Below the pieces are notes generated by a model, which saw only the letters and a program-made list of their open reading frames with translations, ran no database searches and had not been told where the DNA came from. DNA of 64,000 nucleotides, taken from an uncultured Pelagibacteraceae bacterium. GTDB lineage: Bacteria > Pseudomonadota > Alphaproteobacteria > Pelagibacterales > Pelagibacteraceae. The stretch is from contig CACDWM010000001.1 of the NCBI GenBank assembly GCA_902556505.1, positions 62,001-126,000 on the forward strand, given 5' to 3'. Made by a program: the position numbers and the translations under genes. Below, piece by piece: positions 1-64,000 of this stretch (position 1 is the first letter of the stretch; each line of letters opens with the position of its first letter).

Positions 1-2
1 AA

Positions 3-263
3 CAAAAATTAAATGATCTAAACGATGATGAGCTTGAAGACACTTATTGGGAAATAGAAACAGGAGAATTTTTTTCAGGAGAGCAAATAATAGAATTAGA
101 AAAAAATTGCAGTGAATTAATTAAAGAGCTTAATTTTTCAAATAAAGATAAAAAAGAAGTTCAAAAAACTATTTTGAGTTTTTGTGAAAACTATGAAAAG
201 TTGTGTCAAAAAAAATACCCAGAAGCTCCACTTCCACTAGAAATATTAAAATCTGTAAATTAG
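3..263 (+). CDS. C-terminal part of an unrecognised protein (5' end outside window)
   Basis: This frame is open from the window edge to a TAG stop, giving 86 residues of the C-terminus. The fragment is acidic and helical-looking, begins near QKLNDLND, has a central charged region with YWEIETGEFF, and ends in PEAPLPLEILKSVN. I do not recognise the family. It has the codon use and AT-richness of the rest of the window, so it is probably a real gene. It is followed by a structured gene-free region and then by a convergent oxidoreductase gene. No function is proposed. Confidence 0.6.
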   Translation, partial: QKLNDLNDDELEDTYWEIETGEFFSGEQIIELEKNCSELIKELNFSNKDKKEVQKTILSFCENYEKLCQKKYPEAPLPLEILKSVN

Positions 264-265
264 TT

Positions 266-436
266 TTTAAAGGGTTCGCTCTTTAAGTGTATACCTAAAG
301 AGCTCCCTTGTATCGCCTCTTTGGCATTATAATTCCGAGAGGAATTTATTTTTCGTTATATTTTTGAAATATGAGCTGTTCAGCTAAGTATCAGGTGGTG
401 AAAGTAATAACATAAACCTCCTTCTATAAAAAAGGT
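266..436 (+). other. structured gene-free region, possible small RNA or complex 3' end
   Basis: This part of the longest intergenic gap (264-547, 284 bases) carries a run of inverted repeats. A composite hairpin pairs AAGGG (270-274) with CCCTT (305-309) and CTCTTTA (279-285) with TAAAGAG (296-302). AATTCC/GGAATT (331-346) closes a GAGA tetraloop. AGCTG/CAGCT pair at 374-385, and a weak ACCT/AGGT pair lies at 416-436. The density of hairpins in a genome with tiny spacers suggests a transcribed RNA, but I could not match it to 6S, SRP, tmRNA or a known riboswitch. The rest of the gap (437-547) is plain AT-rich sequence apart from a 12-base palindrome at 527-538. Confidence 0.3.
331..353 (+). 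terminator. terminator-like hairpin after the partial gene
   Basis: A perfect 6-bp stem AATTCC/GGAATT encloses a GAGA (GNRA-type) tetraloop and is followed by TATTTTT. It sits 68 bases after the stop of the partial plus-strand gene. The stem is AT-rich, so efficiency is uncertain; it may instead be one hairpin of a larger RNA. Confidence 0.4.
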
Positions 437-547
437 AATTATAATTTAAACAATTTCAATTAATTTATTTTAGTTTTGTGCAAATATATTTATTGAATAC
501 AACCTAGTGCTTTAGTAGATTCCCGCTAACTTAAGTTACTTCCAAAA

Positions 548-1405
548 TTATTTTTTATTTATTAATTCACTAATAAAATTTTCACCGTAACCGTCATCAA
601 CAGCTTTTTGAAAATAATTTTTATTTACTTCAGCAACTTTTTCAGCTTCAGGAAAATCTTTTAACAAGTCTTGAATATAAGTTAAATCCTTTACAGAATT
701 ACTTGCCGTAAATTTAAATCCAGTAAAATCACCTTTTAACAGATTGTCAAAAACTCTATTGAGTGCTACAGAATTTCCAGAACCAAGTTTTGCAACGTCA
801 AATACTTTTTTTAAATCTAAATCCATTTCTGTAGCACTTTTAGCCAAATGATTAACTAATGCAGCATTTCCAAGGGATAAAAAATTATTTAAAAGCTTAG
901 ATTTTGCACCCATACCAACAGGTCCAAAATGAAAATATTCTTTACAGAAAAAATTAAAGTATGGCTCAGCCATTTTAAAATTTTCATCTGATGCTCCAAC
1001 AATACCCCCTAGTATACCTTGCTCAGCTTGAACGGGTCCTCCCATTACAGGACATTCAACATAATTAATTTTTTTTGCTTTGAATATTTCCTCTGTTTCC
1101 ATTGAGCCAGTTTTGTTGTGAGTAGTGATATCAATAATTAAAGTTTTACTATCTAAAATATCAGATATTTTTTCAGAAATTAATTTTGCTATAGGAGTGT
1201 TGGTAACACACATAAACATTGCATCTAAATTTTTACTAGAAAAATCTTCAAAAGATTTTACTTCTTCAGCTCCATCGCTAACAATTTTCTCAATTGGTTT
1301 TCTATTTTTATTAGCAATTACAAAGAGTTTATTTTTGTGTTTTAAAATATTTTTAGCTATTCCATAGCCCATATATCCAACACCAATAAAACCTATATTT
1401 TTCAT
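548..1405 (-). CDS. NAD(P)-dependent oxidoreductase, 3-hydroxyisobutyrate dehydrogenase family
   Basis: This 285-residue protein has the usual length for beta-hydroxyacid dehydrogenases, cytosolic enzymes that oxidise or reduce small 3-hydroxy acids. The N-terminal Rossmann motif GVGYMG is near residues 8-13. A GGPVQAEQG stretch near residue 122 matches the substrate-binding DAPVSGG signature, but with a GGP variant. The family's catalytic lysine region appears as GAKSKLLNN near residue 167. The gene follows an EamA transporter and a UxaA-type dehydratase on the same strand, so it probably acts on a sugar-acid-derived semialdehyde or hydroxyacid. A second, divergent relative lies at 9684-10553. 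The exact substrate cannot be read from sequence. Confidence 0.85.
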   Translation of the reverse strand: MKNIGFIGVGYMGYGIAKNILKHKNKLFVIANKNRKPIEKIVSDGAEEVKSFEDFSSKNLDAMFMCVTNTPIAKLISEKISDILDSKTLIIDITTHNKTGSMETEEIFKAKKINYVECPVMGGPVQAEQGILGGIVGASDENFKMAEPYFNFFCKEYFHFGPVGMGAKSKLLNNFLSLGNAALVNHLAKSATEMDLDLKKVFDVAKLGSGNSVALNRVFDNLLKGDFTGFKFTASNSVKDLTYIQDLLKDFPEAEKVAEVNKNYFQKAVDDGYGENFISELINKK

Positions 1406-1419
1406 TTAAACCTCACTAT

Positions 1420-2283
1420 TTAACTTTTTTTACCTTCTGTTCTTATGAACATAATACCAAAAACAATAATTCCTATCACCCCAACAATTTTATTATAATC
1501 AAACGGTACGCCGAAAATTAAGAAATTAATAATTGTAGACCAAACTAATTGAGAATATTGAAAATTAGTTACAAATGACAAGTTAGAAAGTTGTATTGCA
1601 TATATAATTAAAGAATGACTTACAAAACCTGCCACACCTAGAATTACCAAATAAAGCCAAAAGATATTCTTCTCTAATGGTACCCAATTAAAAAATATAA
1701 AAATACTAAAAATTATTGCACCTAAAATTGAAGTATAAAATATAGCAGCAAATGGATCGTTATCGCCTGATACAACTTTGGTAAAAAATTGATAAAGAGC
1801 CCAACAAATTGGAGGAACAATAGGGAATATTAAATCTAAACTAAATATTCTCATACTTGGACCTAGCGAATAAACAATCGAGCCAAAGCTTAATAACATT
1901 AAAAGTATACCCTTGGTACTTAATATATCTTTTAAAAAGTATGCTGAAAGTAACGAGACGATCAAAGGAGCTGTAAAGAAAACAACATAAATATCTACCA
2001 AGTCAAATTTCTGTAAAGAATAAAACATAAACGAGGTAGCAGTGACCATTAATATTGATCTAATTATTTGGACTTTAAAATTTTTTTTTAAATTTACTTT
2101 TGGCTTAAAAATTAAAAAAAATATAATTAAAGATACCAAGTGAAAAAAAAATCTCCCCCAAATTGCTTGAGTAACTGGCATAACTGTTCCAAGATATTTT
2201 GCAGTAGAGTCCATACAAACAAACATAAAAAAACCACCAGCAGCTAATAAAATTACGTTAATTAAGGATGTTTGTTGAGGCAC
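1420..2283 (-). CDS. EamA/DMT-family membrane transporter
   Basis: This 287-residue, very hydrophobic protein has about ten predicted membrane helices in two repeated halves, the layout of the drug/metabolite transporter (EamA, RhaT-like) superfamily. The first half ends near a short loop before FPIVPPICWALYQFF. It uses a GTG start with no clear ribosome binding site and lies 12 bases after the stop of the UxaA-type dehydratase gene, so it is probably translated from the same transcript. Members import or export small metabolites in the cytoplasmic membrane. Given its neighbours a sugar acid or related carboxylate is possible, but that is inference only. Confidence 0.85.
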   Translation of the reverse strand: MPQQTSLINVILLAAGGFFMFVCMDSTAKYLGTVMPVTQAIWGRFFFHLVSLIIFFLIFKPKVNLKKNFKVQIIRSILMVTATSFMFYSLQKFDLVDIYVVFFTAPLIVSLLSAYFLKDILSTKGILLMLLSFGSIVYSLGPSMRIFSLDLIFPIVPPICWALYQFFTKVVSGDNDPFAAIFYTSILGAIIFSIFIFFNWVPLEKNIFWLYLVILGVAGFVSHSLIIYAIQLSNLSFVTNFQYSQLVWSTIINFLIFGVPFDYNKIVGVIGIIVFGIMFIRTEGKKS

Positions 2284-2295
2284 AGGAAAAATAAA

Positions 2296-3801
2296 TTACA
2301 TTACAACGCCAACTTGCCAAGGATTAAACTCCTCGTCACCGTAGCCGTTGATTTCACTTTTTGATTTATTCCCTGAAGCAGTATTTACAACTAATTCAAA
2401 TATTTTTTGACCAACTTCTTCAACTTTTTCTTTTCCTTCAGCAATTGTCCCACAATTAATATCCATGTCTTCAGACATTCTTTCAAACATTGCTGAGTTC
2501 GTAGAAAGTTTTAAACTTGGAACTGGCTTGCAACCAAAGCAAGATCCACGTCCTGTTGTAAAGCAAATAACATTAGCACCTGATGCAACTTGACCAGTTA
2601 CAGATACAGGATCATAACCAGGAGAGTCCATAAAATTAAAACCTTTATTTTTTAAAGGTTCAGCATAATGCAAAACATCTTGAAGTATTGAATTTCCTCC
2701 TTTTGCAACAGCGCCTAAGGATTTTTCTAATATGGTTGTAAGGCCGCCTTTTTTATTTCCTGGCGCAGGATTGTTGTCCATAGAACTATTATTAATTGAA
2801 GTATAATGTTTCCACCATTCAATTCTTTTAATAAGTTTATCAGCAGTCTCTTGTGAGCTTGCTCTATTAATTAATAAATGTTCAGCTCCATAAATTTCTG
2901 GAGTTTCGGATAAAATTGAACTTCCACCTTTTTTTACCAAGAGATCTGCTGCAACTCCTAGTGCAGGATTTGCAGTTATTCCTGAATATCCATCTGAACC
3001 ACCACATTGAAGAGCTAAAGTTAGATGACTTACTGGTTGTGAAGTTCTTTGAACATTATTAGCTTCTGAAAGCAAATTTTTAATTTGAGATAACACTTTT
3101 TCGACTATTTTTTTAGTTCCACCTTCATCTTGGATTGTTAGAAAATGAATTCGGTTGTGTTTTTTTAATGATTCATCAAACAAACTGACTTGAGCACATT
3201 CGCATCCTAAACCTATAACAAAGACATGAGAAAAATTGGGATGATTTTTAAACCCATCTATAGTTCTTTGAAAAATTTGCATTCCTTCACTTTCTGTATT
3301 CATTCCACAACCTGTGGAGTGAGTGATAGGTACTATGCCATCAATGTTTGGATAATCTTTTAAAATGTCAGAATATTTAATCCTCTCAACGATCATTTTT
3401 GTGACAGTTGCTGAGCAATTTACAGTACTTACAATTCCAATATAATTTCTAGTAGCAACCTGTCCATTATCTCTTAAAATTCCATTAAAGAAGGTATCTG
3501 CTTTTTCATCTATAATATGTTTTTTATCTGTGACTTTAAAATCTCTTTTAAATTCTCTGAATTCTAAATTATGAGAATGAACATGTTGTCCTGGTTTAAT
3601 ATCATCTAAAGCAAATCCAATAATTTGATCATATTTTATGATTGGATCGCCTTTTTTAATAGTTTTTAAACAAACTTTGTGTCCAAAAGGGATTGGATCG
3701 ATAGTACTTATCTCATGACCTTCAATTTTAGTTTTTTCTGGAATAATAAATTGGCTAACGCCCACATTGTCATTCTTGTTTAAAACTATTAGATTATTCA
3801 T
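2296..3801 (-). CDS. UxaA-family hydro-lyase (altronate/galactarate dehydratase type)
   Basis: This roughly 500-residue protein has the N-terminal SAF-like domain and the long C-terminal domain of altronate and galactarate dehydratases, which remove water from sugar acids to give 2-keto-3-deoxy acids. Family signatures include THSTGCGMN, GLGCECAQ, LQCGGSDGYSGITANPALG and GRGSCFGCKPVPS. These contain the cysteines expected to hold the metal or Fe-S site. I place the start at the ATG at 3801 (MNNLIVLN), where similarity to the SAF domain begins; an upstream in-frame ATG at 3837 would leave only 10 bases to the divergent gene. It heads an apparent operon with the EamA transporter and the HIBADH-type oxidoreductase. 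Related (R)-sulfolactate lyase subunits split these two domains, which is not the case here. Confidence 0.85.
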   Translation of the reverse strand: MNNLIVLNKNDNVGVSQFIIPEKTKIEGHEISTIDPIPFGHKVCLKTIKKGDPIIKYDQIIGFALDDIKPGQHVHSHNLEFREFKRDFKVTDKKHIIDEKADTFFNGILRDNGQVATRNYIGIVSTVNCSATVTKMIVERIKYSDILKDYPNIDGIVPITHSTGCGMNTESEGMQIFQRTIDGFKNHPNFSHVFVIGLGCECAQVSLFDESLKKHNRIHFLTIQDEGGTKKIVEKVLSQIKNLLSEANNVQRTSQPVSHLTLALQCGGSDGYSGITANPALGVAADLLVKKGGSSILSETPEIYGAEHLLINRASSQETADKLIKRIEWWKHYTSINNSSMDNNPAPGNKKGGLTTILEKSLGAVAKGGNSILQDVLHYAEPLKNKGFNFMDSPGYDPVSVTGQVASGANVICFTTGRGSCFGCKPVPSLKLSTNSAMFERMSEDMDINCGTIAEGKEKVEEVGQKIFELVVNTASGNKSKSEINGYGDEEFNPWQVGVVM

Positions 3802-3847
3802 AAATTTATTATATAACCAATAACTTAAACAAACCATTATATTTATT

Positions 3848-5632
3848 ATGCCTAAAAAAAGAAAAAAGATTTTCCGAAGTCAACAATGGTTCAATAATCC
3901 AAAAAACCCTGACATGACGGCTTTATACCTAGAAAGGTATTTAAATTATGGTCTTACAAGAAAAGAACTACAATCTGGAAATCCAATTATAGGAATAGCA
4001 CAATCCGGCAGTGATCTTTCTCCATGCAACAGGCATTTTATGTCTTTAAGCAAAAGAATTAAAGATGGAATTAGAAGAGCAGGCGGTATTCCAATGGAAT
4101 TTCCTACTCATCCAATTCAAGAAACTGGAAAAAGACCAACAGCAATGTTGGATAGAAATCTTTCTTATTTGTCACTAGTAGAAGTTTTATATGGGTACCC
4201 AATTGATGGAGTTATCCTAACAACAGGATGTGATAAAACTACTCCAGCAGCTTTAATGGCAGCTGCAACAGTAAATATTCCTGCAATAGTTTTATCAGGT
4301 GGTCCAATGTTGGATGGAGTTTACAAAGGAAAATTAGCTGGTTCGGGAATGATAGTTTGGGAAGCAAGAAAAATGTTAGCCAAAGGAGAAATTAAATACG
4401 AAGAATTTATGGATATGGTTGCATCGTCTGCCCCAAGTGCTGGACATTGTAATACAATGGGAACAGCTTCTTCAATGAACTCTGTTGCTGAAGCGTTAGG
4501 TATGTCTTTACCAGGGGGCGCTGTTATTCCAGCTCCTTATAGAGAAAGAGAACAAATTTCTTACGAAACAGGAAAAAGAATCGTTGGAATGGTTTATGAG
4601 GATTTAACCCCATCAAAAATTATGACACGTAAAGCTTTTGAAAATGCAGTAGTTGTTGCAAGTGCTATTGGTGGATCTAGTAATTGCACAGCTCATCTAA
4701 GTGCTATTGCAAAACATATGGGAATTAAATTTGATCTCTCTGATTGGCAAAAACTTGGGCATAACATTCCTTTATTAGTAAATTGCCAACCTGCAGGAGA
4801 ATACTTAATGGAAAGTTTTCACAGAGCTGGAGCAATACCTGCTGTAATGAAGGAGTTAATTAAAAACAAAAAAATTCATACAAACATTAAGACTGTTACA
4901 GGAAAAACTGTAAAAGAGAATTTAAGAAAGAAAGTTGATGTAGATAACAAAGTAATTAAAACATTTAAGAATGCACTGACTGAAAAAGCTGGTTTTTTAG
5001 TTATGAAAAGCAACTTTTTCTCATCTGCAATCATGAAAACATCTGTAATCAGTAAAGAATTTAGAGATCAATATTTATCAAACCCTAAACACCCAAATGT
5101 TTTTGAATGTAAAGCTATAGTTTTTGATGGTCCTGAGGATTATCATAAAAGACTTAATGATAAGAAGTTAAAAATAGATGAAAACTCTTTATTAATTATT
5201 AGAGGTTGCGGACCTGTTGGTTATCCTGGATCAGCAGAAGTAGTTAACATGCAACCACCAGATAGATTATTAAAAAAAGGAATAAGACATCTACCAACTT
5301 TGGGTGATGGGAGACAAAGTGGAACATCAGAAAGTCCATCAATTTTACATGTTTCACCAGAATCAGCAGTAGGTGGAGATCTAGGAATTGTTAAAACTTA
5401 CGATAAAATAAAAATAGACTTAAATAAAAGAAGAGTTGATTTATTGATTTCTCAAGCTGAGTTTAAAAAACGAAGAAAAAATAAAAAAGTATTTAAACCA
5501 AATAATCAAACTCCTTGGCAGGAAATATTTAGAAATACTGTTGGTCAATTGGATGATGGTGCATGCATTAATTCTCGAGGCAAATATTTAGACGTATCAC
5601 ATACCAAAGGTTTACCAAGAGATTCTCACTAA
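3848..5632 (+). CDS. IlvD/Edd-family sugar-acid dehydratase (L-arabinonate dehydratase-like)
   Basis: This 594-residue cytosolic enzyme belongs to the [2Fe-2S]-dependent IlvD/Edd dehydratases. The three cluster cysteines are visible: C60 (SDLSPCN), C128 (TTGCDKTTPA) and C201 (AGHCNTMGTA). That spacing matches characterised L-arabinonate dehydratase. RGCGPVGYPGSAEV and DGRQSGTSESPSILHVSPES are also present. Its length, nearer 590 than the 560 of true IlvD, and the sugar-acid neighbours favour an arabinonate/fuconate/xylonate-type substrate over branched-chain amino acid synthesis. It is divergent from the UxaA-type gene and followed after one base by a 2-hydroxyacid dehydrogenase, which suggests one operon. 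Confidence 0.88.
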   Translation: MPKKRKKIFRSQQWFNNPKNPDMTALYLERYLNYGLTRKELQSGNPIIGIAQSGSDLSPCNRHFMSLSKRIKDGIRRAGGIPMEFPTHPIQETGKRPTAMLDRNLSYLSLVEVLYGYPIDGVILTTGCDKTTPAALMAAATVNIPAIVLSGGPMLDGVYKGKLAGSGMIVWEARKMLAKGEIKYEEFMDMVASSAPSAGHCNTMGTASSMNSVAEALGMSLPGGAVIPAPYREREQISYETGKRIVGMVYEDLTPSKIMTRKAFENAVVVASAIGGSSNCTAHLSAIAKHMGIKFDLSDWQKLGHNIPLLVNCQPAGEYLMESFHRAGAIPAVMKELIKNKKIHTNIKTVTGKTVKENLRKKVDVDNKVIKTFKNALTEKAGFLVMKSNFFSSAIMKTSVISKEFRDQYLSNPKHPNVFECKAIVFDGPEDYHKRLNDKKLKIDENSLLIIRGCGPVGYPGSAEVVNMQPPDRLLKKGIRHLPTLGDGRQSGTSESPSILHVSPESAVGGDLGIVKTYDKIKIDLNKRRVDLLISQAEFKKRRKNKKVFKPNNQTPWQEIFRNTVGQLDDGACINSRGKYLDVSHTKGLPRDSH

Positions 5633-5633
5633 T

Positions 5634-6602
5634 ATGAAGCCAAAAATATTAGTTTCTAGAAAAATATCAGATTTAGCAGAGGAAAAACTTGAAAAAGAAT
5701 TTGAAGTAACACTTAATCCAAAAGACGAACCCATTCCAGAAAGCGAATTAATAAAATTGGTTAATGATTATGATGGAATGATTTCAACGGGTTTTGATAA
5801 AATCAGTGAAAATTTTTTTAATAATTTAAATGGAAAATTAAAAATTATAGCTCAAGTTGGCGTTGGTTATGATAATATTTCAATTAAATCTGCTGAAGAA
5901 AAAAAAATTAAAGTAACAAATACTCCAAATGTATTAAATGAAGCGGTAGCTGAAACTACAATACTTTTAATTTTGGCCGCATCTAGAAGAATTGGTGAAG
6001 CATATAATTTAGTCAAATCAGACAATTGGAAAAATCAAAAACCAGATTTAACTAAATTTATGATTGGAAATTCTGTTACAGGCAAAACTTTAGGTATCAT
6101 TGGTATGGGTCGTATTGGAAGAATGGCTGCAAAATCTGCTAAGGCATTTGGTATGAAGATAATTTATTACAACAGAAACGAGCTTTCTGATGATCTAGAA
6201 GATGGTGCAAAATATTACTCTAATTTAAAGACAATGTTACCAGAATGTGATTTTTTAAGTATTCACACACCTGCAACAGCTGAGACCAAACATATTCTTA
6301 ATTCTTCAACAATAAGTTTTTTACCAAAACATGCTGTAGTTATAAATACTTCAAGAGGATCAACAATTGATGATGATGCTTTGATAGACGCATTAGAAAA
6401 TAAAAAAATTTATGCAGCAGGTTTAGATGTTTTCAACAACGAACCAAATTTAGATAAAAGATACTTAAAACTAGATAACTGTTTTGTTTTACCGCACATT
6501 GGGAGTGCAACACATGAAACCAGACTAGCTATGAGCATGATGGCTGTCGACAATATCTATTGTTTTTTCAATAAAAAACCACTTATTTCAGAAGTAGTTT
6601 AG
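5634..6602 (+). CDS. D-2-hydroxyacid dehydrogenase (glyoxylate/hydroxypyruvate reductase-like)
   Basis: This 322-residue NAD(P)-dependent enzyme has the two-domain fold of the D-isomer-specific 2-hydroxyacid dehydrogenases. The nucleotide-binding motif GMGRIG is near residue 156. The catalytic triad is present: Arg in NTSRGSTIDD, Glu in FNNEPNLD and His in LPHIGSATHETR. It probably interconverts a 2-keto acid and a D-2-hydroxy acid such as glyoxylate/glycolate or hydroxypyruvate/glycerate. The start lies one base after the stop of the IlvD/Edd gene. Substrate choice is not readable, but a role in sugar-acid breakdown fits the neighbours. Confidence 0.87.
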   Translation: MKPKILVSRKISDLAEEKLEKEFEVTLNPKDEPIPESELIKLVNDYDGMISTGFDKISENFFNNLNGKLKIIAQVGVGYDNISIKSAEEKKIKVTNTPNVLNEAVAETTILLILAASRRIGEAYNLVKSDNWKNQKPDLTKFMIGNSVTGKTLGIIGMGRIGRMAAKSAKAFGMKIIYYNRNELSDDLEDGAKYYSNLKTMLPECDFLSIHTPATAETKHILNSSTISFLPKHAVVINTSRGSTIDDDALIDALENKKIYAAGLDVFNNEPNLDKRYLKLDNCFVLPHIGSATHETRLAMSMMAVDNIYCFFNKKPLISEVV

Positions 6603-6603
6603 A

Positions 6604-6618
6604 ACAACTATAAGTTGT
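6604..6618 (+). terminator. short hairpin after the hydroxyacid dehydrogenase gene
   Basis: ACAACT and AGTTGT form a 6-bp stem around ATA immediately after the TAG stop. There is no U-run after it, so it may be an RNA-stabilising or weak terminating element rather than a full intrinsic terminator. Confidence 0.3.
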
Positions 6619-6726
6619 CTGTTCAATGAATATATATAATTTCTATATATAAAAGTTAAACGAAATTATTGATCTCAAAAATCATTTATGGTTAACTTTC
6701 AAAAAAACATAAACGAGAGGAAGATA

Positions 6727-7743
6727 ATGTTTAAACTTATATCTAAAACTATAGCAGCTGTAGCTATTGTTTCAGTTGCTTTATTTGGCTCTGCAAATGC
6801 AAAGACTTTAAAAATTGAAACACACTTTACAGCTAGTTCACCAAATGGTGAAGTTGCTGCTCAATTCGCTAAAAATGTAGAGAAGTTTTCTGGCGGAAGC
6901 TTAAAAGTAGAAATGTTCTACTCATCATCAGTAACAGGTAAATCTGCTGAGGTGTTTAACTCTGCACAAACTGGAATTATCGATTGTGATATGACTGGTG
7001 CTGGTTACCAAACTGGTAAAAATGCAGCGTTCCAATTCGCAGGTGATGTAATGGGTGGATACGATAACCCATATCAACAATATGAATTCTTGAATTTCCC
7101 AGGAGCTCAAGAAGCTGTTGATGCACTTTACAACAAATATGGAATGACTTTAATTGGTTGGTGGATACCAGGACATGAGTCTTTAATATCTAGCAGACCA
7201 ATTCCAGATGTTGCTTCATTGAAAGACTTTAAATTTAGATCACCTCCAGGAATGGAAAGTATGATTTTTACAGCATTAGGTGCTAAGCCAATCGTAATGG
7301 ACTTTGGTGAAGTTCCAACTGCTTTACAAACTGGTCTAATCGATGGTGCTGACTATTCATCTTTAGCTACTAACTATGCAGGTGGACACTATGAGCAAAA
7401 CAAATATGCTACATACCCAGGTTTCCACTCTATGCCAGCTGACCACTTAGCTTGTAATACAAAAGTATGGAAGAAGTTAAAGGCGCACGAGCAAGGTGCT
7501 ATGTTAGCAGCAATAGAAATTGCTGGAAGAACTATCACTAGCTTAGTTGAGAGAAAAAACGCAGAAGCTGTTAAAGCTTTAAACGAAATGGGCGTTACTC
7601 TTCACGACTGGTCTAGAGAAGACAGACTTAAATTCAGACAAGCTGCACTTGCTGCTTGGGAAGAATGGAAGACTAAGTCTCCAGAAGCTGCGGCACTTAT
7701 TGAGATACACAAAGCTTATATGAAAGCTAACGGTATCATGTAA
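6727..7743 (+). CDS. dctP: TRAP transporter substrate-binding protein, DctP family
   Basis: This 338-residue periplasmic receptor begins with a typical signal peptide (hydrophobic AAVAIVSVALFG, cleavage after SANA). I start it at the ATG at 6727 because AGAGGA lies just upstream and the signal peptide follows directly; the in-frame ATG at 6688 would put 13 polar residues before it. Family landmarks are the Arg in FRSPPGMES, which in DctP-type proteins salt-bridges the ligand carboxylate, and GEVPTALQTGLIDGAD. A carboxylic acid ligand, plausibly a sugar acid, follows from that Arg and the flanking dehydratase genes. A hairpin separates it from the permease genes. Confidence 0.93.
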   Translation: MFKLISKTIAAVAIVSVALFGSANAKTLKIETHFTASSPNGEVAAQFAKNVEKFSGGSLKVEMFYSSSVTGKSAEVFNSAQTGIIDCDMTGAGYQTGKNAAFQFAGDVMGGYDNPYQQYEFLNFPGAQEAVDALYNKYGMTLIGWWIPGHESLISSRPIPDVASLKDFKFRSPPGMESMIFTALGAKPIVMDFGEVPTALQTGLIDGADYSSLATNYAGGHYEQNKYATYPGFHSMPADHLACNTKVWKKLKAHEQGAMLAAIEIAGRTITSLVERKNAEAVKALNEMGVTLHDWSREDRLKFRQAALAAWEEWKTKSPEAAALIEIHKAYMKANGIM

Positions 7744-7752
7744 TAAAAAATT

Positions 7753-7780
7753 TTTGAAGGGCCTGCAAGGGCCCTTCGAA
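7753..7780 (+). terminator. strong hairpin between dctP and dctQ
   Basis: GAAGGGCC (7756-7763) pairs with GGCCCTTC (7770-7777) around a TGCAAG loop, and flanking U:A and G:U pairs extend the stem outward. The following sequence is only moderately U-rich (GAATTATTTAAATTTTTA). It probably terminates or protects most transcripts after dctP so that binding protein exceeds permease. GC-rich stems are rare in this AT-rich DNA. Confidence 0.75.
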
Positions 7781-7799
7781 TTATTTAAATTTTTACTCA

Positions 7800-8369
7800 A
7801 TGATCGATAAAGAATTACAAGAACAAAATGAAAAAGTCGCGAGTAAAGATGATTTTCCAATAAATTGGATTGATAGAGTTTCCTTATTTTTAAGTCACAC
7901 AATTAAATATTTAATTCCTGTAATTGTAATTGTGATGATGTATGAAATTTTTATGAGATATGTATTGTTTAAACCAACTTTGTGGGCAAACGAACTGTGT
8001 TTATGGCTTGCTGGTGTTTGTTATTTAGTTGGCGGTATATATGCAACAAGATTAAGAAGCCATATTAGAATAGTATTATTGTATGATTGGGTTAGTAGAC
8101 CAACACAGAGAATTTTCGACCTAATTAGTACTTTAATTATTGTTCTTTTTGCAGCAGCTGTAATTTATGGGGGTATGGAAGATGCATACAGGTCATTTAT
8201 AAATTGGGAGAGATTTGCAACTTATTGGGATCCACCAATTCCTGCTACTATGAAGCCACTTACACTTCTATGTGTTTTTCTTATCGCTGTTCAATCTGTA
8301 AATAATTTGATTATTGATTGGAGAAATCCTAAGGAAAAACAATACGACCCTTCTAAAGAATTAAAATAA
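7800..8369 (+). CDS. dctQ: TRAP transporter small permease, DctQ family
   Basis: This 189-residue protein has four predicted membrane helices (about residues 35-53, 64-80, 103-122 and 150-168). It carries the DctQ hallmark RYVLFKPTLWANEL between the first two helices. With DctP and DctM it forms a sodium-driven tripartite importer in the cytoplasmic membrane. The gene follows the dctP hairpin and is separated from dctM by one base. The N-terminal 25 residues are polar and cytoplasmic. Confidence 0.92.
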   Translation: MIDKELQEQNEKVASKDDFPINWIDRVSLFLSHTIKYLIPVIVIVMMYEIFMRYVLFKPTLWANELCLWLAGVCYLVGGIYATRLRSHIRIVLLYDWVSRPTQRIFDLISTLIIVLFAAAVIYGGMEDAYRSFINWERFATYWDPPIPATMKPLTLLCVFLIAVQSVNNLIIDWRNPKEKQYDPSKELK

Positions 8370-8370
8370 T

Positions 8371-9687
8371 ATGGATATAGGATCACTTTCGATAATACTT
8401 ATAGTAGGATTATTATTACTTATATCTATAGGTGTTCCGATGGGTTTTGCATCTGGTTTTATGGGTGCAGTACTAGTATTTTTATACATAGGTGAACATG
8501 CATTAGGCATATTACTTTCAAGATACTATTCTCTTGTTGTCACTTATTCCTTTTTATCTGTTCCATTATTTATATTTATGGCCTCCTTGCTCGAACGTTC
8601 GAACATTGCAAGAGATCTTTATGACGCTTTAAATGCGTGGTTAAGAAAGACTAGAGGTGGAGTAGGAGTCGTTACTGCCATCATGGCAACAATTATGGCT
8701 GCGATGAGTGGAATTATTGGTGGTGAAATAGTTTTATTAGGTTTAATTGCTCTGCCTCAAATGTTGAGATTAAAATACGATCAGGATATGTCGATCGGTA
8801 TTATTTGTGCATCAGGATCTTTGGGAACAATGATACCACCATCAATTGTTTTAATTATTTATGGATTAACAACAGAGACTTCTATTACGATGTTATTCCA
8901 AGAAGCTATTGTTCCTGGTTTAATGATTTCAGGTTTAATTATTACATACATTTTAATTCGTACAAGATTACAACCGCATTTGGCACCTTTAAGTGATGAG
9001 CCTGCTTTAACTTTAAAAGAAAAAATGTCATACCTCCCAGGTCTTTTACCACCGATCGGTATTGTAATAATTGTATTAGGTTCAATTTATTCTGGAATGA
9101 CAGGAATTACAGAAGCAGCTGGTATGGGTGTAGTTGCTACATTAATTATAATTTTTGCGAGAAAAGAACTTACGTGGTTTTTATTTAAAGATGCATTAAC
9201 AAGAACTTTCAAAGCATCTGGAACTATTTTAACTATTACTTTTGGTGCTACAGTTTTAGCAGGTGCTTATTCTCTTGCTGGAGGTCCTAAATATGTAGCA
9301 GAAACTATTTTGGCTTATGATTTAAAACCAATGTATTTAATCTTCATGATGCAGATTATGTTTTTGATTATGGGAGCATTTATGGATTGGGTTGGAATTG
9401 TATTGTTAGCAATGCCTGTATTTTTACCAATAGTTATAGCTCTTGGATTTGATCCTATTTGGTTTGGAATATTATTTTGTGTAAATATGCAAGTTTCATT
9501 TTTAAGTCCACCGTTTGGGCCTGCCGCTTTTTATTTAAAATCTGTTGCTCCTCCACACATTTCATTAACAGATATATTTAGAGGTTTTGCTCCATTTATA
9601 GTTATTCAGTTAATTGTATTAGCATGTGTTATGTTTTTCCCAGAAGCAATGACGCAAAACTTCCACGAGTTTAAACCGAAACCATGA
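8371..9687 (+). CDS. dctM: TRAP transporter large permease, DctM family
   Basis: This 438-residue membrane protein has about twelve hydrophobic segments. DctM-family stretches include IGVPMGFASG near the N-terminus, GEIVLLGLIALPQM, SGSLGTMIPPSI and, toward the C-terminus, QVSFLSPPFGPAAFYLKSV. It is the transport subunit of the DctPQM importer. Its stop codon overlaps the start of the next gene (ATGA), so the transporter and the downstream catabolic enzymes are probably co-translated. That supports the import of a substrate broken down by those enzymes. Confidence 0.93.
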   Translation: MDIGSLSIILIVGLLLLISIGVPMGFASGFMGAVLVFLYIGEHALGILLSRYYSLVVTYSFLSVPLFIFMASLLERSNIARDLYDALNAWLRKTRGGVGVVTAIMATIMAAMSGIIGGEIVLLGLIALPQMLRLKYDQDMSIGIICASGSLGTMIPPSIVLIIYGLTTETSITMLFQEAIVPGLMISGLIITYILIRTRLQPHLAPLSDEPALTLKEKMSYLPGLLPPIGIVIIVLGSIYSGMTGITEAAGMGVVATLIIIFARKELTWFLFKDALTRTFKASGTILTITFGATVLAGAYSLAGGPKYVAETILAYDLKPMYLIFMMQIMFLIMGAFMDWVGIVLLAMPVFLPIVIALGFDPIWFGILFCVNMQVSFLSPPFGPAAFYLKSVAPPHISLTDIFRGFAPFIVIQLIVLACVMFFPEAMTQNFHEFKPKP

Positions 9688-10553
9688 TGAAAATAGGCTT
9701 TATTGGAACAGGTCTTATGGGCCTGCCAATGGCTAAAAATTTATTAAAATCAGATTTTAAACTAAAAGTATTCAATCGTTCAATTAATAAAGCAGAACCT
9801 TTGAAAGAGTTTGGCGCTGAAATATCAAAAACATTAGGTGAAGTTGTTAAAGATAATGACTTTATTATTACAATGTTAACAGATGATAGCGCTGTTGATG
9901 CAATAATGAGTAATTCAGATTTATTAGAAAATTTAAAATCTGGATCAACTGTTATTGATATGAGTTCGGTTAAACCAACAACAGCAACAAAATATGGAAA
10001 CAGTTTAAAATCAAAAAATATAAATTATTTAGATGCACCAGTATCAGGAGGAACAATTGGAGCTGAGGAAGCTTCGTTAGCTATAATGGTTGGAGGAGAG
10101 CAAAGTGTCTTTGATAATTCTATAAATATTTTAAAAGCTATGGGAAATCCAACTTTAGTTGGACCAATTGGTAGTGGACAAGTTTCAAAGTTAGCAAATC
10201 AAATTGTGGTAGGGGTCACCATAGGAGCGGTTGCTGAGGCAATAACTTTATGTGAAAAAGCTGGAGCTAACCCAGTAAAATTAATTAAAGCTCTTTCTGG
10301 AGGTTGGGCGGATAGTAAAATTTTACAAACTCATGGAAAAAGAATGATAGATAAAGATTTTACTCCAAAAGGTAAAACTTTTACCCATTTAAAAGATATG
10401 AATAACATTTTAGAGTGTGCAAACTCATATAATACACATTTACCTATTTCAAATTTAGTGAAAGAAATGTATAAAACCCTTGTCGATAATGGTCATGGAA
10501 ACACTGATCATAGTTCACTTTATAATGAAATCGAAAGGATAAATAAAAAATGA
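9684..10553 (+). CDS. NAD(P)-dependent oxidoreductase, HIBADH/tartronate-semialdehyde reductase family
   Basis: This 289-residue beta-hydroxyacid dehydrogenase has GTGLMGLPMAKNLL at the N-terminus, the substrate signature DAPVSGGTIGAEE near residue 115, and the catalytic Lys in SKLANQIVVG near residue 172. All are intact and closer to GarR/GlxR-type enzymes than the divergent relative at 548-1405. It likely reduces or oxidises a 3-carbon semialdehyde or 3-hydroxy acid in the cytosol. It overlaps dctM by four bases and the next SDR gene by four bases. It may start at either of two adjacent ATGs. Confidence 0.88.
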   Translation: MMKIGFIGTGLMGLPMAKNLLKSDFKLKVFNRSINKAEPLKEFGAEISKTLGEVVKDNDFIITMLTDDSAVDAIMSNSDLLENLKSGSTVIDMSSVKPTTATKYGNSLKSKNINYLDAPVSGGTIGAEEASLAIMVGGEQSVFDNSINILKAMGNPTLVGPIGSGQVSKLANQIVVGVTIGAVAEAITLCEKAGANPVKLIKALSGGWADSKILQTHGKRMIDKDFTPKGKTFTHLKDMNNILECANSYNTHLPISNLVKEMYKTLVDNGHGNTDHSSLYNEIERINKK

Positions 10554-11293
10554 GCGGAAGATTAGAAGGTAAAAAAATTCTCGTAACAGCAGCAGGACAA
10601 GGAATTGGAAAAGCAACAGCTATAGCATTTAATAAAGAGGGCGCTCATGTAATTGCTACTGACTTAAATGATAAAACTTTAGCTGATTTAAACAAAGAAT
10701 ATCCTGATATTAAAGTGCAAAAGTTAGACTCAACAGACAACAACGCAATTTTAGAGTTTACTAAAACTTTAGATAGAGTTGATGTTTTATTTAATGCTGT
10801 TGGATTTGTTCATCATGGAACAATATTGGATTGTGATGAAAAAGATTGGGATTTTTCTTCTAATGTAAACGTAAAGTCGATGTACTTTATGTGTAAAGCT
10901 ATTTTACCTTTAATGATTAAACAAAATGGTGGAAGTATTATTAATATATCTTCATGTGCATCTAGCTTTAAAGGTTTTCCGAATAGATTTGTTTACGGAA
11001 CAACAAAGGGTGCGGTGATTGGTTTAACAAAAGCGATTGCAGCAGATTTCGTTAAACAAAATATTAGATGTAATTCAATCGCACCAGGTACAGTTTATTC
11101 GCCTTCTTGGCAAGATAGGGTCAATCAAAGCCCAGATCCTGTTCAAGCAAAAAAAGATTTTATAGCAAGACAACCTATGGGAAGATTAGGTACAGCAGAA
11201 GAAATAGCAGCTGTGGCTGTTTATTTAGCAAGCGATGATGCAACATTTACAACAGGAAGTACAATTCATGTTGATGGTGGAATTTCAATATAA
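10550..11293 (+). CDS. SDR-family dehydrogenase (2-keto-3-deoxy-L-fuconate dehydrogenase-like)
   Basis: This 247-residue classical short-chain dehydrogenase has the cofactor motif TAAGQGIGKA near residue 13, an Asp ending beta-2 (IATDLND) that favours NAD+, and the catalytic Ser (NISSCAS) and Tyr-Lys (YGTTK). The sequence resembles 2-keto-3-deoxy-L-fuconate dehydrogenase and animal DHRS6-type enzymes. Next to an FAH-family hydrolase, the expected role is oxidation of a 2-keto-3-deoxy sugar acid to the 2,4-diketo form that the hydrolase then cleaves. The exact sugar is an inference. Confidence 0.82.
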   Translation: MSGRLEGKKILVTAAGQGIGKATAIAFNKEGAHVIATDLNDKTLADLNKEYPDIKVQKLDSTDNNAILEFTKTLDRVDVLFNAVGFVHHGTILDCDEKDWDFSSNVNVKSMYFMCKAILPLMIKQNGGSIINISSCASSFKGFPNRFVYGTTKGAVIGLTKAIAADFVKQNIRCNSIAPGTVYSPSWQDRVNQSPDPVQAKKDFIARQPMGRLGTAEEIAAVAVYLASDDATFTTGSTIHVDGGISI

Positions 11294-11314
11294 TTAAACA
11301 ACAAAAGGATAAAT

Positions 11315-12157
11315 ATGAAATTATTAAGAGTAGGACAAAAAGGAAGCGAAAAGCCAGCTGTTTTAGATAAAGATGGCAAGATCAGAGATATAAGTTCTCA
11401 TGTTAAAGATTTAAATCCTGATCATTTAAATTTTGAAACTATTTCTAAATTACAAAGTACTGATTTAACTTCTTTACCAGAATTATCAGCAAGTGATCGT
11501 ATTGGATCTTGTATTACTAAGCCAGGAAAATTTGTTGCAATTGGATTAAATTATTCTGATCATGCTGCTGAAACTGGAGCTAATGTTCCTTCTGAACCAA
11601 TAGTTTTTATGAAAGCTACTAGTTGTATAGTTGGACCTAATGATGACGTTGAAATAGTTTCTGGATCTAAAAAATTAGACTGGGAAGTTGAACTTGGAAT
11701 TATTATAGGAAAAGAAACAAAACATATTTCTGAAAGCCAAGCTCAAGATCATATTTTAGGTTATTGTTTGGTTAATGATGTAAGTGAAAGAGAATGGCAA
11801 ATTGAAAAAATGGGTCAATGGGTTAAAGGAAAATCTCACGACACTTATGGACCAATCGGCCCTTACTTTGCTACTAAAGATGAAATTGCAGACGTTAACA
11901 ATTTAAAGATGAGTTTAGATGTTAATGGAAAAAGAATGCAAACAGGTAATACAAGTACAATGATATTTAATGTCGATGTAATTGTTTCTTATTTGAGTAA
12001 ATATATGTCTCTTCAAGCAGGTGATATAATTACAACTGGAACACCCCCAGGAGTTGGTATGGGAATGAAACCTCAACAATTCTTAAAAGCAGGTGATACT
12101 ATGAAATTATCAATTGAAAATTTAGGAGAGCAAAACTCTAAGGTAGTTGCTTTATAA
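11315..12157 (+). CDS. FAH-family hydrolase (2,4-diketo-3-deoxy-L-fuconate hydrolase-like)
   Basis: This 280-residue protein of the fumarylacetoacetate hydrolase superfamily has the metal ligands of the family: two Glu in DWEVELGIIIG and Asp in VNDVSEREWQ. It also has FVAIGLNYSDHAAE and TGTPPGVGMG. These enzymes hydrolyse carbon-carbon bonds in diketo acids. Placed after an SDR and before an enolase-type dehydratase, the best guess is cleavage of a 2,4-diketo-3-deoxy sugar acid to pyruvate plus a hydroxy acid (lactate if the sugar is fucose). An AAAGGAT ribosome binding site precedes the start. Confidence 0.85.
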   Translation: MKLLRVGQKGSEKPAVLDKDGKIRDISSHVKDLNPDHLNFETISKLQSTDLTSLPELSASDRIGSCITKPGKFVAIGLNYSDHAAETGANVPSEPIVFMKATSCIVGPNDDVEIVSGSKKLDWEVELGIIIGKETKHISESQAQDHILGYCLVNDVSEREWQIEKMGQWVKGKSHDTYGPIGPYFATKDEIADVNNLKMSLDVNGKRMQTGNTSTMIFNVDVIVSYLSKYMSLQAGDIITTGTPPGVGMGMKPQQFLKAGDTMKLSIENLGEQNSKVVAL

Positions 12158-12163
12158 TTAATT

Positions 12164-13336
12164 GTGAAAATAACTTCTATTAAAAGTCATGTACTTAGAT
12201 ATGAGTTAGAAAAAGAACTTGGTTACTCACAACAGTATTATAAACATCGTACAGCTCATCTTGTTGAAGTTCAAACAGATGAAGGAATAACAGGTTGGGG
12301 TGAATGTTTTGGTCCTGGAAATATAGCTTTAGCGAATAAGTTTATTGTTGAAAAGGTTATACAGCCTTTAGTAATTGGTGAAGATCCTTTAAATAAAGAA
12401 CATATTTGGCAAAAAGTGTACAATCTTTTAAGAGATAGTGGTCAAAAGGGTATGCCAATTCAAGCATTATCAGGAGTTGATATTGCTTTATGGGATATTC
12501 TTGGAAAGAAAACAAACTCTCCTCTTTATCAACTTGTTGGTGGTAAATGTAATAACGACATTCCTGTTTATGGGTATGGAATGATGTTACAAAAAAAAAC
12601 AGTTGATGAATTGATCACCTTGTTCAAAGAAGAGTCTAAGCAAATAAAATCAAAAAACTTTAAAGCCATGAAAATGAAAGTTGGATTAGGTCCAAAAGAA
12701 GATTTAAAGTTAGTTCAAGCTGTAAGAGACACTGTTGGAAAAGATTTTAAATTAATGGTTGATGCCAATCACGCTTATAATTTGAAAGATGCTCTTTATG
12801 TTGGAGAAGGTTTAGATGAATTAGATATTTATTGGTTTGAAGAACCTGTGGCTCCTGAAGATTATGAGGGCTACAGAGAATTAAAACAAAAAATCTCTAC
12901 TTGCATTGCAGGAGGAGAAGCTGAATTTACCAAATACGGCTGGAATAAATTAATATCAAATAAATGTATTGATATAGCTCAACCAGAGGTTTGTGGACTT
13001 GGAGGAATTACGGAATATTTAAAAGTTGCAGCATTAGCGCAAGCAAATTTCATACCAGTAATTAATCATGTATGGGGTTCTGCAGTTAGTATTGCTGTTA
13101 ACCTTCATTTGTTGACAGCACAACCAGATATGCCAGGTGGCTTATTTCCATCAAAATCAATGCTTGAATTTGATACAACAGAAAAAAATATTTTTATCAC
13201 AGATTTGCCAAAAGAAGACTTTTCAATTTTAGACCAAGTTAAAAACAATAACGGTTATGCATCAGTAACAGATAATGTGGGTATTGGAATTAATCCTGAT
13301 GAAGATTTTATAAAGGAGTTTGAAGTAAATGAGTAA
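12164..13336 (+). CDS. Enolase-superfamily (MR/MLE) acid-sugar dehydratase
   Basis: This 390-residue protein has the capping N-terminal domain and TIM barrel of mandelate racemase-type enzymes. Visible catalytic elements are the KxK motif (AMKMKVG) near residue 170, and metal ligands Asp (VDANHAY), Glu (FEEPV) and Glu (GGEAE). A His lies in INHVWGSAV near residue 302. The set is typical of acid-sugar dehydratases that abstract a proton alpha to a carboxylate. It would feed the SDR and FAH enzymes encoded upstream. The start is GTG and there is an 8-base overlap with the SMP-30 gene. The substrate (fuconate, galactonate or another aldonate) is not resolved. Confidence 0.83.
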   Translation: MKITSIKSHVLRYELEKELGYSQQYYKHRTAHLVEVQTDEGITGWGECFGPGNIALANKFIVEKVIQPLVIGEDPLNKEHIWQKVYNLLRDSGQKGMPIQALSGVDIALWDILGKKTNSPLYQLVGGKCNNDIPVYGYGMMLQKKTVDELITLFKEESKQIKSKNFKAMKMKVGLGPKEDLKLVQAVRDTVGKDFKLMVDANHAYNLKDALYVGEGLDELDIYWFEEPVAPEDYEGYRELKQKISTCIAGGEAEFTKYGWNKLISNKCIDIAQPEVCGLGGITEYLKVAALAQANFIPVINHVWGSAVSIAVNLHLLTAQPDMPGGLFPSKSMLEFDTTEKNIFITDLPKEDFSILDQVKNNNGYASVTDNVGIGINPDEDFIKEFEVNE

Positions 13337-14240
13337 AATAAAAACCTCAGAACCAAAACCTCTTTGGAAAATAAGATGTACTTTAGGTGAAGGAACATTA
13401 TGGGTTGGTGAACATAATTCAATTTATTTTGTAGATATTAAAAAAAAGAAAATTTGTTCTTTCAATATTAAAAATAAAAAAAAGAAAATCTTTAAAGTAA
13501 ATAAAGAAATTGGTTTTATCGCTCATATCAAAGATCATATTTTTATTCTAGGCCTTCAGGGTGAATTAAGAATTCAAAATCTAAAATCAAAAAAAATTTT
13601 AAAATCAATTAAGATAGAACCAAACTTGAAGCTAAATAGAATTAATGATGGAAAAACAGATCCTGTAGGAAATCTTTGGTTTGGTACTATGGACAACTTA
13701 GAAAGAAAAATTGAAAAAGGTTCTTTATATAAATTAGATAAAAATTTTAAATTAATAAAAGTTGATAAAAATTATAGAATTACTAATGGACCAGCGTTTA
13801 TTGATCAGTATAATTTTTATCATACCGATAGTCCAAAAAAAACTATCTATAAAATTAAAATAAATAAAAATAATAAAATAGTTAGTAAAAAAATATTTAA
13901 AAAATTATCTTCTGATGAAGGTTCACCAGATGGAATGACTTTAGATAAAAATAAAAATTTATGGGTAGCTCATTTCCATGGTGCTTGTATTTCTGTTTTT
14001 AATAAAAAAGCAAAATTAATTCACAGAATTCAGTTTCCTGCAAAAAATATAACTAATTGTGCATTTGGAGGTAAAAACACTAAAGAACTTTATGTTTCAA
14101 CAGCTACAAAAGGAATGAGCAAAGCAGATCTGCGAAAATTTAGATATTCAGGATTCTTTTTTAGTGTAAAAACAAATGCAAGAGGAGTTTTACAAAAAAA
14201 ATTTATTATAAGTAATGAAGAAAAGAGATCTTTACTATGA
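13329..14240 (+). CDS. SMP-30/gluconolactonase-family sugar lactonase
   Basis: This 303-residue six-bladed beta-propeller protein has the metal-site residues of the SMP-30 family: Glu21 in LGEGTLW, an Asn in RINDGKTDP or ITNGPAF, and Asp in GSPDGMTLD. Such enzymes open aldono-lactones to the free acids, here probably the substrate of the neighbouring dehydratase. The protein is unusually rich in Lys and Asn through runs of AAA-type codons, as expected in AT-rich DNA. It overlaps the dehydratase gene by 8 bases and the ppc gene by 26 bases, so the catabolic operon runs straight into ppc. Confidence 0.83.
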   Translation: MSKIKTSEPKPLWKIRCTLGEGTLWVGEHNSIYFVDIKKKKICSFNIKNKKKKIFKVNKEIGFIAHIKDHIFILGLQGELRIQNLKSKKILKSIKIEPNLKLNRINDGKTDPVGNLWFGTMDNLERKIEKGSLYKLDKNFKLIKVDKNYRITNGPAFIDQYNFYHTDSPKKTIYKIKINKNNKIVSKKIFKKLSSDEGSPDGMTLDKNKNLWVAHFHGACISVFNKKAKLIHRIQFPAKNITNCAFGGKNTKELYVSTATKGMSKADLRKFRYSGFFFSVKTNARGVLQKKFIISNEEKRSLL

Positions 14241-16905
14241 GCGAATACCAACAAAGCTTTTAAGAGAAGATATTAGATTATTAGGAACTTTTCTTGGAAG
14301 AGTAATTAAAGATCAGGAAGGTTCAGCTTTTTTTGAAATTGTTGAAAAATTTAGATTATTATCAAAAAATACTTTATCAGATAAAAATAAAAGTAAAATT
14401 TTTTCAAAAATTTCAAAAGAAGTAAAAAAACTTTCCCCTAAAAATACGTTTAAATTAACAAGAGCATTTTCACATATTTTAAATTTAATGAATTTAGCTG
14501 AGTCATTAGATGCATCTAGAAAGTTAAATGAATTTGAAAATCCATATTTTAAAAGTAAAAATCAAAATCTTTTCATTGAAGATATAATAGAAAGTTTATT
14601 TAAAAATAAAAAAATTTCAGATAAAAAAATTTATGAACAAGCTACAAAACTTGATATAGGCATTGTACTTACCGCTCATCCTACTGAAGTAAAAAGAAGA
14701 ACTTTAATTCAAAAATATGCCAATTTAATTGAAATTATGGAGCAAAGACATCTTTATAAAAAATATCCGTCTAAGATTATAGAATTAGATAGAAAGCTCT
14801 ACTCGGAAATTGCAATAATATGGAAAACAGATGAACTTAAAAGGACTAAACCATCTCCATTAGATGAAGCGAGGTGGGGTTTAGCTGTTATTGAGGATAG
14901 TCTATGGGACACCATTCCTAAAGTTTATAAAAGACTTAACGATATATTCAGAAAAAATTTAAAGAAAGATTTACCACGTGATTTTAATCCAATTCAATTT
15001 GGATCATGGATGGGTGGAGATAGAGATGGAAATCCTAACGTAACAGCTGAAGTTACAAAAAAGGTAATTTTATTTTCTAGATGGCAAGCTGCAAAATTAT
15101 ATGAGAAAGAACTTACTAAATTGATACAAGATTTATCAATGGAAGAATGCTCTACAAAAATTAAAAGAGCAACAGGAAATAGCTATGAACCTTATAGAGT
15201 TTATTTGAGACCTATTAGGGATAAGGTAAGACTAACTCATCAATTAATTGAAAATCATTTAAATAACGGTGCAGATTTAGATGAAAAAAAATTAATTCAA
15301 AATAAAAATGAAATAACTCTTCCATTAAGAGAGGTAAGAAAATCATTAAAAGCAAACCGAGGAGAATATATTGCAAATGCAGACCTATTAGATTTAATGA
15401 GAAGAGTCAGGTGCTTTGGAATTAACTTAGCAAGATTAGACATAAGACAAGAGGCAGATAGACATGAAAAACTTTTAAACGAAATTTTTAAAAAGAAAAA
15501 AAATATAAAATATTCTTCTTTAACTGAAATAGAAAAAGTAAAATTATTAAATAAATCTATAAAAGAAAAAAATTATTTTGTAGATAAAATAAAAATAAAA
15601 GATAAAGAAAATAAAGAAGTTTGGAATACTTTCAAACAGATAGCGAAAACACCAATTGAGTGCCTAGGAGCATATGTAATATCAATGACCTCAACAGCAT
15701 CTGATATTTTATCTGTTTATTTTTTACAAATGCAGGCACAAAACAAAAATTTATTAAGAGTTGTGCCACTTTTTGAAACTTTGGATGATTTAAAAAATGC
15801 TAATAGTGTAATGACAAATTTATTCAAACTTTCATGGTATAGAAAAATGATTAATTCAAAGCAGGAAGTAATGATTGGATATTCTGACTCCAGTAAAGAT
15901 GCTGGAAAATTATCTGCAAGTTGGCATCAATATAAACTTCAAGAGGAGCTTAGAAGTTTAGCAAAAAAATATAGAATAGATCTTGTTTTCTTCCATGGTA
16001 GAGGCGGATCTCCAGGAAGAGGAGGTGGACCTATTCAGGCTACTTTAAAATCTCAACCTTCAGGAACTGTTAATGGTAAAATTAGAATTACCGATCAAGG
16101 AGAGGTAATTCAACAAAAGTATGGTTATAAACCTTTAGCTGAATATAACCTCTGTAGTTATATTGGCTCTGTAATGGATGCTTCTTTAAATCCGCCGCCA
16201 AGATCAAAATCAAATTGGCGTGATTTGATTCAAAAAATGTCAGAAATTTCAACATCCTCATATAGAAAATACTTAAATCAAAGTGAGGATTTTATTCGTT
16301 ACTTCAAAACAGTTACGCCACATAAATCACTAGGAAAACTTGCAATTGGATCAAGACCAACCAAAAGAAAGAATGTTGATAATATTCAAAGTTTAAGAGC
16401 TATCCCTTGGGTGTTTGCTTGGACACAAATTAGATTAATGTTACCTGCTTGGCTCGGTACAACTGAAGCATTGAGGTACGGATCAATCAAAAAGTTTAAA
16501 AGAACAATGACTGACATGGAAAGAAATTGGCCATATTTTGTGTCAACCATGGATATTTTAGATATGGTAATTTCAAAGGTGGATCCAGAAATATCAGTTA
16601 TTTATGAAAATAATTTAGCTGATGCATCACTAAAAAGAATTGGTAAAAAATTAAGATTTCAATTTGAGGCACTGGTCAAATTGCATAATAAAATTACTCC
16701 TAAAGAAGTGGTAAAAGAAAGAAAAGAATTTAGAAAGTCTTTATTTATAAGAAATAACTATACAGAAATGTTAAATATACTGCAGGCAAATGTAATGAAT
16801 AAATTAACAAATAAAAAATATAAAAATTTAGATAAAAAATTTCTTGAAGATGCTTTAATGACATCGATTGCAGGTATTTCTGCAGCAATGAAAAATACTG
16901 GATAA
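14215..16905 (+). CDS. ppc: Phosphoenolpyruvate carboxylase
   Basis: This 896-residue enzyme carboxylates PEP to oxaloacetate, an anaplerotic step feeding the TCA cycle. The catalytic His155 sits in VLTAHPTEVKRRT. GGDRDGNPNVT, GYSDSSKDAG, the glycine-rich loop FFHGRGGSPGRGGGP and LPAWLG follow in the expected order. The C-terminus ends KNTG, matching the family's invariant end, so the protein is complete. The ATG at 14215 lies inside the end of the lactonase gene; the motif LREDIRLLG by residue 16 supports this start. It is cytosolic and has full-family length. Confidence 0.97.
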   Translation: MKKRDLYYERIPTKLLREDIRLLGTFLGRVIKDQEGSAFFEIVEKFRLLSKNTLSDKNKSKIFSKISKEVKKLSPKNTFKLTRAFSHILNLMNLAESLDASRKLNEFENPYFKSKNQNLFIEDIIESLFKNKKISDKKIYEQATKLDIGIVLTAHPTEVKRRTLIQKYANLIEIMEQRHLYKKYPSKIIELDRKLYSEIAIIWKTDELKRTKPSPLDEARWGLAVIEDSLWDTIPKVYKRLNDIFRKNLKKDLPRDFNPIQFGSWMGGDRDGNPNVTAEVTKKVILFSRWQAAKLYEKELTKLIQDLSMEECSTKIKRATGNSYEPYRVYLRPIRDKVRLTHQLIENHLNNGADLDEKKLIQNKNEITLPLREVRKSLKANRGEYIANADLLDLMRRVRCFGINLARLDIRQEADRHEKLLNEIFKKKKNIKYSSLTEIEKVKLLNKSIKEKNYFVDKIKIKDKENKEVWNTFKQIAKTPIECLGAYVISMTSTASDILSVYFLQMQAQNKNLLRVVPLFETLDDLKNANSVMTNLFKLSWYRKMINSKQEVMIGYSDSSKDAGKLSASWHQYKLQEELRSLAKKYRIDLVFFHGRGGSPGRGGGPIQATLKSQPSGTVNGKIRITDQGEVIQQKYGYKPLAEYNLCSYIGSVMDASLNPPPRSKSNWRDLIQKMSEISTSSYRKYLNQSEDFIRYFKTVTPHKSLGKLAIGSRPTKRKNVDNIQSLRAIPWVFAWTQIRLMLPAWLGTTEALRYGSIKKFKRTMTDMERNWPYFVSTMDILDMVISKVDPEISVIYENNLADASLKRIGKKLRFQFEALVKLHNKITPKEVVKERKEFRKSLFIRNNYTEMLNILQANVMNKLTNKKYKNLDKKFLEDALMTSIAGISAAMKNTG

Positions 16906-17613
16906 ATGTTTGAATACTTAATTGCTTTTGGAGCAGGACTTATAAGTTTTTTGTCTCCATGTGTTCTACCTTTAATACCTGGATATATTTCCTATATCTC
17001 AGGCCAATCTTTACAAGAAATTTTAAATCAAAAAAAAATCAATTTTTTTCCATTAATTTTATTTTGTTTAGGGTTCTCAACTGTATTTGTTCTTTTAGGT
17101 GCATCAGCATCTTTTTTGGGACAGGCGCTATTACAAAATTCAGAAGTGTTAAGAATTTCAGCCGGAATAATTATTATAATTTTTTCTCTTCAATTAATTG
17201 GAATTATCAATATTCCATATTTAAATTTTGAAAAAAGATTTGATGCAAAAGAATCAAGAAATATTCTTTTTCCATATGTGATTGGTGTGGCTTTTGGTTT
17301 TGGCTGGACACCATGTATTGGTCCAATTTTAGGTTCAATTTTAGCTTTGGCATCTATTGAAGAAACTTTATCAAGAGCTGTAATCTTGTTAATTTCTTAT
17401 TCATTAGGTCTTGCTATTCCTTTTGTTTTGTCTGGATACTTGATTCAAAGATTTTTGTTATTTTCTAAAAATTTTAAGAAAAACATAAATTTAATTTCAA
17501 AAATTGGTGGAATAACTCTTTTAGTTACAGGTATTTTAATTTTAACTAATCAATTACAAGCTATTGGTTTTTATATCATTGAAATCTTTCCTTTTATGCA
17601 AAAATTCGGATAA
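16906..17613 (+). CDS. ccdA: Cytochrome c biogenesis protein CcdA
   Basis: This 235-residue membrane protein has about six helices. It carries the two CcdA cysteine motifs: GLISFLSPCVLPLIPGY near residue 17 and FGWTPCIGPILGS near residue 137. These relay electrons from cytoplasmic thioredoxin to periplasmic thiol reductases needed for cytochrome c maturation. The ATG directly follows the ppc stop, so it is co-transcribed with ppc although the functions are unrelated. The length is typical of the short CcdA class. Confidence 0.95.
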   Translation: MFEYLIAFGAGLISFLSPCVLPLIPGYISYISGQSLQEILNQKKINFFPLILFCLGFSTVFVLLGASASFLGQALLQNSEVLRISAGIIIIIFSLQLIGIINIPYLNFEKRFDAKESRNILFPYVIGVAFGFGWTPCIGPILGSILALASIEETLSRAVILLISYSLGLAIPFVLSGYLIQRFLLFSKNFKKNINLISKIGGITLLVTGILILTNQLQAIGFYIIEIFPFMQKFG

Positions 17614-17622
17614 AAGGTATTA

Positions 17623-18210
17623 ATGAAAATTTATCAAATAGACTCCAGTGCTCGAAAAAAAGGCTCTACTTCAAGAGCTTTAGCAAAAAAACTTTTAGAT
17701 AAAATTAAAAAACCAGAAGATGAAGTAATTTATAGAGATTTAGATGATGAAATGCTTTTTGTAAGTGGGCTTACAGAGTCTGGAATGAATATTGATGAAA
17801 AAGACCAAACAGAAGAACATAAAAAAATGTTTGAGCTTTCTGACAAGCTTGTAAAAGAATTAAAAGATAGTGATGTAATTATAATTTCAGCACCAATTTA
17901 TAATTATGGACCACCAGCAACTCTTAAAGCTTGGTCGGATTTAGCTGCTCGTATAGGTGAAACTTTTAGATTTAAACCAAATGGTAGAAGAGAGGGATTG
18001 TTAAAAAACAAACATGCATATCTAGTTATTACTTCTGGAGGAACAAAACTAAATAGTTCAGAAGATTTTTTAACTCCTTGGTTAAAATTTATTCTTAATT
18101 TTTTTGGTATAAAAAAAGTAGATATAATTAGTGCAGACCAAATGGCGCTAGATTATGAAAAATCAATTAAAGAGGCTGAAGCGCAAATAGAAAACTTGTT
18201 TAAAGATTAA
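17623..18210 (+). CDS. Flavodoxin-fold FMN-dependent NAD(P)H reductase (AzoR-like)
   Basis: This 195-residue protein has the short flavodoxin-like fold of FMN-dependent NADH:quinone/azo reductases. The N-terminal phosphate loop SSARKKGSTSRALAKKL and the flavin-contacting APIYNYGPPATLKAW near residue 90 are clear. A third loop, TSGGTKLNSSEDF, lies near residue 138. Such enzymes carry out two-electron reduction of quinones in the cytosol. It lies 9 bases after ccdA and overlaps the convergent oxygenase gene by 11 bases at their 3' ends. Confidence 0.85.
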   Translation: MKIYQIDSSARKKGSTSRALAKKLLDKIKKPEDEVIYRDLDDEMLFVSGLTESGMNIDEKDQTEEHKKMFELSDKLVKELKDSDVIIISAPIYNYGPPATLKAWSDLAARIGETFRFKPNGRREGLLKNKHAYLVITSGGTKLNSSEDFLTPWLKFILNFFGIKKVDIISADQMALDYEKSIKEAEAQIENLFKD

Positions 18211-19303
18211 ACTTTCTTTTTAAGTGTCTAAGTTTTCCCTCAGTACTATCGTAATCAATATAACAACCTTGTAAAAATCTTTCACCTTCTTTTGTCTCAT
18301 AAGCTGTTCTTCCATGGAGCAGTCTATGATTATCCATCATCATTAAGTCTTTTGGCTCGAGTTTAAATTCAATTCTATATTTATCTGAATTATACATTTC
18401 AGATATTTTTTTCCTTGCTTGGTAGTAAAGATCTAATTTTTCTTTTTCTAAAACCGGAACATAGTCTAATCTAGGACTAAATCTTACCTGTTTGAAAATC
18501 TTATCCTCATTTAGTTCAATCAAAGGAGAGATAGTTTCTAAAATTACATCTTTGTCTATGAATCTAAATCTAACTTTTACTTCAGTTAAAATTTTATAAA
18601 ATTCTGGGTATTGATTTTTTAAATCTTCAGTAACTGTAAAACCGTCTACCAATGTTGATAATCCTCCTGAAACTTTACTTTCTATACAATGTAAAATTTG
18701 AATACATGGTACAGGATTTCTGTAAGGATTGTCAGTATGAGGTGCTAATGCCAACGAAGTATAAGCGAGATCGTTTGGATCAGGTTTAGATTTTACATTA
18801 AAATATTCACCAAAATTTGTTCTTCGAACACTGCCTATAGAATTTGCAAATTCTACAATATAATTTTTAGATGTTGGAATATTTTTAATTATTACAAAAC
18901 CATATTTATAAAACGAAACAAGTAGATCGTGCATCTCTTTACTTTCGTAAAAATTTTCTTGGTATTCAAAATTTTTTATATTTTTTAAAGATGAGTCCCA
19001 TTTAGTTTTTTCAATAGATTTTATTACAATATCTTCTTTTGAAAATTCAGAAGTAATTTTATCAATTTCTAATTTTGAATTAACACCATCATTGAAATCA
19101 ATCTCTAAATATTTTTCATTAAGGTTTACTTTATTTATTGAAATATCATTACTTAAAAAGGTAGGATCAAAAAGTCTTTGCTGAGTTCCTTTATCTAAAT
19201 ACTCCTCACCATTAACTCTTTCTCTTAACCAGAATGGGTGAATTTCTTTTTTTTCAGACCCATTGTTAAAATAAACCTTATTTTCAACTAGCTCGATTTT
19301 CAT
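18200..19303 (-). CDS. TauD/GBBH-family Fe(II)/2-oxoglutarate dioxygenase
   Basis: This 367-residue protein has an N-terminal DUF971-like domain (about residues 1-95, with IHPFWLRERV) and a C-terminal TauD jelly-roll. This is the architecture of gamma-butyrobetaine and trimethyllysine hydroxylases and of the aminophosphonate hydroxylase TmpA. The iron-binding HxD is in APHTDNPY near residue 189 and the distal His in MDNHRLLHGR near residue 329. It hydroxylates a small, probably quaternary-amine, substrate using 2-oxoglutarate and oxygen. It stands alone on the minus strand between plus-strand genes. Confidence 0.87.
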   Translation of the reverse strand: MKIELVENKVYFNNGSEKKEIHPFWLRERVNGEEYLDKGTQQRLFDPTFLSNDISINKVNLNEKYLEIDFNDGVNSKLEIDKITSEFSKEDIVIKSIEKTKWDSSLKNIKNFEYQENFYESKEMHDLLVSFYKYGFVIIKNIPTSKNYIVEFANSIGSVRRTNFGEYFNVKSKPDPNDLAYTSLALAPHTDNPYRNPVPCIQILHCIESKVSGGLSTLVDGFTVTEDLKNQYPEFYKILTEVKVRFRFIDKDVILETISPLIELNEDKIFKQVRFSPRLDYVPVLEKEKLDLYYQARKKISEMYNSDKYRIEFKLEPKDLMMMDNHRLLHGRTAYETKEGERFLQGCYIDYDSTEGKLRHLKRKFNL

Positions 19304-19370
19304 AATAGTAAGCTAAGGATTATTTAAAATTTAACTTTAATCAACATAAATTAAATAGTAAGAGTTCATT

Positions 19371-20177
19371 GTGAAAAAATTTGATACAAAAAAATATCCA
19401 ATATATGCAAGCTTTTTAAATCAACTTGCTAAAGACTTAACTAAGTTTTATTACACTAAGTTAGATAAGCCATTTAAGATAACCAATAAGATGAAAGGCA
19501 AAGGTTACGATCCTGTAACAACATCTGATAAAGCATTTGAAAAATTCATAAGGTCTAAAATTTCAAAAAAATTTCCAAATCACCAAATCATAGGTGAGGA
19601 ATATGGTCATAAAAATACTAAAAGTGAATTTTCTTGGGTGATTGATCCAATCGATGGAACTAGATCATACGTTGTAGGTAATCCTAGTTGGAGTAATCTT
19701 ATTTCATTAAATTATAATGGAGAGCCTGTTCTAGGACTGGCTAATTTTCCAAAAATGAAGAAATATTATTTAAACTTAAACAAAAACTCAGCGTATGTTT
19801 TTGAGAATAATAAAAAAAAAAAATTAAAAATTAATGCCAAGCTAAATTTTACAAACGCAAAACTAGCAGCTGCATTTCATCATCACTTATCTTTAAAACA
19901 ACAATTAAAAATTAAAAAATTTATAAAAAGAATGCAATTTCCTTGTTTTGATGCATTAACATATTGTCAATTGGCAGAGGGTAGAATTGAAATAGTTGCT
20001 CAATGTGCAAATAAAATTTGGGATATTCATCCGTTGATACCAATTGTTAGAGCAGCAGGAGCTATAATAACTACCTGGGATAATAAAAACCCTGTGTTAG
20101 GTGGAAATATACTTGTTTCTAACAACAAACAAAATCATCAAAAAGTTTTAAAATTATTAAAACCAGTAGCTAAATGA
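19371..20177 (+). CDS. Inositol monophosphatase-family phosphatase (HisN-like)
   Basis: This 268-residue, Mg-dependent phosphatase has GEEYG (metal-binding Glu), IDPIDGTRSYVVGNP near residue 93 and WDIHPLIPIVRAAGA near residue 217. All are family signatures and all ligands are intact. The DPVTTSDKAFEKFIR stretch near residue 43 and the overall length resemble HisN-type histidinol-phosphatases, which supply the last phosphatase step of histidine synthesis in many alphaproteobacteria. Activity on inositol phosphate or another sugar phosphate is an alternative. The start is GTG. It overlaps the next gene by four bases. Confidence 0.85.
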   Translation: MKKFDTKKYPIYASFLNQLAKDLTKFYYTKLDKPFKITNKMKGKGYDPVTTSDKAFEKFIRSKISKKFPNHQIIGEEYGHKNTKSEFSWVIDPIDGTRSYVVGNPSWSNLISLNYNGEPVLGLANFPKMKKYYLNLNKNSAYVFENNKKKKLKINAKLNFTNAKLAAAFHHHLSLKQQLKIKKFIKRMQFPCFDALTYCQLAEGRIEIVAQCANKIWDIHPLIPIVRAAGAIITTWDNKNPVLGGNILVSNNKQNHQKVLKLLKPVAK

Positions 20178-20737
20178 TTCCAGAAAGAGCACAAGTAATT
20201 CTAGATTTCTGGTTTAAAGAAACCCCTTCTGAGATGCGTTTCAAAAAAGATGAAAATTTTGATCAAAAAATTAAAGATAATTTTTTAAAAGATTATGAAT
20301 TAGCTTGTCAAAATGAATATGATGATTGGCAAGATAATCCCATGAGCTGTCTGGCGTTAGTAATTTTATTTGATCAGTTTTCAAGAAATATGTTTAGAAA
20401 TGACAAAAAAGCTTTTGTTCAAGATCAAAAAACTAGATTGATTGTAAACGATGCAGTTTATTCAGGTTATTTAGAAGCTATGAATGTAAATCAAAGATTG
20501 TTTATGTTGTTACCTTTAATTCATAGTGAGGAAATTAGTGATCATGAAATGGCTTATTACTTGTTAAATAAATATTTAAGAGAGCACGAAGGTTACAATG
20601 AAATAAAAAAATTTTGGCAAGATCATACAAAAGTAGTTAGACAATTTCATAGATATCCTCATAGAAATGAAATCCTAGGAAGAGAGTCTACAGAGGAAGA
20701 AATAGAATTTTTAAAAGGTCCAAATTCTTCTTGGTAA
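20174..20737 (+). CDS. DUF924-family protein
   Basis: This 187-residue, all-helical, cytosolic protein matches DUF924, a widespread family of unknown function with a TPR-like fold. Recognisable stretches are VILDFWF at the N-terminus, LALVILFDQFSRNMFR near residue 56 and MLLPLIHSE near residue 115. Family members often sit in housekeeping operons. Here it overlaps the HisN-like gene by four bases and is followed after one base by a DUF952 gene, so all three are probably translated together. Confidence 0.9.
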   Translation: MIPERAQVILDFWFKETPSEMRFKKDENFDQKIKDNFLKDYELACQNEYDDWQDNPMSCLALVILFDQFSRNMFRNDKKAFVQDQKTRLIVNDAVYSGYLEAMNVNQRLFMLLPLIHSEEISDHEMAYYLLNKYLREHEGYNEIKKFWQDHTKVVRQFHRYPHRNEILGRESTEEEIEFLKGPNSSW

Positions 20738-20738
20738 A

Positions 20739-21110
20739 ATGAATTTAGAATTTATTTTTAAAGTTATTGATAAAGATGAATGGCAAAAAGCTAAACAATC
20801 AGGGACATATGGAGGATCAGACAAAGATCTTAAAGATGGATATATTCATTTTTCAGAGGAGGATCAGGTACAGGAAACTTTAAACAAACATTACCCTAAA
20901 AAGGAAAATTTAGTTTTATTAAGAGTAAATGCTTTTAAGCTTGAACATTTATTATGGGAACAAGCATCTAATGGAGATATGTATCCTCATTTATACTCAC
21001 CTTTAGATACCAGCACGGTTGTAAACGAATATGAGTTACCACTAAATGAAGATGGAAGTCATGAGCTCCCAGAAATTTTAAAAAAGTATCAGTTTAGTCG
21101 TCCTAGATAA
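20739..21110 (+). CDS. DUF952-family protein
   Basis: This 123-residue small cytosolic protein matches DUF952. Landmarks are IFKVIDKDEWQKAKQSG at the start, DGYIHFSEEDQV near residue 34 and the C-terminal HLYSPLDTSTVV. The family resembles the ADP-ribosyltransferase/2'-phosphotransferase fold but has no confirmed reaction. The gene is directly downstream of the DUF924 gene, and the last 22 bases overlap the 3' end of the convergent SMR gene. Confidence 0.88.
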   Translation: MNLEFIFKVIDKDEWQKAKQSGTYGGSDKDLKDGYIHFSEEDQVQETLNKHYPKKENLVLLRVNAFKLEHLLWEQASNGDMYPHLYSPLDTSTVVNEYELPLNEDGSHELPEILKKYQFSRPR

Positions 21111-21424
21111 TTAACCATTATTACACCAATAATAATTAAGATAATTCCAACTATTCCATATAGATTGGGTACTTGATTTAATTTTAATACAGCAAAAAGC
21201 ACAACTCCAGTTACTGTAAGTCCGCTATATGTTGCGTACGCAAAACCTACAGGGAGAGCATACATTGCTTTTGCAATTGAAAACATAGTAATACACATGA
21301 ATAAAATACATAAAACAGAGGGGGTTAGTTTTGTAAATCCCTCAGAAATTTTGGCTAAGCTATTAGATGCAATTCCAAAAGAAATACCTAAAGCTAAAAA
21401 TAAATATCCAAAAAGTGGTTTCAT
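21089..21424 (-). CDS. SMR-fold small membrane protein lacking the coupling glutamate (copy 1)
   Basis: This 111-residue protein has four membrane helices and aligns along its whole length with EmrE-type small multidrug resistance proteins (for example AKISEGFTKL, YALPVGFAYATYSGL, and the terminal GVIMVNYLG). The first-helix glutamate used for proton and substrate coupling (EmrE Glu14) is Gly17 here, and EmrE Trp63 is Tyr. It is the last gene of a three-gene set with a DUF2798 protein and a second SMR protein, with two-base spacers, so a heteromeric membrane complex is plausible. Efflux function should not be assumed. Confidence 0.82.
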   Translation of the reverse strand: MKPLFGYLFLALGISFGIASNSLAKISEGFTKLTPSVLCILFMCITMFSIAKAMYALPVGFAYATYSGLTVTGVVLFAVLKLNQVPNLYGIVGIILIIIGVIMVNYLGRLN

Positions 21425-21426
21425 AA

Positions 21427-21654
21427 TTAATCTTTAGATGCAATTTTGTCCGCAAAGGGTTTTAAAATGGGAGCCATTGTAAAAGCTGCTATCAAAGCGA
21501 CAGGAAATGCAAAAATCCATGAATAAAACCATCTACCCAGAAACCCTTCACCAATGCCTGTATTAACAGCAACCACAACTCCACACATAATTACACTCAT
21601 ACTAAAAGACATTAAAATAACAAACAGAGGTTGAGCATATTTTTTTTTAAGCAT
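21427..21654 (-). CDS. DUF2798-family small membrane protein
   Basis: This 75-residue protein has two predicted membrane helices (about residues 8-32 and 40-62) and the DUF2798 look: QPLFVILMSFSMSVIMCGVV followed by FYSWIFAFPVALIAAF. Its function is unknown; relatives are often encoded next to small transporters. It lies between two SMR-fold genes with two-base gaps on each side, which implies co-translation and possibly a shared membrane complex. Confidence 0.82.
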   Translation of the reverse strand: MLKKKYAQPLFVILMSFSMSVIMCGVVVAVNTGIGEGFLGRWFYSWIFAFPVALIAAFTMAPILKPFADKIASKD

Positions 21655-21656
21655 AT

Positions 21657-21989
21657 TTAGTTATTCTCAAGTAAGTTAACCATTAGTACACCAATTATAA
21701 TGAATGCTAAACCAATTAATGAATATAAGTTAGGTACTTGATTAAATCTTATTACTCCAACAATCACTGTTGCAATTATCGTTAGTCCTGCAAATGAAGC
21801 ATAAGTAATTCCCATAGGAATATTTTTCATTACTAATGAAAGTGCATACATACACAATACAATTGTAATTGCTGTAATTATACTTGGAACAAGAAGTGTA
21901 AAACCCTCAGCACTTTTTGCAAAACTGTTTGAAGTAACACCCAAAAAAACTGCAACGCCTAAAAATAAATATGAATTTACAAGACTCAT
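21657..21989 (-). CDS. SMR-fold small membrane protein lacking the coupling glutamate (copy 2)
   Basis: This 110-residue, four-helix protein is clearly related to the one at 21089-21424; SNSFAKSAEGFT, the NQVPNLY turn and the C-terminal GVLMVNLLE correspond. Again the position of EmrE Glu14 is Gly17, and the EmrE Trp63 position is Phe. Paired SMR genes often form heterodimers (as in MdtIJ), but those keep the glutamate. The first gene of the set, it has an upstream gap of about 38 bases before the DsbA-like gene. A channel, uniporter or lipid-related role is possible. Confidence 0.82.
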   Translation of the reverse strand: MSLVNSYLFLGVAVFLGVTSNSFAKSAEGFTLLVPSIITAITIVLCMYALSLVMKNIPMGITYASFAGLTIIATVIVGVIRFNQVPNLYSLIGLAFIIIGVLMVNLLENN

Positions 21990-22027
21990 AAAATGATTTT
22001 AAATGAATTTTAAGAGAATATATAGAA

Positions 22028-22618
22028 TTATTTAAGAGACCATTTAATAGCATCTTCCATTCGGTCATCTCCCCAGAAGACTTCATTTTTCACTATAAAA
22101 GATGGACTACCAAAAATTTTATTTTCACGAGCTGAATTTGTGTTCTCGTTATATTTTGTCTCTATATTTTCAGAATTTGCTTCAGATATGATTTCATTTT
22201 TATTCAAATTTAATTCAGCACAAACCTCAGAAATGCTAGGTTCAATGGCAGGTTCTTTTCCTTCTTGGAACCATTTTTTATAAGTTAGCATCACAAATTT
22301 TTCTCCCCAACCTTTGTCAAAACCTAAGATTGCTATTTGATTTGCTAAATCGAATTCTGATAAAGGGTAGGGAACTGGTGTCTTAGCAAAAAAACCATAT
22401 CCTTCTGCTCGTCTTTCAATATCTCTCCACATGTAATTGACTTTATTAATCTTATCTTTTGGAAATGGGATATTATTCATTTCCTTCATAATTGCTCTAA
22501 CTGAAAAGGGTTTCCAATTAAATTTTACTTGATGTTGTTTTTCAACATCAAGTATTCTAGTTACAGAAAGGTAGGTGTAAGTACTCCCTATCGAAAAATA
22601 AAAATCAATAGCACTCAC
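22028..22618 (-). CDS. DsbA-fold protein, 2-hydroxychromene-2-carboxylate isomerase family
   Basis: This 196-residue cytosolic protein begins IDFYFSIGSTYTYLS, the signature of HCCA isomerases and kappa-class glutathione transferases. The active-site Ser at SIGSTYTY replaces the CxxC of true DsbA. GSPSFIVKNEVFWGDDR near the C-terminus is also family-typical. These enzymes use glutathione in isomerising aromatic intermediates, but here no aromatic degradation genes are adjacent, so a general glutathione-dependent role is equally possible. It is the last gene of a five-gene minus-strand run starting at 24029. Confidence 0.85.
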   Translation of the reverse strand: MSAIDFYFSIGSTYTYLSVTRILDVEKQHQVKFNWKPFSVRAIMKEMNNIPFPKDKINKVNYMWRDIERRAEGYGFFAKTPVPYPLSEFDLANQIAILGFDKGWGEKFVMLTYKKWFQEGKEPAIEPSISEVCAELNLNKNEIISEANSENIETKYNENTNSARENKIFGSPSFIVKNEVFWGDDRMEDAIKWSLK

Positions 22619-22939
22619 TTACTTTGGCATAGGTGTAGCACCAGTTTCTAAACTAACAATTTTTCCATTATCATATTTATAAACTGCCATTACAGCCTCT
22701 ACATTTCCATCATCAAAAGTAACAAATGAATGATGAACACCAACTTCGTCATTTTCATAAACAACTCTTACTTTATCTTGATTTATGTCGCCGCTCATTG
22801 CCCATTTGATAACATCACTTTTGCCTAAAACATTTCCTGATTTATGCATTGTGAATTTAAAATCATCATGCAAAAGATCATTCATCACTGCTTCATCCTT
22901 ATTTTTTATTGCAGCACTATATTTCTCTAATATAGACAT
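22619..22939 (-). CDS. NTF2-like (SnoaL-type) small protein
   Basis: This 106-residue protein has the cone-shaped NTF2-like fold pattern: an N-terminal helical segment with YSAAIKNKDEAVMNDLLHDDFKFTM, then beta strands including VHHSFVTFDDGNVEAVMAVYKY. It has no signal peptide. Such proteins bind or transform small hydrophobic molecules, but no specific reaction can be assigned. It directly abuts the DsbA-fold gene (stop and start adjacent) and lies 11 bases after the ABM-type gene. Confidence 0.75.
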   Translation of the reverse strand: MSILEKYSAAIKNKDEAVMNDLLHDDFKFTMHKSGNVLGKSDVIKWAMSGDINQDKVRVVYENDEVGVHHSFVTFDDGNVEAVMAVYKYDNGKIVSLETGATPMPK

Positions 22940-22950
22940 GTTATTCCTTT

Positions 22951-23235
22951 CTATTTAACCTTAGTTAAATTATATATTGAGTAACTGTCTAACACTTCAT
23001 CCATTATTGGTTTTGATACCTCGGTACCTTCTATAAACTTATGAAGTGCAGCTTCATCAGTACAAAATATTTTAAACATTACAGTACTTTTGTCTGGAGT
23101 TACAGTTCCAATTGTTTTTTCAACCACTGCAACTTTTGCTCTTTCAGCAAGTCCTTCAGGAGATTGCATAAATCCCATGAATTTCTCAAAAGTACCTTCT
23201 TTTAACTTTGCTACTACTAACATTTCTTTTTCCAT
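22951..23235 (-). CDS. Small dimeric alpha/beta-barrel-type protein, unknown function
   Basis: This 94-residue protein has a ferredoxin-like beta-alpha-beta pattern (MLVVAKLKEGTFEKFMGFMQ, then VMFKIFCTDEAALHKFIEG) like ABM-superfamily monooxygenases or DUF3764 proteins. A strong AGGAGG ribosome binding site precedes the start at 23235. It resembles the next protein in size and layout and may be an ancient duplicate. Its reaction is unknown; a stress or small-molecule-binding role in the cluster is only a guess. Confidence 0.7.
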   Translation of the reverse strand: MEKEMLVVAKLKEGTFEKFMGFMQSPEGLAERAKVAVVEKTIGTVTPDKSTVMFKIFCTDEAALHKFIEGTEVSKPIMDEVLDSYSIYNLTKVK

Positions 23236-23252
23236 TTTTTCCTCCTATTTTA

Positions 23253-23543
23253 TTATCCTGAAAAATTTTCCATAAAGTCTCCATCCATGGGAGTAATTTT
23301 TGCAGAATTTAAATCAACTCCAGCTGCAGCTCTTGCAGCGTGAAGTTCTTTATCATTTTTAAATGCTTCAAACCCCTCCATAGTTGCATATTTTACAATT
23401 ACTGTAAATTTTGAAGCGTCTTCTTTTGATACACCAGCAAAAATAATGGTTGCACCAAATCCTTTAATTTTTTCAGCATTATCTTTAACCATATCTCTCC
23501 ATGCTGAAAACGATTTTATATTTTCCTCTATTTTTATAATCAT
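23253..23543 (-). CDS. Small DUF3764/ABM-like protein, unknown function
   Basis: This 96-residue protein has the motif FAGVSKEDASKFTVIVKYATMEGFEAF, typical of small DUF3764-like dimeric alpha/beta-barrel proteins. The rest is a short helix-rich start (SFSAWRDMVKDNAEKIK) and a C-terminal ITPMDGDFMENFSG. It is cytosolic. It sits between a secreted protein gene and the other ABM-like gene on the minus strand. No enzymatic residues can be named, and I assign no reaction. Confidence 0.7.
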   Translation of the reverse strand: MIIKIEENIKSFSAWRDMVKDNAEKIKGFGATIIFAGVSKEDASKFTVIVKYATMEGFEAFKNDKELHAARAAAGVDLNSAKITPMDGDFMENFSG

Positions 23544-23552
23544 ATGTTTCCT

Positions 23553-24029
23553 TTAATAAGTATATTCACCACTCATTTGATTCATTGAGTGTGCCATTCC
23601 AGCTTTACCTCTTATATTCTGTCGACTTGAATTACCACTCCCAGAAATATTTTCATATTTTCCAGTTCCACCAACAATAACAAAAGTACCTGTTCCACCT
23701 TGGCCACCAGTTCCTTTACCTTTGTAATTTATGTAAACCTTTTCTCCATCCATTAAGTAAAAAGTACACATTCCAGTTTCATCATCAAACTTTCCAGCTA
23801 CCAATGTTAACCCGCCAATGCAATGCATAGTAGATTTATCAAAAATACTTCCAGGTTCTTTATCCATCAGTCCAGCATTACCGTCGTAAGTAATACTCAT
23901 GTTTCCATTTCCAGCATCCATCGCATTTAATGACCATGATCCTGCACCGGCAGCATTAAATTTTCCTGACTCTGCTAATGAGTAATTTGAGATCGTTAAA
24001 AAAATTATTAAAAATAAAATTTTCTTCAT
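23553..24029 (-). CDS. Secreted AOC-barrel-like protein, unknown function
   Basis: This 158-residue protein has a clear signal peptide (MKKILFLIIFLTISNYSLA, cleaved before ESGKF). The mature part is glycine-rich, with TGTFVIVGGTGKYENISGSGN, a pattern seen in allene-oxide-cyclase/dirigent-like beta barrels. Two cysteines (near MHCIGGL and GMCTFYL) may form a disulfide. It is the first gene of the minus-strand run and is preceded by an AGGAGG-like site and a 13-base palindrome upstream. It is probably a periplasmic binding or structural protein. Confidence 0.75.
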   Translation of the reverse strand: MKKILFLIIFLTISNYSLAESGKFNAAGAGSWSLNAMDAGNGNMSITYDGNAGLMDKEPGSIFDKSTMHCIGGLTLVAGKFDDETGMCTFYLMDGEKVYINYKGKGTGGQGGTGTFVIVGGTGKYENISGSGNSSRQNIRGKAGMAHSMNQMSGEYTY

Positions 24030-24059
24030 TTTTACCTCCTTTAAGTTATTTAGTTTAAC

Positions 24060-24072
24060 GTAACACTGTTAC
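24060..24072. promoter_or_regulatory. 13-base palindrome in a divergent promoter region
   Basis: GTAACA-C-TGTTAC is a perfect inverted repeat 31 bases upstream of the secreted-protein gene. It lies in the 158-base gap shared with the divergent membrane-protein gene. It has the form of a dimeric-repressor operator. A GCGCGC stretch, rare in this DNA, lies 40 bases further on. The regulator is unknown. Confidence 0.4.
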
Positions 24073-24187
24073 ATAATTGTTAAAAAGTCACTCGTGTTTA
24101 TAGCGCGCGACAGTTATGCAATTTCAGAGCATAAAAAATGTTGATTATGTTGTTTTATTTAATTTAAATTTTTGATAATAATTATTT

Positions 24188-24604
24188 ATGATCGAAAAAT
24201 TTAATGGAATTGTTTATCTAATAATTTTTATTGTTCATTTCCTTGTTTACGCTGTTTATGCTTTTAGAGCCATAGTTGGAACAAAGAGTTTTATGGATCA
24301 ATATAACATCGATCATTCAGCAGCTGTGATTACAAGATTTTTTGGAGCTCCTTTTGTTGGGTCTTTCCTAATGGCTATTTATATTATGTTCGTTAGAGAT
24401 GGTGGAGTAAATGGAACTTGGGCGTTCTTTAATTTAGTATTTGTTCAAAATTTAATGTATTTGATATTTGGTATTTATACTATTTATATAAATAAGCTTG
24501 GACATACTGAAAAGACTAACAGTGAAGGTGTAATAGCTGCTGGAGTACTTACGATTTTAAGTGCTATTCTTACTTACGGATTAGCTGATAAAATTTATAT
24601 TTAA
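24188..24604 (+). CDS. Small integral membrane protein, unknown function
   Basis: This 138-residue protein has four predicted membrane helices (about residues 7-27, 50-67, 78-98 and 112-132), with YNIDHSAAVITRFFGAPFVGS between the first two. I do not recognise a named family. It is divergent from the secreted-protein run and shares its promoter gap, so it may belong to the same response. Its stop codon overlaps the stop of the convergent cysteine synthase gene by four bases. Confidence 0.75.
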   Translation: MIEKFNGIVYLIIFIVHFLVYAVYAFRAIVGTKSFMDQYNIDHSAAVITRFFGAPFVGSFLMAIYIMFVRDGGVNGTWAFFNLVFVQNLMYLIFGIYTIYINKLGHTEKTNSEGVIAAGVLTILSAILTYGLADKIYI

Positions 24605-25602
24605 AACCAATTAGGTATCGGCAAACCTTTTTCTTCTAAAAATTTTTTATTAAACATTTTAGTTGCGTATTTGTCACTTCTATCACAAAGAATAGTTACA
24701 ATAGTTTTTCCTGGCCCTAACTCTTTTCCCATTCTTATTGCTCCTGCAATATTTATTCCACAGCTTGTTCCTAGACTTAAACCTTCGTTTTGAATTAAAT
24801 CATATAGAATAGGCAGAGCCTCATGGTCATCAATTGAATATGCGTCATCAATTTTTGCCTCACCAAAGTTAGCAGTCACTCTACTTGAGCCAATACCTTC
24901 AGTAATTGATCCACCTTCTGACTTAAGTTCGCCATTTTTTATATAATTATAAAGAGCTGAACCTTTTGGATCAGATAGATAAATTTTTATATCTTTGTTC
25001 TTTTCTTTAAGAGCATTACTTACACCTGAAATAGTTCCCCCAGTTCCTGAGGAACAAACAAAGCCATCAACATTACCTTCAGTTTGTTCCCAAATTTCTT
25101 GTCCTGTCCCTTCATAATGACCTTTGGCATTCGCAGTATTGTCAAACTGGTTAGCCCAAATTACACCGTTATTATTTGTAGGTCTTAGTTCATCTGCAAG
25201 TCTAGCAGCTACTTTTACGAAATTATTATCATCTTTATAAGGCTTAGGTGGAACCAGTCTTAACTCAGCTCCGAGATTTCTAAGCAAATCTTTCTTTTCT
25301 TGAGTTTGATTATCATTCATTACAATAATTGTTTTATAACCAAGAGAGTTTCCTAAAAGTCCTAAACCAATTCCAGTGTTACCAGCTGTTCCCTCAACAA
25401 CTGTTCCACCTTTAGCAATTAGTTTTTTTTCTTGAGCATCTTTAATTAAAGCAAGTGCAGCTCTATCTTTTACGGATCCTCCAGGATTTAAAAATTCTGC
25501 TTTTCCATAAATGTTACACCCAGTAATTTCAGAGGCTGCTCTGAGTTTAATTAATGGAGTATTTCCTATTCCAGAAATAAAATCGTTTTGGGTATTATTC
25601 AT
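24601..25602 (-). CDS. cysK: Cysteine synthase-type PLP enzyme
   Basis: This 333-residue, PLP-dependent beta-family enzyme replaces the acetyl group of O-acetylserine with sulfide to make cysteine. The PLP lysine is in GGSVKDRAA near residue 46, followed by [23 protein letters not shown], and EGIGSSRV. I choose the ATG at 25602 because [12 protein letters not shown] follows at once; an upstream frame extension reaches into cysE and is not conserved in form. It overlaps cysE by 8 bases, so the two steps of cysteine synthesis are coupled. A cystathionine-beta-synthase-like activity cannot be excluded. Confidence 0.9.
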
Positions 25603-26179
25603 TATCTGATTTTTTATCACTATCAGACGTAATTCCATAAGGTTTAAATTCACTATCAGCAATACCAACACTTCTTGCTGGAATTCCAACCATCACAGCA
25701 TTTTCTGCAACGTCTTTAGTTATAACTGCATTAGCTCCAATTCTTGCACCTTTACCAACTACTACTGGACCCAATACTTGTGCACCTGAGCCAATAACCA
25801 CATCCTCTTTTATAGTAGGATGTCTTTTCATATTTCGTTGGTCATTTGAATTTATACTAGGAGCAATTCCACCTAAAGTAACCATATGGTAAATAGTTAC
25901 ATTATCACCAATGTCAGAGGTTTCACCAATAACAACACCCATTCCATGATCAATAAATAAATTTTTTCCAATTTTTGCATTAGGATGAATTTCAATTCCA
26001 GTTAAGAATCTTGAAAATTGAGAAATGATTCTTGCTATCAAATGAAATTTTGCAGTACTAAAAAAATTTGCTATTCGATGAAAAAAAACTGCTTTAACAC
26101 CAGGATAAGTTAATATTAAACTTAACTTAGACCTTGCAGCAGGATCTCTATCAATTATGGATTGTAAAAAATCACTCAT
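25595..26179 (-). CDS. cysE: Serine O-acetyltransferase
   Basis: This 194-residue enzyme acetylates serine with acetyl-CoA, the first committed step of cysteine synthesis. A short helical N-terminal region ([21 protein letters not shown]) is followed by hexapeptide repeats of the left-handed beta helix. The catalytic His and Asp are in [13 protein letters not shown], and [12 protein letters not shown] follows. It is of the short class, lacking the long N-terminal extension of the enteric enzyme. It is co-transcribed with and overlaps the cysteine synthase gene. Confidence 0.94.
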
Positions 26180-26259
26180 ATTTCATCAGTTTAGTTGTTG
26201 TTGATTAAAAAATAATATGCCTTATATAGTACTTAATTGCTTAATTTAAAGAGGTTTAA

Positions 26260-26670
26260 ATGTATAAAAACACCAATTGTTTTCATCTAGCCATCCCGTG
26301 TGGAGACTTAGAGATCGCAAAAAAGTTTTACAGTGAAACTTTGGGATGTAGATTAGACAACTCAGCACAAGAGTGGGCAGATGTAGATTTTTGGGGCAAT
26401 GAATTAACCTTACATAAAAGTGAACATAAATTAGATAATGAGAGACACGATGTAGACATGGGAAATGTTTCAGTTCCTCATTTTGGTGTTCATCTATCAA
26501 GAAAAGACTTTGATGCTCTAAAACAAAGATTAAAGGATAGTGGAACCAAGTATTACGACGAACCTTATTTGAGATTTAAAGGAACAAAATACGAGCAAGA
26601 AACTTTCTTTGTTAAAGACCCAAACGAAAATATACTAGAAATTAAAACTTTAACAGCAAATCCAGAGTAG
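26260..26670 (+). CDS. VOC (glyoxalase/dioxygenase) superfamily protein
   Basis: This 136-residue protein has two beta-alpha-beta-beta-beta modules. FHLAIPCGDLEIAKKFYSETLG at the N-terminus supplies the first metal-ligand His. PHFGVHLSRKDF near residue 72 and FVKDPNENILEIKTL near the C-terminus supply a further His and Glu. It is likely a metal-dependent lyase, isomerase or antibiotic-resistance-type binding protein; the substrate is unknown. It is divergent from cysE with an 80-base shared promoter region. Confidence 0.85.
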   Translation: MYKNTNCFHLAIPCGDLEIAKKFYSETLGCRLDNSAQEWADVDFWGNELTLHKSEHKLDNERHDVDMGNVSVPHFGVHLSRKDFDALKQRLKDSGTKYYDEPYLRFKGTKYEQETFFVKDPNENILEIKTLTANPE

Positions 26671-26682
26671 TCCAAAACCTTA

Positions 26683-27288
26683 ATGGAATACCTAGTATTA
26701 GGCTTCTTTACTGGGATTAGCTTAATCTTAGCTATAGGTGCCCAGAATATTTTTGTTATTGAGCAAGGTTTAAAAAAACAACACATATTTATTGTTTGCT
26801 TAATATGCTCAATATCAGATTTGATATTAATTTTTTTGGGTATTTTTCTTTTCCATTATTTTAATCAATATTTTAACTCTTTAATTGAATTAATTTTAAA
26901 TTTATTTTTAATTTTATTTTTACTACACTTTATTTTTAAAAAAATAAAATCTCATTATTCTGATATTAATTTTAGCATTGAGCCAAATAATATTTCAAAA
27001 TTAAATATTGTATTTAAAACTTTAGGATTTACATATTTAAATCCACATGTTTATTCTGATACAGTTTTTTTTCTTGGAAATTTTTCAAAAAATTATTTAC
27101 TTAACCAAAAAATTTTATTTGGGATAGGTGCGTCTATAGCATCATTTTTATTTTTTTTTATATTAGGATATTTATCTAATTATTTATCGAAGTATGCTAA
27201 CAGCAAAAAAATTTGGAAAGTAATTAATGTTTTTATTATATGTTTTATGTCTATTTTAACTTTATTCATTATTAAGGAAATATTATGA
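26683..27288 (+). CDS. LysE/ArgO-family amino acid exporter
   Basis: This 201-residue membrane protein has about six helices. It carries the LysE-family N-terminal signature GISLILAIGAQNIFVIEQGLKK and YLNPHVYSDTVFFLG near residue 115, where the Asn-Pro-His of ArgO-type exporters is retained. It probably exports basic amino acids such as arginine or lysine from the cytosol. It lies 12 bases after the VOC gene and overlaps the alpha/beta hydrolase gene by four bases. Confidence 0.87.
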   Translation: MEYLVLGFFTGISLILAIGAQNIFVIEQGLKKQHIFIVCLICSISDLILIFLGIFLFHYFNQYFNSLIELILNLFLILFLLHFIFKKIKSHYSDINFSIEPNNISKLNIVFKTLGFTYLNPHVYSDTVFFLGNFSKNYLLNQKILFGIGASIASFLFFFILGYLSNYLSKYANSKKIWKVINVFIICFMSILTLFIIKEIL

Positions 27289-28040
27289 GCAATATTTACG
27301 TAGATGATTTAGGCGAAGGGTTTCCTTTTGTTTTAGTTCATGGTTATCTAGGCTCATCTGAAATGTGGACTTTTCAAAAAGAATTTTTTTCAAAAGATTA
27401 TCGTGTGATTACCCCAGCTCTCCCAGGATTTGGAGAAAGTCATAATGTAAAATCTTTAGATTCTATTAATAAAATGGCTAAAGAAATTATAAATGTATTA
27501 GATCAAAAAAAGATCGATAAATTCAATTTAATTGGTCATTCAATGGGAGGAATGATTGTTCAAGAAATTACAAAATTGATTGGGGATAGAGTTAATAAAT
27601 TAATTTGTTTTGCAACAGGATCCATTGGAGATATCCCGGGAAGATTTGAGACTATGGATGAAACAAGGGAAAAACTTAAAAAAGAAGGTACACAACTCTC
27701 TTTTTCTAGAGTACCTCTTAAGTGGTTTGTAAAAGGTGATAAGGACAAAAATTATTTCCTTTGTGAAAATGCTGTTAAAAATGTTTCATTAGAAGCTGCT
27801 GATAATGCACTATTAGCAATGAAAAATTGGAGAGGTAAAGAAAATTTAAAAAATATAAATTGTGAAACTCTAATAATATGGGGTGATAAAGATACTTCAT
27901 ATAATTTTGATCAAGTTGATACTCTAAATAAAAATATTAAAAATAGTCGTTTAGAAATATTTAAAGATTGTGCTCATAATGTTCACTTAGAACAGCCTGA
28001 TCAATTTAATAATTTAGTAAAAGAATTTATCTCAAAATAA
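27285..28040 (+). CDS. Alpha/beta-fold hydrolase
   Basis: This 251-residue cytosolic hydrolase has a complete catalytic triad: nucleophile Ser in LIGHSMGGMI near residue 89, Asp in IIWGDKDTS near residue 199, and His in CAHNVHLEQP near residue 230. HGYLGSSEMW forms the oxyanion hole region. It is likely an esterase or carbon-carbon hydrolase of the MhpC/proline-iminopeptidase type; the substrate is unknown. It overlaps the exporter gene by four bases and the convergent HAD gene by 14 bases. Confidence 0.88.
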   Translation: MSNIYVDDLGEGFPFVLVHGYLGSSEMWTFQKEFFSKDYRVITPALPGFGESHNVKSLDSINKMAKEIINVLDQKKIDKFNLIGHSMGGMIVQEITKLIGDRVNKLICFATGSIGDIPGRFETMDETREKLKKEGTQLSFSRVPLKWFVKGDKDKNYFLCENAVKNVSLEAADNALLAMKNWRGKENLKNINCETLIIWGDKDTSYNFDQVDTLNKNIKNSRLEIFKDCAHNVHLEQPDQFNNLVKEFISK

Positions 28041-28689
28041 TATTTTTATTAAGCCTATAAACTTTTTTATAAGCTCCAATAAATTTTTTTGAAGAATGAA
28101 ATTTTCCAGGAAAAATTATACATTTTATTCTAGCTTGCCTAGCTGAATTTAAACTTTCTTGAGAATCTTCAATGGCTATACAATCATTAGCTTTAAGCTT
28201 AAGTTTTTTAAGTGCTAATAAGTATATATCTGGGTTAGGTTTGAATTTTTTTACTAATTTTGCATTTCCTATAAAGTTAAAATCTCTTTTTTTAATTGAA
28301 TTTCTTAAACAATATATGATTGCATTTATATTGTTTGAAGATGTAGATGAAACAAATGCAATTTTTATATTTTCTTTTTTGCATAAAGAAATTAAATTTT
28401 TAACACCTGGCCTTAATTTAAGCTGATGTTTTTTAAGATAATTATTAAAAATTTTAGTCTTTAAATTTCTTAAATATACTGAGTTTACTTTAATTTTTTT
28501 CTTTTTGGCATATCTTGATATTCTATCTTTGCCACCAGATTTACTTAATAAACTTAGATACTCTCGTTTGGTCCAATACCAATCTAGTCCATATTGTTTG
28601 AATGCTTTATTGAATGATTTTCTCTGAATTTCTGAAGTTTCAACAATAGATCCAATCGAACCAAAAAGTAATGCTTTATAATATTTCAA
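28027..28689 (-). CDS. HAD-superfamily protein with both catalytic aspartates lost (CbbY-like pseudoenzyme)
   Basis: This 220-residue protein aligns with CbbY/beta-phosphoglucomutase-type HAD hydrolases: helical cap, motif II (AFVSSTSSNN), motif III Lys (KFKPNPDIYLLALKKL) and motif IV (CIAIEDSQESLNSA). Motif I, normally FDxDGT, reads FGSIGS here. The nucleophile and acid/base aspartates are therefore Gly10 and Ile12, and classical phosphoryl transfer is not expected. The start is TTG, overlapping the permease stop (TTGA), so it is translationally coupled as the last gene of the ABC importer operon. A regulatory or sugar-phosphate-sensing role is possible. Confidence 0.85.
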   Translation of the reverse strand: MKYYKALLFGSIGSIVETSEIQRKSFNKAFKQYGLDWYWTKREYLSLLSKSGGKDRISRYAKKKKIKVNSVYLRNLKTKIFNNYLKKHQLKLRPGVKNLISLCKKENIKIAFVSSTSSNNINAIIYCLRNSIKKRDFNFIGNAKLVKKFKPNPDIYLLALKKLKLKANDCIAIEDSQESLNSARQARIKCIIFPGKFHSSKKFIGAYKKVYRLNKNIILR

Positions 28690-29567
28690 CCTTTTACAGC
28701 TCCAGCAGTTAAACCACTAATGACCTGTCTTTGGAAAAACATAACAAGCATAAATAAAGGTGCGGTAGCAGATACAACCGCAGAAACTGCCCACATTAAA
28801 TTTCCTTCATGTTGATTAGTACCTAAATAACTTTGTATTTTTGGAACCATAGTGTGATTTTCTTGATTAAGAAGTAATGCTGTTACTGTAAAATCATTAT
28901 AAGCTAACATTAAACTAAATAACCCTGCTGTAATTACTCCAGGCCACATCACAGGCATAATTATATGTCTAAAAGCTTGAAAATACGAACAACCATCTAT
29001 TAAAGCACTTTCGTCAAGCTCTTTAGGAACTGTTTTAAAAAAGGAGTAGAGTAACCATAGTGTAAAAGGTTGATTTATAGCAACCAAAACAACAATTGTA
29101 GTTGGAAGAATTCCCCAAATCTGTAATTCAAAGAAAGGAAAAAGATATCCTGATACTAAAGTTATATGTGGCATAGCTCTAAAAATTAAAGCTGCCATTA
29201 AAATCCAAAAAGCATATTTCTCAGTTGATCTTGAAAGAGCGTATGCTCCTAAAGTTCCTAAAAACAAAGAAATACTAACAACAAATACTGTAACTATAAT
29301 TGTATTTTTTGATGCTTTCCAAAATTCACCTTCAGTCCAAGCCTGAGTATAAGCATTAGTTGTAAATTGTCCGCCTGTTTCAATTAAGGTATTAAATGCT
29401 GATATAGCATACCACCAATCAGATCTTGAAAAGAAATCAGCTCTTACTTTAAATGATCCCCAAAAAGTCCAAATAAAAGGGAAGCAAGCAATTAACAACC
29501 AAGTGATAATAAAAATAGTATTAAAAGTTTTTAAACGAGTTGATTTTGTATCTAGTCCATAATCCAT
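28686..29567 (-). CDS. Carbohydrate-type ABC transporter permease (MalG-like), importer 1
   Basis: This 293-residue permease has six predicted membrane helices. The EAA loop that docks the ATPase is ELDESALIDGCSYFQAFRHIIMP near residue 195, and the C-terminus is GLTAGAVKG, a MalG-family ending. It pairs with the MalF-like permease two bases upstream and the binding protein at 30649-31869. No ATPase gene is present in this operon; the MalK-type ATPase at 36130 is the obvious candidate partner. Confidence 0.92.
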   Translation of the reverse strand: MDYGLDTKSTRLKTFNTIFIITWLLIACFPFIWTFWGSFKVRADFFSRSDWWYAISAFNTLIETGGQFTTNAYTQAWTEGEFWKASKNTIIVTVFVVSISLFLGTLGAYALSRSTEKYAFWILMAALIFRAMPHITLVSGYLFPFFELQIWGILPTTIVVLVAINQPFTLWLLYSFFKTVPKELDESALIDGCSYFQAFRHIIMPVMWPGVITAGLFSLMLAYNDFTVTALLLNQENHTMVPKIQSYLGTNQHEGNLMWAVSAVVSATAPLFMLVMFFQRQVISGLTAGAVKG

Positions 29568-29569
29568 AA

Positions 29570-30598
29570 TTATCTCGCTGTTTTAAATTCTTTCCAAGTT
29601 CTAATTAATACTGGTGCTAGCAGAATAGCTATACCAATAATAGTCATCATTGAAGTAGCTGCAGCAGAACCAAACAATATTACTTCCTCATTAACTAAAT
29701 TATCATAGATTAACCAAGATAATGATTGTGCACTTCCTTCAGCGCTAAAACCAATAATGGGCTCAAATACTCTAAAGTTATCCATTAAAGAAATCAAAGC
29801 AACAAATGTAACTACAGGATAAATATGCGGTAAAACTATATGTTTAATTCTTTGAATTCTTGATGCTCCATCTATAATTGCAGCTTCAATTGGTTCTTGA
29901 GGGACTGTTTGAAGTGCTGCATAAAAAACCACAAAAGCAAAAGGGGAGTGATGCCAAATCCCATAAATAATAATTGTAATCCAAGTTAATGTTTTCGAGG
30001 ATTTAAGTGATAAATATGGATCATTCATTAAATTTTGAATATTTGCTCCAATTATCCCTTGTGAGTCTATCATCCAAAATAATACCAATGATCCAACCAA
30101 TGGTGTAACAATCATTGGTAAAATTGTACCAAAGATTAAAGGTCCTCTAATTTTTCTAGCAACTGCGTTTAAACTTAATGCAATAATAAACCCTAATAGG
30201 AGTACATTTGGCGTAACAAACAAACAATAAGTTAAAGTAAATATTAGAGCTTTATAAAAGGGAAGATTAGTTACTTGGTCTACAAAAGCACCAAAACTTT
30301 CAGTTTCATTCCAAAATTTTTTTATTTCCTCAACTGCTAAATGATTTCGATCAGTATAAGTGCCAAAACCATTAAATTTTCCAAGAGGCTTTGCTTCTCT
30401 AATTTTCGAGGTTTCTTCGTTATCGACGACAATTGAAACGGTACATCCAAAAGGGTCACATTTTTTAACTTCTTTTACTACTTGATCATGTTGTGCGTAA
30501 AAAGATTGAATGCCGGTAGATATAATTGGTAACCCAATAAACAGGATCATTGCTAAACCTGTAGGTAAGAAAAACCAGAAAAAAGTTTTATTAGGCAT
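29570..30598 (-). CDS. Carbohydrate-type ABC transporter permease (MalF-like), importer 1
   Basis: This 342-residue permease has an N-terminal helix, then about 70 periplasmic residues containing two cysteines (KKCDPFGCTV), then the core permease domain. The EAA motif is EPIEAAIIDGASRIQRIKHIVLP near residue 237. It forms the translocation channel with the MalG-like partner. The start follows a hairpin after the binding-protein gene, which should lower permease relative to binding-protein expression. Confidence 0.92.
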   Translation of the reverse strand: MPNKTFFWFFLPTGLAMILFIGLPIISTGIQSFYAQHDQVVKEVKKCDPFGCTVSIVVDNEETSKIREAKPLGKFNGFGTYTDRNHLAVEEIKKFWNETESFGAFVDQVTNLPFYKALIFTLTYCLFVTPNVLLLGFIIALSLNAVARKIRGPLIFGTILPMIVTPLVGSLVLFWMIDSQGIIGANIQNLMNDPYLSLKSSKTLTWITIIIYGIWHHSPFAFVVFYAALQTVPQEPIEAAIIDGASRIQRIKHIVLPHIYPVVTFVALISLMDNFRVFEPIIGFSAEGSAQSLSWLIYDNLVNEEVILFGSAAATSMMTIIGIAILLAPVLIRTWKEFKTAR

Positions 30599-30610
30599 TT
30601 AAATATTGAT

Positions 30611-30635
30611 TAAGTGGGGAGTAAATCCCCACTTA
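30611..30635 (-). terminator. hairpin between binding protein and permease genes, importer 1
   Basis: TAAGTGGGGA and TCCCCACTTA pair perfectly (10 bp) around a 5-base loop. On the transcribed minus strand it lies 13 bases after the binding-protein stop and 12 bases before the MalF-like start. No long U-run follows, so it may limit read-through or protect the upstream mRNA from 3' decay. Confidence 0.7.
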
Positions 30636-30648
30636 TAAGTTTTAGATT

Positions 30649-31869
30649 TTATAGAAAGCCTTGTTCTTTAGCTTTACTAATGTAAGCAGCTTCAACATCT
30701 TTCAATGCTTGTTCAGCTGACTCTTTACCTTGTAAAAACTCAACAATCTCACTTCCTAATGCACCATGCATTAAACCCATTTGCGGTAACATTGGATATG
30801 GTTTTGCTCCCATTTTTACAGCTTCGATAACACCAATAGATTTTGGTCCTGGTACAAACCCTTCTACTAACCAAACGGCTTGATCAGCAGCGTCAGCAAC
30901 CATCTTCTTATTTGATGCTGCATGCGCTAAAGATCTAAATGTTGCCTCAGCATCTGCATCAGATCTGTTTTTTGCAAGTGTGAAACCATCCCACCATAAT
31001 GTAGCAGCTGGAATATTTCCTCCACCTACAGTAGCAGGTCCAGTTAATTTAGTTGCCTTAGTAATGTTAGGATCACCTTCATCATCTAAAAGTGTTCCTG
31101 ATCTAGATGCCCATAATGTCATCAATGCAACATTACCAGATTCCCATTCCACTTTAATTGCTTCACTATCATGAGTTAAGTAATCAGGGTTACTCAATTC
31201 AGACAATTTTTTTAACATATTTAAAGTAGCAACGCCTTTAGCATTATTAATATTAGGCTCTGCGCTTCCAGATTTAAAGAATTCACCACCGTGACCAATA
31301 AACATGTTCACAAATTCTTCTGCTAAATTCCAACCAGCTTTGTATGCAGCTGCGTAAGGATATTGCATTTTACCTGAAGCTCTAATTTTTTCAGATGCTG
31401 CAACTACTTCCTCATAAGTTTTTGGAATAGCTATACCAAGGTCTTTCAAAACATCTTCTCTGTAATACAAATGTTGAGTATTAGCCATAAACGCTACAGC
31501 CATTACTTTTCCATCGATTGTGATTAATTGAGAATCTTGAATTCCTTTTCCATATTTTTTAACAAGATCATCTAATGGTCTAATTAAATCTTGGTTCATC
31601 AAAGGAACAATTGAACTATTAGCTGCAATTCTTGCTGAAAACTCAGATGGATTTGCAGTCAAAGCTGGCACAGCGATTTTATTATGCTCAGATGAGTGAG
31701 TCACTTTAAAATCAGCACTTCCTTTACATTGTTTAGAAGTTTCAACGAAAGTTCTTAATGCAGGAAAATCATTAGCCAAAATATTTATCGAACCACTTTT
31801 TATGTTACAATCTGCAAATGCAGAAGTTCCAAAAAGTAGAAACAATAAAGTAACTAGTATTTTTCTCAT
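30649..31869 (-). CDS. ABC extracellular solute-binding protein, family 1, importer 1
   Basis: This 406-residue periplasmic protein has a signal peptide (LVTLLFLLFGTSAFA, cleaved before DCN). The mature protein has the two-lobed family 1 carbohydrate-binding fold, with IPKTYEEVVAASEKI, EEFVNMFIGHGGEF and LWASRSGTLLD among family-like stretches. It would deliver a sugar or sugar-like solute to the two permeases downstream. The neighbouring MetE-like, SnoaL and cupin genes do not identify the ligand. Two cysteines near residues 21 and 48 could form a disulfide. Confidence 0.9.
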   Translation of the reverse strand: MRKILVTLLFLLFGTSAFADCNIKSGSINILANDFPALRTFVETSKQCKGSADFKVTHSSEHNKIAVPALTANPSEFSARIAANSSIVPLMNQDLIRPLDDLVKKYGKGIQDSQLITIDGKVMAVAFMANTQHLYYREDVLKDLGIAIPKTYEEVVAASEKIRASGKMQYPYAAAYKAGWNLAEEFVNMFIGHGGEFFKSGSAEPNINNAKGVATLNMLKKLSELSNPDYLTHDSEAIKVEWESGNVALMTLWASRSGTLLDDEGDPNITKATKLTGPATVGGGNIPAATLWWDGFTLAKNRSDADAEATFRSLAHAASNKKMVADAADQAVWLVEGFVPGPKSIGVIEAVKMGAKPYPMLPQMGLMHGALGSEIVEFLQGKESAEQALKDVEAAYISKAKEQGFL

Positions 31870-31942
31870 ATGTTTTCTCTCTATATTTATTTGTTAAACT
31901 ATTACTTAAGTATAAAAATTATATCTATTCTAGAAGATGAAT

Positions 31943-31967
31943 AAAAGTGATAATTTAAATCACTTTT
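31943..31967 (-). terminator. hairpin enclosing the stop codon of the MetE-like gene
   Basis: AAAAGTGAT and ATCACTTTT form a perfect 9-bp stem, and the stop codon (31955-31957) of the MetE-like gene lies in its 7-base loop. The stem ends in TTTT on either strand. It could end the cupin-SnoaL-MetE transcript ahead of the importer 1 genes. Confidence 0.5.
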
Positions 31968-33082
31968 GACGCAAGTTCCGCTCCACTCACTAACGACTCC
32001 AGCTTTTTATAAACAATATTTTCATCTACATTGCCAAAGCCAGCAAATGTGCTAAATCCACAGTCAGTCCCAGCTAATAATTGTTCAGCATCAATGACCT
32101 TAGAAAAGGTTAAAATTCTATTCTTTACAACTTCGGGATGTTCTACAAAATTTGTTGTAGAATCTATTACACCTGGGGCAATTATTTTATCTTTTGGAAT
32201 ATTTATATTTTGAAAAATTTGCCACTCATGAGAATGTCTTGGATTAGATGACTCAATTAGATAAGTCTGTACATTAGCTTTCAATGCAATTGGCATTATC
32301 TTTTCTAACGGAATATCATGTAGATGAGGTCCTTCATAATTTCCCCAACAGATATGTAGTCTTATACTAGAGCTGTCGATATTTTTAATAGCATTATTTA
32401 GACATTCTATTTGTTTTTCAGCTCTAATTAGAAATTCAGATTCTGATAAATCTTTAAAAGTCATGTGTCTAGCAAGAGCTAAATCTGGACAATCTAACTG
32501 AAGTTTTAATCCATTTGATGTAATTTCTTCATACTCATCTTTCATAAGGTTAGATAAGTTTTCTAAATACTCATCATCATTTTTATAAAATTTATTTGGT
32601 AAAAAAGCTGAAATAACCCCTGGCGAAGCAGCGTTCATGAAACCATCTTTATGATTATTTTTTTCTAATGCTTGCTTAAAATTATCAATATCTTTGGTTA
32701 GGGAAGTTTTATCTTTAATTTTTAATTCACTAGTACAACATGGTCTTGTATAAGTTGGAGTACCACCTGTTTTTGCAATTCTTTCTTTAAAAGAAGGAAA
32801 GTCATCTAAATCTTTAGGCGCTTTTCTCTCACTCTCTCCAGAAAATCCATCAATTCTATCCTTAACATAAGTAGCGTAACTAATCTTAGACATCTCACCA
32901 TCGCTAATATAATCAATTCCAACCTCGATTTGTTTTTTAACAATCTTGTTAACATCTTTTTGAACAACCTTATCAAATTGATTAAAATCTATTTGTTCTT
33001 TTTGATCTTTCTTAAACAAGAGTTCAGATAATTCATTTGATCTAGGCAAACTACCCACATGTGTTGTTTTAATTTTTGTCAT
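31955..33082 (-). CDS. MetE C-terminal-domain-like (cobalamin-independent methionine synthase family) protein
   Basis: This 375-residue protein corresponds to only the C-terminal catalytic barrel of MetE; full MetE is about 750 residues. THVGSLPRS opens the barrel. The zinc-binding His and Cys appear in LHICWGNYEG, Glu in LIESSNPRHSHEW, and the second Cys in GTDCGFSTFAG. Such stand-alone 'core' proteins transfer methyl or alkyl groups to thiols, but many do not make methionine; relatives include epoxyalkane:coenzyme M transferase. It is in an operon with a two-domain SnoaL-like protein and a cupin, which suggests a dedicated catabolic or demethylation step. Confidence 0.82.
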   Translation of the reverse strand: MTKIKTTHVGSLPRSNELSELLFKKDQKEQIDFNQFDKVVQKDVNKIVKKQIEVGIDYISDGEMSKISYATYVKDRIDGFSGESERKAPKDLDDFPSFKERIAKTGGTPTYTRPCCTSELKIKDKTSLTKDIDNFKQALEKNNHKDGFMNAASPGVISAFLPNKFYKNDDEYLENLSNLMKDEYEEITSNGLKLQLDCPDLALARHMTFKDLSESEFLIRAEKQIECLNNAIKNIDSSSIRLHICWGNYEGPHLHDIPLEKIMPIALKANVQTYLIESSNPRHSHEWQIFQNINIPKDKIIAPGVIDSTTNFVEHPEVVKNRILTFSKVIDAEQLLAGTDCGFSTFAGFGNVDENIVYKKLESLVSGAELASKVI

Positions 33083-33085
33083 AAT

Positions 33086-34048
33086 TTATTTAATTAAAAT
33101 TTGTTTCCAAATTGCAACTTCATCAAACAAAACCCACTCTCTTATAACATTTCCATCAACTATTTCTGCATGGTTTATCCCCATTATAAAAATATTTTTA
33201 TTTGATTTTTCTCCAAAATCTAAACTGTCTTCAGAATGATTACCTTCTAAAAACCATCTTATTGACGCTTTGGGATTTTTATCTGGTTCTTCCAAATAAC
33301 CAACATGCTCTATTGAAAACTTTATATCACTCAAAGTATATTTTAAATTATTCCAAAATTTTTCAATATCCTCTCTTCCATGTCCAATTTTATTTCCAGG
33401 CCAATAGATAGTTGCAGCTCTTGCATAATCAGAAAAATCATAGTTATTTTTAAAGATATTTTTCAATATTTTTGAGTATTTACCCCCAGCTGAGTCATCA
33501 GGCACAACGCTTTGTTTATAATCTGATTTCATCTCAGAGCTTGAATTGAATAATTGTTGTGCTTTGTCGGTGCCTCCTTCTTTATCAATAATCATTTGGG
33601 CAAATTCTTTTGGTGTAAATCCTATTTGTCTTACCATTGCACCTTGATCACGGACAATCCATTCATCATAGACTTGATTATTTTTGCAAGCACAATCAGC
33701 AATTACTCTATAGTAAATATCTTTACCGGTTGGTTTACCATATGACCCATCACCAAGATGTGTTCCTTTACTTAAAATTCTATGAGATGAATGATAACCC
33801 ACATCATCATTTCCATTCCAGATCACATCTTCACCAAGCAACTGTCTGTTAGGAAATTCTTTTAAGGTTGCATAAGTTGCATCAATTACAGGTTTGTTTC
33901 CATAAGTAACTCCAAATGGAGATCTAACAGGAATATTATCAGTGTAAAATTGAGCAATAGACTCAACATCTTTGTTTTCCCAAATTTGTTTAGTTATTTT
34001 AAGAATATAATCAGGAAAGTTTTTATATTTTTGATCAAATCCTTTCAT
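33086..34048 (-). CDS. Two-domain SnoaL-like (NTF2-fold) protein A
   Basis: This roughly 320-residue protein is made of two SnoaL-type NTF2-fold domains (about residues 15-150 and 175-320). They are visible as repeated patterns of a helix, DNIPVRSPFG-type loop and strands ending in EWIVRDQGAMVRQIG and REWVLFDEVAIWKQI. The start at 34048 overlaps the cupin stop (TAATG). Single-domain relatives include polyketide and ester cyclases. Tandem SnoaL proteins of this kind recur beside sugar ABC importers, but I know no proven reaction. A similar two-domain protein is encoded divergently at 35043-36128. Confidence 0.72.
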   Translation of the reverse strand: MKGFDQKYKNFPDYILKITKQIWENKDVESIAQFYTDNIPVRSPFGVTYGNKPVIDATYATLKEFPNRQLLGEDVIWNGNDDVGYHSSHRILSKGTHLGDGSYGKPTGKDIYYRVIADCACKNNQVYDEWIVRDQGAMVRQIGFTPKEFAQMIIDKEGGTDKAQQLFNSSSEMKSDYKQSVVPDDSAGGKYSKILKNIFKNNYDFSDYARAATIYWPGNKIGHGREDIEKFWNNLKYTLSDIKFSIEHVGYLEEPDKNPKASIRWFLEGNHSEDSLDFGEKSNKNIFIMGINHAEIVDGNVIREWVLFDEVAIWKQILIK

Positions 34049-34992
34049 TAGATTTGAGTTACACAATTTAAGTAACAATTCTCTTGTTCATTTATCTTTA
34101 TATTAACATTTGAATTGATTGGGATAGAAATTGTATCTTTGGGATTTAAAATACATTGAAAATCATCAATCATAATTTCCCACTTACCAGTTCTTGAAAA
34201 CAATATTGTAGGTTTTTCAAACTTTAAATTAGTTATTTGTCCTTTGTTACATTTTAAAATTGAAAGGTTAAATCCAGTATCTTGATTTATTAATGGAGCG
34301 TATTCTTTATTTTCAAATTTATTTCCAAGAATTTGAATTAAATCAAAATTATCGTTTATTTTATTAACTTGTTTAGAATTTTCATTATTTTTACATATAA
34401 ATTTTTCTAGCTGATCTAGTTTGTAATTATCAAATTTTTTTATTTCTTCTTCAGAAATTGGTTCAAGAACACTTTTCCCTTTTGGAATTTCATTTAAAGA
34501 TAAATCAATTAATGAATTATCATTTAAAAGCGCCATACCTGTTTTTTTTGCTTTTTCTAAGACACTTGGAACCCAAGTTATTATTCCAGGATCGTCTCCA
34601 CCTAAAACTACAAAAATTAAACCTTCTTCATCACCCGCATTTTCAAATGCTCTAAACATATTTGTGGGCATAGAGATAATATCTCCAGTACTTAATATTG
34701 TTTCATCTTTTCCTTCAGCTCCCCAATAAAATTTCCATTTACCAGAATAAATAATAAAAACTTCTGCAGTTGTATGGCTATGTAAACCAGAACCATTTTT
34801 AGGCATAGCAGACACAGCACCTAGATTAAAACTATGTGGCATTGGTATTTTAACAAATTGTTTACTATCTTCTGCGACACCTGGGCCTACAATAGAATAA
34901 TTTTTTCTTTCTTTATGACCATCCATCTTGCCCTCAACAAATGGCAAAGTACTTGGAACAAGATCTTTAAATTTAGCTAATCTATTATTCAT
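34048..34992 (-). CDS. Two-domain cupin (bicupin) protein
   Basis: This 314-residue protein has an N-terminal cupin domain with a strong metal-binding motif, GSGLHSHTTAEVFIIYSGKW near residue 68 and GDIISMPTNMFRAFEN near residue 105. A degenerate second cupin near residues 225-312 (ILKCNKGQITNLKF, PILFSRTGKWEIMI) lacks the histidines. Bicupins of this size often isomerise or oxidise small acids or sugars. It is the first gene of the minus-strand operon and shares a short promoter gap with the divergent SnoaL-like gene. Confidence 0.78.
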   Translation of the reverse strand: MNNRLAKFKDLVPSTLPFVEGKMDGHKERKNYSIVGPGVAEDSKQFVKIPMPHSFNLGAVSAMPKNGSGLHSHTTAEVFIIYSGKWKFYWGAEGKDETILSTGDIISMPTNMFRAFENAGDEEGLIFVVLGGDDPGIITWVPSVLEKAKKTGMALLNDNSLIDLSLNEIPKGKSVLEPISEEEIKKFDNYKLDQLEKFICKNNENSKQVNKINDNFDLIQILGNKFENKEYAPLINQDTGFNLSILKCNKGQITNLKFEKPTILFSRTGKWEIMIDDFQCILNPKDTISIPINSNVNIKINEQENCYLNCVTQI

Positions 34993-35042
34993 ATTTTTTT
35001 AAACTATATTTTGTGATAGTAAAATTATCTAACAAAAAATAT

Positions 35043-36128
35043 ATGCAAATAGAACAATTTGATACAGGTCTTAAGGGTCAAGAGAAAGTAGAAAAAATAG
35101 TCATCTCACCAGAAGAAAATTATAAGTCCAAACAAGTTGTCAGAAAATATTTAAATTCGATAGTAAATGATGGTATCTCTAAGCTTGATCAAAACCTTAA
35201 AAATGCGTTTTCTCAGAATATTAATGTTAATTGTTTTTACCCATTAAATGAATTTGTAGGAGTTGATGATTTTAAGGAAAAATTTTGGAAACCTCTTTTT
35301 AATTCATTTCCTGATCTTGAAAGAAGAGAGCAAATAGTAATTAGTGGCGCTTTTAGAGATAAAATCCAAGTAGGTTCAATTTCTTCATTATCAGGAGTGT
35401 TTAAAAATACCTGGTTGGGCATTCAACCTAATAACAAAATGGTAAATTTAAAGTGTTGTGAAATTCATCAGCTTAAAGATGGTAAAATTATTGAGAGTTA
35501 TATTTTAATCGATTTAATAGATCTATTAATACAAACTGGATCAAATCCAATTAATCTTTCAAGAGGATCTGAAGGAAATTGGTTAAATCCAATTAACACA
35601 GATGGTGTAAATTTTTTTGAAAAAGATATGGAAATTTCTAAAGAAAGTTTAGAGCAATCTCTTATCATGCAGAGAAGTTTAAATATAAAACCTGAATTAG
35701 AGGTTTCTTCTGATAAAGATCTTAAGGAGAGATTAATAAACCATCCACAAAAAAATTTTTGGCATGAAAAAATGATTTGGTATGGACCAAGTGGTATTGG
35801 AACTGCCAGATCTTTAGAGGGATTTGTAGACAATCACCAATTACCTTTTAGAAAAACTTTTAAGGAAAGAAATTATTGGAAACTTGGCCATTATTGTGAG
35901 TTAGGGGATGGAAAATTTTCTTTAACAGCAGGATGGAATAGTATTCAGGCAATATATGGAACTGAGGATTGGTTAGGATATAAATCTGAAAACCAAAAAG
36001 TAACTATGAGAGTTATGGATTTTTATCACCATGATGAAGGAAAAATTCGTGAAAACTGGGTTCCAATTGATATAATCCACATATTAAAACAAATTGGAGT
36101 TGATGTTTTAGAAAGTATAAAAAAATAA
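35043..36128 (+). CDS. Two-domain SnoaL-like (NTF2-fold) protein B
   Basis: This roughly 361-residue protein consists of two SnoaL-type domains (about residues 25-165 and 215-355). The first contains NAFSQNINVNCFYPLNEFVG and ends CCEIHQLKDGKIIESYILIDLIDLL; the second ends FYHHDEGKIRENWVPIDIIHIL. I prefer the ATG at 35043 (MQIEQFD) to the upstream in-frame GTG at 35013, which would leave only 20 bases to the divergent cupin gene. It is the first gene before the shared ABC ATPase, one base upstream. Its function is unknown; co-regulation with importer genes suggests a role in uptake-linked metabolism. Confidence 0.72.
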   Translation: MQIEQFDTGLKGQEKVEKIVISPEENYKSKQVVRKYLNSIVNDGISKLDQNLKNAFSQNINVNCFYPLNEFVGVDDFKEKFWKPLFNSFPDLERREQIVISGAFRDKIQVGSISSLSGVFKNTWLGIQPNNKMVNLKCCEIHQLKDGKIIESYILIDLIDLLIQTGSNPINLSRGSEGNWLNPINTDGVNFFEKDMEISKESLEQSLIMQRSLNIKPELEVSSDKDLKERLINHPQKNFWHEKMIWYGPSGIGTARSLEGFVDNHQLPFRKTFKERNYWKLGHYCELGDGKFSLTAGWNSIQAIYGTEDWLGYKSENQKVTMRVMDFYHHDEGKIRENWVPIDIIHILKQIGVDVLESIKK

Positions 36129-36129
36129 A

Positions 36130-37185
36130 ATGGCTAACATAAAATTTACTGGGGTACACAAATCATTTGGATCTAATAAAATAATAACAGATTTTAATCT
36201 TTTAGGTAAAGAAGATGAGTTTCTTGTATTAGTTGGACCATCTGGATGTGGAAAATCAACTCTTCTAAGAATGATTGCCGGATTAGAAAAAATAGATGAA
36301 GGTGAAATTTTTATTAATGATCAAAAAATTAATGAACTTCATCCTTCGAAACGTCAAACTGCAATGGTTTTTCAATCTTACGCTCTTTATCCTCATATGA
36401 ATGTTTATGAAAACATGTCTTTTGGTCTAAAAATTGAGAAAAGACCAAAGGAAGAAATCAACACAAAAGTAATGCAAGCTGCAAAAATATTAAAAATTGA
36501 GGAGCTTTTAGAGAGAAAACCAAAACAGTTATCTGGAGGTCAAAGACAAAGAGTGGCAATAGGAAGAGCTATTACAAGAAATCCAAAGATATTTTTATTT
36601 GATGAACCTTTATCTAACTTAGATGCTGCATTAAGAGCTGAAATGAGGGTTGAAATATCTAAATTACACAACCAGATCAAAACAAATATGATTTATGTGA
36701 CTCATGACCAAGTGGAAGCTATGACCCTGGCTGACCGAATAGTTATTTTAAATCAAGGAAATATTGAACAGGTTGGTACTCCTGAGGAAATTTATAACGA
36801 TCCAGCAAATATTTTTGTTGCACAATTTATAGGCACACCCAAAATGAATATTTTAGAAGTGAACGAGGAAAATGTTATTTCTAAAAATACAATTAAATTG
36901 TTAGGTAACGACATTCAATTTGATAAATTAAAATTAAATAAATCTAAACATTTTGTGGGTATTAGGCCTGAACATTTAAAAGCAAATCAGAATACAAAAT
37001 TTACTTTTAATCCTGAAATAGAATTAATTGAAAACCTTGGTAATGAAAAAATTGTATATATGAAAAAAGATGAACACCAATTAAGTGCAAAAATTCCGAG
37101 CAATGTTGAAATAGGGAGTTCCATAGGTTTTGATTTAAATGACATTTTTATTTTTGATGAAAATGGAAAAAGATTAAAATCATAA
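36130..37185 (+). CDS. Carbohydrate ABC transporter ATPase (MalK/UgpC type)
   Basis: This 351-residue ATPase has Walker A GPSGCGKST at residues 36-44, Q-loop VFQSYALYPHM, signature LSGGQRQRVAIGRA, Walker B FLFDEPLSNLDA and the switch His in VTHDQVEAM. A C-terminal TOBE/regulatory region starts near residue 235 (GIRPEHLK). It is the only such ATPase in the window, placed between two binding protein/permease sets that both lack their own. It may therefore power both importers. It is one base downstream of the SnoaL-like gene. Confidence 0.94.
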   Translation: MANIKFTGVHKSFGSNKIITDFNLLGKEDEFLVLVGPSGCGKSTLLRMIAGLEKIDEGEIFINDQKINELHPSKRQTAMVFQSYALYPHMNVYENMSFGLKIEKRPKEEINTKVMQAAKILKIEELLERKPKQLSGGQRQRVAIGRAITRNPKIFLFDEPLSNLDAALRAEMRVEISKLHNQIKTNMIYVTHDQVEAMTLADRIVILNQGNIEQVGTPEEIYNDPANIFVAQFIGTPKMNILEVNEENVISKNTIKLLGNDIQFDKLKLNKSKHFVGIRPEHLKANQNTKFTFNPEIELIENLGNEKIVYMKKDEHQLSAKIPSNVEIGSSIGFDLNDIFIFDENGKRLKS

Positions 37186-37248
37186 CACAACCTATAATTG
37201 ACTAATTTTAATATTTTCCCATTTTTATGAATAATTACCATGAATCAA

Positions 37249-37267
37249 ACACATACCTGATATGTGT
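37249..37267 (+). promoter_or_regulatory. inverted repeat upstream of the importer 2 binding protein gene
   Basis: ACACATA and TATGTGT form a 7-bp inverted repeat around CCTGA, 63 bases after the ATPase stop and 63 bases before the next start. It is followed by TCTTTTCTTTG, so it could be a terminator hairpin for the ATPase transcript. It could equally be an operator for the binding-protein promoter; a TATAGT-like -10 lies further downstream. Confidence 0.45.
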
Positions 37268-37330
37268 CAGTCTTTTCTTTGCTAAATAGAATCATTTTAA
37301 TATAGTTTTAAATATAAATTAGGAGGGGAA

Positions 37331-38662
37331 ATGAAAAATATAATTAAAATGTTTTGCGTAATTTCGTTTTTTATTTCGAATATTGTTTACGCAGACATAA
37401 AGTTTTGGACTACAGAAGTTCAGCCTGCCCGAATGGCTAAGCAAGAGGAAATGGCTAAAGCTTTTGAAGCTAAAACAGGTATTAAAGTGGATGTGATCCC
37501 GGTAGAAGAAAAAGATTTGGGAACTAGAGCTACAGCTGCTGCAGCAGCAGGAGACTTACCTGATGTTATCTATCACACTTTACAATATGTATTACCATGG
37601 GCTGAAGCAGGAATTTTAGATGTAGATGCTAATAACGCTGTTGTTAAAGAACTTGGTAAAGATACATTTGCACCAGGTGCACTTAACATGGCAAAAAAAG
37701 GTTCAAAGATTGCAGCCGTTCCAGTTGATGGATGGACACAAATGGTTGTTTATAGAAAAGATCTTTTTGAAAATGCAGATTTAGCACCACCAACAAGCTA
37801 CGCAAACATCGTAGCTGCTGTTGAGAAGCTATCAAAACAAAACGGAATGTTTGGTTTTGTTGCTGCAACTAAAACTGATGAAAATTTCATGAGTCAAGTT
37901 TTAGAGCACGTTCTTTTAGCAAATGGAGTTAATATTGTTAAAAAGGGTGGTATCAAAAAACAAGGTAAGAAACTTAAAGAAGCATTAGAGTTTTACAAAG
38001 TGATTGCTAAAGCAAGTCCTCCAGGAGAATTATACTGGAAACAATCTAGAGCACTTTACTTTGCAGGAAAAACTCCAATGATTATTTGGTCTCCATTCAT
38101 TATGGATGAGCTTGCAGGTTTAAGAGACTCAGCTCCACCAACAATTAACAGTGATCCAACATCACCTGAGCTAGCTTCTAAAACTGGTTTCATTACTAAT
38201 TTTAGTGGACCTAGTAATAAGAAAGGTGCTGCATGGGCAGATGTTAGATATTTTGGTATAACAGCTGATGCTGATACAGATGAAGCTAAACAATTTATCA
38301 TGTACTCAATGGATGAAGGTTATACAAGCACATTATCTATAGCTCCAGAAGGTAAATTTCCAGTAAGAAGAGGAAATTCAAGTGACCCTGAAGCTTTCAC
38401 AAAAGCTTGGAGCAAACTACCTGTTGGAGTTGATAGAAAAGCTCCTTTGTCAGATCTATATGACCCAGATGTTATTAATAACATTGTAGCTGGTTTAGAT
38501 ACTGCAAATAGATGGGGTGTTAAAGAAGGTGAACTATCAAGAGCGTCAAAAGTCATAAATTCTCAATTTATAAACAGAATCACTAGACTTTATGTTGATG
38601 ATCAAATTGATGTCGATGAAGCTGTTGATATGATTAACAAATCATTAGCTAAATTCAATTAA
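37331..38662 (+). CDS. ABC extracellular solute-binding protein, family 1, importer 2
   Basis: This 443-residue periplasmic protein has a signal peptide (MFCVISFFISNIVYA, cleaved before DIKFW). Its start has a strong AGGAGGGG site, in line with high expression. Family 1 features include FEAKTGIKVDVIPV, GDLPDVIYHTLQ, WTQMVVYRKDLF and, toward the end, APEGKFPVRRG. It should bind a sugar, oligosaccharide or glycosidic osmolyte, given the GH63/MGH-type glycosidase at the end of this operon. An intrinsic terminator follows the stop codon directly. Confidence 0.93.
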   Translation: MKNIIKMFCVISFFISNIVYADIKFWTTEVQPARMAKQEEMAKAFEAKTGIKVDVIPVEEKDLGTRATAAAAAGDLPDVIYHTLQYVLPWAEAGILDVDANNAVVKELGKDTFAPGALNMAKKGSKIAAVPVDGWTQMVVYRKDLFENADLAPPTSYANIVAAVEKLSKQNGMFGFVAATKTDENFMSQVLEHVLLANGVNIVKKGGIKKQGKKLKEALEFYKVIAKASPPGELYWKQSRALYFAGKTPMIIWSPFIMDELAGLRDSAPPTINSDPTSPELASKTGFITNFSGPSNKKGAAWADVRYFGITADADTDEAKQFIMYSMDEGYTSTLSIAPEGKFPVRRGNSSDPEAFTKAWSKLPVGVDRKAPLSDLYDPDVINNIVAGLDTANRWGVKEGELSRASKVINSQFINRITRLYVDDQIDVDEAVDMINKSLAKFN

Positions 38663-38674
38663 TTTAAATTTTTT

Positions 38675-38709
38675 AAAAAAGCGGATAATATATATTATCC
38701 GCTTTTTTT
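38675..38709 (+). terminator. intrinsic terminator abutting the MalF-like start codon, importer 2
   Basis: A 22-base perfect palindrome (GCGGATAATA...TATTATCCGC, 38681-38702) is flanked by A6 on the left and T7 on the right. This is a textbook bidirectional terminator shape. The last T is immediately before the ATG of the next gene, so the hairpin occupies the place where a ribosome binding site would be. Confidence 0.85.
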
Positions 38710-39969
38710 ATGAATGACACTTTAGCTAATACAGAAAAAAAAACTGCATACATCTTAACTTTACCTGCAGTCCTTCTTGTTTTTTCAATAATTTTATTTC
38801 CAATTTTTGCAAATGTTTGGATTAGCTTTAAAGAAGTTGAATTAAAAGATATCCGAATTCCAGAACCTAGAGCAAAAAAAATTGTAAAATCTATTTCTGA
38901 TGAGCCCTCTAAAATAAAAATATTATATAAATTAAGAAATAGTTCATTAATTCAAGAGATAAGAGATGTTTCATTTCAAGATAATTTTCCAAAAAATTTT
39001 GAAATTGAAAATTTAGATCCAAGATGCTCTTACAAAAAATATAACTTGAAATGTGAATTTGGAAATTGGCCTGCTAAATATAAGGAAAATTTCCAAGTAA
39101 TATTTGTAACAAATGATGGTTCAAAAATAGATAAAAAAAATCTTAAATCAATCAAACCTAAATTAGACGGTAAATCCGATAATATATTGCTTAATACTAA
39201 CTTTACTTTCAAAAACTTTAAAAAAGTTTTATTTGAAAATGAATTTATAGATTTACTCCTAACAACTTTTTATTACACATTTTTTGGAACTGTTGGCTCA
39301 ATAGTATTCGGTATTTTAACTGCTCAAATGGTAAATCAAAAATTTTATGGAAGAACATTTATGAGAAGCGTTCTACTTTTTCCTTATGTTGCTCCAGTTG
39401 TAGCTTTAGCTTATACCTGGGAACTTTTACTAGACCCAAATAGCGGTACCTTAAATAGTTTATTATTAAATTATCAAATTATTGAAACTCCAATAAACCT
39501 ACTTGGACAAAAATATATTGAAATCAGTATTTTGGGTTTTGATTTTAAATTAAGGTTAGCGCTTACAACAGTCATAATGTTTGAAATTTGGAGGTATTTT
39601 CCTTTAGCCTTTTTATTTATTCTTGCGAGACTTCAAGCAATTCCAAAAGAACTATATGAGGCTGCTGATGTTGACGGAGCAAGTCCTTTTCAAAAATTTT
39701 TTAATATTACACTACCCCAAATTACTGCAGTAATTTCGATTTTGTTCATGATTAGATTTATATGGAATTTTAATAAATTTGAGGACGTCTTTTTATTAAC
39801 TGGAGGTGCATCAGGAACAAGAACTTTACCAATAAATGTTTATCAACAAGGTTTTGCAATATCAGACATCGGAATGGGCTCCGCTGTTTCAATAGTAATC
39901 GTTGTTTTGCTTTTAATGTTTATGTTTTTTTATTTTAAACTTTTAGGAAAGAGAGTAGATGAGAATTAA
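38710..39969 (+). CDS. Carbohydrate ABC transporter permease (MalF-like), importer 2
   Basis: This 419-residue permease is longer than usual because of about 130 residues between helix 1 (residues 10-32) and the core domain. That insert contains Cys in LDPRCSYKKYNLKCEFG and is probably periplasmic. The EAA loop ELYEAADVDGASPFQKFFNITLP is near residue 315. The ATG is directly behind a terminator hairpin and lacks any ribosome binding site, so translation should be weak or dependent on unfolding of the hairpin. It overlaps the MalG-like gene by 11 bases. Confidence 0.9.
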   Translation: MNDTLANTEKKTAYILTLPAVLLVFSIILFPIFANVWISFKEVELKDIRIPEPRAKKIVKSISDEPSKIKILYKLRNSSLIQEIRDVSFQDNFPKNFEIENLDPRCSYKKYNLKCEFGNWPAKYKENFQVIFVTNDGSKIDKKNLKSIKPKLDGKSDNILLNTNFTFKNFKKVLFENEFIDLLLTTFYYTFFGTVGSIVFGILTAQMVNQKFYGRTFMRSVLLFPYVAPVVALAYTWELLLDPNSGTLNSLLLNYQIIETPINLLGQKYIEISILGFDFKLRLALTTVIMFEIWRYFPLAFLFILARLQAIPKELYEAADVDGASPFQKFFNITLPQITAVISILFMIRFIWNFNKFEDVFLLTGGASGTRTLPINVYQQGFAISDIGMGSAVSIVIVVLLLMFMFFYFKLLGKRVDEN

Positions 39970-41152
39970 AAATACAATATTATTTTCATTGATATCTACT
40001 TTTTTTTTAATTTTTTTAATTTCGATTTGGAAGATATTAGCAACATTGCAAGGTCTAAGTATTAATAGTTTTAATATAGAAATAATTTTGATATTTGGTT
40101 TTTTAATATCATTAGCTCACTTAGGAATAGGTGATAGAATTAAATCAATTTATAAATCCATAATTTTTTCTTCCATATTCGTTTTTTTTGATGGTTACTT
40201 AATACAAAAATTACCAATTTGGTATAATGTTGGCGTATTTTTAATATTATACTTTTTTACCAATAAAATTAGTAAATATACTTTTATAGGTTTAAAAGAA
40301 GAACACTCTACTCAAGTAATTTTATTTGATTTTTTAACTTTATTTGGAATTTTATTTTTTTCATTTGTAATACTTTTTCCATTTTACATGATGTTAGTAA
40401 CAAGTTTTAAAACGCAAATAGCATTGTTAGTTAATCCTTTAGATTTTAGTATAAATTTCAGCCAAGATATAAAAGATTTATTTAAATCTTATTTTGTAAT
40501 TTTTAAATCTTATAAATTTGGAAAATACATTGTGATTAGTACAATTGTTTCTGTCGGTACTGTTATTATCACTCTTCTTTTTGCAATACCTGCTGCTTAT
40601 GCAGTTGCGAGATTAAATTTCTTTGGAAAAACATTTTTGTCTACATCTATTCTTATAATATACATGTTTCCTGCAATAGTTCTTGTTATTCCGTTGTATA
40701 CAATATTTAGTCAATTAGGTTTACGTAATTCAATAGAGGGTTTATTAATTGTGTATACAGCAACAACACTCCCAGTAGCTATTTATATGTTACAAGGATA
40801 CTTCAAAAGTATACCAAAAGAATTGGAAGAAGCTGCAATATTAGACAAATTAAGTTGGTTTGGAATAATTACAAAAATTATAATTCCTTTAAGTATTCCA
40901 GCTATTTCATCTGTTGCTTTGTATGTTTTTATGATTGCTTGGAATGAATTTTTATTTTCTTTAATGTTTTTGGATAATCCAAATTCATTTACATTATCAA
41001 GAGCTATTCAATACTTAAGTGGAGATGCTGAAACGCCTAGACAATATTTAATGGCAGGATCAGTTGTAGTAACATTGCCTGTATTGTTTATATTTGTTTA
41101 TTTTGAAAAATATTTAGTGAGTGGTTTGACAGCAGGAAGCGTTAAAGGATAA
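39959..41152 (+). CDS. Carbohydrate ABC transporter permease (MalG-like) with extra N-terminal helices, importer 2
   Basis: This 397-residue permease is about 110 residues longer than a normal MalG. The first 115 residues hold about four extra hydrophobic helices (near 8-30, 38-55, 66-80 and 88-104) before the usual helix 1 (FGILFFSFVILFPFYMMLVTSFK). The EAA loop reads EAAILDKLSWFGIITKIIIP, where the normally invariant Gly is Lys. The C-terminus GLTAGSVKG is standard. It should pair with the MalF-like protein encoded just upstream. Confidence 0.9.
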   Translation: MRIKNTILFSLISTFFLIFLISIWKILATLQGLSINSFNIEIILIFGFLISLAHLGIGDRIKSIYKSIIFSSIFVFFDGYLIQKLPIWYNVGVFLILYFFTNKISKYTFIGLKEEHSTQVILFDFLTLFGILFFSFVILFPFYMMLVTSFKTQIALLVNPLDFSINFSQDIKDLFKSYFVIFKSYKFGKYIVISTIVSVGTVIITLLFAIPAAYAVARLNFFGKTFLSTSILIIYMFPAIVLVIPLYTIFSQLGLRNSIEGLLIVYTATTLPVAIYMLQGYFKSIPKELEEAAILDKLSWFGIITKIIIPLSIPAISSVALYVFMIAWNEFLFSLMFLDNPNSFTLSRAIQYLSGDAETPRQYLMAGSVVVTLPVLFIFVYFEKYLVSGLTAGSVKG

Positions 41153-42411
41153 TGAATAGGTTTATTAAAAATGCTCAAAAAATTTTAATTGGAAATAGAA
41201 AAAGAGGATATACCTTACCAACAAATAACAAACTTTATCCTGCTCAATGGAACTGGGATTCAGCATTTATTGCATTAGGATATTCTTATTTTAATTTAAA
41301 TTTTGCATTAAAAGAAATTAAGACACTTTTAGATGGGCAATGGAAAGACGGAATGGTTCCACATATATTGTTTCATAATACAAACACAAATTATTATCCT
41401 AACCATACGGCTTGGAATTGTGGAAACAAAGTTCGCTCGTCTGGGATAACTCAGCCACCAGTACTTGCAAGTATTTTAAAACAAATAATAGACAAAAACA
41501 AAATTTCTAAAAAACAAAAAAAAGAAATTAAAAAATTTATAATAAAAATTAAAAAATCTCATGAGTGGTTTATTAAAAATAGAGATCCCAAAAAAACTGG
41601 TTTAGTTTCAATACTTCATCCTTGGGAAAGTGGTTATGATAACTCTTCGCTTTGGGATGGACCAATGAGTAAAGTTAAAATTGAAAAAAATATACAATAC
41701 AAAAGAGCTGATAATAAAGTTGTTAATCCAGAACATAGACCTTTAAATATTGACTATGATAGATATGTAACGATTAAAAACGATTTAAGAAAAAAAAAAT
41801 ATAATCCAAAAAAAATTTACAATACTGCATTATTCAATGTTGTTGATATTGGATTTAATTCTATATTTCTTAAAGCAAATAAAGATTTAATCATTCTTTT
41901 AAAAAAATTTAATCTAGATAGCTCAAAAATTATTAATTATGTTAAATTTACTGAGAGAAATATTTTAAGATTTTTTGACAAAAAAAAAGGTACTTTTTTC
42001 TCATTTGATTTAAGAAATAAAAAAAAAATATCAGTCCCATCAATAACAAATTACTTAGTTTTGTTTGCCGACATTAACAATCATAAGATAAATAATGTTC
42101 TAATCAAAAATTTAAAAAAACATAACTTAAAAGAAAAATATTTCTTTTCTTCAATAAAACCTAATCACAAAAGCTTCGAGGAAAAACGTTATTGGAGAGG
42201 TCCTGTGTGGGTTAATTGTAATTGGTTTATATGCAAGGGTCTCATGAATAAGGACGAAAAATATTCAAAAAAAATTAAACAAAGCACTATTAGATTGGTA
42301 GAAAAAAAAGGATTTCATGAATATTACAGTTGCAAGAATGGTAAACCTATGGGAGCAAATAATTTTTCTTGGTCTGCAGCGCTCTATTTAGATTTAAAAT
42401 TAACCAATTAA
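41152..42411 (+). CDS. GH63/MGH-type (trehalase-like) glycoside hydrolase
   Basis: This 419-residue (alpha/alpha)6-barrel glycosidase has no signal peptide, so it acts in the cytosol on imported substrate. Family landmarks are AQWNWDSAFIALGY near residue 26, QWKDGMVPHILFH, the presumed catalytic acid Asp in WESGYDNSSLWD near residue 162, YWRGPVWVNCNWF, and the presumed base Glu in FHEYYSC near residue 384. Relatives include mannosylglycerate/glucosylglycerate hydrolases and glucosidase I. The start overlaps the permease stop by one base, tying it to importer 2 and suggesting that the ligand is a glycoside. Confidence 0.82.
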   Translation: MNRFIKNAQKILIGNRKRGYTLPTNNKLYPAQWNWDSAFIALGYSYFNLNFALKEIKTLLDGQWKDGMVPHILFHNTNTNYYPNHTAWNCGNKVRSSGITQPPVLASILKQIIDKNKISKKQKKEIKKFIIKIKKSHEWFIKNRDPKKTGLVSILHPWESGYDNSSLWDGPMSKVKIEKNIQYKRADNKVVNPEHRPLNIDYDRYVTIKNDLRKKKYNPKKIYNTALFNVVDIGFNSIFLKANKDLIILLKKFNLDSSKIINYVKFTERNILRFFDKKKGTFFSFDLRNKKKISVPSITNYLVLFADINNHKINNVLIKNLKKHNLKEKYFFSSIKPNHKSFEEKRYWRGPVWVNCNWFICKGLMNKDEKYSKKIKQSTIRLVEKKGFHEYYSCKNGKPMGANNFSWSAALYLDLKLTN

Positions 42412-42414
42412 TTA

Positions 42415-43701
42415 TTAATTAGAAAATCCGTATTTTCTTAATCTGACGTCACCTGTTCTAGCATGCGCTTCCATTCCTTCGTATCTAGAAATTCTTGCAC
42501 AAGCAGCACCAACTTCTTTTGTTGCGGCCTTACTCATTCTTTGAAAACTTAATGTTTTAATAAATTTTCCAACAAACAAACCACCAGTGTATCTTCCAGC
42601 ACCTTTTGTTGGTAAAATATGATTTGTGCCTGAGCATTTATCTCCATAAGCAACTGTTGTTTCTTCACCAATGAATAAAGATCCATAATTTTTTAATCTG
42701 TCGTGGTACCATTGTAAATTTTTGGTCTGGACTTCTAAATGTTCTGGAGCGTATTCATCACTAACTTTAGCAATCTCTTCATCAGTGTCACAAAGAATTA
42801 CTTCACCATAATCTCTCCATGCAGCACCTGAGTTTTCTCTTGGAAGATCTGGTAAATCTGCAATCAATTCTGGAACTCTTTCCATTACATAATCTGCAAC
42901 TTTTTTACTTTTAGTAAACAACCAAGCTGGAGAATTGTAACCATGTTCTGCTTGTCCAACTAAATCATATGCAACCATTTCAGGATCTGCAGTTTCATCT
43001 GCAATAACCGCAATTTCTGTTGGACCTGCAAATAAATCTATACCAACCTTTCCAAATAAAATTCTTTTTGCTTCAGCAACAAATTGGTTACCTGGACCAA
43101 CTAAAATATCTGCAGGGGCATTTCCAAACAAACCATTAGTCATTGCTGCTATAGCTTGCACACCACCCAAATTCATTATTACATCAGCTCCGCATAAGTC
43201 AGCTGTATAAACAATTGATGGATGTACTCCAACTCCAGGTTTTGGTGAACTGCAAACTAAAATATTTTTAACCCCAGCAACTTTTGCTGTTGTTACACTC
43301 ATTACAGCTGAAGCTATATGAGCATATCTCCCTGCTGGCACGTAGCAACCTGCTGTATTTACTGGAATAAGTTTTTGTCCAGCAAATAAACCATCAGATA
43401 ATTCAACCTCAAAGTCCTGACCATAATTTTTTAATTGTGCTTCAGCAAATTTTCTTACTCTTTCATGAGAAAACTGAATATCATCTTTAGTTTTTTGATC
43501 TAAATTTTTTTTTATTTCTTCAATTTTTTCTTTTGAAACAATTACATCACCTTCATATTTATCAAATTTTTTTGAAAGCTCCTTACAACCTTCTTCTTTA
43601 CTAGTCTCAATATCTTTTAGAATATTTTCCACTATTTCTCTTGTTTTTGTGTCATCAGTTGATGATGTTTTTGGTGATTTTTTTAAGTATGTAATTGCCA
43701 T
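42415..43701 (-). CDS. hpsN: Histidinol-dehydrogenase-family enzyme, HpsN-like (sulfopropanediol dehydrogenase)
   Basis: This 428-residue zinc-dependent NAD+ dehydrogenase keeps the HisD-fold catalytic elements: zinc ligands in VGQAEHGYNSP, EYAPEHLEV with the catalytic Glu-His, GTNHILPT and MEAHARTGDV. The motifs GTNHILPTKGAGRYTGGLFVGKF and GQAEHG...SPAWL fit HpsN, which oxidises 2,3-dihydroxypropane-1-sulfonate (DHPS) to sulfolactate, better than biosynthetic HisD. No his genes are adjacent, whereas sulfonate-type genes are. It is downstream of pta with a 59-base gap and has a good GGAGAG site. Confidence 0.72.
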   Translation of the reverse strand: MAITYLKKSPKTSSTDDTKTREIVENILKDIETSKEEGCKELSKKFDKYEGDVIVSKEKIEEIKKNLDQKTKDDIQFSHERVRKFAEAQLKNYGQDFEVELSDGLFAGQKLIPVNTAGCYVPAGRYAHIASAVMSVTTAKVAGVKNILVCSSPKPGVGVHPSIVYTADLCGADVIMNLGGVQAIAAMTNGLFGNAPADILVGPGNQFVAEAKRILFGKVGIDLFAGPTEIAVIADETADPEMVAYDLVGQAEHGYNSPAWLFTKSKKVADYVMERVPELIADLPDLPRENSGAAWRDYGEVILCDTDEEIAKVSDEYAPEHLEVQTKNLQWYHDRLKNYGSLFIGEETTVAYGDKCSGTNHILPTKGAGRYTGGLFVGKFIKTLSFQRMSKAATKEVGAACARISRYEGMEAHARTGDVRLRKYGFSN

Positions 43702-43760
43702 TTCTCTCCTTTATATTTAAATTTATTTAAATGAATTTCTTTTGAAATTCAATGAATCAT

Positions 43761-44672
43761 TTAGTCCAATGCAACAACTGCAGCTGCAATAGAAGCTAAC
43801 CGTGCTTGAGCTTCATCAGATCTACTTGTTATAACGACTGGCACTTTTCCACCGACAACAACTCCTGCGGCACATGCTCCACTAAAATATATCAGCATTT
43901 TTACTAACGCATTTCCAGTTTCTACACTTGGCACTAACAATACATCTGCCTCACCAGCAACTAAATTTTTAATTCCTTTTATTGCTGCTGATTTTTTTGA
44001 AATACTATTGTCAAATGCTAAAGGACCAAAAACATCAGCATTTAAATTTTCTTCTTTGGCTAACTTTGTAATTTCTGCTGCTTCAATAGAACTTGGCACA
44101 CTTTCTAAAACTTCTTCTGTTGCTGATAAAACAGATATTTTTGGTCTTTCTATTCCTATTCTGTGGGAAAAATTTATTACATTTTTCAAGATATGCATTT
44201 TAGTTTTTACATTGGGCAATACATTTAATGCTCCATCAGTGATTATTAGAGGTTTATCATCTTTGCCAATACTCATATGCCAAATATGACTTAGTCTTGT
44301 TTTGCCCATCAAACTATATTCACGTTTTAAAACCTCTTTCATAAGAACATCTGTATGAATGTGTCCTTTGACAATTATTTTAACCTTATCTTCACTTGCA
44401 AGTTTAGCAGCAATTTTAGCCGTATCATTCTCTACAGGTTCATGAATAAGCTCATATTTAGAGATATCCCATTTAATATCTTCAGCACATTTTTGAATTT
44501 CTACTTCATGACCAATAAATATAGGCTCAATTAAATTTTCATTAACCGCGTCTTGAATGGATAACATAGGCAAAGGTTTGCCAGCATTTACAACTGCAAC
44601 TTTAACTCCTTTTTTTTTATGAGCTAAATCTAATAAGTTGTTTGGACAGACAATTTCTTTGTTTGAAAGCAT
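43761..44672 (-). CDS. pta: Phosphate acetyltransferase (phosphotransacetylase family)
   Basis: This 303-residue enzyme of the phosphate acetyl/butyryl transferase family interconverts acetyl phosphate and acetyl-CoA. VKGHIHTDVLMKEVL near residue 102, ITDGALNVLPNV near residue 144 and FGPLAFDNSIS near residue 215 are family signatures. The short length lacks the N-terminal regulatory domains of enteric Pta. In sulfonate degraders, pta follows xsc to use the acetyl phosphate that Xsc makes from sulfoacetaldehyde; here xsc is not in the window. That link is inference from the taurine genes nearby. Confidence 0.85.
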   Translation of the reverse strand: MLSNKEIVCPNNLLDLAHKKKGVKVAVVNAGKPLPMLSIQDAVNENLIEPIFIGHEVEIQKCAEDIKWDISKYELIHEPVENDTAKIAAKLASEDKVKIIVKGHIHTDVLMKEVLKREYSLMGKTRLSHIWHMSIGKDDKPLIITDGALNVLPNVKTKMHILKNVINFSHRIGIERPKISVLSATEEVLESVPSSIEAAEITKLAKEENLNADVFGPLAFDNSISKKSAAIKGIKNLVAGEADVLLVPSVETGNALVKMLIYFSGACAAGVVVGGKVPVVITSRSDEAQARLASIAAAVVALD

Positions 44673-44773
44673 TTTTTTCTACAAATAAGTGAAAAAGCTG
44701 AACATGTATATAAAAAAAATTCTTTATATAAATTTAACAAGTTTATATAATTGATTTTGAGCAGGGGGAGACT

Positions 44774-45625
44774 TTGGAAATTGTAACTAAAATAGCGCCA
44801 ATTATTTTGGCTTTGATAATGTTAGGCCTGGGCCTAGGATTAAAACTAGAAGATTTTGGAAGAGTATTTAAATCACCAAAAGACTTTATTGTTGGTTTTA
44901 TATCTCAATTAATAATTCTTCCAATTGTAGCATACATATTAATTTTAATTTTAAAAACACCACCTGAAATAGCAGTAGGGGTTATGATCATAGCTGCAGC
45001 ACCTGGAGGAGTAACATCCAATGTGATGACAAAATTTGCTGATGGTGATGTTGCATTATCAATATCTTTGACTGCTGTAATTAGCTTATTAAGTATAATT
45101 ACAGTTCCTTTAATAATCTTTACATCTGCAGATATGTTAGGAATAACAGAGGTATCTCAAAATATTTCAATGACAGGAATAGCTTTAAAAATGTTTTTAG
45201 TTGTAACAGTGCCTGTAATTTTAGGAATGATTATCAGAAAATTTGCTGAAAATTTTGTATCTTCTAAAGTTGAAATATTTAACAAACTTAACATAGTATT
45301 GTTTGCTGTTTTTTTTGTAGCTGCCTTTTATTCAGAAAGAGAAAATTTTATTAGCTTTATAAAACAAGCAGGTTTAATTGCTTTAATTTTAAATATTTCA
45401 ATGATGGTTATTGCATATTACATTGCAAAAGCTTTTGCTTCAGGTGTTAAACAAATGAAGTGTATTGCTTTAGAGTGTGGATTACAAAATGGTACGTTAG
45501 CGCTATTTGTCTCTACGCAAATATTTGGTACTGATATATTATATGCGTTACCAACAGGTGCTTATGCACTAATCATGTATATAACTGGATTTATTTTTAT
45601 TTATTTTTTAAGAAAGTCTAATTAG
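44774..45625 (+). CDS. Bile acid:sodium symporter (BASS) family transporter
   Basis: This 283-residue membrane protein has nine or ten helices and BASS motifs: LGLGLKLEDFGRVFKSPKDFIVGF near the N-terminus, AAAPGGVTSNVMTKFADGDVALSISLTA, and ALECGLQNGTLAL near residue 234. These sodium-coupled carriers take up organic anions including keto acids and some sulfonates. The start is TTG, strongly supported by GGGGGAG just upstream. It is divergent from pta and convergent with the tandem winged-helix gene (4-base overlap). Confidence 0.9.
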   Translation: MEIVTKIAPIILALIMLGLGLGLKLEDFGRVFKSPKDFIVGFISQLIILPIVAYILILILKTPPEIAVGVMIIAAAPGGVTSNVMTKFADGDVALSISLTAVISLLSIITVPLIIFTSADMLGITEVSQNISMTGIALKMFLVVTVPVILGMIIRKFAENFVSSKVEIFNKLNIVLFAVFFVAAFYSERENFISFIKQAGLIALILNISMMVIAYYIAKAFASGVKQMKCIALECGLQNGTLALFVSTQIFGTDILYALPTGAYALIMYITGFIFIYFLRKSN

Positions 45626-46581
45626 TTATTGATTATTCTTATTTGATTAAAAACTTTATAAATAAAATGGCTTAAGCTAAGTATATTTTTATTCACCATT
45701 CCCTTTGTTGTTACAAAAGCACTATCCTTAGCGTTGAAAGAGATTAATTTTTTTTCATTTATTTGAAGATATTTTTTATCAATTAAATATTTTAGTTTTC
45801 TAACAACTGTAGGTCTTGGAATACCGGTTATCTCAGAAATTGACATTGCATTTACACCTCTTACATCAGAACCCATAACTGATTTATGGTATGAACGTAT
45901 ATTTTTTTTTGGAATAAAATCTTTATTCTTGACTGCATTTATTATTACTACCATGCCAATAGCTAAAAATTCTAAATCTTTAATTTCAGCTCTCCATCTA
46001 TTTATATAAATAAACCAGAATTTATTAAACTGATACCAACAATAAGAGAAATTTTCTTTCATTGCTGAAATTATTTCATTAACTGAATAAACTTCAGTTA
46101 CTAGTTTTTCTTTTTTTAAAATTTTATTAAATTCATGCAATATAGTTGCAAGCTCTGTTAAAGTGTTAGTTGCTCTAGCTGAGTAGAGTGTATTTCTTAC
46201 AATAAATATCTTTTTACCAGACCTTTTAATTGTTCCTTCATTTTCTAATTCTAAAACTTTTCTTCTGATACTTTCTTTTGGTACTCCTAGATCTTTTGAG
46301 ATATCTGAAATGTTAATTTTGTTAATTTCGATTGATTTATCCTTATAAAAAGTATCGTAGTCTATTTTTACACCATTTTGCCTGAAATATATAAGGTCTT
46401 GATTTATCAAATATATAATGATTACGAACTTATCTATGTCTTTGTAATGATCATATGCTCTGACAAACCAATTGCTAGTTAAAGTAAAATAAGAGGGTGC
46501 CAGTGCGGCAAAATTATCTTGAATTACTTTATTGATTACCTTCTCATCAATATGTTCAGAAATACTTGGTATTGTGTTCAT
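45622..46581 (-). CDS. Tandem winged-helix putative transcription regulator
   Basis: This 319-residue protein appears to be an internal duplication. Each half has a WF-containing helical segment followed by a winged helix: ISDISKDLGVPKESIRRKVLELENEGTIKR (about 91-120) and MSISEITGIPRPTVVRKLKYLIDKKYLQ (about 246-273). The second halves resemble MarR/IclR-type DNA-binding domains. There is no ligand-binding domain that I recognise and no membrane segment. The gene lies between a sulfonate/carboxylate-type transporter and taurine genes, so local regulation is plausible. It is divergent from a small tail-anchored protein gene. Confidence 0.75.
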   Translation of the reverse strand: MNTIPSISEHIDEKVINKVIQDNFAALAPSYFTLTSNWFVRAYDHYKDIDKFVIIIYLINQDLIYFRQNGVKIDYDTFYKDKSIEINKINISDISKDLGVPKESIRRKVLELENEGTIKRSGKKIFIVRNTLYSARATNTLTELATILHEFNKILKKEKLVTEVYSVNEIISAMKENFSYCWYQFNKFWFIYINRWRAEIKDLEFLAIGMVVIINAVKNKDFIPKKNIRSYHKSVMGSDVRGVNAMSISEITGIPRPTVVRKLKYLIDKKYLQINEKKLISFNAKDSAFVTTKGMVNKNILSLSHFIYKVFNQIRIINN

Positions 46582-46697
46582 ATTTTAAAAAAAAACCCAA
46601 TATGAACAAAAGCAATATTAGAGTCAACCCATTTTGGACAACCCTAGTATGTAAAAATTTAACTAATAATGATTAAAATTAACCTTATAAACAAAAC

Positions 46698-46895
46698 ATG
46701 AGTACAGAAAGCTTAAATAGAACATCCGAGATTGTAGAGACCCCCTCTCAATATGTCGAAACTCCAAAAAGGGTTAACGTGGATGTTCTAAAGCAAAGAC
46801 TTCTAGAAGAAAAGAAGAAGGAAAAAGTTAAACGAACAATAATTTTATCATCTGTTATCGTTTCTTTGGGTGCTCTAACGATGTTAACTTATTAA
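46698..46895 (+). CDS. Small single-pass membrane protein (tail-anchored), paralogue 1
   Basis: This 65-residue protein has a polar N-terminus, a basic coiled region with RVNVDVLKQRLLEEKKKEKVKR and one C-terminal membrane helix (about residues 46-63). It shares the NVxxLxxRxxxxxKxxxxKR pattern and layout with the protein at 56808-57023, so both belong to one small family. Its function is unknown; by layout the N-terminus is cytoplasmic. The 3' end overlaps the convergent Ldh-family gene by 12 bases. Confidence 0.75.
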   Translation: MSTESLNRTSEIVETPSQYVETPKRVNVDVLKQRLLEEKKKEKVKRTIILSSVIVSLGALTMLTY

Positions 46896-47888
46896 GGTTT
46901 CCAAATCTTTCTTTATTATATCCGGTATAGAAATTTCTTTTTTTGAGTTATTTTTATACCGGTTAAATTTATTTTGTCCTGGATACATTATTTCCTTAAC
47001 ACCTTTTATCTTAGGAAGTTTTTTTATTGTTTTAATATTATCTTTAATTCGTTGGTTATAATTTTTTTGAAATAAATTTGCTTTAAAAGTAATAAATAAA
47101 TGTCCAATATTTTGTGGACCTGAAAAATCATCAAATGGATCTTTAACTCTTCCTGCGTGATTTCCTCCAGTTAAAACTCCACTTAATATATCTACCATCC
47201 AAGCAAGTCCTGAACCTCTAAAACTTGCAATTGGTAATTGAACTCCCGTTAAAGCTTTTTTTGCATCTGTAGTTGGTTTACCAAATTTATCTAAAGCAAC
47301 TCCCGCAGGAATTGATTGATTGTTTCTTGCTGCAACTCTAATTTTTCCTCTATTAATCATTGAGATTGATGTATCTAGAATAAATGGAATTTTAGAACCA
47401 GTAGGGGATCCAAAACAAATTGGATTTGTTCCAAACAAGGTTTTTAATGCACCATGTGGAGCAACTGCTGGGGGAGCATTTGTATAGATCATTGTAATTA
47501 AATTTTTCTTTACTGCTTGTTCTGCGTAATAACCAGACAAACCATAGTGACCGCTATTTTTAACCGCTACCATTCCTATTCCAGTTTTTTGTGCATGTTT
47601 AATTGCAGTTTTAATTCCTAAATCAGCTGCAACAAAACCAATACTATTATTTGCATCAATGTGAGAAATAGAGGAAGAAATTTTTTTAATTTTAATTTTT
47701 GGTTTTGGATTAATTACTTTTTTAGAAATTCGATCACAGTACATCTTAAGTCTAGATAAACCATGTCCATATGCACCAACTAATTCTGCATTAATTAATG
47801 CATTAGTAGAAATTAAAGCATGATCTTTATTTAGACCAAATTTTTGGAATATTTTAATGACTTGTTTTTTTAAAACTGGGGTCTTCAT
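46884..47888 (-). CDS. Ldh-family (malate/lactate/sulfolactate dehydrogenase) oxidoreductase
   Basis: This 334-residue protein belongs to the type-2 malate/L-lactate dehydrogenase family, NAD(P)-dependent enzymes unrelated to the Rossmann-fold LDHs. Landmarks are AELVGAYGHGLSRLKMY near residue 34, NSGHYGLSGYYAEQA with the catalytic His near residue 116, and FGTNPICFGSPT. Members include sulfolactate dehydrogenase ComC, ureidoglycolate and 2,3-diketogulonate dehydrogenases. Beside an HpsN-like enzyme and a TauABC-type importer, a sulfolactate/sulfopyruvate role is attractive but unproven. It is 16 bases downstream of tauC in the same direction. Confidence 0.82.
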   Translation of the reverse strand: MKTPVLKKQVIKIFQKFGLNKDHALISTNALINAELVGAYGHGLSRLKMYCDRISKKVINPKPKIKIKKISSSISHIDANNSIGFVAADLGIKTAIKHAQKTGIGMVAVKNSGHYGLSGYYAEQAVKKNLITMIYTNAPPAVAPHGALKTLFGTNPICFGSPTGSKIPFILDTSISMINRGKIRVAARNNQSIPAGVALDKFGKPTTDAKKALTGVQLPIASFRGSGLAWMVDILSGVLTGGNHAGRVKDPFDDFSGPQNIGHLFITFKANLFQKNYNQRIKDNIKTIKKLPKIKGVKEIMYPGQNKFNRYKNNSKKEISIPDIIKKDLETLIS

Positions 47889-47904
47889 TTCATCCCCTTA
47901 ACAT

Positions 47905-49830
47905 TTATCCTTTACCACGCCAAGGTATAGTTTTATCAATTATTTTTCTTAATGTAATATCAAATAAAAGACCCAGTAGACCCATAATAAATATTGTTAT
48001 CCAAATTACCTCGTATTGGAAGTACTTTTTAGCAACGTTTTCGACAAAACCGATACCTGTTGTACCCGCCAAAAACTCTGCTGCAACAAGTGTTCCCCAA
48101 CACATACCAACGGCTACTCTAATTCCTGTAAGAATTTCAGGAAGTGAATTTGGGAAAATTACATGTCTTAAAATTTGTTTTTTAGTAGCTCCCAATGAGT
48201 GTGCTGCATGAATTTTTGATAATTGTGTTCCTGATGCACCAGCTCTTGCAGAAATAATCATTATCGATAAAGAGACCATAAATAATAAAAATACTTTTCC
48301 AGAGTTGTCAATTCCAAGTACAGAAATAATCAATGGTGCCCATGCAAGAGGAGGAACAGGTCTGTAAAGTTCTATTAACGGATCGAAGAAACCTTTTGCA
48401 AATCTGTTTAGGCCCATAAATAATCCTAAAGGTACACCAATTATAATACCGAAGATTAATCCTAAAAATACTCTTAAAAAAGAATCCCAAATATGTCCGT
48501 ATGGGACAGGTATTTTAAATAATTTAAAGTCACCTGTAACAACTTTTAATACATTGCTTTTAAAGTTTTCTTTTACAATTCCATCTTTAGTATGCACCGG
48601 ATATTCACCAGGCAATATATCTGCTATCCAATCTGGTAAAATAAACCCTATCATTTTACTCACATCAACCATCTCAATCCATAAAAGAGGAATATTTTTG
48701 TAGCCAACACTTGGTTTTGACATCAAAATGAATTTATTAAATGTATCAGATGGTTTTGGTAACCATCTTCCTGATCCTTGTTCTGAACATGTAGGTCCAC
48801 TTGCAACAATTGTTCCAGCAGGAAATAAAAGGACATCAATTAATCTCAATCCACCTTGTTCTTTATTTTGCAATTCATCAAACTCAATTATTGCTTCTTG
48901 CATTTCATTTAATGCATTAGGGGGATAGATACTTGCAAATTCTATTCTTCTAGCAATTTTAACTATGTTCTTTGCATAATCGGATGCGATTTCCTGATTA
49001 TCATCTAAACTTTTTCTATATGCTTTAATGTCATCTTTAAGTTGTTTAATTGCATTTTTGAACTGTGGATTATGATTTCTTAGTTTAAAAAATTTATCAT
49101 CAATAATTTTAAGTTCAGCCGCAGCTGCAGCAAATTTTAAACCTCTATTTGTTTGCGGTGCAGTTGGTATTTCTATTGTATTTTCTATAGAACCACTTCC
49201 AGAATCTATTGTTGTTATTCCCCAACCACCTTGTTCATCAATAAGCTTTTGTCTTTCGGTTTTCTGAGCATCTGTTTCGAAAGGATAATCTTTATTTTGG
49301 AAATTTGAACTTAGAAGTTTAATTTCCTCAGTCATTTCTTTGATTTTAATTTTAGTTTCCATTTCCATTAGTTCTTCACTTGTTAAGAAAGGAATTAATT
49401 TTGAAGTTCTATCTATATAGCTTACGAGAATTGTTTTTTGCTGATCATCTAAATCTAGAGATCCATTTATTTCATTAGCAATTTTTTTAAGGTTTTTATT
49501 TTCGATTTTTATAATTGATGTGCTTTTGAATTCTCTTTCTTCAATAGGAAATTGATATTTTAATCCTAATAATGATTCATTAATTTTAGCAACTTGGCAT
49601 AATTCATTTGCTGATTTTGGATAGAAGCCTTTTGCGATATCCCATGAATAATAAAGCCACAACATGAGAATTGCACTAGTTCCAACTATTACCCAGTGTG
49701 TTCCACCTTTTGCTCTTTCTGGATTACCAAAAACGGCATCAACTTTTTCAGTTCTAATTAATCTTCTACCATAAAGAATACATCCAATAACAGATACGAT
49801 AATTAATATTGTTACAAATTGGGTTAACAT
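47905..49830 (-). CDS. tauC: Taurine-type ABC transporter permease with large N-terminal extension
   Basis: The C-terminal part (from about residue 440) is a normal SsuC/TauC permease with GVPLGLFMGLNRFAKGFFDPLIELYRP and the EAA-like loop SLGATKKQILRHVIFPNSLPEI. The protein is 641 residues, over twice the usual 250-280. Residues 1-430 hold two extra helices (about 5-20 and 46-64) and a long hydrophilic, partly coiled-coil region with Cys in CQVAKINES and GPTCSEQGSG. The extra region is probably periplasmic and has no assignable family. It overlaps the ATPase gene by one base. Confidence 0.88.
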   Translation of the reverse strand: MLTQFVTILIIVSVIGCILYGRRLIRTEKVDAVFGNPERAKGGTHWVIVGTSAILMLWLYYSWDIAKGFYPKSANELCQVAKINESLLGLKYQFPIEEREFKSTSIIKIENKNLKKIANEINGSLDLDDQQKTILVSYIDRTSKLIPFLTSEELMEMETKIKIKEMTEEIKLLSSNFQNKDYPFETDAQKTERQKLIDEQGGWGITTIDSGSGSIENTIEIPTAPQTNRGLKFAAAAAELKIIDDKFFKLRNHNPQFKNAIKQLKDDIKAYRKSLDDNQEIASDYAKNIVKIARRIEFASIYPPNALNEMQEAIIEFDELQNKEQGGLRLIDVLLFPAGTIVASGPTCSEQGSGRWLPKPSDTFNKFILMSKPSVGYKNIPLLWIEMVDVSKMIGFILPDWIADILPGEYPVHTKDGIVKENFKSNVLKVVTGDFKLFKIPVPYGHIWDSFLRVFLGLIFGIIIGVPLGLFMGLNRFAKGFFDPLIELYRPVPPLAWAPLIISVLGIDNSGKVFLLFMVSLSIMIISARAGASGTQLSKIHAAHSLGATKKQILRHVIFPNSLPEILTGIRVAVGMCWGTLVAAEFLAGTTGIGFVENVAKKYFQYEVIWITIFIMGLLGLLFDITLRKIIDKTIPWRGKG

Positions 49831-50627
49831 TAATTATCTTTTCCCATTATTTCTTCTTCCATATTCCAAATCATGGATAAAATTTCTTCTCTAGTAGATG
49901 AAAATTCTTTATTCTTTTTTATTTCTCTTAAATCTTTTGTAAGACCCATTTCTGCAAAAGGAAGATTATACTCTTTATGTATACGACCTGGTCTTGGCGC
50001 CATTACATATAATCTTTCTCCAAGTAACAAAGCTTCTTCAACTGAGTGTGTAATTAAGATAATAGTTTTTCCAGTTTCTTTCCAAATCTTTAAAACTAAA
50101 GACTGCATCTTTTCTCTTGTTAATGCATCTAACGCCCCTAATGGTTCATCCATTAAAATTAAATCAGGATCGTTTATTAAACATCTTGCAAGAGCAACTC
50201 TTTGCTGCATTCCACCTGATAATTGATATGTAGGTGTGTTACCAAAACCTTTAAGTCCAACTATATCTAACCACTCATCAACTTTCTTAGCTGTAACTTC
50301 AGGATCTTCTTTCTTCATCCTAAGTCCAAAATTTACATTTTCAGCTACCGTTAACCATTCAAACAAAGCACCTTGTTGAAATACCATTCCTCTTTCAACG
50401 CCAGGTCCATCAATTTCATTATTATTAAGTGTTATTTTTCCAGAGGTAGGTCTTAAAAATCCTGCGGTAATATTCAGTAAAGTTGTTTTTCCACAACCAG
50501 AAGGACCAAGTACTGTAAGCAATTCTCCTTTTTTTAAAGTAAAGCTTACGTCCTTTAAAGCATGGACTGTTTCTCCTTTAGGAGTTTTAAAAATCATGTT
50601 CAGATTTTGAGAAATCAGATCACTCAT
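49830..50627 (-). CDS. tauB: Taurine/sulfonate-type ABC transporter ATPase
   Basis: This 265-residue ATPase has Walker A GPSGCGKTT at residues 41-49, Q-loop VFQQGALFEWLTV, signature LSGGMQQRVALARCL, Walker B LILMDEPLGALD and the switch His in ILITHSVEEAL. The family is the nitrate/sulfonate/taurine (TauB/SsuB) group. It is between the binding protein and the permease genes in one operon. The terminator-like hairpin upstream should reduce its expression relative to tauA. Confidence 0.92.
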   Translation of the reverse strand: MSDLISQNLNMIFKTPKGETVHALKDVSFTLKKGELLTVLGPSGCGKTTLLNITAGFLRPTSGKITLNNNEIDGPGVERGMVFQQGALFEWLTVAENVNFGLRMKKEDPEVTAKKVDEWLDIVGLKGFGNTPTYQLSGGMQQRVALARCLINDPDLILMDEPLGALDALTREKMQSLVLKIWKETGKTIILITHSVEEALLLGERLYVMAPRPGRIHKEYNLPFAEMGLTKDLREIKKNKEFSSTREEILSMIWNMEEEIMGKDN

Positions 50628-50657
50628 TACTGCCTTATATTAGAAATTTGATAAAAA

Positions 50658-50691
50658 AAATAGGCACCAATTATAAAATCAGTGCCTATTT
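50658..50691 (-). terminator. intrinsic terminator between tauA and tauB
   Basis: Read on the minus strand, AAATAGGCAC pairs with GTGCCTATTT (10 bp) around a 14-base loop, and the descending arm runs into an eight-T tract. This is a good rho-independent terminator immediately after the binding-protein gene, 22 bases past its stop, inside the operon. Confidence 0.8.
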
Positions 50692-50713
50692 AAAAAGTTT
50701 TAAACCCTTAAAA

Positions 50714-51655
50714 TTATAAAGGTAAGAAACTAGTATCTACGTTTCCACCTGGAGTTCCCATTCCTTCTAAGAACTTATGTAGATTTCCACTTTCCATAGA
50801 TGTTTTAGTTTCTTCTGGAGTTAAAAATTTAAATCCACTTAAAGTATCTTTCATATCTGCAACTTTCATTTCAGATGCTTTAGACATTGCATTCATATCA
50901 CTTTTTCCTGCAGCATATCTAGCATTTGCTTCATGAGTTACTTCAATAAACGTTCTTAACATTCCTGGATTCTCTTTCATAAACTTGTCAGTTACAGAAG
51001 TAATATCGATACCTAAAATACCAGCATCTCTAGCTTCTTGAACTGTTAGAAGTCTTGAACCAACTGCAGTTGCAGCTTTGATAGAGTTACCACCAAATAA
51101 ACATGCCATTACAACATCGCCACTAACTAATGCAGCAGCACCTTCTTCAGGGTCCATTTGAATAATGTCCATTTTACCTCTGTCAGCACCAACAACTTTC
51201 ATACTTTCATCAAAAACGTATTCAGCCATAGTTCCTAATGGAACTGCAACTTTTTTACCTTCTAATTCTGTAGCGTTTGCTTTTGTAATTCCAGAAGCAT
51301 TAGATGTAACACATGTAGTTCCACCCATTCCGTATTCCATAGCAATATCAACTAATTTGATAGGTGCATTAGATTTTACAGCATTGATAAAAGGTACTAA
51401 TCCTTGTGAGTAAGAAATATCGATATCTCCTGCTAACATTGCATCAGTCATTGCTCCACCATTAGTGAAATTTGTCCATTTTACTGGAACACCAAGAGCT
51501 TTAGCAAAATTCTTTTTCTGCATGTCTTCTAAATTTGGGCTTGGCCATTCTAGAAAGTATGCAACTCTAACTTCATTTGCAGCTGAATTAGCAACTGAAA
51601 TTGATAGGTTAAGTGCAAAAATAGATCCTAGAATAAAACTTAGTATTTTTTTCAT
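50714..51655 (-). CDS. tauA: Taurine-type ABC substrate-binding protein
   Basis: This 313-residue periplasmic protein has a signal peptide (LGSIFALNLSISVANSA, cleaved near residue 25). The mature protein has the TauA/SsuA pattern: VRVAYFLEWPSPN, GGAMTDAMLAGDIDISYSQGLVPF and GKKVAVPLGTMAEYVFDES. Taurine as ligand is supported by the Tpa-like aminotransferase and alanine dehydrogenase genes divergent from it. Another small sulfonate remains possible. Confidence 0.85.
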   Translation of the reverse strand: MKKILSFILGSIFALNLSISVANSAANEVRVAYFLEWPSPNLEDMQKKNFAKALGVPVKWTNFTNGGAMTDAMLAGDIDISYSQGLVPFINAVKSNAPIKLVDIAMEYGMGGTTCVTSNASGITKANATELEGKKVAVPLGTMAEYVFDESMKVVGADRGKMDIIQMDPEEGAAALVSGDVVMACLFGGNSIKAATAVGSRLLTVQEARDAGILGIDITSVTDKFMKENPGMLRTFIEVTHEANARYAAGKSDMNAMSKASEMKVADMKDTLSGFKFLTPEETKTSMESGNLHKFLEGMGTPGGNVDTSFLPL

Positions 51656-51836
51656 TTATTCCCCTATGTTTAATTAATTAAATTCTGGATATTTAAATTC
51701 AAATTGACTCTGAAGTAAAACAAAAAAAGAAACATATACAATCCTTGGTTGTGTCAATAATGTGGTAGTTAATCCATTTATTTTAGTCTAAAGAGGCCTT
51801 AAGATTAAATTAAAATATTTTATAGAAAGATTTTTT

Positions 51837-53183
51837 ATGAGCACACAAAACAAAACAGCAATTCCAAATTCTTTAAATGAGCATTGGATGCCATTTACAT
51901 CCAACAAAGATTTTAAAGAAAACCCGAGATTAATAGTTGAAGCTAAGGGTGTGTACTTAAAAAACCATCAAGGACAAACTCAAATTGATGCAAGCTCAGG
52001 ATTATTTTGTAATCCATTAGGCCATGGTAGAGAAGAAATTATTGAAGCAATAACTAACCAATTAAAAACTTTGGATTATTGTCAACCTTTCCAACAAGGT
52101 TTTGGTGGTTCGTTTGAACTAGCAACTAGAATTTCAAAACATACTCCAGGAAACTTAAATAGAATGTTTTATACTATTTGTGGTTCTACTGCTGTTGAAA
52201 CGGCAATCAAAATTGCAATCGCTTATCACAGAGCAAGAGGAGATAGTCAAAGATTTAGATTTGTTGGTAGAGAAAGAGGTTACCATGGAATGAATATTGG
52301 AGCGACTTCAGTTGGAGGTATGGTCAACAATGTTAAAACTTTTGCCAGTGTTTTAATGCCGGGTGTTGTTCATATGAGGCATACACATTTACCAGAACAT
52401 AAATTTGTAAGTGGTCAGCCAGAGACAGGTATAGAGTTAGCAGAAGATTTAGAAAGAATTTGTATGAATTTTGGAGCTGAAAATATTGCAGCTTGTATTG
52501 TAGAGCCTATCGCAGGATCAACGGGCACATTGGTTCCACCTAAAGGATATTTACAAAGATTAAGAGAGATTTGTGACAAACATGGAATACTTCTAATTTT
52601 TGATGAAGTAATTACAGGTTGGGGAAGAACTGGATCTCCATTTGCATCACAAGAGTATGGAGTGACTCCAGACATGATGACAATGGCAAAAGCTACTACT
52701 AATGGAATTAGTCCAATGGGAGTTGTAGCATGTAAAGAAGATATTTATGATGCTATCGCAGAAAATGCTCCAAAAGGAACAATCGAATTATTCCATGGAT
52801 ATACATATTCAGGAATTCCAATTTCTGTAGCTGCTGGTTTAGCTGTACAAGATATTATTGAAAAGGATGATATTTTTAATAGAGCAAAAAATTTGGCACC
52901 TTATTTCCAAGAAGGTTTAATGTCTTTAAAAGATATTGATGTTGTTGATAACATTAGAGGATACGGAATGATGGGTGGTATAGATATTGTTATGGATAAA
53001 AAACCAGGTGCAGCAGGATTAACATGTTTTAAACATTGTTATGAAGCTGGAGTGAATTTCAAAGCTACAGGTGATTGTTTAATCATTGCCCCAATGTTTA
53101 TTTGTGAAAAAAAACATATTGATGAAATTATTGAAAAACTTCGAACTGGAATAACGAATTACGCAAAAAGTAAAAAGAATTAA
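51837..53183 (+). CDS. tpa: Class III aminotransferase, probable taurine:pyruvate or omega-amino acid:pyruvate
   Basis: This 448-residue PLP aminotransferase has NEHWMPFTSNKDF near the N-terminus, CGSTAVETAIKIA near residue 114, YHGMNIGATSVGG, FDEVITGWGRTG near residue 256 and the PLP lysine in MTMAKATTNGISPMG near residue 285. This set matches beta-alanine/taurine:pyruvate aminotransferases. With TauABC encoded divergently and alanine dehydrogenase directly downstream, conversion of taurine plus pyruvate to sulfoacetaldehyde plus alanine is the best reading. Beta-alanine or another omega-amine is the alternative. The Tpa assignment is context-based. Confidence 0.78.
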   Translation: MSTQNKTAIPNSLNEHWMPFTSNKDFKENPRLIVEAKGVYLKNHQGQTQIDASSGLFCNPLGHGREEIIEAITNQLKTLDYCQPFQQGFGGSFELATRISKHTPGNLNRMFYTICGSTAVETAIKIAIAYHRARGDSQRFRFVGRERGYHGMNIGATSVGGMVNNVKTFASVLMPGVVHMRHTHLPEHKFVSGQPETGIELAEDLERICMNFGAENIAACIVEPIAGSTGTLVPPKGYLQRLREICDKHGILLIFDEVITGWGRTGSPFASQEYGVTPDMMTMAKATTNGISPMGVVACKEDIYDAIAENAPKGTIELFHGYTYSGIPISVAAGLAVQDIIEKDDIFNRAKNLAPYFQEGLMSLKDIDVVDNIRGYGMMGGIDIVMDKKPGAAGLTCFKHCYEAGVNFKATGDCLIIAPMFICEKKHIDEIIEKLRTGITNYAKSKKN

Positions 53184-53192
53184 TTTTCGTAT

Positions 53193-54311
53193 ATGAAAAT
53201 TGGAGTTCCTAAAGAAATTAAACCACAAGAAAATAGAATTGGTTTAACACCAGATAGTGTTAAAACTTTAGTTTCAGAAGGTCATGAAGTTTTAATTGAA
53301 AACAACGGTGGATTTGAAGCTGGTTTTGAGAATGATCAATACATAAAAGCTGGTGCTAAAATTGCTAATACAGCCTCTGATATTTTTAGCGATGCAGAAA
53401 TAATTGTTAAAGTTAAAGAACCTCAAAAAGTAGAAGTTGATATGATTAGAGAAAATCAAATCGTATATACTTATCTCCATTTAGCTGCAGCAAAAGAACT
53501 AACCGAAGGATTAATAAAATCTAAAAGTATTAATATAGCTTACGAAACAGTTACTGATGATAATGGAAGACTACCTTTGCTTGCTCCGATGAGTGCTGTT
53601 GCAGGAAGAATGTCCGTACAAGCAGGAGCTCATTGTTTGGAGAAAAACCAAAGTGGAAGAGGTTTACTTTTAGGTGGCGCACCAGGTGTTACAGGAGGAA
53701 CAGTAGTTATTTTAGGTGGAGGAGTTGTTGGAGAAAATGCTGCAGTGATTGCAACTGGTATGCAAGCAAAAGTTCATATTGTAGATAAATCTGATGCTAG
53801 ATTAAAACAACTTGTTGAAATGTTTGGAGATAAAATTATTCCAGAACAAAGTGATAAAACAGATTTAGATAAACTAGTTGCTGAGGCAGATTTATTAGTT
53901 GGTGGAGTATTAATTCCAGGTGCAGAAGCACCAAAATTAATTACCAAAGAAATGATTAAAAGAATGAAAAGAGGTTCAGTAATTGTTGATGTTGCTATAG
54001 ACCAAGGTGGCTGTGTAGAAACTAGCAAACCAACAACACATGGTGATCCAACTTATATAGTTGATGATGTAGTGCATTATTGTGTAGCGAACATGCCTGG
54101 TGGTGTTCCCAGAACATCAACATTAGCATTAAATAATGCAACATTACCTTTCTTAGTTAAGCTTGCTAATAAAGGTTATAAAAAAGCACTCGGTGAAGAT
54201 AAAAACTTTTTAGCAGGGTTAAATGTTCATAAAGGTCAAGTAACTTACAAAGCAGTTGCTGATGTATTTGGTCACAAATTTGTTGAACCTGGAGAAGCTA
54301 TCAAACATTAG
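53193..54311 (+). CDS. ald: Alanine dehydrogenase
   Basis: This 372-residue NAD+-dependent enzyme deaminates L-alanine to pyruvate and ammonium. It begins MKIGVPKEIKPQENRIGLTP, has the catalytic Lys in VKVKEPQ near residue 74 and His in YTYLHLAAA near residue 95, then VVILGGGVVGENAA for NAD+ binding and VADVAIDQGG-like VIVDVAIDQGG. It is ten bases after the aminotransferase gene, so the alanine formed there is recycled to pyruvate while releasing ammonium and NADH. It is a clean full-length match. Confidence 0.96.
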   Translation: MKIGVPKEIKPQENRIGLTPDSVKTLVSEGHEVLIENNGGFEAGFENDQYIKAGAKIANTASDIFSDAEIIVKVKEPQKVEVDMIRENQIVYTYLHLAAAKELTEGLIKSKSINIAYETVTDDNGRLPLLAPMSAVAGRMSVQAGAHCLEKNQSGRGLLLGGAPGVTGGTVVILGGGVVGENAAVIATGMQAKVHIVDKSDARLKQLVEMFGDKIIPEQSDKTDLDKLVAEADLLVGGVLIPGAEAPKLITKEMIKRMKRGSVIVDVAIDQGGCVETSKPTTHGDPTYIVDDVVHYCVANMPGGVPRTSTLALNNATLPFLVKLANKGYKKALGEDKNFLAGLNVHKGQVTYKAVADVFGHKFVEPGEAIKH

Positions 54312-54313
54312 AA

Positions 54314-56758
54314 ATGGAAAAAAACTATCCTTCAAACCCAAAGGTAGTTGTAATAGGGGGTGGAGTAGCTGGTACCTCTTGCGCTTACCATTTAGCTAAA
54401 TTTGGATGGAAAGATGTTATTTTATTAGAAAGAGATCAATTAACATCTGGTACAACCTGGCATGCTGCAGGACTAATAGGACAATTAGGGGCAACTTCTA
54501 CAATTACTAAATTACGAAAATATTCTTTAGATCTTTACAAAGATCTAGAAAAAACAACAGGCTTGTCTACTGGTCTAAAACAAAACGGAGCAATAACAGT
54601 TGCATCATCTAAAGAAAGAATGCAGGAGTTATTAAGGCAAGCCACAACAGCACAACTATCTGATGTTGAGGTAGAGGTTTTAAACAAAGAGAGAATAAAA
54701 GAATTATATCCAGTATTAAAAAACGAAGATCTAGTAGGCGGAGTTTATATGCCAAAAGATGGTCAGGCCGATCCTGTTGGCGTTACGAATGTATTGGCTA
54801 AAGCTGCTAGAATGTTAGGTGTGCAAATATTTGAGAAGTCACTAGTAAAAAAAATTTTAGTAAAAAATAAAAGAATATGCGGTGTTGAAACTTCTCAAGG
54901 AAAAATTGATTGTGAATATGTAGTTTTAGCTACAGGAATGTGGTCTAGACAAATTGGAGAAGATATTGGTGTTAGTGTTCCGCTATATCCTAATGAGCAC
55001 TTCTATGTGATCACAGAGCCAATGAAAGATCTTCCCAAAGATTTACCTGTTTTAAGGGATTACAATGCGTGCCTTTATTTAAAAGAGGATGCTGGAAAAA
55101 TGTTAGTTGGAATTTTTGAACCTAATGCAAAACCTGCTTTTAAAGATAGTGGCAGAGTCCCTGATGATTTTTCATTTGGAGAATTTCCTGATGATTTTGA
55201 TCATTTCGAGCCTTACCTTGAAAAATCTTTTCACAGACTCCCAATGTTAGAAAACGCAGGTATAAGAAAATTTTTTTCGGGACCCGAGTCATTTACACCA
55301 GATACCCAATATTTACTTGGAGAAACACCAGAAGTTAAAAATCTTTATACATGTTGTGGTTTTAATAGTATCGGAATAGCAAGTTCTGGAGGTGCAGGTA
55401 GAGTTACTGCTGAATGGATGATTAACGGTCATATAAATGAAGATTTATTTTCTTTAGATATAAAAAGATTTCAAAAGTTTCATTCTTCTTCAAAATTTAT
55501 CATGGATAGGGTTACTGAAACCTTAGGGGATTTATATGGGATGCATTGGCCTTATAAACAACACGAAACTTCAAGAAATGAAAAATTACTTCCTTATCAT
55601 GATGAGTTAAAAAAAGCTGGTGCGTGTTTTGGTGTTACAGGAGGTTTTGAAAGACCTATGTGGTACTCTTTAAACGGTGAAGAACCAAAATATAATTATA
55701 GTTTTAATTATCAAAATTGGTACCCATCTGCAAAACATGAAACCTTAAATGCTAGAAAAAATGTTGGACTTTTTGATTTTTCAACTTTTTCTAAATTTGA
55801 TTTAAAAGGTGAGAAGGTTCACAGCGATTTACAAAAAATCTGTACAGCTAACATTAAAAATGGAATTGGCAAATCTACCTATACGCACATGCTAAATGAG
55901 GACGGTGGTATTGAAACAGATGTAACAGTTGTCTGTATTGATAAAAATTATTTTAGAATAGTTAGTTCAGCAGTAACTAGAGAAAGAGATAAATTTCATA
56001 TTTTAAAATATTTATCTGAAGATGTTAAATTTATCGATGTTACAGAAGAGATTTGCTGTCTTGGTTTATTTGGTCCTAAAAGTAGAGATATGATTCAAAA
56101 GATTAGTGATGAAGATTATTCATCAGAAAATTTTCAATTTGGATCAGGAAAAAATGTATTGATTGAGAATATAAAAATTTGGGCACAAAGAATATCTTAT
56201 GTTGGTGAACTTGGCTTTGAATTATATGTAAATAAAAATGATGCTTTGGATTTATATAAAATTTTAACTCATGAAGGCAAAAACTTTGGCTTATCTCATT
56301 GCGGTATGCACGCAATGGATATAATGAGAATGGAAAGTGGCTTTTTACATTGGGGCCATGATATTTCACCAGAAGAAAATCAGTATCAAGCAGGTTTAAA
56401 TTTTACTATTAGTTATAAAAAAAATGTTAATTTTATAGGTAAAGACGCATTGTTAAAAATTAAAGACAAACCTTTAGCAAAGAAAATGATGATGTTTACA
56501 TTAAAAGATAGTAAACCAGGTCAACCTTTATTGTTACATGAAGAGCCTATATATTCAGATGATAAAATCATTGGAAGAACAACTTCAGGAAATTATTCAT
56601 TCTGCTTTGATAAAAATTTATCATTTGGCTATGTTAATTCAGGAAACACGATAGATACGCTTAAAGATAAAAACTTGTTCATAGAAGTAGAGAAGATTAA
56701 ATATCCAGTCGAAATTCTTTCAAAACCACTAAATACAAAAGATTTTAGAAAAATTTAG
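54314..56758 (+). CDS. Dimethylglycine/sarcosine dehydrogenase-like flavoprotein with GcvT domain
   Basis: This 814-residue enzyme has an N-terminal DAO-type FAD domain (GGGVAGTSCAYHLAKFG near residue 15 and the FAD-linking His in GTTWHAAGLIG near residue 49). A linker and a C-terminal GcvT-type tetrahydrofolate domain follow (about 430-810, with VGELGFELYV and CGMHAMDIMRMESG). Such enzymes demethylate N-methyl amines and transfer the carbon to folate. Dimethylglycine or sarcosine are the usual substrates. Two bases after ald in a taurine-type operon, N-methyltaurine is a further possibility. Nothing appears truncated. Confidence 0.88.
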   Translation: MEKNYPSNPKVVVIGGGVAGTSCAYHLAKFGWKDVILLERDQLTSGTTWHAAGLIGQLGATSTITKLRKYSLDLYKDLEKTTGLSTGLKQNGAITVASSKERMQELLRQATTAQLSDVEVEVLNKERIKELYPVLKNEDLVGGVYMPKDGQADPVGVTNVLAKAARMLGVQIFEKSLVKKILVKNKRICGVETSQGKIDCEYVVLATGMWSRQIGEDIGVSVPLYPNEHFYVITEPMKDLPKDLPVLRDYNACLYLKEDAGKMLVGIFEPNAKPAFKDSGRVPDDFSFGEFPDDFDHFEPYLEKSFHRLPMLENAGIRKFFSGPESFTPDTQYLLGETPEVKNLYTCCGFNSIGIASSGGAGRVTAEWMINGHINEDLFSLDIKRFQKFHSSSKFIMDRVTETLGDLYGMHWPYKQHETSRNEKLLPYHDELKKAGACFGVTGGFERPMWYSLNGEEPKYNYSFNYQNWYPSAKHETLNARKNVGLFDFSTFSKFDLKGEKVHSDLQKICTANIKNGIGKSTYTHMLNEDGGIETDVTVVCIDKNYFRIVSSAVTRERDKFHILKYLSEDVKFIDVTEEICCLGLFGPKSRDMIQKISDEDYSSENFQFGSGKNVLIENIKIWAQRISYVGELGFELYVNKNDALDLYKILTHEGKNFGLSHCGMHAMDIMRMESGFLHWGHDISPEENQYQAGLNFTISYKKNVNFIGKDALLKIKDKPLAKKMMMFTLKDSKPGQPLLLHEEPIYSDDKIIGRTTSGNYSFCFDKNLSFGYVNSGNTIDTLKDKNLFIEVEKIKYPVEILSKPLNTKDFRKI

Positions 56759-56807
56759 TTAATTTTAATTTTATTGTGTTTTAGTCAATTAGTTGGTTTA
56801 ATATGTT

Positions 56808-57023
56808 GTGAAAAAAAACGATCAAGAAACATCATTACTAAATACTGATATTGCTACAAATAAAGATTTTGAAATAGATAAGATTAAAACTACAAATGTA
56901 AATATTTTACTAAATAGAGTTCGATTAGATCAAAAAAGAACTTTAAAAAAAAGAATTGTTTTTTCAATTATTCTAGCTGGTTTAGTTAGTTCGTTAGCTA
57001 TTTATTTTATTGTTTATTTTTGA
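56808..57023 (+). CDS. Small single-pass membrane protein (tail-anchored), paralogue 2
   Basis: This 71-residue protein starts with GTG; the nearby ATG is out of frame and closed at once. It has an acidic-to-basic N-terminal part, the pattern TNVNILLNRVRLDQKRTLKKR, and one C-terminal membrane helix (about residues 49-70). The match to the 46698-46895 protein in the NV-LxxR-K-KR region and the tail helix shows common origin. Its function is unknown. It lies upstream of tRNA-Met with a 64-base gap that carries the tRNA promoter. Confidence 0.7.
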   Translation: MKKNDQETSLLNTDIATNKDFEIDKIKTTNVNILLNRVRLDQKRTLKKRIVFSIILAGLVSSLAIYFIVYF

Positions 57024-57044
57024 ATTTGATTTAAAAAAAGTTTA

Positions 57045-57072
57045 TTGAAACAATAAAGATTTGTATTATAAA
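57045..57072 (+). promoter_or_regulatory. probable sigma-70-type promoter of tRNA-Met and gpt-like gene
   Basis: TTGAAA (57045-57050) and TATAAA (57067-57072) are separated by 16 bases. The -10 ends 15 bases before the first base of the tRNA, which fits transcription beginning just upstream of it. Confidence 0.5.
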
Positions 57073-57087
57073 CCATTTGTCAATTAA

Positions 57088-57164
57088 GGCGGGGTAGCTC
57101 AGTTGGTTAGAGCGCGGGACTCATAAGCCCGAGGTCAGTGGTTCGATCCCACTTCCCGCTACCA
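57088..57164 (+). tRNA. tRNA-Met (CAT), elongator type
   Basis: This 77-base cloverleaf starts GGCGGGGTAGCTCAG and ends with an encoded CCA. The anticodon CAT is at 57122-57124 in loop CTCATAA. The D-arm (GCTCAGTTGGTTAGAGC) and paired first base pattern are those of an elongator rather than an initiator, and the T-arm AGTGG-TTCGATC-CCACT is regular. The base pair closing the anticodon loop is an A-G mismatch (position 31-39). An Ile2 tRNA also has CAT but has a different acceptor sequence. Confidence 0.95.
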
Positions 57165-57170
57165 AAAACT

Positions 57171-57689
57171 ATGAAAGATATTTATATAACTTGGGAAGAT
57201 TATCATAAAAAGATAGAGCAATTAGCTAAAAAAATTCATGATGATAATTTAAAGTTTAATCAAGTAATTTGTATTGCAAAAGGTGGATTAAGAGTTGGAG
57301 ATATTTTTAGTAGACTTTTTAATGTCCCTCTAGCTATCTTATCTGTTGAGTCTTATCATGGTGATAGTGACGATATAAAAAATCAACAAGGACAGTTTAC
57401 TTTTTCAAGAGATTTAGCAAAAACTACTCCAAATTTGGGATCGCATGTTTTATTAGTTGATGATTTAGCTGATTCTGGAAAAACTTTAATAAAAAGTATT
57501 AAATGGTTAGAACATTTTTATGGTTTTTATTTTGATGAAAAAATCAAAACTGCAGTTTTATGGCATAAATCAACTTCAAAATTTGAACCTGATTATTCTG
57601 TAGATTACTTAAAAGATTCTCCTTGGATACATATGCCTTTTGAGAAATATGAAACTACAAATATTAAAGATTTTAAGTTTGAAAAATAA
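57171..57689 (+). CDS. Purine phosphoribosyltransferase (Gpt-like)
   Basis: This 172-residue enzyme has the type I PRT PRPP-binding loop VLLVDDLADSGKTL near residue 95 and an N-terminal GGLRVGDIFSRLF stretch like xanthine/guanine phosphoribosyltransferases. It salvages a purine base with PRPP in the cytosol. The ATG at 57171 is only six bases after the tRNA CCA end, and an upstream in-frame start would lie inside the tRNA, so I reject it. After tRNA 3' processing the mRNA would be nearly leaderless. It ends one base before the convergent guaC stop. Confidence 0.84.
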   Translation: MKDIYITWEDYHKKIEQLAKKIHDDNLKFNQVICIAKGGLRVGDIFSRLFNVPLAILSVESYHGDSDDIKNQQGQFTFSRDLAKTTPNLGSHVLLVDDLADSGKTLIKSIKWLEHFYGFYFDEKIKTAVLWHKSTSKFEPDYSVDYLKDSPWIHMPFEKYETTNIKDFKFEK

Positions 57690-57690
57690 A

Positions 57691-58725
57691 TTATTTAATT
57701 AAACTATCATTAAACTGATTTGAAACTCTAACAAAAGTTGTGCATTTGCTTAATTGTTTAAGTGAAGGAGCGCCAACATAAGTACAGCTACTTCTTACAC
57801 CGCCAAGAATATTTAAAATAGTATCGTTTATTTTGCCTCTATATTTTACTCTTACTTTTCTTCCTTCACTACTTCGATAATCCGATAATCCGCCATAGTG
57901 TTTTTTATTAGCAACTTCAGAACTAGATCCATAAAACTCTATATATTTTTCTCCATTAACTTTAACAATTTTACCATTTCCCTCATCATGTCCAGCTAAC
58001 ATACCGCCAAGCATTACAAAATCTGCTCCACCTCCAAAACCTTTAGCAACATCACCAGGACAAGTGCACCCACCATCTGCAATTACATGCGCACCAAGTC
58101 CATGAGCAGCATCAGCACATTCGATTACTGCACTTAATTGTGGATAACCAACTCCAGTTTGAATTCTTGTTGTGCAAACACTTCCGGGTCCTATGCCAAC
58201 TTTAACGATGTCTGCTCCACTTAGTACTAATTCTTGAGTCATATCAGCTGTTACAACATTACCTGCAATTATTGTTTTAGTTGGGTATTTATCTCTTACT
58301 GATTTAATAAAATTGGTGAAATGTTCTGTGTAACCATTTGCAACATCAATACAAATAAATTTAAAAAAACTAAATTCTTTTAATACTTTATCTAAATTTT
58401 GAAAATCTTCTTTTTTAATACCAACGCTGAGTGCAATATTAGGAAAGATTTTTTTAATATTTTTATTTTGTTTAAGTTTTTTTACATCATGTTGTTTTGT
58501 TAATGATGTAATCATTCCATATTCATTTAGTTTTTCAGCAACACCTAATTCTCCAACACCATCCATGTTTGCTGCCATTATCGGAATACCCGACCATTCA
58601 TTCTTGCTATATTTGAATCTATAAGTTCGTAGAAGATTTACGTCCTTACGACTTTTTAATGTACTTCTTTTAGGTCTAAACAGTACGTCTGAATAATCTA
58701 ACTTAAGCTCTTCCTCAATTCTCAT
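57691..58725 (-). CDS. guaC: GMP reductase (IMPDH/GMPR family)
   Basis: This 344-residue TIM-barrel enzyme reduces GMP to IMP with NADPH, linking guanine and adenine nucleotide pools. The catalytic Cys is in GIGPGSVCTTRIQTGVGYPQ near residue 181; IADGGCTCPGDVAKG and the phosphate loop GGADFVMLGGMLAGH follow. There are no CBS domains, unlike most IMP dehydrogenases, and the length fits GuaC. The C-terminal SSCTYVGAPSLKQL is GuaC-like. It is downstream of apt on the same strand, in a purine-salvage group. Confidence 0.92.
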   Translation of the reverse strand: MRIEEELKLDYSDVLFRPKRSTLKSRKDVNLLRTYRFKYSKNEWSGIPIMAANMDGVGELGVAEKLNEYGMITSLTKQHDVKKLKQNKNIKKIFPNIALSVGIKKEDFQNLDKVLKEFSFFKFICIDVANGYTEHFTNFIKSVRDKYPTKTIIAGNVVTADMTQELVLSGADIVKVGIGPGSVCTTRIQTGVGYPQLSAVIECADAAHGLGAHVIADGGCTCPGDVAKGFGGGADFVMLGGMLAGHDEGNGKIVKVNGEKYIEFYGSSSEVANKKHYGGLSDYRSSEGRKVRVKYRGKINDTILNILGGVRSSCTYVGAPSLKQLSKCTTFVRVSNQFNDSLIK

Positions 58726-58774
58726 TGGTCATTAAGTTATAATCATAAATATTAATTTCAAACATTATATGGCC

Positions 58775-58783
58775 TGTGGATAA
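58775..58783 (-). promoter_or_regulatory. single perfect DnaA box upstream of guaC
   Basis: The minus strand reads TTATCCACA, matching the DnaA-box consensus TTATNCACA exactly, 50 bases before the guaC start in the 70-base apt-guaC gap. A lone box cannot be an origin; it may regulate guaC or occur by chance. Confidence 0.35.
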
Positions 58784-58795
58784 GTTTTTTGCTTT

Positions 58796-59323
58796 CTAAT
58801 GCCCTGGAAATTCAATTAAATTCTCAACTTTATAATTATTTTTTACTAAATTGTCTGATCCACCTAGATCAAACAGGTTTATTACAAATACAAATGCTGC
58901 AACCTTGCCTTTTGAAATTTCAATTAATTTTGCGGCTGCTTCAGCCGTACCTCCAGTTGCAATTAAATCATCTATAATTAGAACTTCATCTTTTTCATTT
59001 ATAGAGTCTTTGTGTACTTCAATCGTTGCAGTTCCATATTCAAGCTCAAAATCTACTGAATGAACATCTGCTGGCAATTTATTTTTTTTTCTTAACATAA
59101 TAAATGGTTTGTTAAGTACAAATGACACAGCAGATGCAAATACAAATCCTCTAGACTCAATGGCTGCTATTTTTGTAAAATTATACTTTTTTGATCTTTC
59201 AACAATTTGATTAATTGTTTCTGCAAATGCATTTTCATCTTTTATTAATGTAGTTATATCTCTGAATAAAATACCTTTTTTTGGATAATCAGGTATAGAT
59301 CTAATATAATCTTTTAAGTTCAT
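58796..59323 (-). CDS. apt: Adenine phosphoribosyltransferase
   Basis: This 175-residue enzyme turns adenine plus PRPP into AMP. The start YIRSIPDYPKKGILFRDITTLI, IESRGFVFASAV and the PRPP loop VLIIDDLIATGGTAEAAAKLI near residue 120 are all typical. Its neighbour mtnP releases adenine from methylthioadenosine and shares a 41-base divergent promoter region, so adenine recycling is coordinated. It is full length, ending in FPGH-type residues LIEFPGH. Confidence 0.95.
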   Translation of the reverse strand: MNLKDYIRSIPDYPKKGILFRDITTLIKDENAFAETINQIVERSKKYNFTKIAAIESRGFVFASAVSFVLNKPFIMLRKKNKLPADVHSVDFELEYGTATIEVHKDSINEKDEVLIIDDLIATGGTAEAAAKLIEISKGKVAAFVFVINLFDLGGSDNLVKNNYKVENLIEFPGH

Positions 59324-59364
59324 AATAATTAAATATAGAAGTATAAATAAATAGATTTTTAATT

Positions 59365-60237
59365 ATGACAACAAATAAATTAGCAATTATAGGTGGTAGT
59401 GGTCTTTATGATGTTGAGGAATTTAAAGATAGGGAGTTACTTGATTTAGAAACACCCTGGGGAAAACCATCTGATCAGATTTTAAAAACCAAATATAATG
59501 GCAAGGAAGTTTATTTTTTACCAAGACACGGAAGGGGACATTTTGTTTCTCCTTCAAATATTAATTTTAGAGCAAATATAGATGCACTTAAACAATTAGG
59601 TGTAACAGATATTGTTTCAGTATCAGCTGTTGGCTCTCTTAAAGAAAATTTACCTCCTGGAAAATTTGTAATTGTAGACCAATTTATAGATAGGACTTTT
59701 GCAAGAAATAAAACTTTTTTTGATGATGAGATTGTTGCTCATGTATCAATGGCACACCCAACCTCTAACGGATTAATGAATGCATGCGAAAAAGCAATTA
59801 AAAAATCAAACATAGATTATCAAAGAAATGGAACGTATGTAGTTATGGAAGGGCCTCAATTTTCTACATTAGCAGAGTCTAATTTATATAGATCTTGGAA
59901 AGCAGATGTAATTGGAATGACGAATATGCCTGAAGCAAAATTGGCAAGAGAGGCAGAAATTAGATATGCATCGGTTTCTATGGTTACAGATTTTGATTGC
60001 TGGCATCCAGATCATGAAAATGTTGATGTTCAGCAAGTAATTAAAGTCTTATTAGGTAATGCTGAAAAAGCAAAAGTTATGATTAAAAATTTAATAGATA
60101 ATTTTGAAGATCATATTGAGCCAAACGATCCAACTAATAATTGTTTAGATGTAGCAATTATTACTGCTCCAGAAAAAAGAACAAAAAAGACTATAGATAA
60201 ATTAAAAAATGTAGCAGGTAGAGTTTTAAATAAATGA
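59365..60237 (+). CDS. mtnP: S-methyl-5'-thioadenosine phosphorylase
   Basis: This 290-residue enzyme splits methylthioadenosine (MTA) with phosphate into adenine and methylthioribose-1-phosphate. GGSGLYDVEEF near residue 10, the phosphate-binding PRHGRGH near residue 53, VVMEGPQFSTLAES near residue 160 and TDFDCWHPDHENV near residue 208 are family signatures. The Asp pair favours an adenosine-type base. It overlaps mtnA by four bases. Activity on 5'-deoxyadenosine is plausible for such enzymes, but is not shown here. Confidence 0.94.
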   Translation: MTTNKLAIIGGSGLYDVEEFKDRELLDLETPWGKPSDQILKTKYNGKEVYFLPRHGRGHFVSPSNINFRANIDALKQLGVTDIVSVSAVGSLKENLPPGKFVIVDQFIDRTFARNKTFFDDEIVAHVSMAHPTSNGLMNACEKAIKKSNIDYQRNGTYVVMEGPQFSTLAESNLYRSWKADVIGMTNMPEAKLAREAEIRYASVSMVTDFDCWHPDHENVDVQQVIKVLLGNAEKAKVMIKNLIDNFEDHIEPNDPTNNCLDVAIITAPEKRTKKTIDKLKNVAGRVLNK

Positions 60238-61304
60238 GAATAGAGGGAAAAGAGTATCGAACTATTTGGTTTGACAATAATGTTGTTAAGATTATTGATC
60301 AAACAAAACTTCCTCATCAATTTATAATTAAAGAACTTAAATCTGTAAATGATGCAATAAATGCAATTAAAGTAATGGAAGTAAGAGGAGCACCTTTAAT
60401 AGGAGGAACAGCTGCTTATGGTATAGCCTTGGCAGCTCAAGAAAATAATGATCCAGAATTTTTAAAAAAAAGTGCAGAAAAATTAATTCAATCAAGACCG
60501 ACTGCTATTAATTTAAAATGGGCTGTAGACCGAATGACAAAAAAATTAGCGGGTATTAACGGTGATCAAATATTAAGTATTGCCTTAAATGAGGCAAAAG
60601 AAATATGTGATGAAGATGAAAAGTTTTGTGAAAATATTGGTATTAATGGACTAAAAATAATTGAGGAAATTTACAACAAAAAAAAAGATACAGTAAATAT
60701 ATTAACACATTGTAATGCGGGTTGGTTAGCAACAATCAATTGGGGTACAGCCACATCACCAATTTATCATGCACACAAAAAAGGTATACCAGTGCACGTA
60801 TGGGTAGATGAAACAAGGCCAAGAAATCAAGGTGCCAATTTAACCTCATATGAATTAAATGAAGAAGAAATTCCCAATACTATTATCGCTGATAATACAG
60901 GTGGTATTTTAATGCAGAGAGGAGAAGTTGATATGTGTATTGTAGGAACTGATAGAACTTTGTCCAATGGAGACGTTTGCAATAAAATTGGAACATATCT
61001 TAAAGCATTAGCCGCTCATGATAATAATGTTCCTTTTTATGTTGCTCTTCCAAGCTCTACAATAGATTGGAACATTAAAGATGCAAAAGATATTCCGATA
61101 GAAGAGAGAAGCTCAGAGGAATTGTCTCATATAGAAGGTATTGATGAAAATAATAAAATTAAAAAAGTTTTGATATATCCAAATAAAAGTAAAGCAATGA
61201 ATTTAGCATTTGATGTTACACCTGCAAAATATGTTACAGGTTTAATTACTGAAAAAGGGATTTCGGATGCTTCTTCCGAAGGTCTAAAAAAATTATTTAA
61301 ATAA
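60234..61304 (+). CDS. mtnA: Methylthioribose-1-phosphate isomerase
   Basis: This 356-residue enzyme isomerises methylthioribose-1-phosphate to methylthioribulose-1-phosphate. The catalytic Cys is in ILTHCNAGWLAT near residue 163, and the catalytic Asp in VGTDRTLSNGDVCNKIGTY near residue 243. VRGAPLIGGTAAYG near the start is also typical. It overlaps mtnP (ATGA). No mtnB, mtnC or mtnD genes of the classical methionine salvage follow; instead a convergent aldolase/SDR fusion gene ends one base away. Confidence 0.94.
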   Translation: MRIEGKEYRTIWFDNNVVKIIDQTKLPHQFIIKELKSVNDAINAIKVMEVRGAPLIGGTAAYGIALAAQENNDPEFLKKSAEKLIQSRPTAINLKWAVDRMTKKLAGINGDQILSIALNEAKEICDEDEKFCENIGINGLKIIEEIYNKKKDTVNILTHCNAGWLATINWGTATSPIYHAHKKGIPVHVWVDETRPRNQGANLTSYELNEEEIPNTIIADNTGGILMQRGEVDMCIVGTDRTLSNGDVCNKIGTYLKALAAHDNNVPFYVALPSSTIDWNIKDAKDIPIEERSSEELSHIEGIDENNKIKKVLIYPNKSKAMNLAFDVTPAKYVTGLITEKGISDASSEGLKKLFK

Positions 61305-61305
61305 G

Positions 61306-63339
61306 TTATCTAAGTGAAGCAGCTATATTTCCACCATCAACAGTTAGTACTGCTCCAGTTGTTTTTTTTGATACGGCTAAATGAAAAAAGGCTTTTGCAA
61401 CATCTTCAGCTTTTACTTCGTTTAAAAGTAAGTTTCCTTTCATATATTCATCCATTGAAACTTCTCTGGCCTTAGCTCGAGATTTAATCATTCCATCATT
61501 TAAAAGACCACTTCTAATTCTGTCAGCATTAACTCCATTTGATCTAATGCCAAGTGATCCATAATCAACCGCATATTGTTTGCATAAACTTAATAAAGCT
61601 GTTTTTGGAAGACCATAAGGACCAAAGTTTTTTCCAGGATTTACTGATTGTTTTGAAATATTAAATAATAAGCATCCCTGTATATTTTGTTTTTTCATTA
61701 TTTTAATAGTTTCTGAAGCACAATTTTGATGAGAAAAAAAATTATCTTCGAAACTTTCTCTTAAAATTTTATCATCAACTTCAGCAATAGATCCACCAAC
61801 CGCTGTTCCAGCATTTGATATTAAAATATCTATACCACCATATTGTTCACTTATTATTTTAAAAGCATTTTTTACGCTATTTTTATTTCTTACATCACAG
61901 TGCAAACATAAATCTTTAATTTTACTTTGCATTTCTTTTACTTTTTTAGAATCGTAATCAAGCAATACAATTTCTGCACCATAACTTTTAAATAGTTTAT
62001 AAGTGGCTGAACCAATTGCACCAAATCCACCAGTTATTACAACAATATTTCCTTGAAGAATTTTTTTAGCTTTTTTAATTTTAGCTTGTTCTAGCGACCA
62101 ATATTCAACATCAAATAAATCTTTTTCAGGTATAAACTTGTATTTTGTTGTTTCTTCAACTGATGAAATTACTCTGGCATTTGTTTCAGTTAGGTCTCCA
62201 GCTATTTTTGAAGCATTTAAACTATCACCCACACTAAATAAACCAACGTTTTGTACCAAGATTACCCTAGGAGATGTATCTAACATTGTTTTTTTACCTT
62301 TAACTTTTTTCTTATTCGTATTGAAATACTTCACATATTTTTTTCTATAATCTTTAAAACTTTTCTTTGCAATTTTTTTGAAATCTTCAATACTTGAATT
62401 TTGTTTTGGAGTGATTACTAATGGAAATGGTTTTACTCTTATTACATGATCTGGTGTAGCAGTTCCAATACCAGAATATCTTTTGACTTCTTTACCATTT
62501 ATAAAATAATCTAAGGTTTTGTTTGACCTAAAATTAAGTATAAATTTCTGATCTTTTTTTTCAGTTAATAAACCTCTTAAAATTGGTGCAATTTCATGTG
62601 GCTTAAACTTTGTATTATAATTTTTGATTTGCTTTATTTTTTTTCGTTTTAATTTTCTAATTGTTTTCTCTGCAATAGAAACATATTTAATCATTAAGTC
62701 ATATGATTTTTTAGCATCATTATCAAAAGTGAATATTCCATGGTTTAAAAGTATTAAACAGTTAATATTTGGATTTTTATTATAAACCTCATTAATTTTT
62801 TGAGCCAAACCAAATCCAGGCATTACGTAAGGTACAATACTAACCTTGGTTCCAAAAATTTTTTTACAAAGATCTTTACCATTTGGCCTATTTGTTACAT
62901 CCATAATTGCATCAGAATGCGTGTGATCAACAAATTTAAAAGGTAAAAAGGCATGCAAAAAAGTTTCTACAGATGGGTTAGGTGACTTAATATCTATTAA
63001 GTTTCTTTTTTGATAAGCAACCATATCTTCATCACTTAAATATTTTTTATTTTTAAGAGCTAAAAGTGGATTTAATTTCACTGCAGGTAAACCAGCTGGT
63101 TCTATTTCAGCCATGTCCCAACCACTTCCTTTAACACAGAGTACCTCGTAATTTTTGCCATCAATATCTTTAATTGAGGTTTTTACAGATGTATTTCCAC
63201 CTCCATGAAGAACAAGTTCACTATTTCTTCCCAATAGTCTTGTTGTATAAACTCTTAAAGCCATATCTTTTGAATGACCAAGTTTTGTATACTTTTTGAT
63301 ATATTTTTTTGCTTCTAAATTTGACCAATTGTTTTTCAC
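61306..63339 (-). CDS. Fused class II aldolase/short-chain dehydrogenase
   Basis: This 677-residue protein has an N-terminal class II aldolase/adducin domain (about 1-240: GGNTSVK near residue 47, zinc-binding FVDHTHSDAIMD and LLNHGIF). A linker follows, then a C-terminal SDR domain (about 430-677: GGFGAIGSATYKLF, ISNAGTA and the Tyr-Lys pair in YGLPKTA). The family is annotated as a rhamnulose-1-phosphate aldolase/dehydrogenase. No rha or fuc kinase genes are adjacent; MtnP and MtnA are convergent, suggesting cleavage of methylthioribulose-1-phosphate or 5-deoxyribulose-1-phosphate to DHAP and an aldehyde, which the SDR domain could reduce or oxidise. The start is GTG. Confidence 0.88.
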   Translation of the reverse strand: MKNNWSNLEAKKYIKKYTKLGHSKDMALRVYTTRLLGRNSELVLHGGGNTSVKTSIKDIDGKNYEVLCVKGSGWDMAEIEPAGLPAVKLNPLLALKNKKYLSDEDMVAYQKRNLIDIKSPNPSVETFLHAFLPFKFVDHTHSDAIMDVTNRPNGKDLCKKIFGTKVSIVPYVMPGFGLAQKINEVYNKNPNINCLILLNHGIFTFDNDAKKSYDLMIKYVSIAEKTIRKLKRKKIKQIKNYNTKFKPHEIAPILRGLLTEKKDQKFILNFRSNKTLDYFINGKEVKRYSGIGTATPDHVIRVKPFPLVITPKQNSSIEDFKKIAKKSFKDYRKKYVKYFNTNKKKVKGKKTMLDTSPRVILVQNVGLFSVGDSLNASKIAGDLTETNARVISSVEETTKYKFIPEKDLFDVEYWSLEQAKIKKAKKILQGNIVVITGGFGAIGSATYKLFKSYGAEIVLLDYDSKKVKEMQSKIKDLCLHCDVRNKNSVKNAFKIISEQYGGIDILISNAGTAVGGSIAEVDDKILRESFEDNFFSHQNCASETIKIMKKQNIQGCLLFNISKQSVNPGKNFGPYGLPKTALLSLCKQYAVDYGSLGIRSNGVNADRIRSGLLNDGMIKSRAKAREVSMDEYMKGNLLLNEVKAEDVAKAFFHLAVSKKTTGAVLTVDGGNIAASLR

Positions 63340-63424
63340 AGTTACAACCTCAGCGAAGTATTATAATAGTTTTTTGTTTGAAAGAAGCAAAAAATTTGAT
63401 TAGTAAGGTTTCATCAAGGTTATT

Positions 63425-64000
63425 ATGACAAAAGTTGGTGAACACATTACCCTAGATATTATTGGAACTACAAAAGAATATGATCCTGTTTTATTTGAAA
63501 AGGTAATTCATGATATTGCAAAAGCTGCTAAAGTTACAATTCTTAATATTTCAAAATATAAATTTGAACCACAAGGTTTTACAATTTTAGCTTTATTGGC
63601 TGAAAGTCACATTAGCTTTCATACTTTTCCAGAAAAGGGGATTATTAGTTTTGATTTTTTTACTTGTGGAAAGGTAAACCCTTCCGTTGCAATAGATATT
63701 ATTAAAAAAGAATTCGAACATAAAAGAATAGTTAAAAAAGAGTTTAACAGAGATACAAAATCTCTTTATAATGACATTTATAGTTCGCCAGGTTTACAAA
63801 AGTCATATGTTGTAAACGATGTATTAGAGGACTTTAAATCTAAAGTAGGTCAACATATTGAAATACTAGATTTAGAGCAGTTCGGAAAATCATTATTTAT
63901 AGATGGAGAAATTCAAGTTGCTTCAACAGATGAACATTTGTACAGCTCAACTTTTGTTGGTTCTGGTTTAGATTTAAATAAAGACAATGAAAGGGCTGCT
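63425..64000 (+). CDS. speD-speE: S-adenosylmethionine decarboxylase/spermidine synthase fusion (3' end outside window)
   Basis: The first 192 residues are in the window. Residues 1-115 are a prokaryotic AdoMet decarboxylase: the self-cleavage site LAE/SHIS gives pyruvoyl from Ser61, with His66 and Cys81 (FTCG) also present. From about residue 138, GQHIEILDLEQFGKSLFIDGEIQVASTDEHLYSS is the N-terminal strand region of spermidine synthase. The reading frame is continuous, so the protein should make decarboxylated AdoMet and transfer its aminopropyl group to putrescine, releasing MTA. It is divergent from the aldolase/SDR gene across 85 bases, beside the MTA-salvage genes. Confidence 0.88.
   Translation, partial: MTKVGEHITLDIIGTTKEYDPVLFEKVIHDIAKAAKVTILNISKYKFEPQGFTILALLAESHISFHTFPEKGIISFDFFTCGKVNPSVAIDIIKKEFEHKRIVKKEFNRDTKSLYNDIYSSPGLQKSYVVNDVLEDFKSKVGQHIEILDLEQFGKSLFIDGEIQVASTDEHLYSSTFVGSGLDLNKDNERAA

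Follow-up and report, generated by a model that had tools for sequence, protein, structure and literature searches.

Genes and features of the locus

The window (the whole stretch of DNA analysed, 64,000 nucleotides) carries mtnP and mtnA, overlapping by 4 nt, and, convergent with mtnA and separated from its end by a single nucleotide, a gene for a class II aldolase fused to a short-chain dehydrogenase (SDR; Table 1). This arrangement had been described in a sequence-only reading of the same DNA; the three ORFs were confirmed in place, each with its family over the cut-off. MtnP also passed TIGR01694 in the family model scan (311.7 bits, cut-off 274.85); its best solved relatives are RsfP and S-methyl-5'-thioadenosine (MTA) phosphorylases, and MtnA has solved relatives in 1t9k, 6a34 and 2yrf. 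No mtnB, mtnC or mtnD adjoins the locus in the window, in agreement with that reading, and an Rfam search of positions 50000-64000 at gathering thresholds returned a tRNA and nothing else.

Two sets of neighbours had been overlooked. Next to the fusion, a divergently transcribed gene encodes a fused SpeD-SpeE protein (346 aa at full length in locus L077), that is, an AdoMet decarboxylase and aminopropyltransferase, which catalyses the MTA-producing step. Upstream of mtnP lie the purine salvage genes apt and guaC; apt adjoins mtnP in 33 of the 34 fetched stretches with mtnP, and the exception (L092) stops at a contig edge.

Table 1. Features of the mtnPA-fusion locus (positions in the window).
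Feature	Position	Strand	Details
apt, adenine phosphoribosyltransferase	58796-59323	-	NF002634 212.9 bits (cut-off 170)
mtnP, S-methyl-5'-thioadenosine phosphorylase	59365-60237	+	290 aa; NF006492 448.8 bits (cut-off 437)
mtnA, S-methyl-5-thioribose-1-phosphate isomerase	60234-61304	+	356 aa; TIGR00512 419.8 bits (cut-off 279)
class II aldolase/SDR fusion	61306-63339	-	677 aa, GTG start; NF006192 896 bits (cut-off 639)
SDR domain of fusion	61306-62067	-	residues 425-677
middle region of fusion	62068-62649	-	residues 231-424
aldolase domain of fusion	62650-63339	-	residues 1-230
divergent intergenic region, fusion/speDE	63340-63424		85 nt
fused SpeD-SpeE gene, 5' part	63425-64000	+	TIGR03330 98.6 bits (cut-off 75.65), then SpeE start

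Domains, residues and structure of the fusion protein

The fusion meets the family model NF006192 ('bifunctional aldolase/short-chain dehydrogenase') and falls below the rhamnulose-1-phosphate equivalog TIGR02632 (437.8 bits, cut-off 567.75). Pfam places Aldolase_II at residues 31-224 and adh_short_C2 at residues 442-670, and finds no family for the middle region (231-424) at 0.001. The structure model, built from 48 sequences in place of an earlier 14-sequence model with pLDDT 67, reached a pLDDT of 91.5 and a pTM of 0.91. Structure searches with it aligned the aldolase domain with the class II aldolase 3m4r (Z 32.7, rmsd 1.5, 212 residues aligned) and the SDR domain with many SDRs (Z 32-33.5). 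The middle region is folded with confidence in the predicted model, and structure searches give little on residues 231-424; the aldolase encoded in the S. meliloti lsr locus has this region too, but no SDR.

In the aldolase domain, H139, H141, H200 and E125 are invariant in 57/57 fusion sequences; from the roles known in FucA and DrdA, we take the histidines to be metal ligands and E125 to be the base. Five of six RhaEW-type sequences have Asp in place of E125. N533, S562, Y575, K579 and D461 of the SDR domain are also conserved, the first four presumably forming the SDR tetrad and D461 presumably conferring NAD preference; N533 is replaced by Leu or Met in RhaEW-type sequences.

Fusion and stand-alone aldolase in the SAR11 group

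The SAR11-group sample comprised 121 genomes, many of them incomplete (24/121 reach 90% completeness or more with contamination of 5% or less; the window's own assembly is 73.6% complete). A full-length fusion was found in 14 genomes, all 14 with mtnA and mtnP. Another 41 carry an orthologue of a stand-alone FucA/DrdA-like aldolase, 39 of them alongside mtnA. The two aldolases were found together in 0/121 genomes. Exactly one of them is present in 53 of the 55 mtnA genomes, and in the remaining two (G031 and G044) the contig stops before the slot; the 66 genomes without mtnA yielded no fusion and two stand-alone aldolases.

The stand-alone aldolase ('c8', ∼215 aa, without SDR) is close to FucA and DrdA (6btd, 2.7e-38), not to MtnB. 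It is encoded on the same strand as mtnA, overlapping it in 12 of 17 SAR11 stretches; in 16 of the 17 it fills the slot that precedes speDE, the remaining stretch stopping at a contig edge. The fusion adjoins speDE in 77/80 named SAR11 loci, of which 8 match a contig of the 121 genomes in length, so that the loci are not all independent. An alignment of the window with locus L093 runs up to the mtnA stop and resumes just before speDE, with differing genes between. The tree of flanking genes shows nine label changes between fusion and stand-alone aldolase, and close relatives appear to have exchanged one for the other repeatedly. In genus g1 the fusion lies on the strand opposite mtnA in 12/12 loci and is therefore outside the mtnPA operon there; in two genomes of another family (G077 and G115) mtnP, mtnA and the fusion are directly adjacent on one strand. 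Most mtnA relatives (39/55) have the aldolase without an SDR, so that relatives with the unfused enzyme either can do without the SDR step or obtain it from another source.

Distribution beyond SAR11

The fusion is not a SAR11 peculiarity. In a class-wide sample of 385 alphaproteobacterial genomes, mtnA is present in 63/65 genomes with a full-length fusion (66/70 counting partial ones), compared with 181/385 overall (Fisher 1.9e-21, not corrected for kinship), and in only one of 11 genomes with a weaker RhaEW-like score, a class assigned by score alone. Among 40 fetched alphaproteobacterial loci, 25 carry mtnA, mtnP or both close to the fusion and on its strand, and 15 have neither in the stretch, some of these (L244 and L253, for example) being cut by a contig end; mtnA is on a different contig from the fusion in 18 of the 48 genomes in which both positions are known. 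The conserved linkage that the sequence-only reading had proposed to look for is thus seen in SAR11 and in many other Alphaproteobacteria. A variant with mtnK-mtnA and an ABC transporter occurs in Pararhizobium and genome G563.

The NF006192 family is not single-purpose, because members in R. leguminosarum and in genome G150 (locus L254) lie in sugar-transport contexts without mtnA. In the fusion tree, L254 groups with f2 sequences of the SAR11 order (long branches, support 87/47). Loci linked and unlinked to mtn genes are intermixed in this tree (12 changes versus a shuffled mean of 19.2; bootstrap not settled), and context therefore marks no single clade. A phylum sample gave 70 fusion matches, 60 of them outside Alphaproteobacteria. 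Since 0/19 loci fetched from outside the class are mtn-linked and one further fetched locus inside it (L311) is, the linkage looks alphaproteobacterial.

Competing MTA and rhamnose routes

The acireductone dioxygenase (ARD) gene mtnD (PF03079) was found in 0/121 SAR11-group genomes, the window's assembly included, and a RubisCO-like protein (PF00016) in 0/121; controls match in 5/14 in both cases. Canonical methionine salvage and the MTA-isoprenoid shunt were rejected for the group on these counts; of the full mtnBCDE set that the sequence-only reading had named as evidence against its proposal, mtnD was thus found in none of the 121 genomes. ARD was discarded as a contrast in the class-wide sample: it exceeds the cut-off in 8/65 fusion genomes versus 8/80 mtnA genomes without the fusion, and at E <1e-15 in six versus six. 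ARD is as rare with the fusion as without it, and lacking it is therefore no mark of fusion genomes.

An MtnB-type dehydratase feeding an unrecognised methionine salvage branch is a very improbable role for the aldolase-fold domain. Besides the failure to find mtnD in the 121 genomes, no mtnB model is among the best 25 of 207 families for the fusion, and the stand-alone replacement scores 59-69 bits versus 137 for TIGR03328.

The fusion could also be a rhamnose enzyme (RhaEW), or act on another imported deoxysugar phosphate, with its adjacency to mtnA incidental. RhaEW-like architecture and the occurrence of NF006192 members in sugar-transport clusters would fit this role, which is nevertheless improbable. 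TIGR02632 is not reached, and rhaA was found in 0/121 genomes and rhaI, rhaM and rhamnulokinase in none of 124 SAR11 sequences (2.2 Mb, partly overlapping); controls match in both searches. Of the earlier expectation that the genome holds no rhamnose set, the rhaA part thus stands for the 121 genomes, and the rhaI and kinase part for the 124 sequences only. All six RhaEW-type fusion loci examined lie beside rhaI, whereas the present subtype accompanies mtnA, from which genomes with RhaEW-like scores are nearly devoid, and its slot can hold a FucA/DrdA-like aldolase instead. Rhamnose was accordingly rejected as the main role, and the DHAP-shunt reading, which the sequence-only reading had preferred to rhamnulose-1-phosphate cleavage, gained support.

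Proposed pathway

MtnP, MtnA and a linked class II aldolase with the catalytic Glu and three metal His are all present, as expected of a DHAP shunt. We consider it likely that the locus encodes such a shunt, which would serve MTA and 5'-deoxyadenosine and would unite in one polypeptide the aldol cleavage and an NAD-dependent step that removes the aldehyde. SpeDE would release MTA during spermidine synthesis, and radical-SAM enzymes would release 5'-deoxyadenosine. Phosphorolysis of either by MtnP would give adenine, to be salvaged by Apt, and 5-(methylthio)ribose-1-phosphate or 5-deoxyribose-1-phosphate, which MtnA would isomerise to the ribulose-1-phosphate. The metal-dependent aldolase domain would then cleave the latter, releasing DHAP along with (methylthio)acetaldehyde or acetaldehyde.

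The main substrate might instead be unsubstituted ribulose-1-phosphate from ordinary nucleosides, cleaved to DHAP and glycolaldehyde, from which the SDR would make glycolate. The stand-alone aldolase does match the haloarchaeal ribulose-1-phosphate aldolase model NF053831 (169-177 bits, below the cut-off of 300), and apt and guaC are purine-salvage neighbours; however, the equivalogs that MtnP and MtnA pass are MTA-specific and the product of the linked SpeDE step is MTA, and we regard this substrate as decidedly unlikely.

In the proposed shunt, immediate removal of the aldehyde by the NAD(H)-type SDR domain would pull the cleavage, because the aldol equilibrium strongly favours the sugar (Keq for cleavage is given as typically ∼1e-4 in PMC6079011). 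The SDR product is probably (methylthio)acetate or acetate, with NADH; oxidation is expected because the characterised relative RhaEW oxidises, being described as NAD-dependent, without activity with NADH and forming no DHAP without NAD (PMC3870299). Channelling of the aldehyde, as the earlier reading suggested, may occur within the polypeptide.

With the aldolase step unchanged, the SDR domain could alternatively use NADH to reduce the aldehyde, giving 2-(methylthio)ethanol or ethanol, which we judge rather unlikely. Interconversion of alcohols and carbonyls is the commoner SDR reaction, so reduction is possible, and alcohol and butanediol dehydrogenases are among the structural neighbours of the domain; on the other side, D461 suggests NAD(H), and the aerobic life of SAR11 would favour oxidation. 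The DHAP shunts described in E. coli and Rhodopseudomonas end in 2-methylthioethanol or ethanol via an alcohol dehydrogenase (PMC10986504, PMC5893883), but RhaEW, with the same architecture as the fusion, points the other way (PMC3870299). A link to ethylene chemistry, also raised in the earlier reading, was dropped: no evidence for it was found, and ethylene formation via the DHAP route is described as exclusively anaerobic (PMC5893883).

We tentatively extend the oxidative reading, at somewhat less than even chances, to a branch widespread in Alphaproteobacteria including SAR11, in which one bifunctional enzyme would turn MTA and 5'-deoxyadenosine into DHAP, (methylthio)acetate or acetate, and NADH. 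In SAR11 the fusion and the DrdA-like aldolase would then be interchangeable cassettes between mtnA and speDE, so that close relatives would release differing methylthio-C2 products (acid versus aldehyde or alcohol).

SAR11 bacteria are among the most abundant in the ocean and depend on reduced sulfur, and polyamine synthesis unavoidably makes MTA. If the proposal is true, they break down S-adenosylmethionine leftovers with one two-headed enzyme, which cuts the sugar and then handles the reactive aldehyde; this is a testable claim on which organosulfur product leaves the cell. The main text of a paper on SAR11 polyamines names MTA once and an aldolase never (PMC8437039). For the aldehyde step of the R. 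rubrum and R. palustris shunt, only a putative alcohol dehydrogenase is named (PMC5893883); the fusion SDR is a candidate for this step. A pathway is also proposed for NF006192, a large annotated family with none in its name, whose sampled alphaproteobacterial members are tied to MTA/5'-deoxyadenosine catabolism by their association with mtnA.

Comparison with known systems

DHAP shunts consisting of MtnP (or a nucleosidase and MtnK), MtnA and Ald2/DrdA are known from E. coli ExPEC, Rhodospirillum rubrum, Rhodopseudomonas palustris and Bacillus thuringiensis (drdKIA). The present locus resembles them in MtnP, MtnA and the linkage to a class II aldolase in which the metal His and catalytic Glu are retained, and DHAP and an aldehyde would be expected as products. 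It differs in that the aldolase belongs to another, longer class II type and is joined to an SDR; in that the SAR11 fusion adjoins the MTA-producing speDE; and in the aldehyde step, which is on the same chain and probably oxidative, whereas a separate alcohol dehydrogenase serves the described shunts.

With RhaEW (TIGR02632; Chloroflexus aurantiacus Caur_2283 and Bacillus subtilis YuxG) the fusion shares the aldolase-middle-SDR order over its full length, the metal and SDR Tyr/Lys residues, and the joining of an aldolase to an NAD-type SDR, D461 being conserved in the fusion. Unlike RhaEW, it has mtnPA and not rhaI as neighbours, and it is only 27-30% identical to the plasmid RhaEW-type sequences with which it was compared. 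The window protein and 8/8 other members scanned pass the cut-off of NF006192 (PRK08324), the model name of which gives no pathway. The DrdA/FucA-type stand-alone aldolase occupies the same slot as the fusion, but is unfused and on the same strand as mtnA. On the proposed reading the locus is a new and apparently widespread variant of the known DHAP shunt, built on a known fusion architecture.

Locus in the window

The mtnP, mtnA and class II aldolase/short-chain dehydrogenase (SDR) fusion open reading frames were found where the sequence-only reading had placed them, and their families pass curated cut-offs. The fusion clears the cut-off of the bifunctional aldolase/SDR family model NF006192 (896 bits against 639) and falls short of that of the rhamnulose-1-phosphate equivalog TIGR02632 (437.8 bits against 567.75). 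A further gene, speDE, which that reading had overlooked, encodes AdoMet decarboxylase followed in the window by the beginning of spermidine synthase; its full length is 346 aa in locus L077. Since the speDE reaction yields methylthioadenosine (MTA), the fusion sits between the MTA-consuming enzymes and the MTA-making enzyme. On the other side of the locus from speDE lies apt, which salvages the adenine freed by MtnP. The GTG start of a purine phosphoribosyltransferase-like mechanical ORF falls within a tRNA-Met gene, and its true start probably lies downstream.

Features of the locus and their positions in the window
Feature	Position	Strand	Remark
tRNA-Met gene	57088-57164
Purine phosphoribosyltransferase-like ORF	57138-57689		GTG start at 57138
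mtnP	59365-60237	+
mtnA	60234-61304	+
Aldolase/SDR fusion	61306-63339	-	677 aa
speDE	from 63425	+	continues beyond window end

Survey of SAR11 genomes

The SAR11 sample comprised 121 genomes (the source genome and 120 relatives), 24 of them with completeness of 90% or more and contamination of 5% or less. The genes mtnP and mtnA were each found in 55 genomes, and the full-length fusion in 14, G081 and G111 being left out because their matches cover the SDR part alone; mtnP and mtnA are both present in all 14. Two fusion genomes (G077 and G115) belong to another family, with fusions at 50-51% identity, and carry mtnP, mtnA and the fusion directly adjacent on a single strand.

The conserved linkage looked for on the strength of the sequence-only reading was borne out in named GTDB loci encoding the fusion (80 loci, the best among 364 relatives, whose titles all read Pelagibacter or Pelagibacteraceae; 8 apparently overlap genomes already among the 121, and the 80 are thus not all independent): mtnA lies within the fetched flank in 70 (at most 100 bp away in 29), and speDE is present in 77. 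Four of the ten loci without mtnA have a flank shorter than 4.3 kb on the mtnA side.

The mtnP-mtnA joint recurs as an insertion site across different SAR11 genomes: insertions of 0.8-1.8 kb separate the two genes in L078, L092, L101, L108 and L110, and their products (clusters c38, c43 and c107) are apparently secreted, hydrolase-like proteins, judged by sequence look alone. A shared island of ~9 kb, with genes that look sulfatase-like, TRAP-transporter-like and hydrolase-like, follows mtnA in L085-L087, L104, L105 and L275, before the aldolase slot (the place between mtnA and speDE); in L085-L087 it stands between mtnA and the fusion.

Stand-alone aldolase in the same slot

Stretches were fetched from 20 of the 41 SAR11 genomes with mtnA but without the fusion. 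A stand-alone aldolase of ~215 aa was found in 17 of them, followed immediately by speDE in 16, the remaining stretch stopping at a contig edge; it overlaps mtnA in 12 of the 17, and mtnP, mtnA, aldolase and speDE form one tight run in 8. Searching with this aldolase gave matches in 42 of the 121 genomes and an orthologue in 41, after removal of G024, whose sole match is a different paralogue (24% identity); the G045 orthologue is divided between two contigs. The 55 mtnA genomes have the fusion in 14 cases, the stand-alone aldolase in 39, both in none and neither in two (G031 and G044), whose contigs stop ahead of the slot. Among the 66 genomes without mtnA, the fusion occurs in none and the stand-alone aldolase in two (G001, which has mtnP, and G005), and the fetched flanks of the 80 named fusion loci contain no stand-alone aldolase. 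All four single-contig, 99-100% complete genomes with mtnA and without the fusion (G327, G417, G218 and G495) carry the aldolase in the slot.

At the DNA level, the window and stretch L093 align at 87-88% as far as the stop codon of mtnA; the alignment resumes a little ahead of speDE, and the genes in between differ. On a tree of MtnP, MtnA and SpeDE (38 tips), the fusion and aldolase states need 9 changes, for example between L077 and L093; shuffled states gave a mean of 11.4 changes, and as few as 9 in 49 of 500 shuffles. The likeliest reading is that two functionally equivalent aldolases have been repeatedly exchanged in place; recombination of the flanking genes could imitate part of the exchange pattern on the tree. 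The stand-alone aldolase is near FucA and near the 5-deoxyribulose-1-phosphate aldolase DrdA (6btd, 2.7e-38), and far from MtnB (59-69 bits versus 137).

Searches for other routes

Neither mtnD nor rhaA, whose search the sequence-only reading had called for, was found in the 121 SAR11 genomes, nor was a RubisCO-like protein; positive controls matched in each case. Searches for rhaI, rhaM, rhamnulokinase, mtnK and RLP gave no match in 124 sequences from SAR11, which overlap in part and total 2.2 Mb, or in 40 alphaproteobacterial loci; controls matched.

Wider Alphaproteobacteria and beyond

In a class sample of 385 alphaproteobacterial genomes, the fusion profile matched 81: 65 full-length close members, 5 partial ones and 11 weaker matches (E 1e-102 to 1e-121), termed RhaEW-like on score alone after the characterised rhamnose aldolase/SDR fusion. 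The gene mtnA is present in 181 of the 385 genomes and in 63 of the 65 close-member genomes (66 of 70 including partial ones), as against one of the 11 RhaEW-like; the co-occurrence for the 65 close members (Fisher 1.9e-21) is not corrected for kinship. Where both positions are given (48 of the 65), fusion and mtnA are at most 500 bp apart in 23 genomes (sharing a strand in 22, all but the source genome), within 5 kb in another 4, farther apart in 3 and on separate contigs in 18. Of 40 loci fetched out of 64 besides that of the source genome, 25 carry mtnA and/or mtnP close to the fusion and in its orientation (21 with mtnA, 4 with mtnP only), several having the order mtnP-apt-mtnA-fusion. Genes resembling those for cytochrome bc1 subunits (clusters c11, c9 and c7, judged by sequence look) occur near the mtnP, mtnA or fusion genes of L245, L246, L257, L260, L262 and L265.

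An ABC transporter, mtnK and mtnA are near the fusion on a Pararhizobium plasmid (L225/L270) and in G563 (L311); with this mtnK-mtnA arrangement the same pathway takes its kinase form. The Pararhizobium locus additionally has a RubisCO-like gene as well as a DXS-like/transketolase-like pair. Could such loci import methylthioribose or 5-deoxyribose and direct it to two parallel fates?

A Rhizobium leguminosarum member (L227), which also passes NF006195, lies with glpD-like/glycerol-3-phosphate dehydrogenase genes, a sugar ABC transporter and other sugar genes, without mtnA; G150 (L254) has a related sugar-transport context and lacks mtnA. These contexts count against a single function of the family, and the NF006195 match of L227 suggests a second one. 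Outside the class, mtn linkage was found in none of 19 fetched loci, of 60 matches. A 416-aa relative with the aldolase and middle region but no SDR is encoded on a Sinorhizobium meliloti plasmid (L229, 7001-8251) immediately after lsrB, within an lsr (AI-2) transport cluster, and may act on phospho-AI-2.

Structure and residues of the fusion

The structure model, built from 48 homologues, has a pLDDT of 91.5 and a pTM of 0.91. Residues 1-228 resemble 3m4r, a class II aldolase domain (Z 32.7, rmsd 1.5, 212 aligned, 43% identity), and residues 425-677 match many SDRs (Z 32-33.5). Across 57 aligned fusion proteins, E125, H139, H141, H200 and K70-G-S-G of the aldolase part and N509-A-G, N533, Y575, K579 and D461 of the SDR part are invariant; S562 is kept in 56 and replaced by Thr in one. 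The residue roles are presumed by analogy with FucA/DrdA and with SDRs. In six RhaEW-type sequences, every one from a locus with rhaI, the metal and Tyr/Lys residues are the same, but five of the six carry Asp at the E125 position, and N533 is replaced by Leu or Met.

Proposed reaction and comparison with known systems

The equilibrium of such aldol cleavage is described as lying far toward the sugar (Keq typically ~1e-4; PMC6079011), so aldehyde removal should drive the aldolase step. RhaEW formed neither DHAP nor lactate without NAD+ and was inactive with NADH (PMC3870299). The SDR domain would oxidise the aldehyde to (methylthio)acetate or acetate, possibly with channelling within the fusion. 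If the aldolase step is right, this oxidative branch is somewhat favoured, in view of the cleavage equilibrium and the NAD+ dependence of RhaEW.

Among the papers listed by full-text searches, with subscription papers mostly outside their scope, a bifunctional aldolase joined with a short-chain dehydrogenase in this sense appeared only in the rhamnose paper PMC3870299. The portions covered of PMC10986504, PMC6079011, PMC8102628, PMC10418091, PMC6302742, PMC5893883 and PMC12632272, and of the SAR11 and other papers PMC8437039, PMC11698098, PMC12405394 and PMC12636525, place no such fusion in MTA metabolism; an earlier description is possible. Within that coverage the variant itself appears new, the DHAP pathway and the aldolase/SDR architecture being already known. 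The fusion route, whose chemistry is proposed, is well supported by comparative genomics. Described DHAP shunts use an alcohol dehydrogenase and make 2-methylthioethanol (PMC10986504, PMC5893883), whereas oxidation to the acid is predicted for the fusion.
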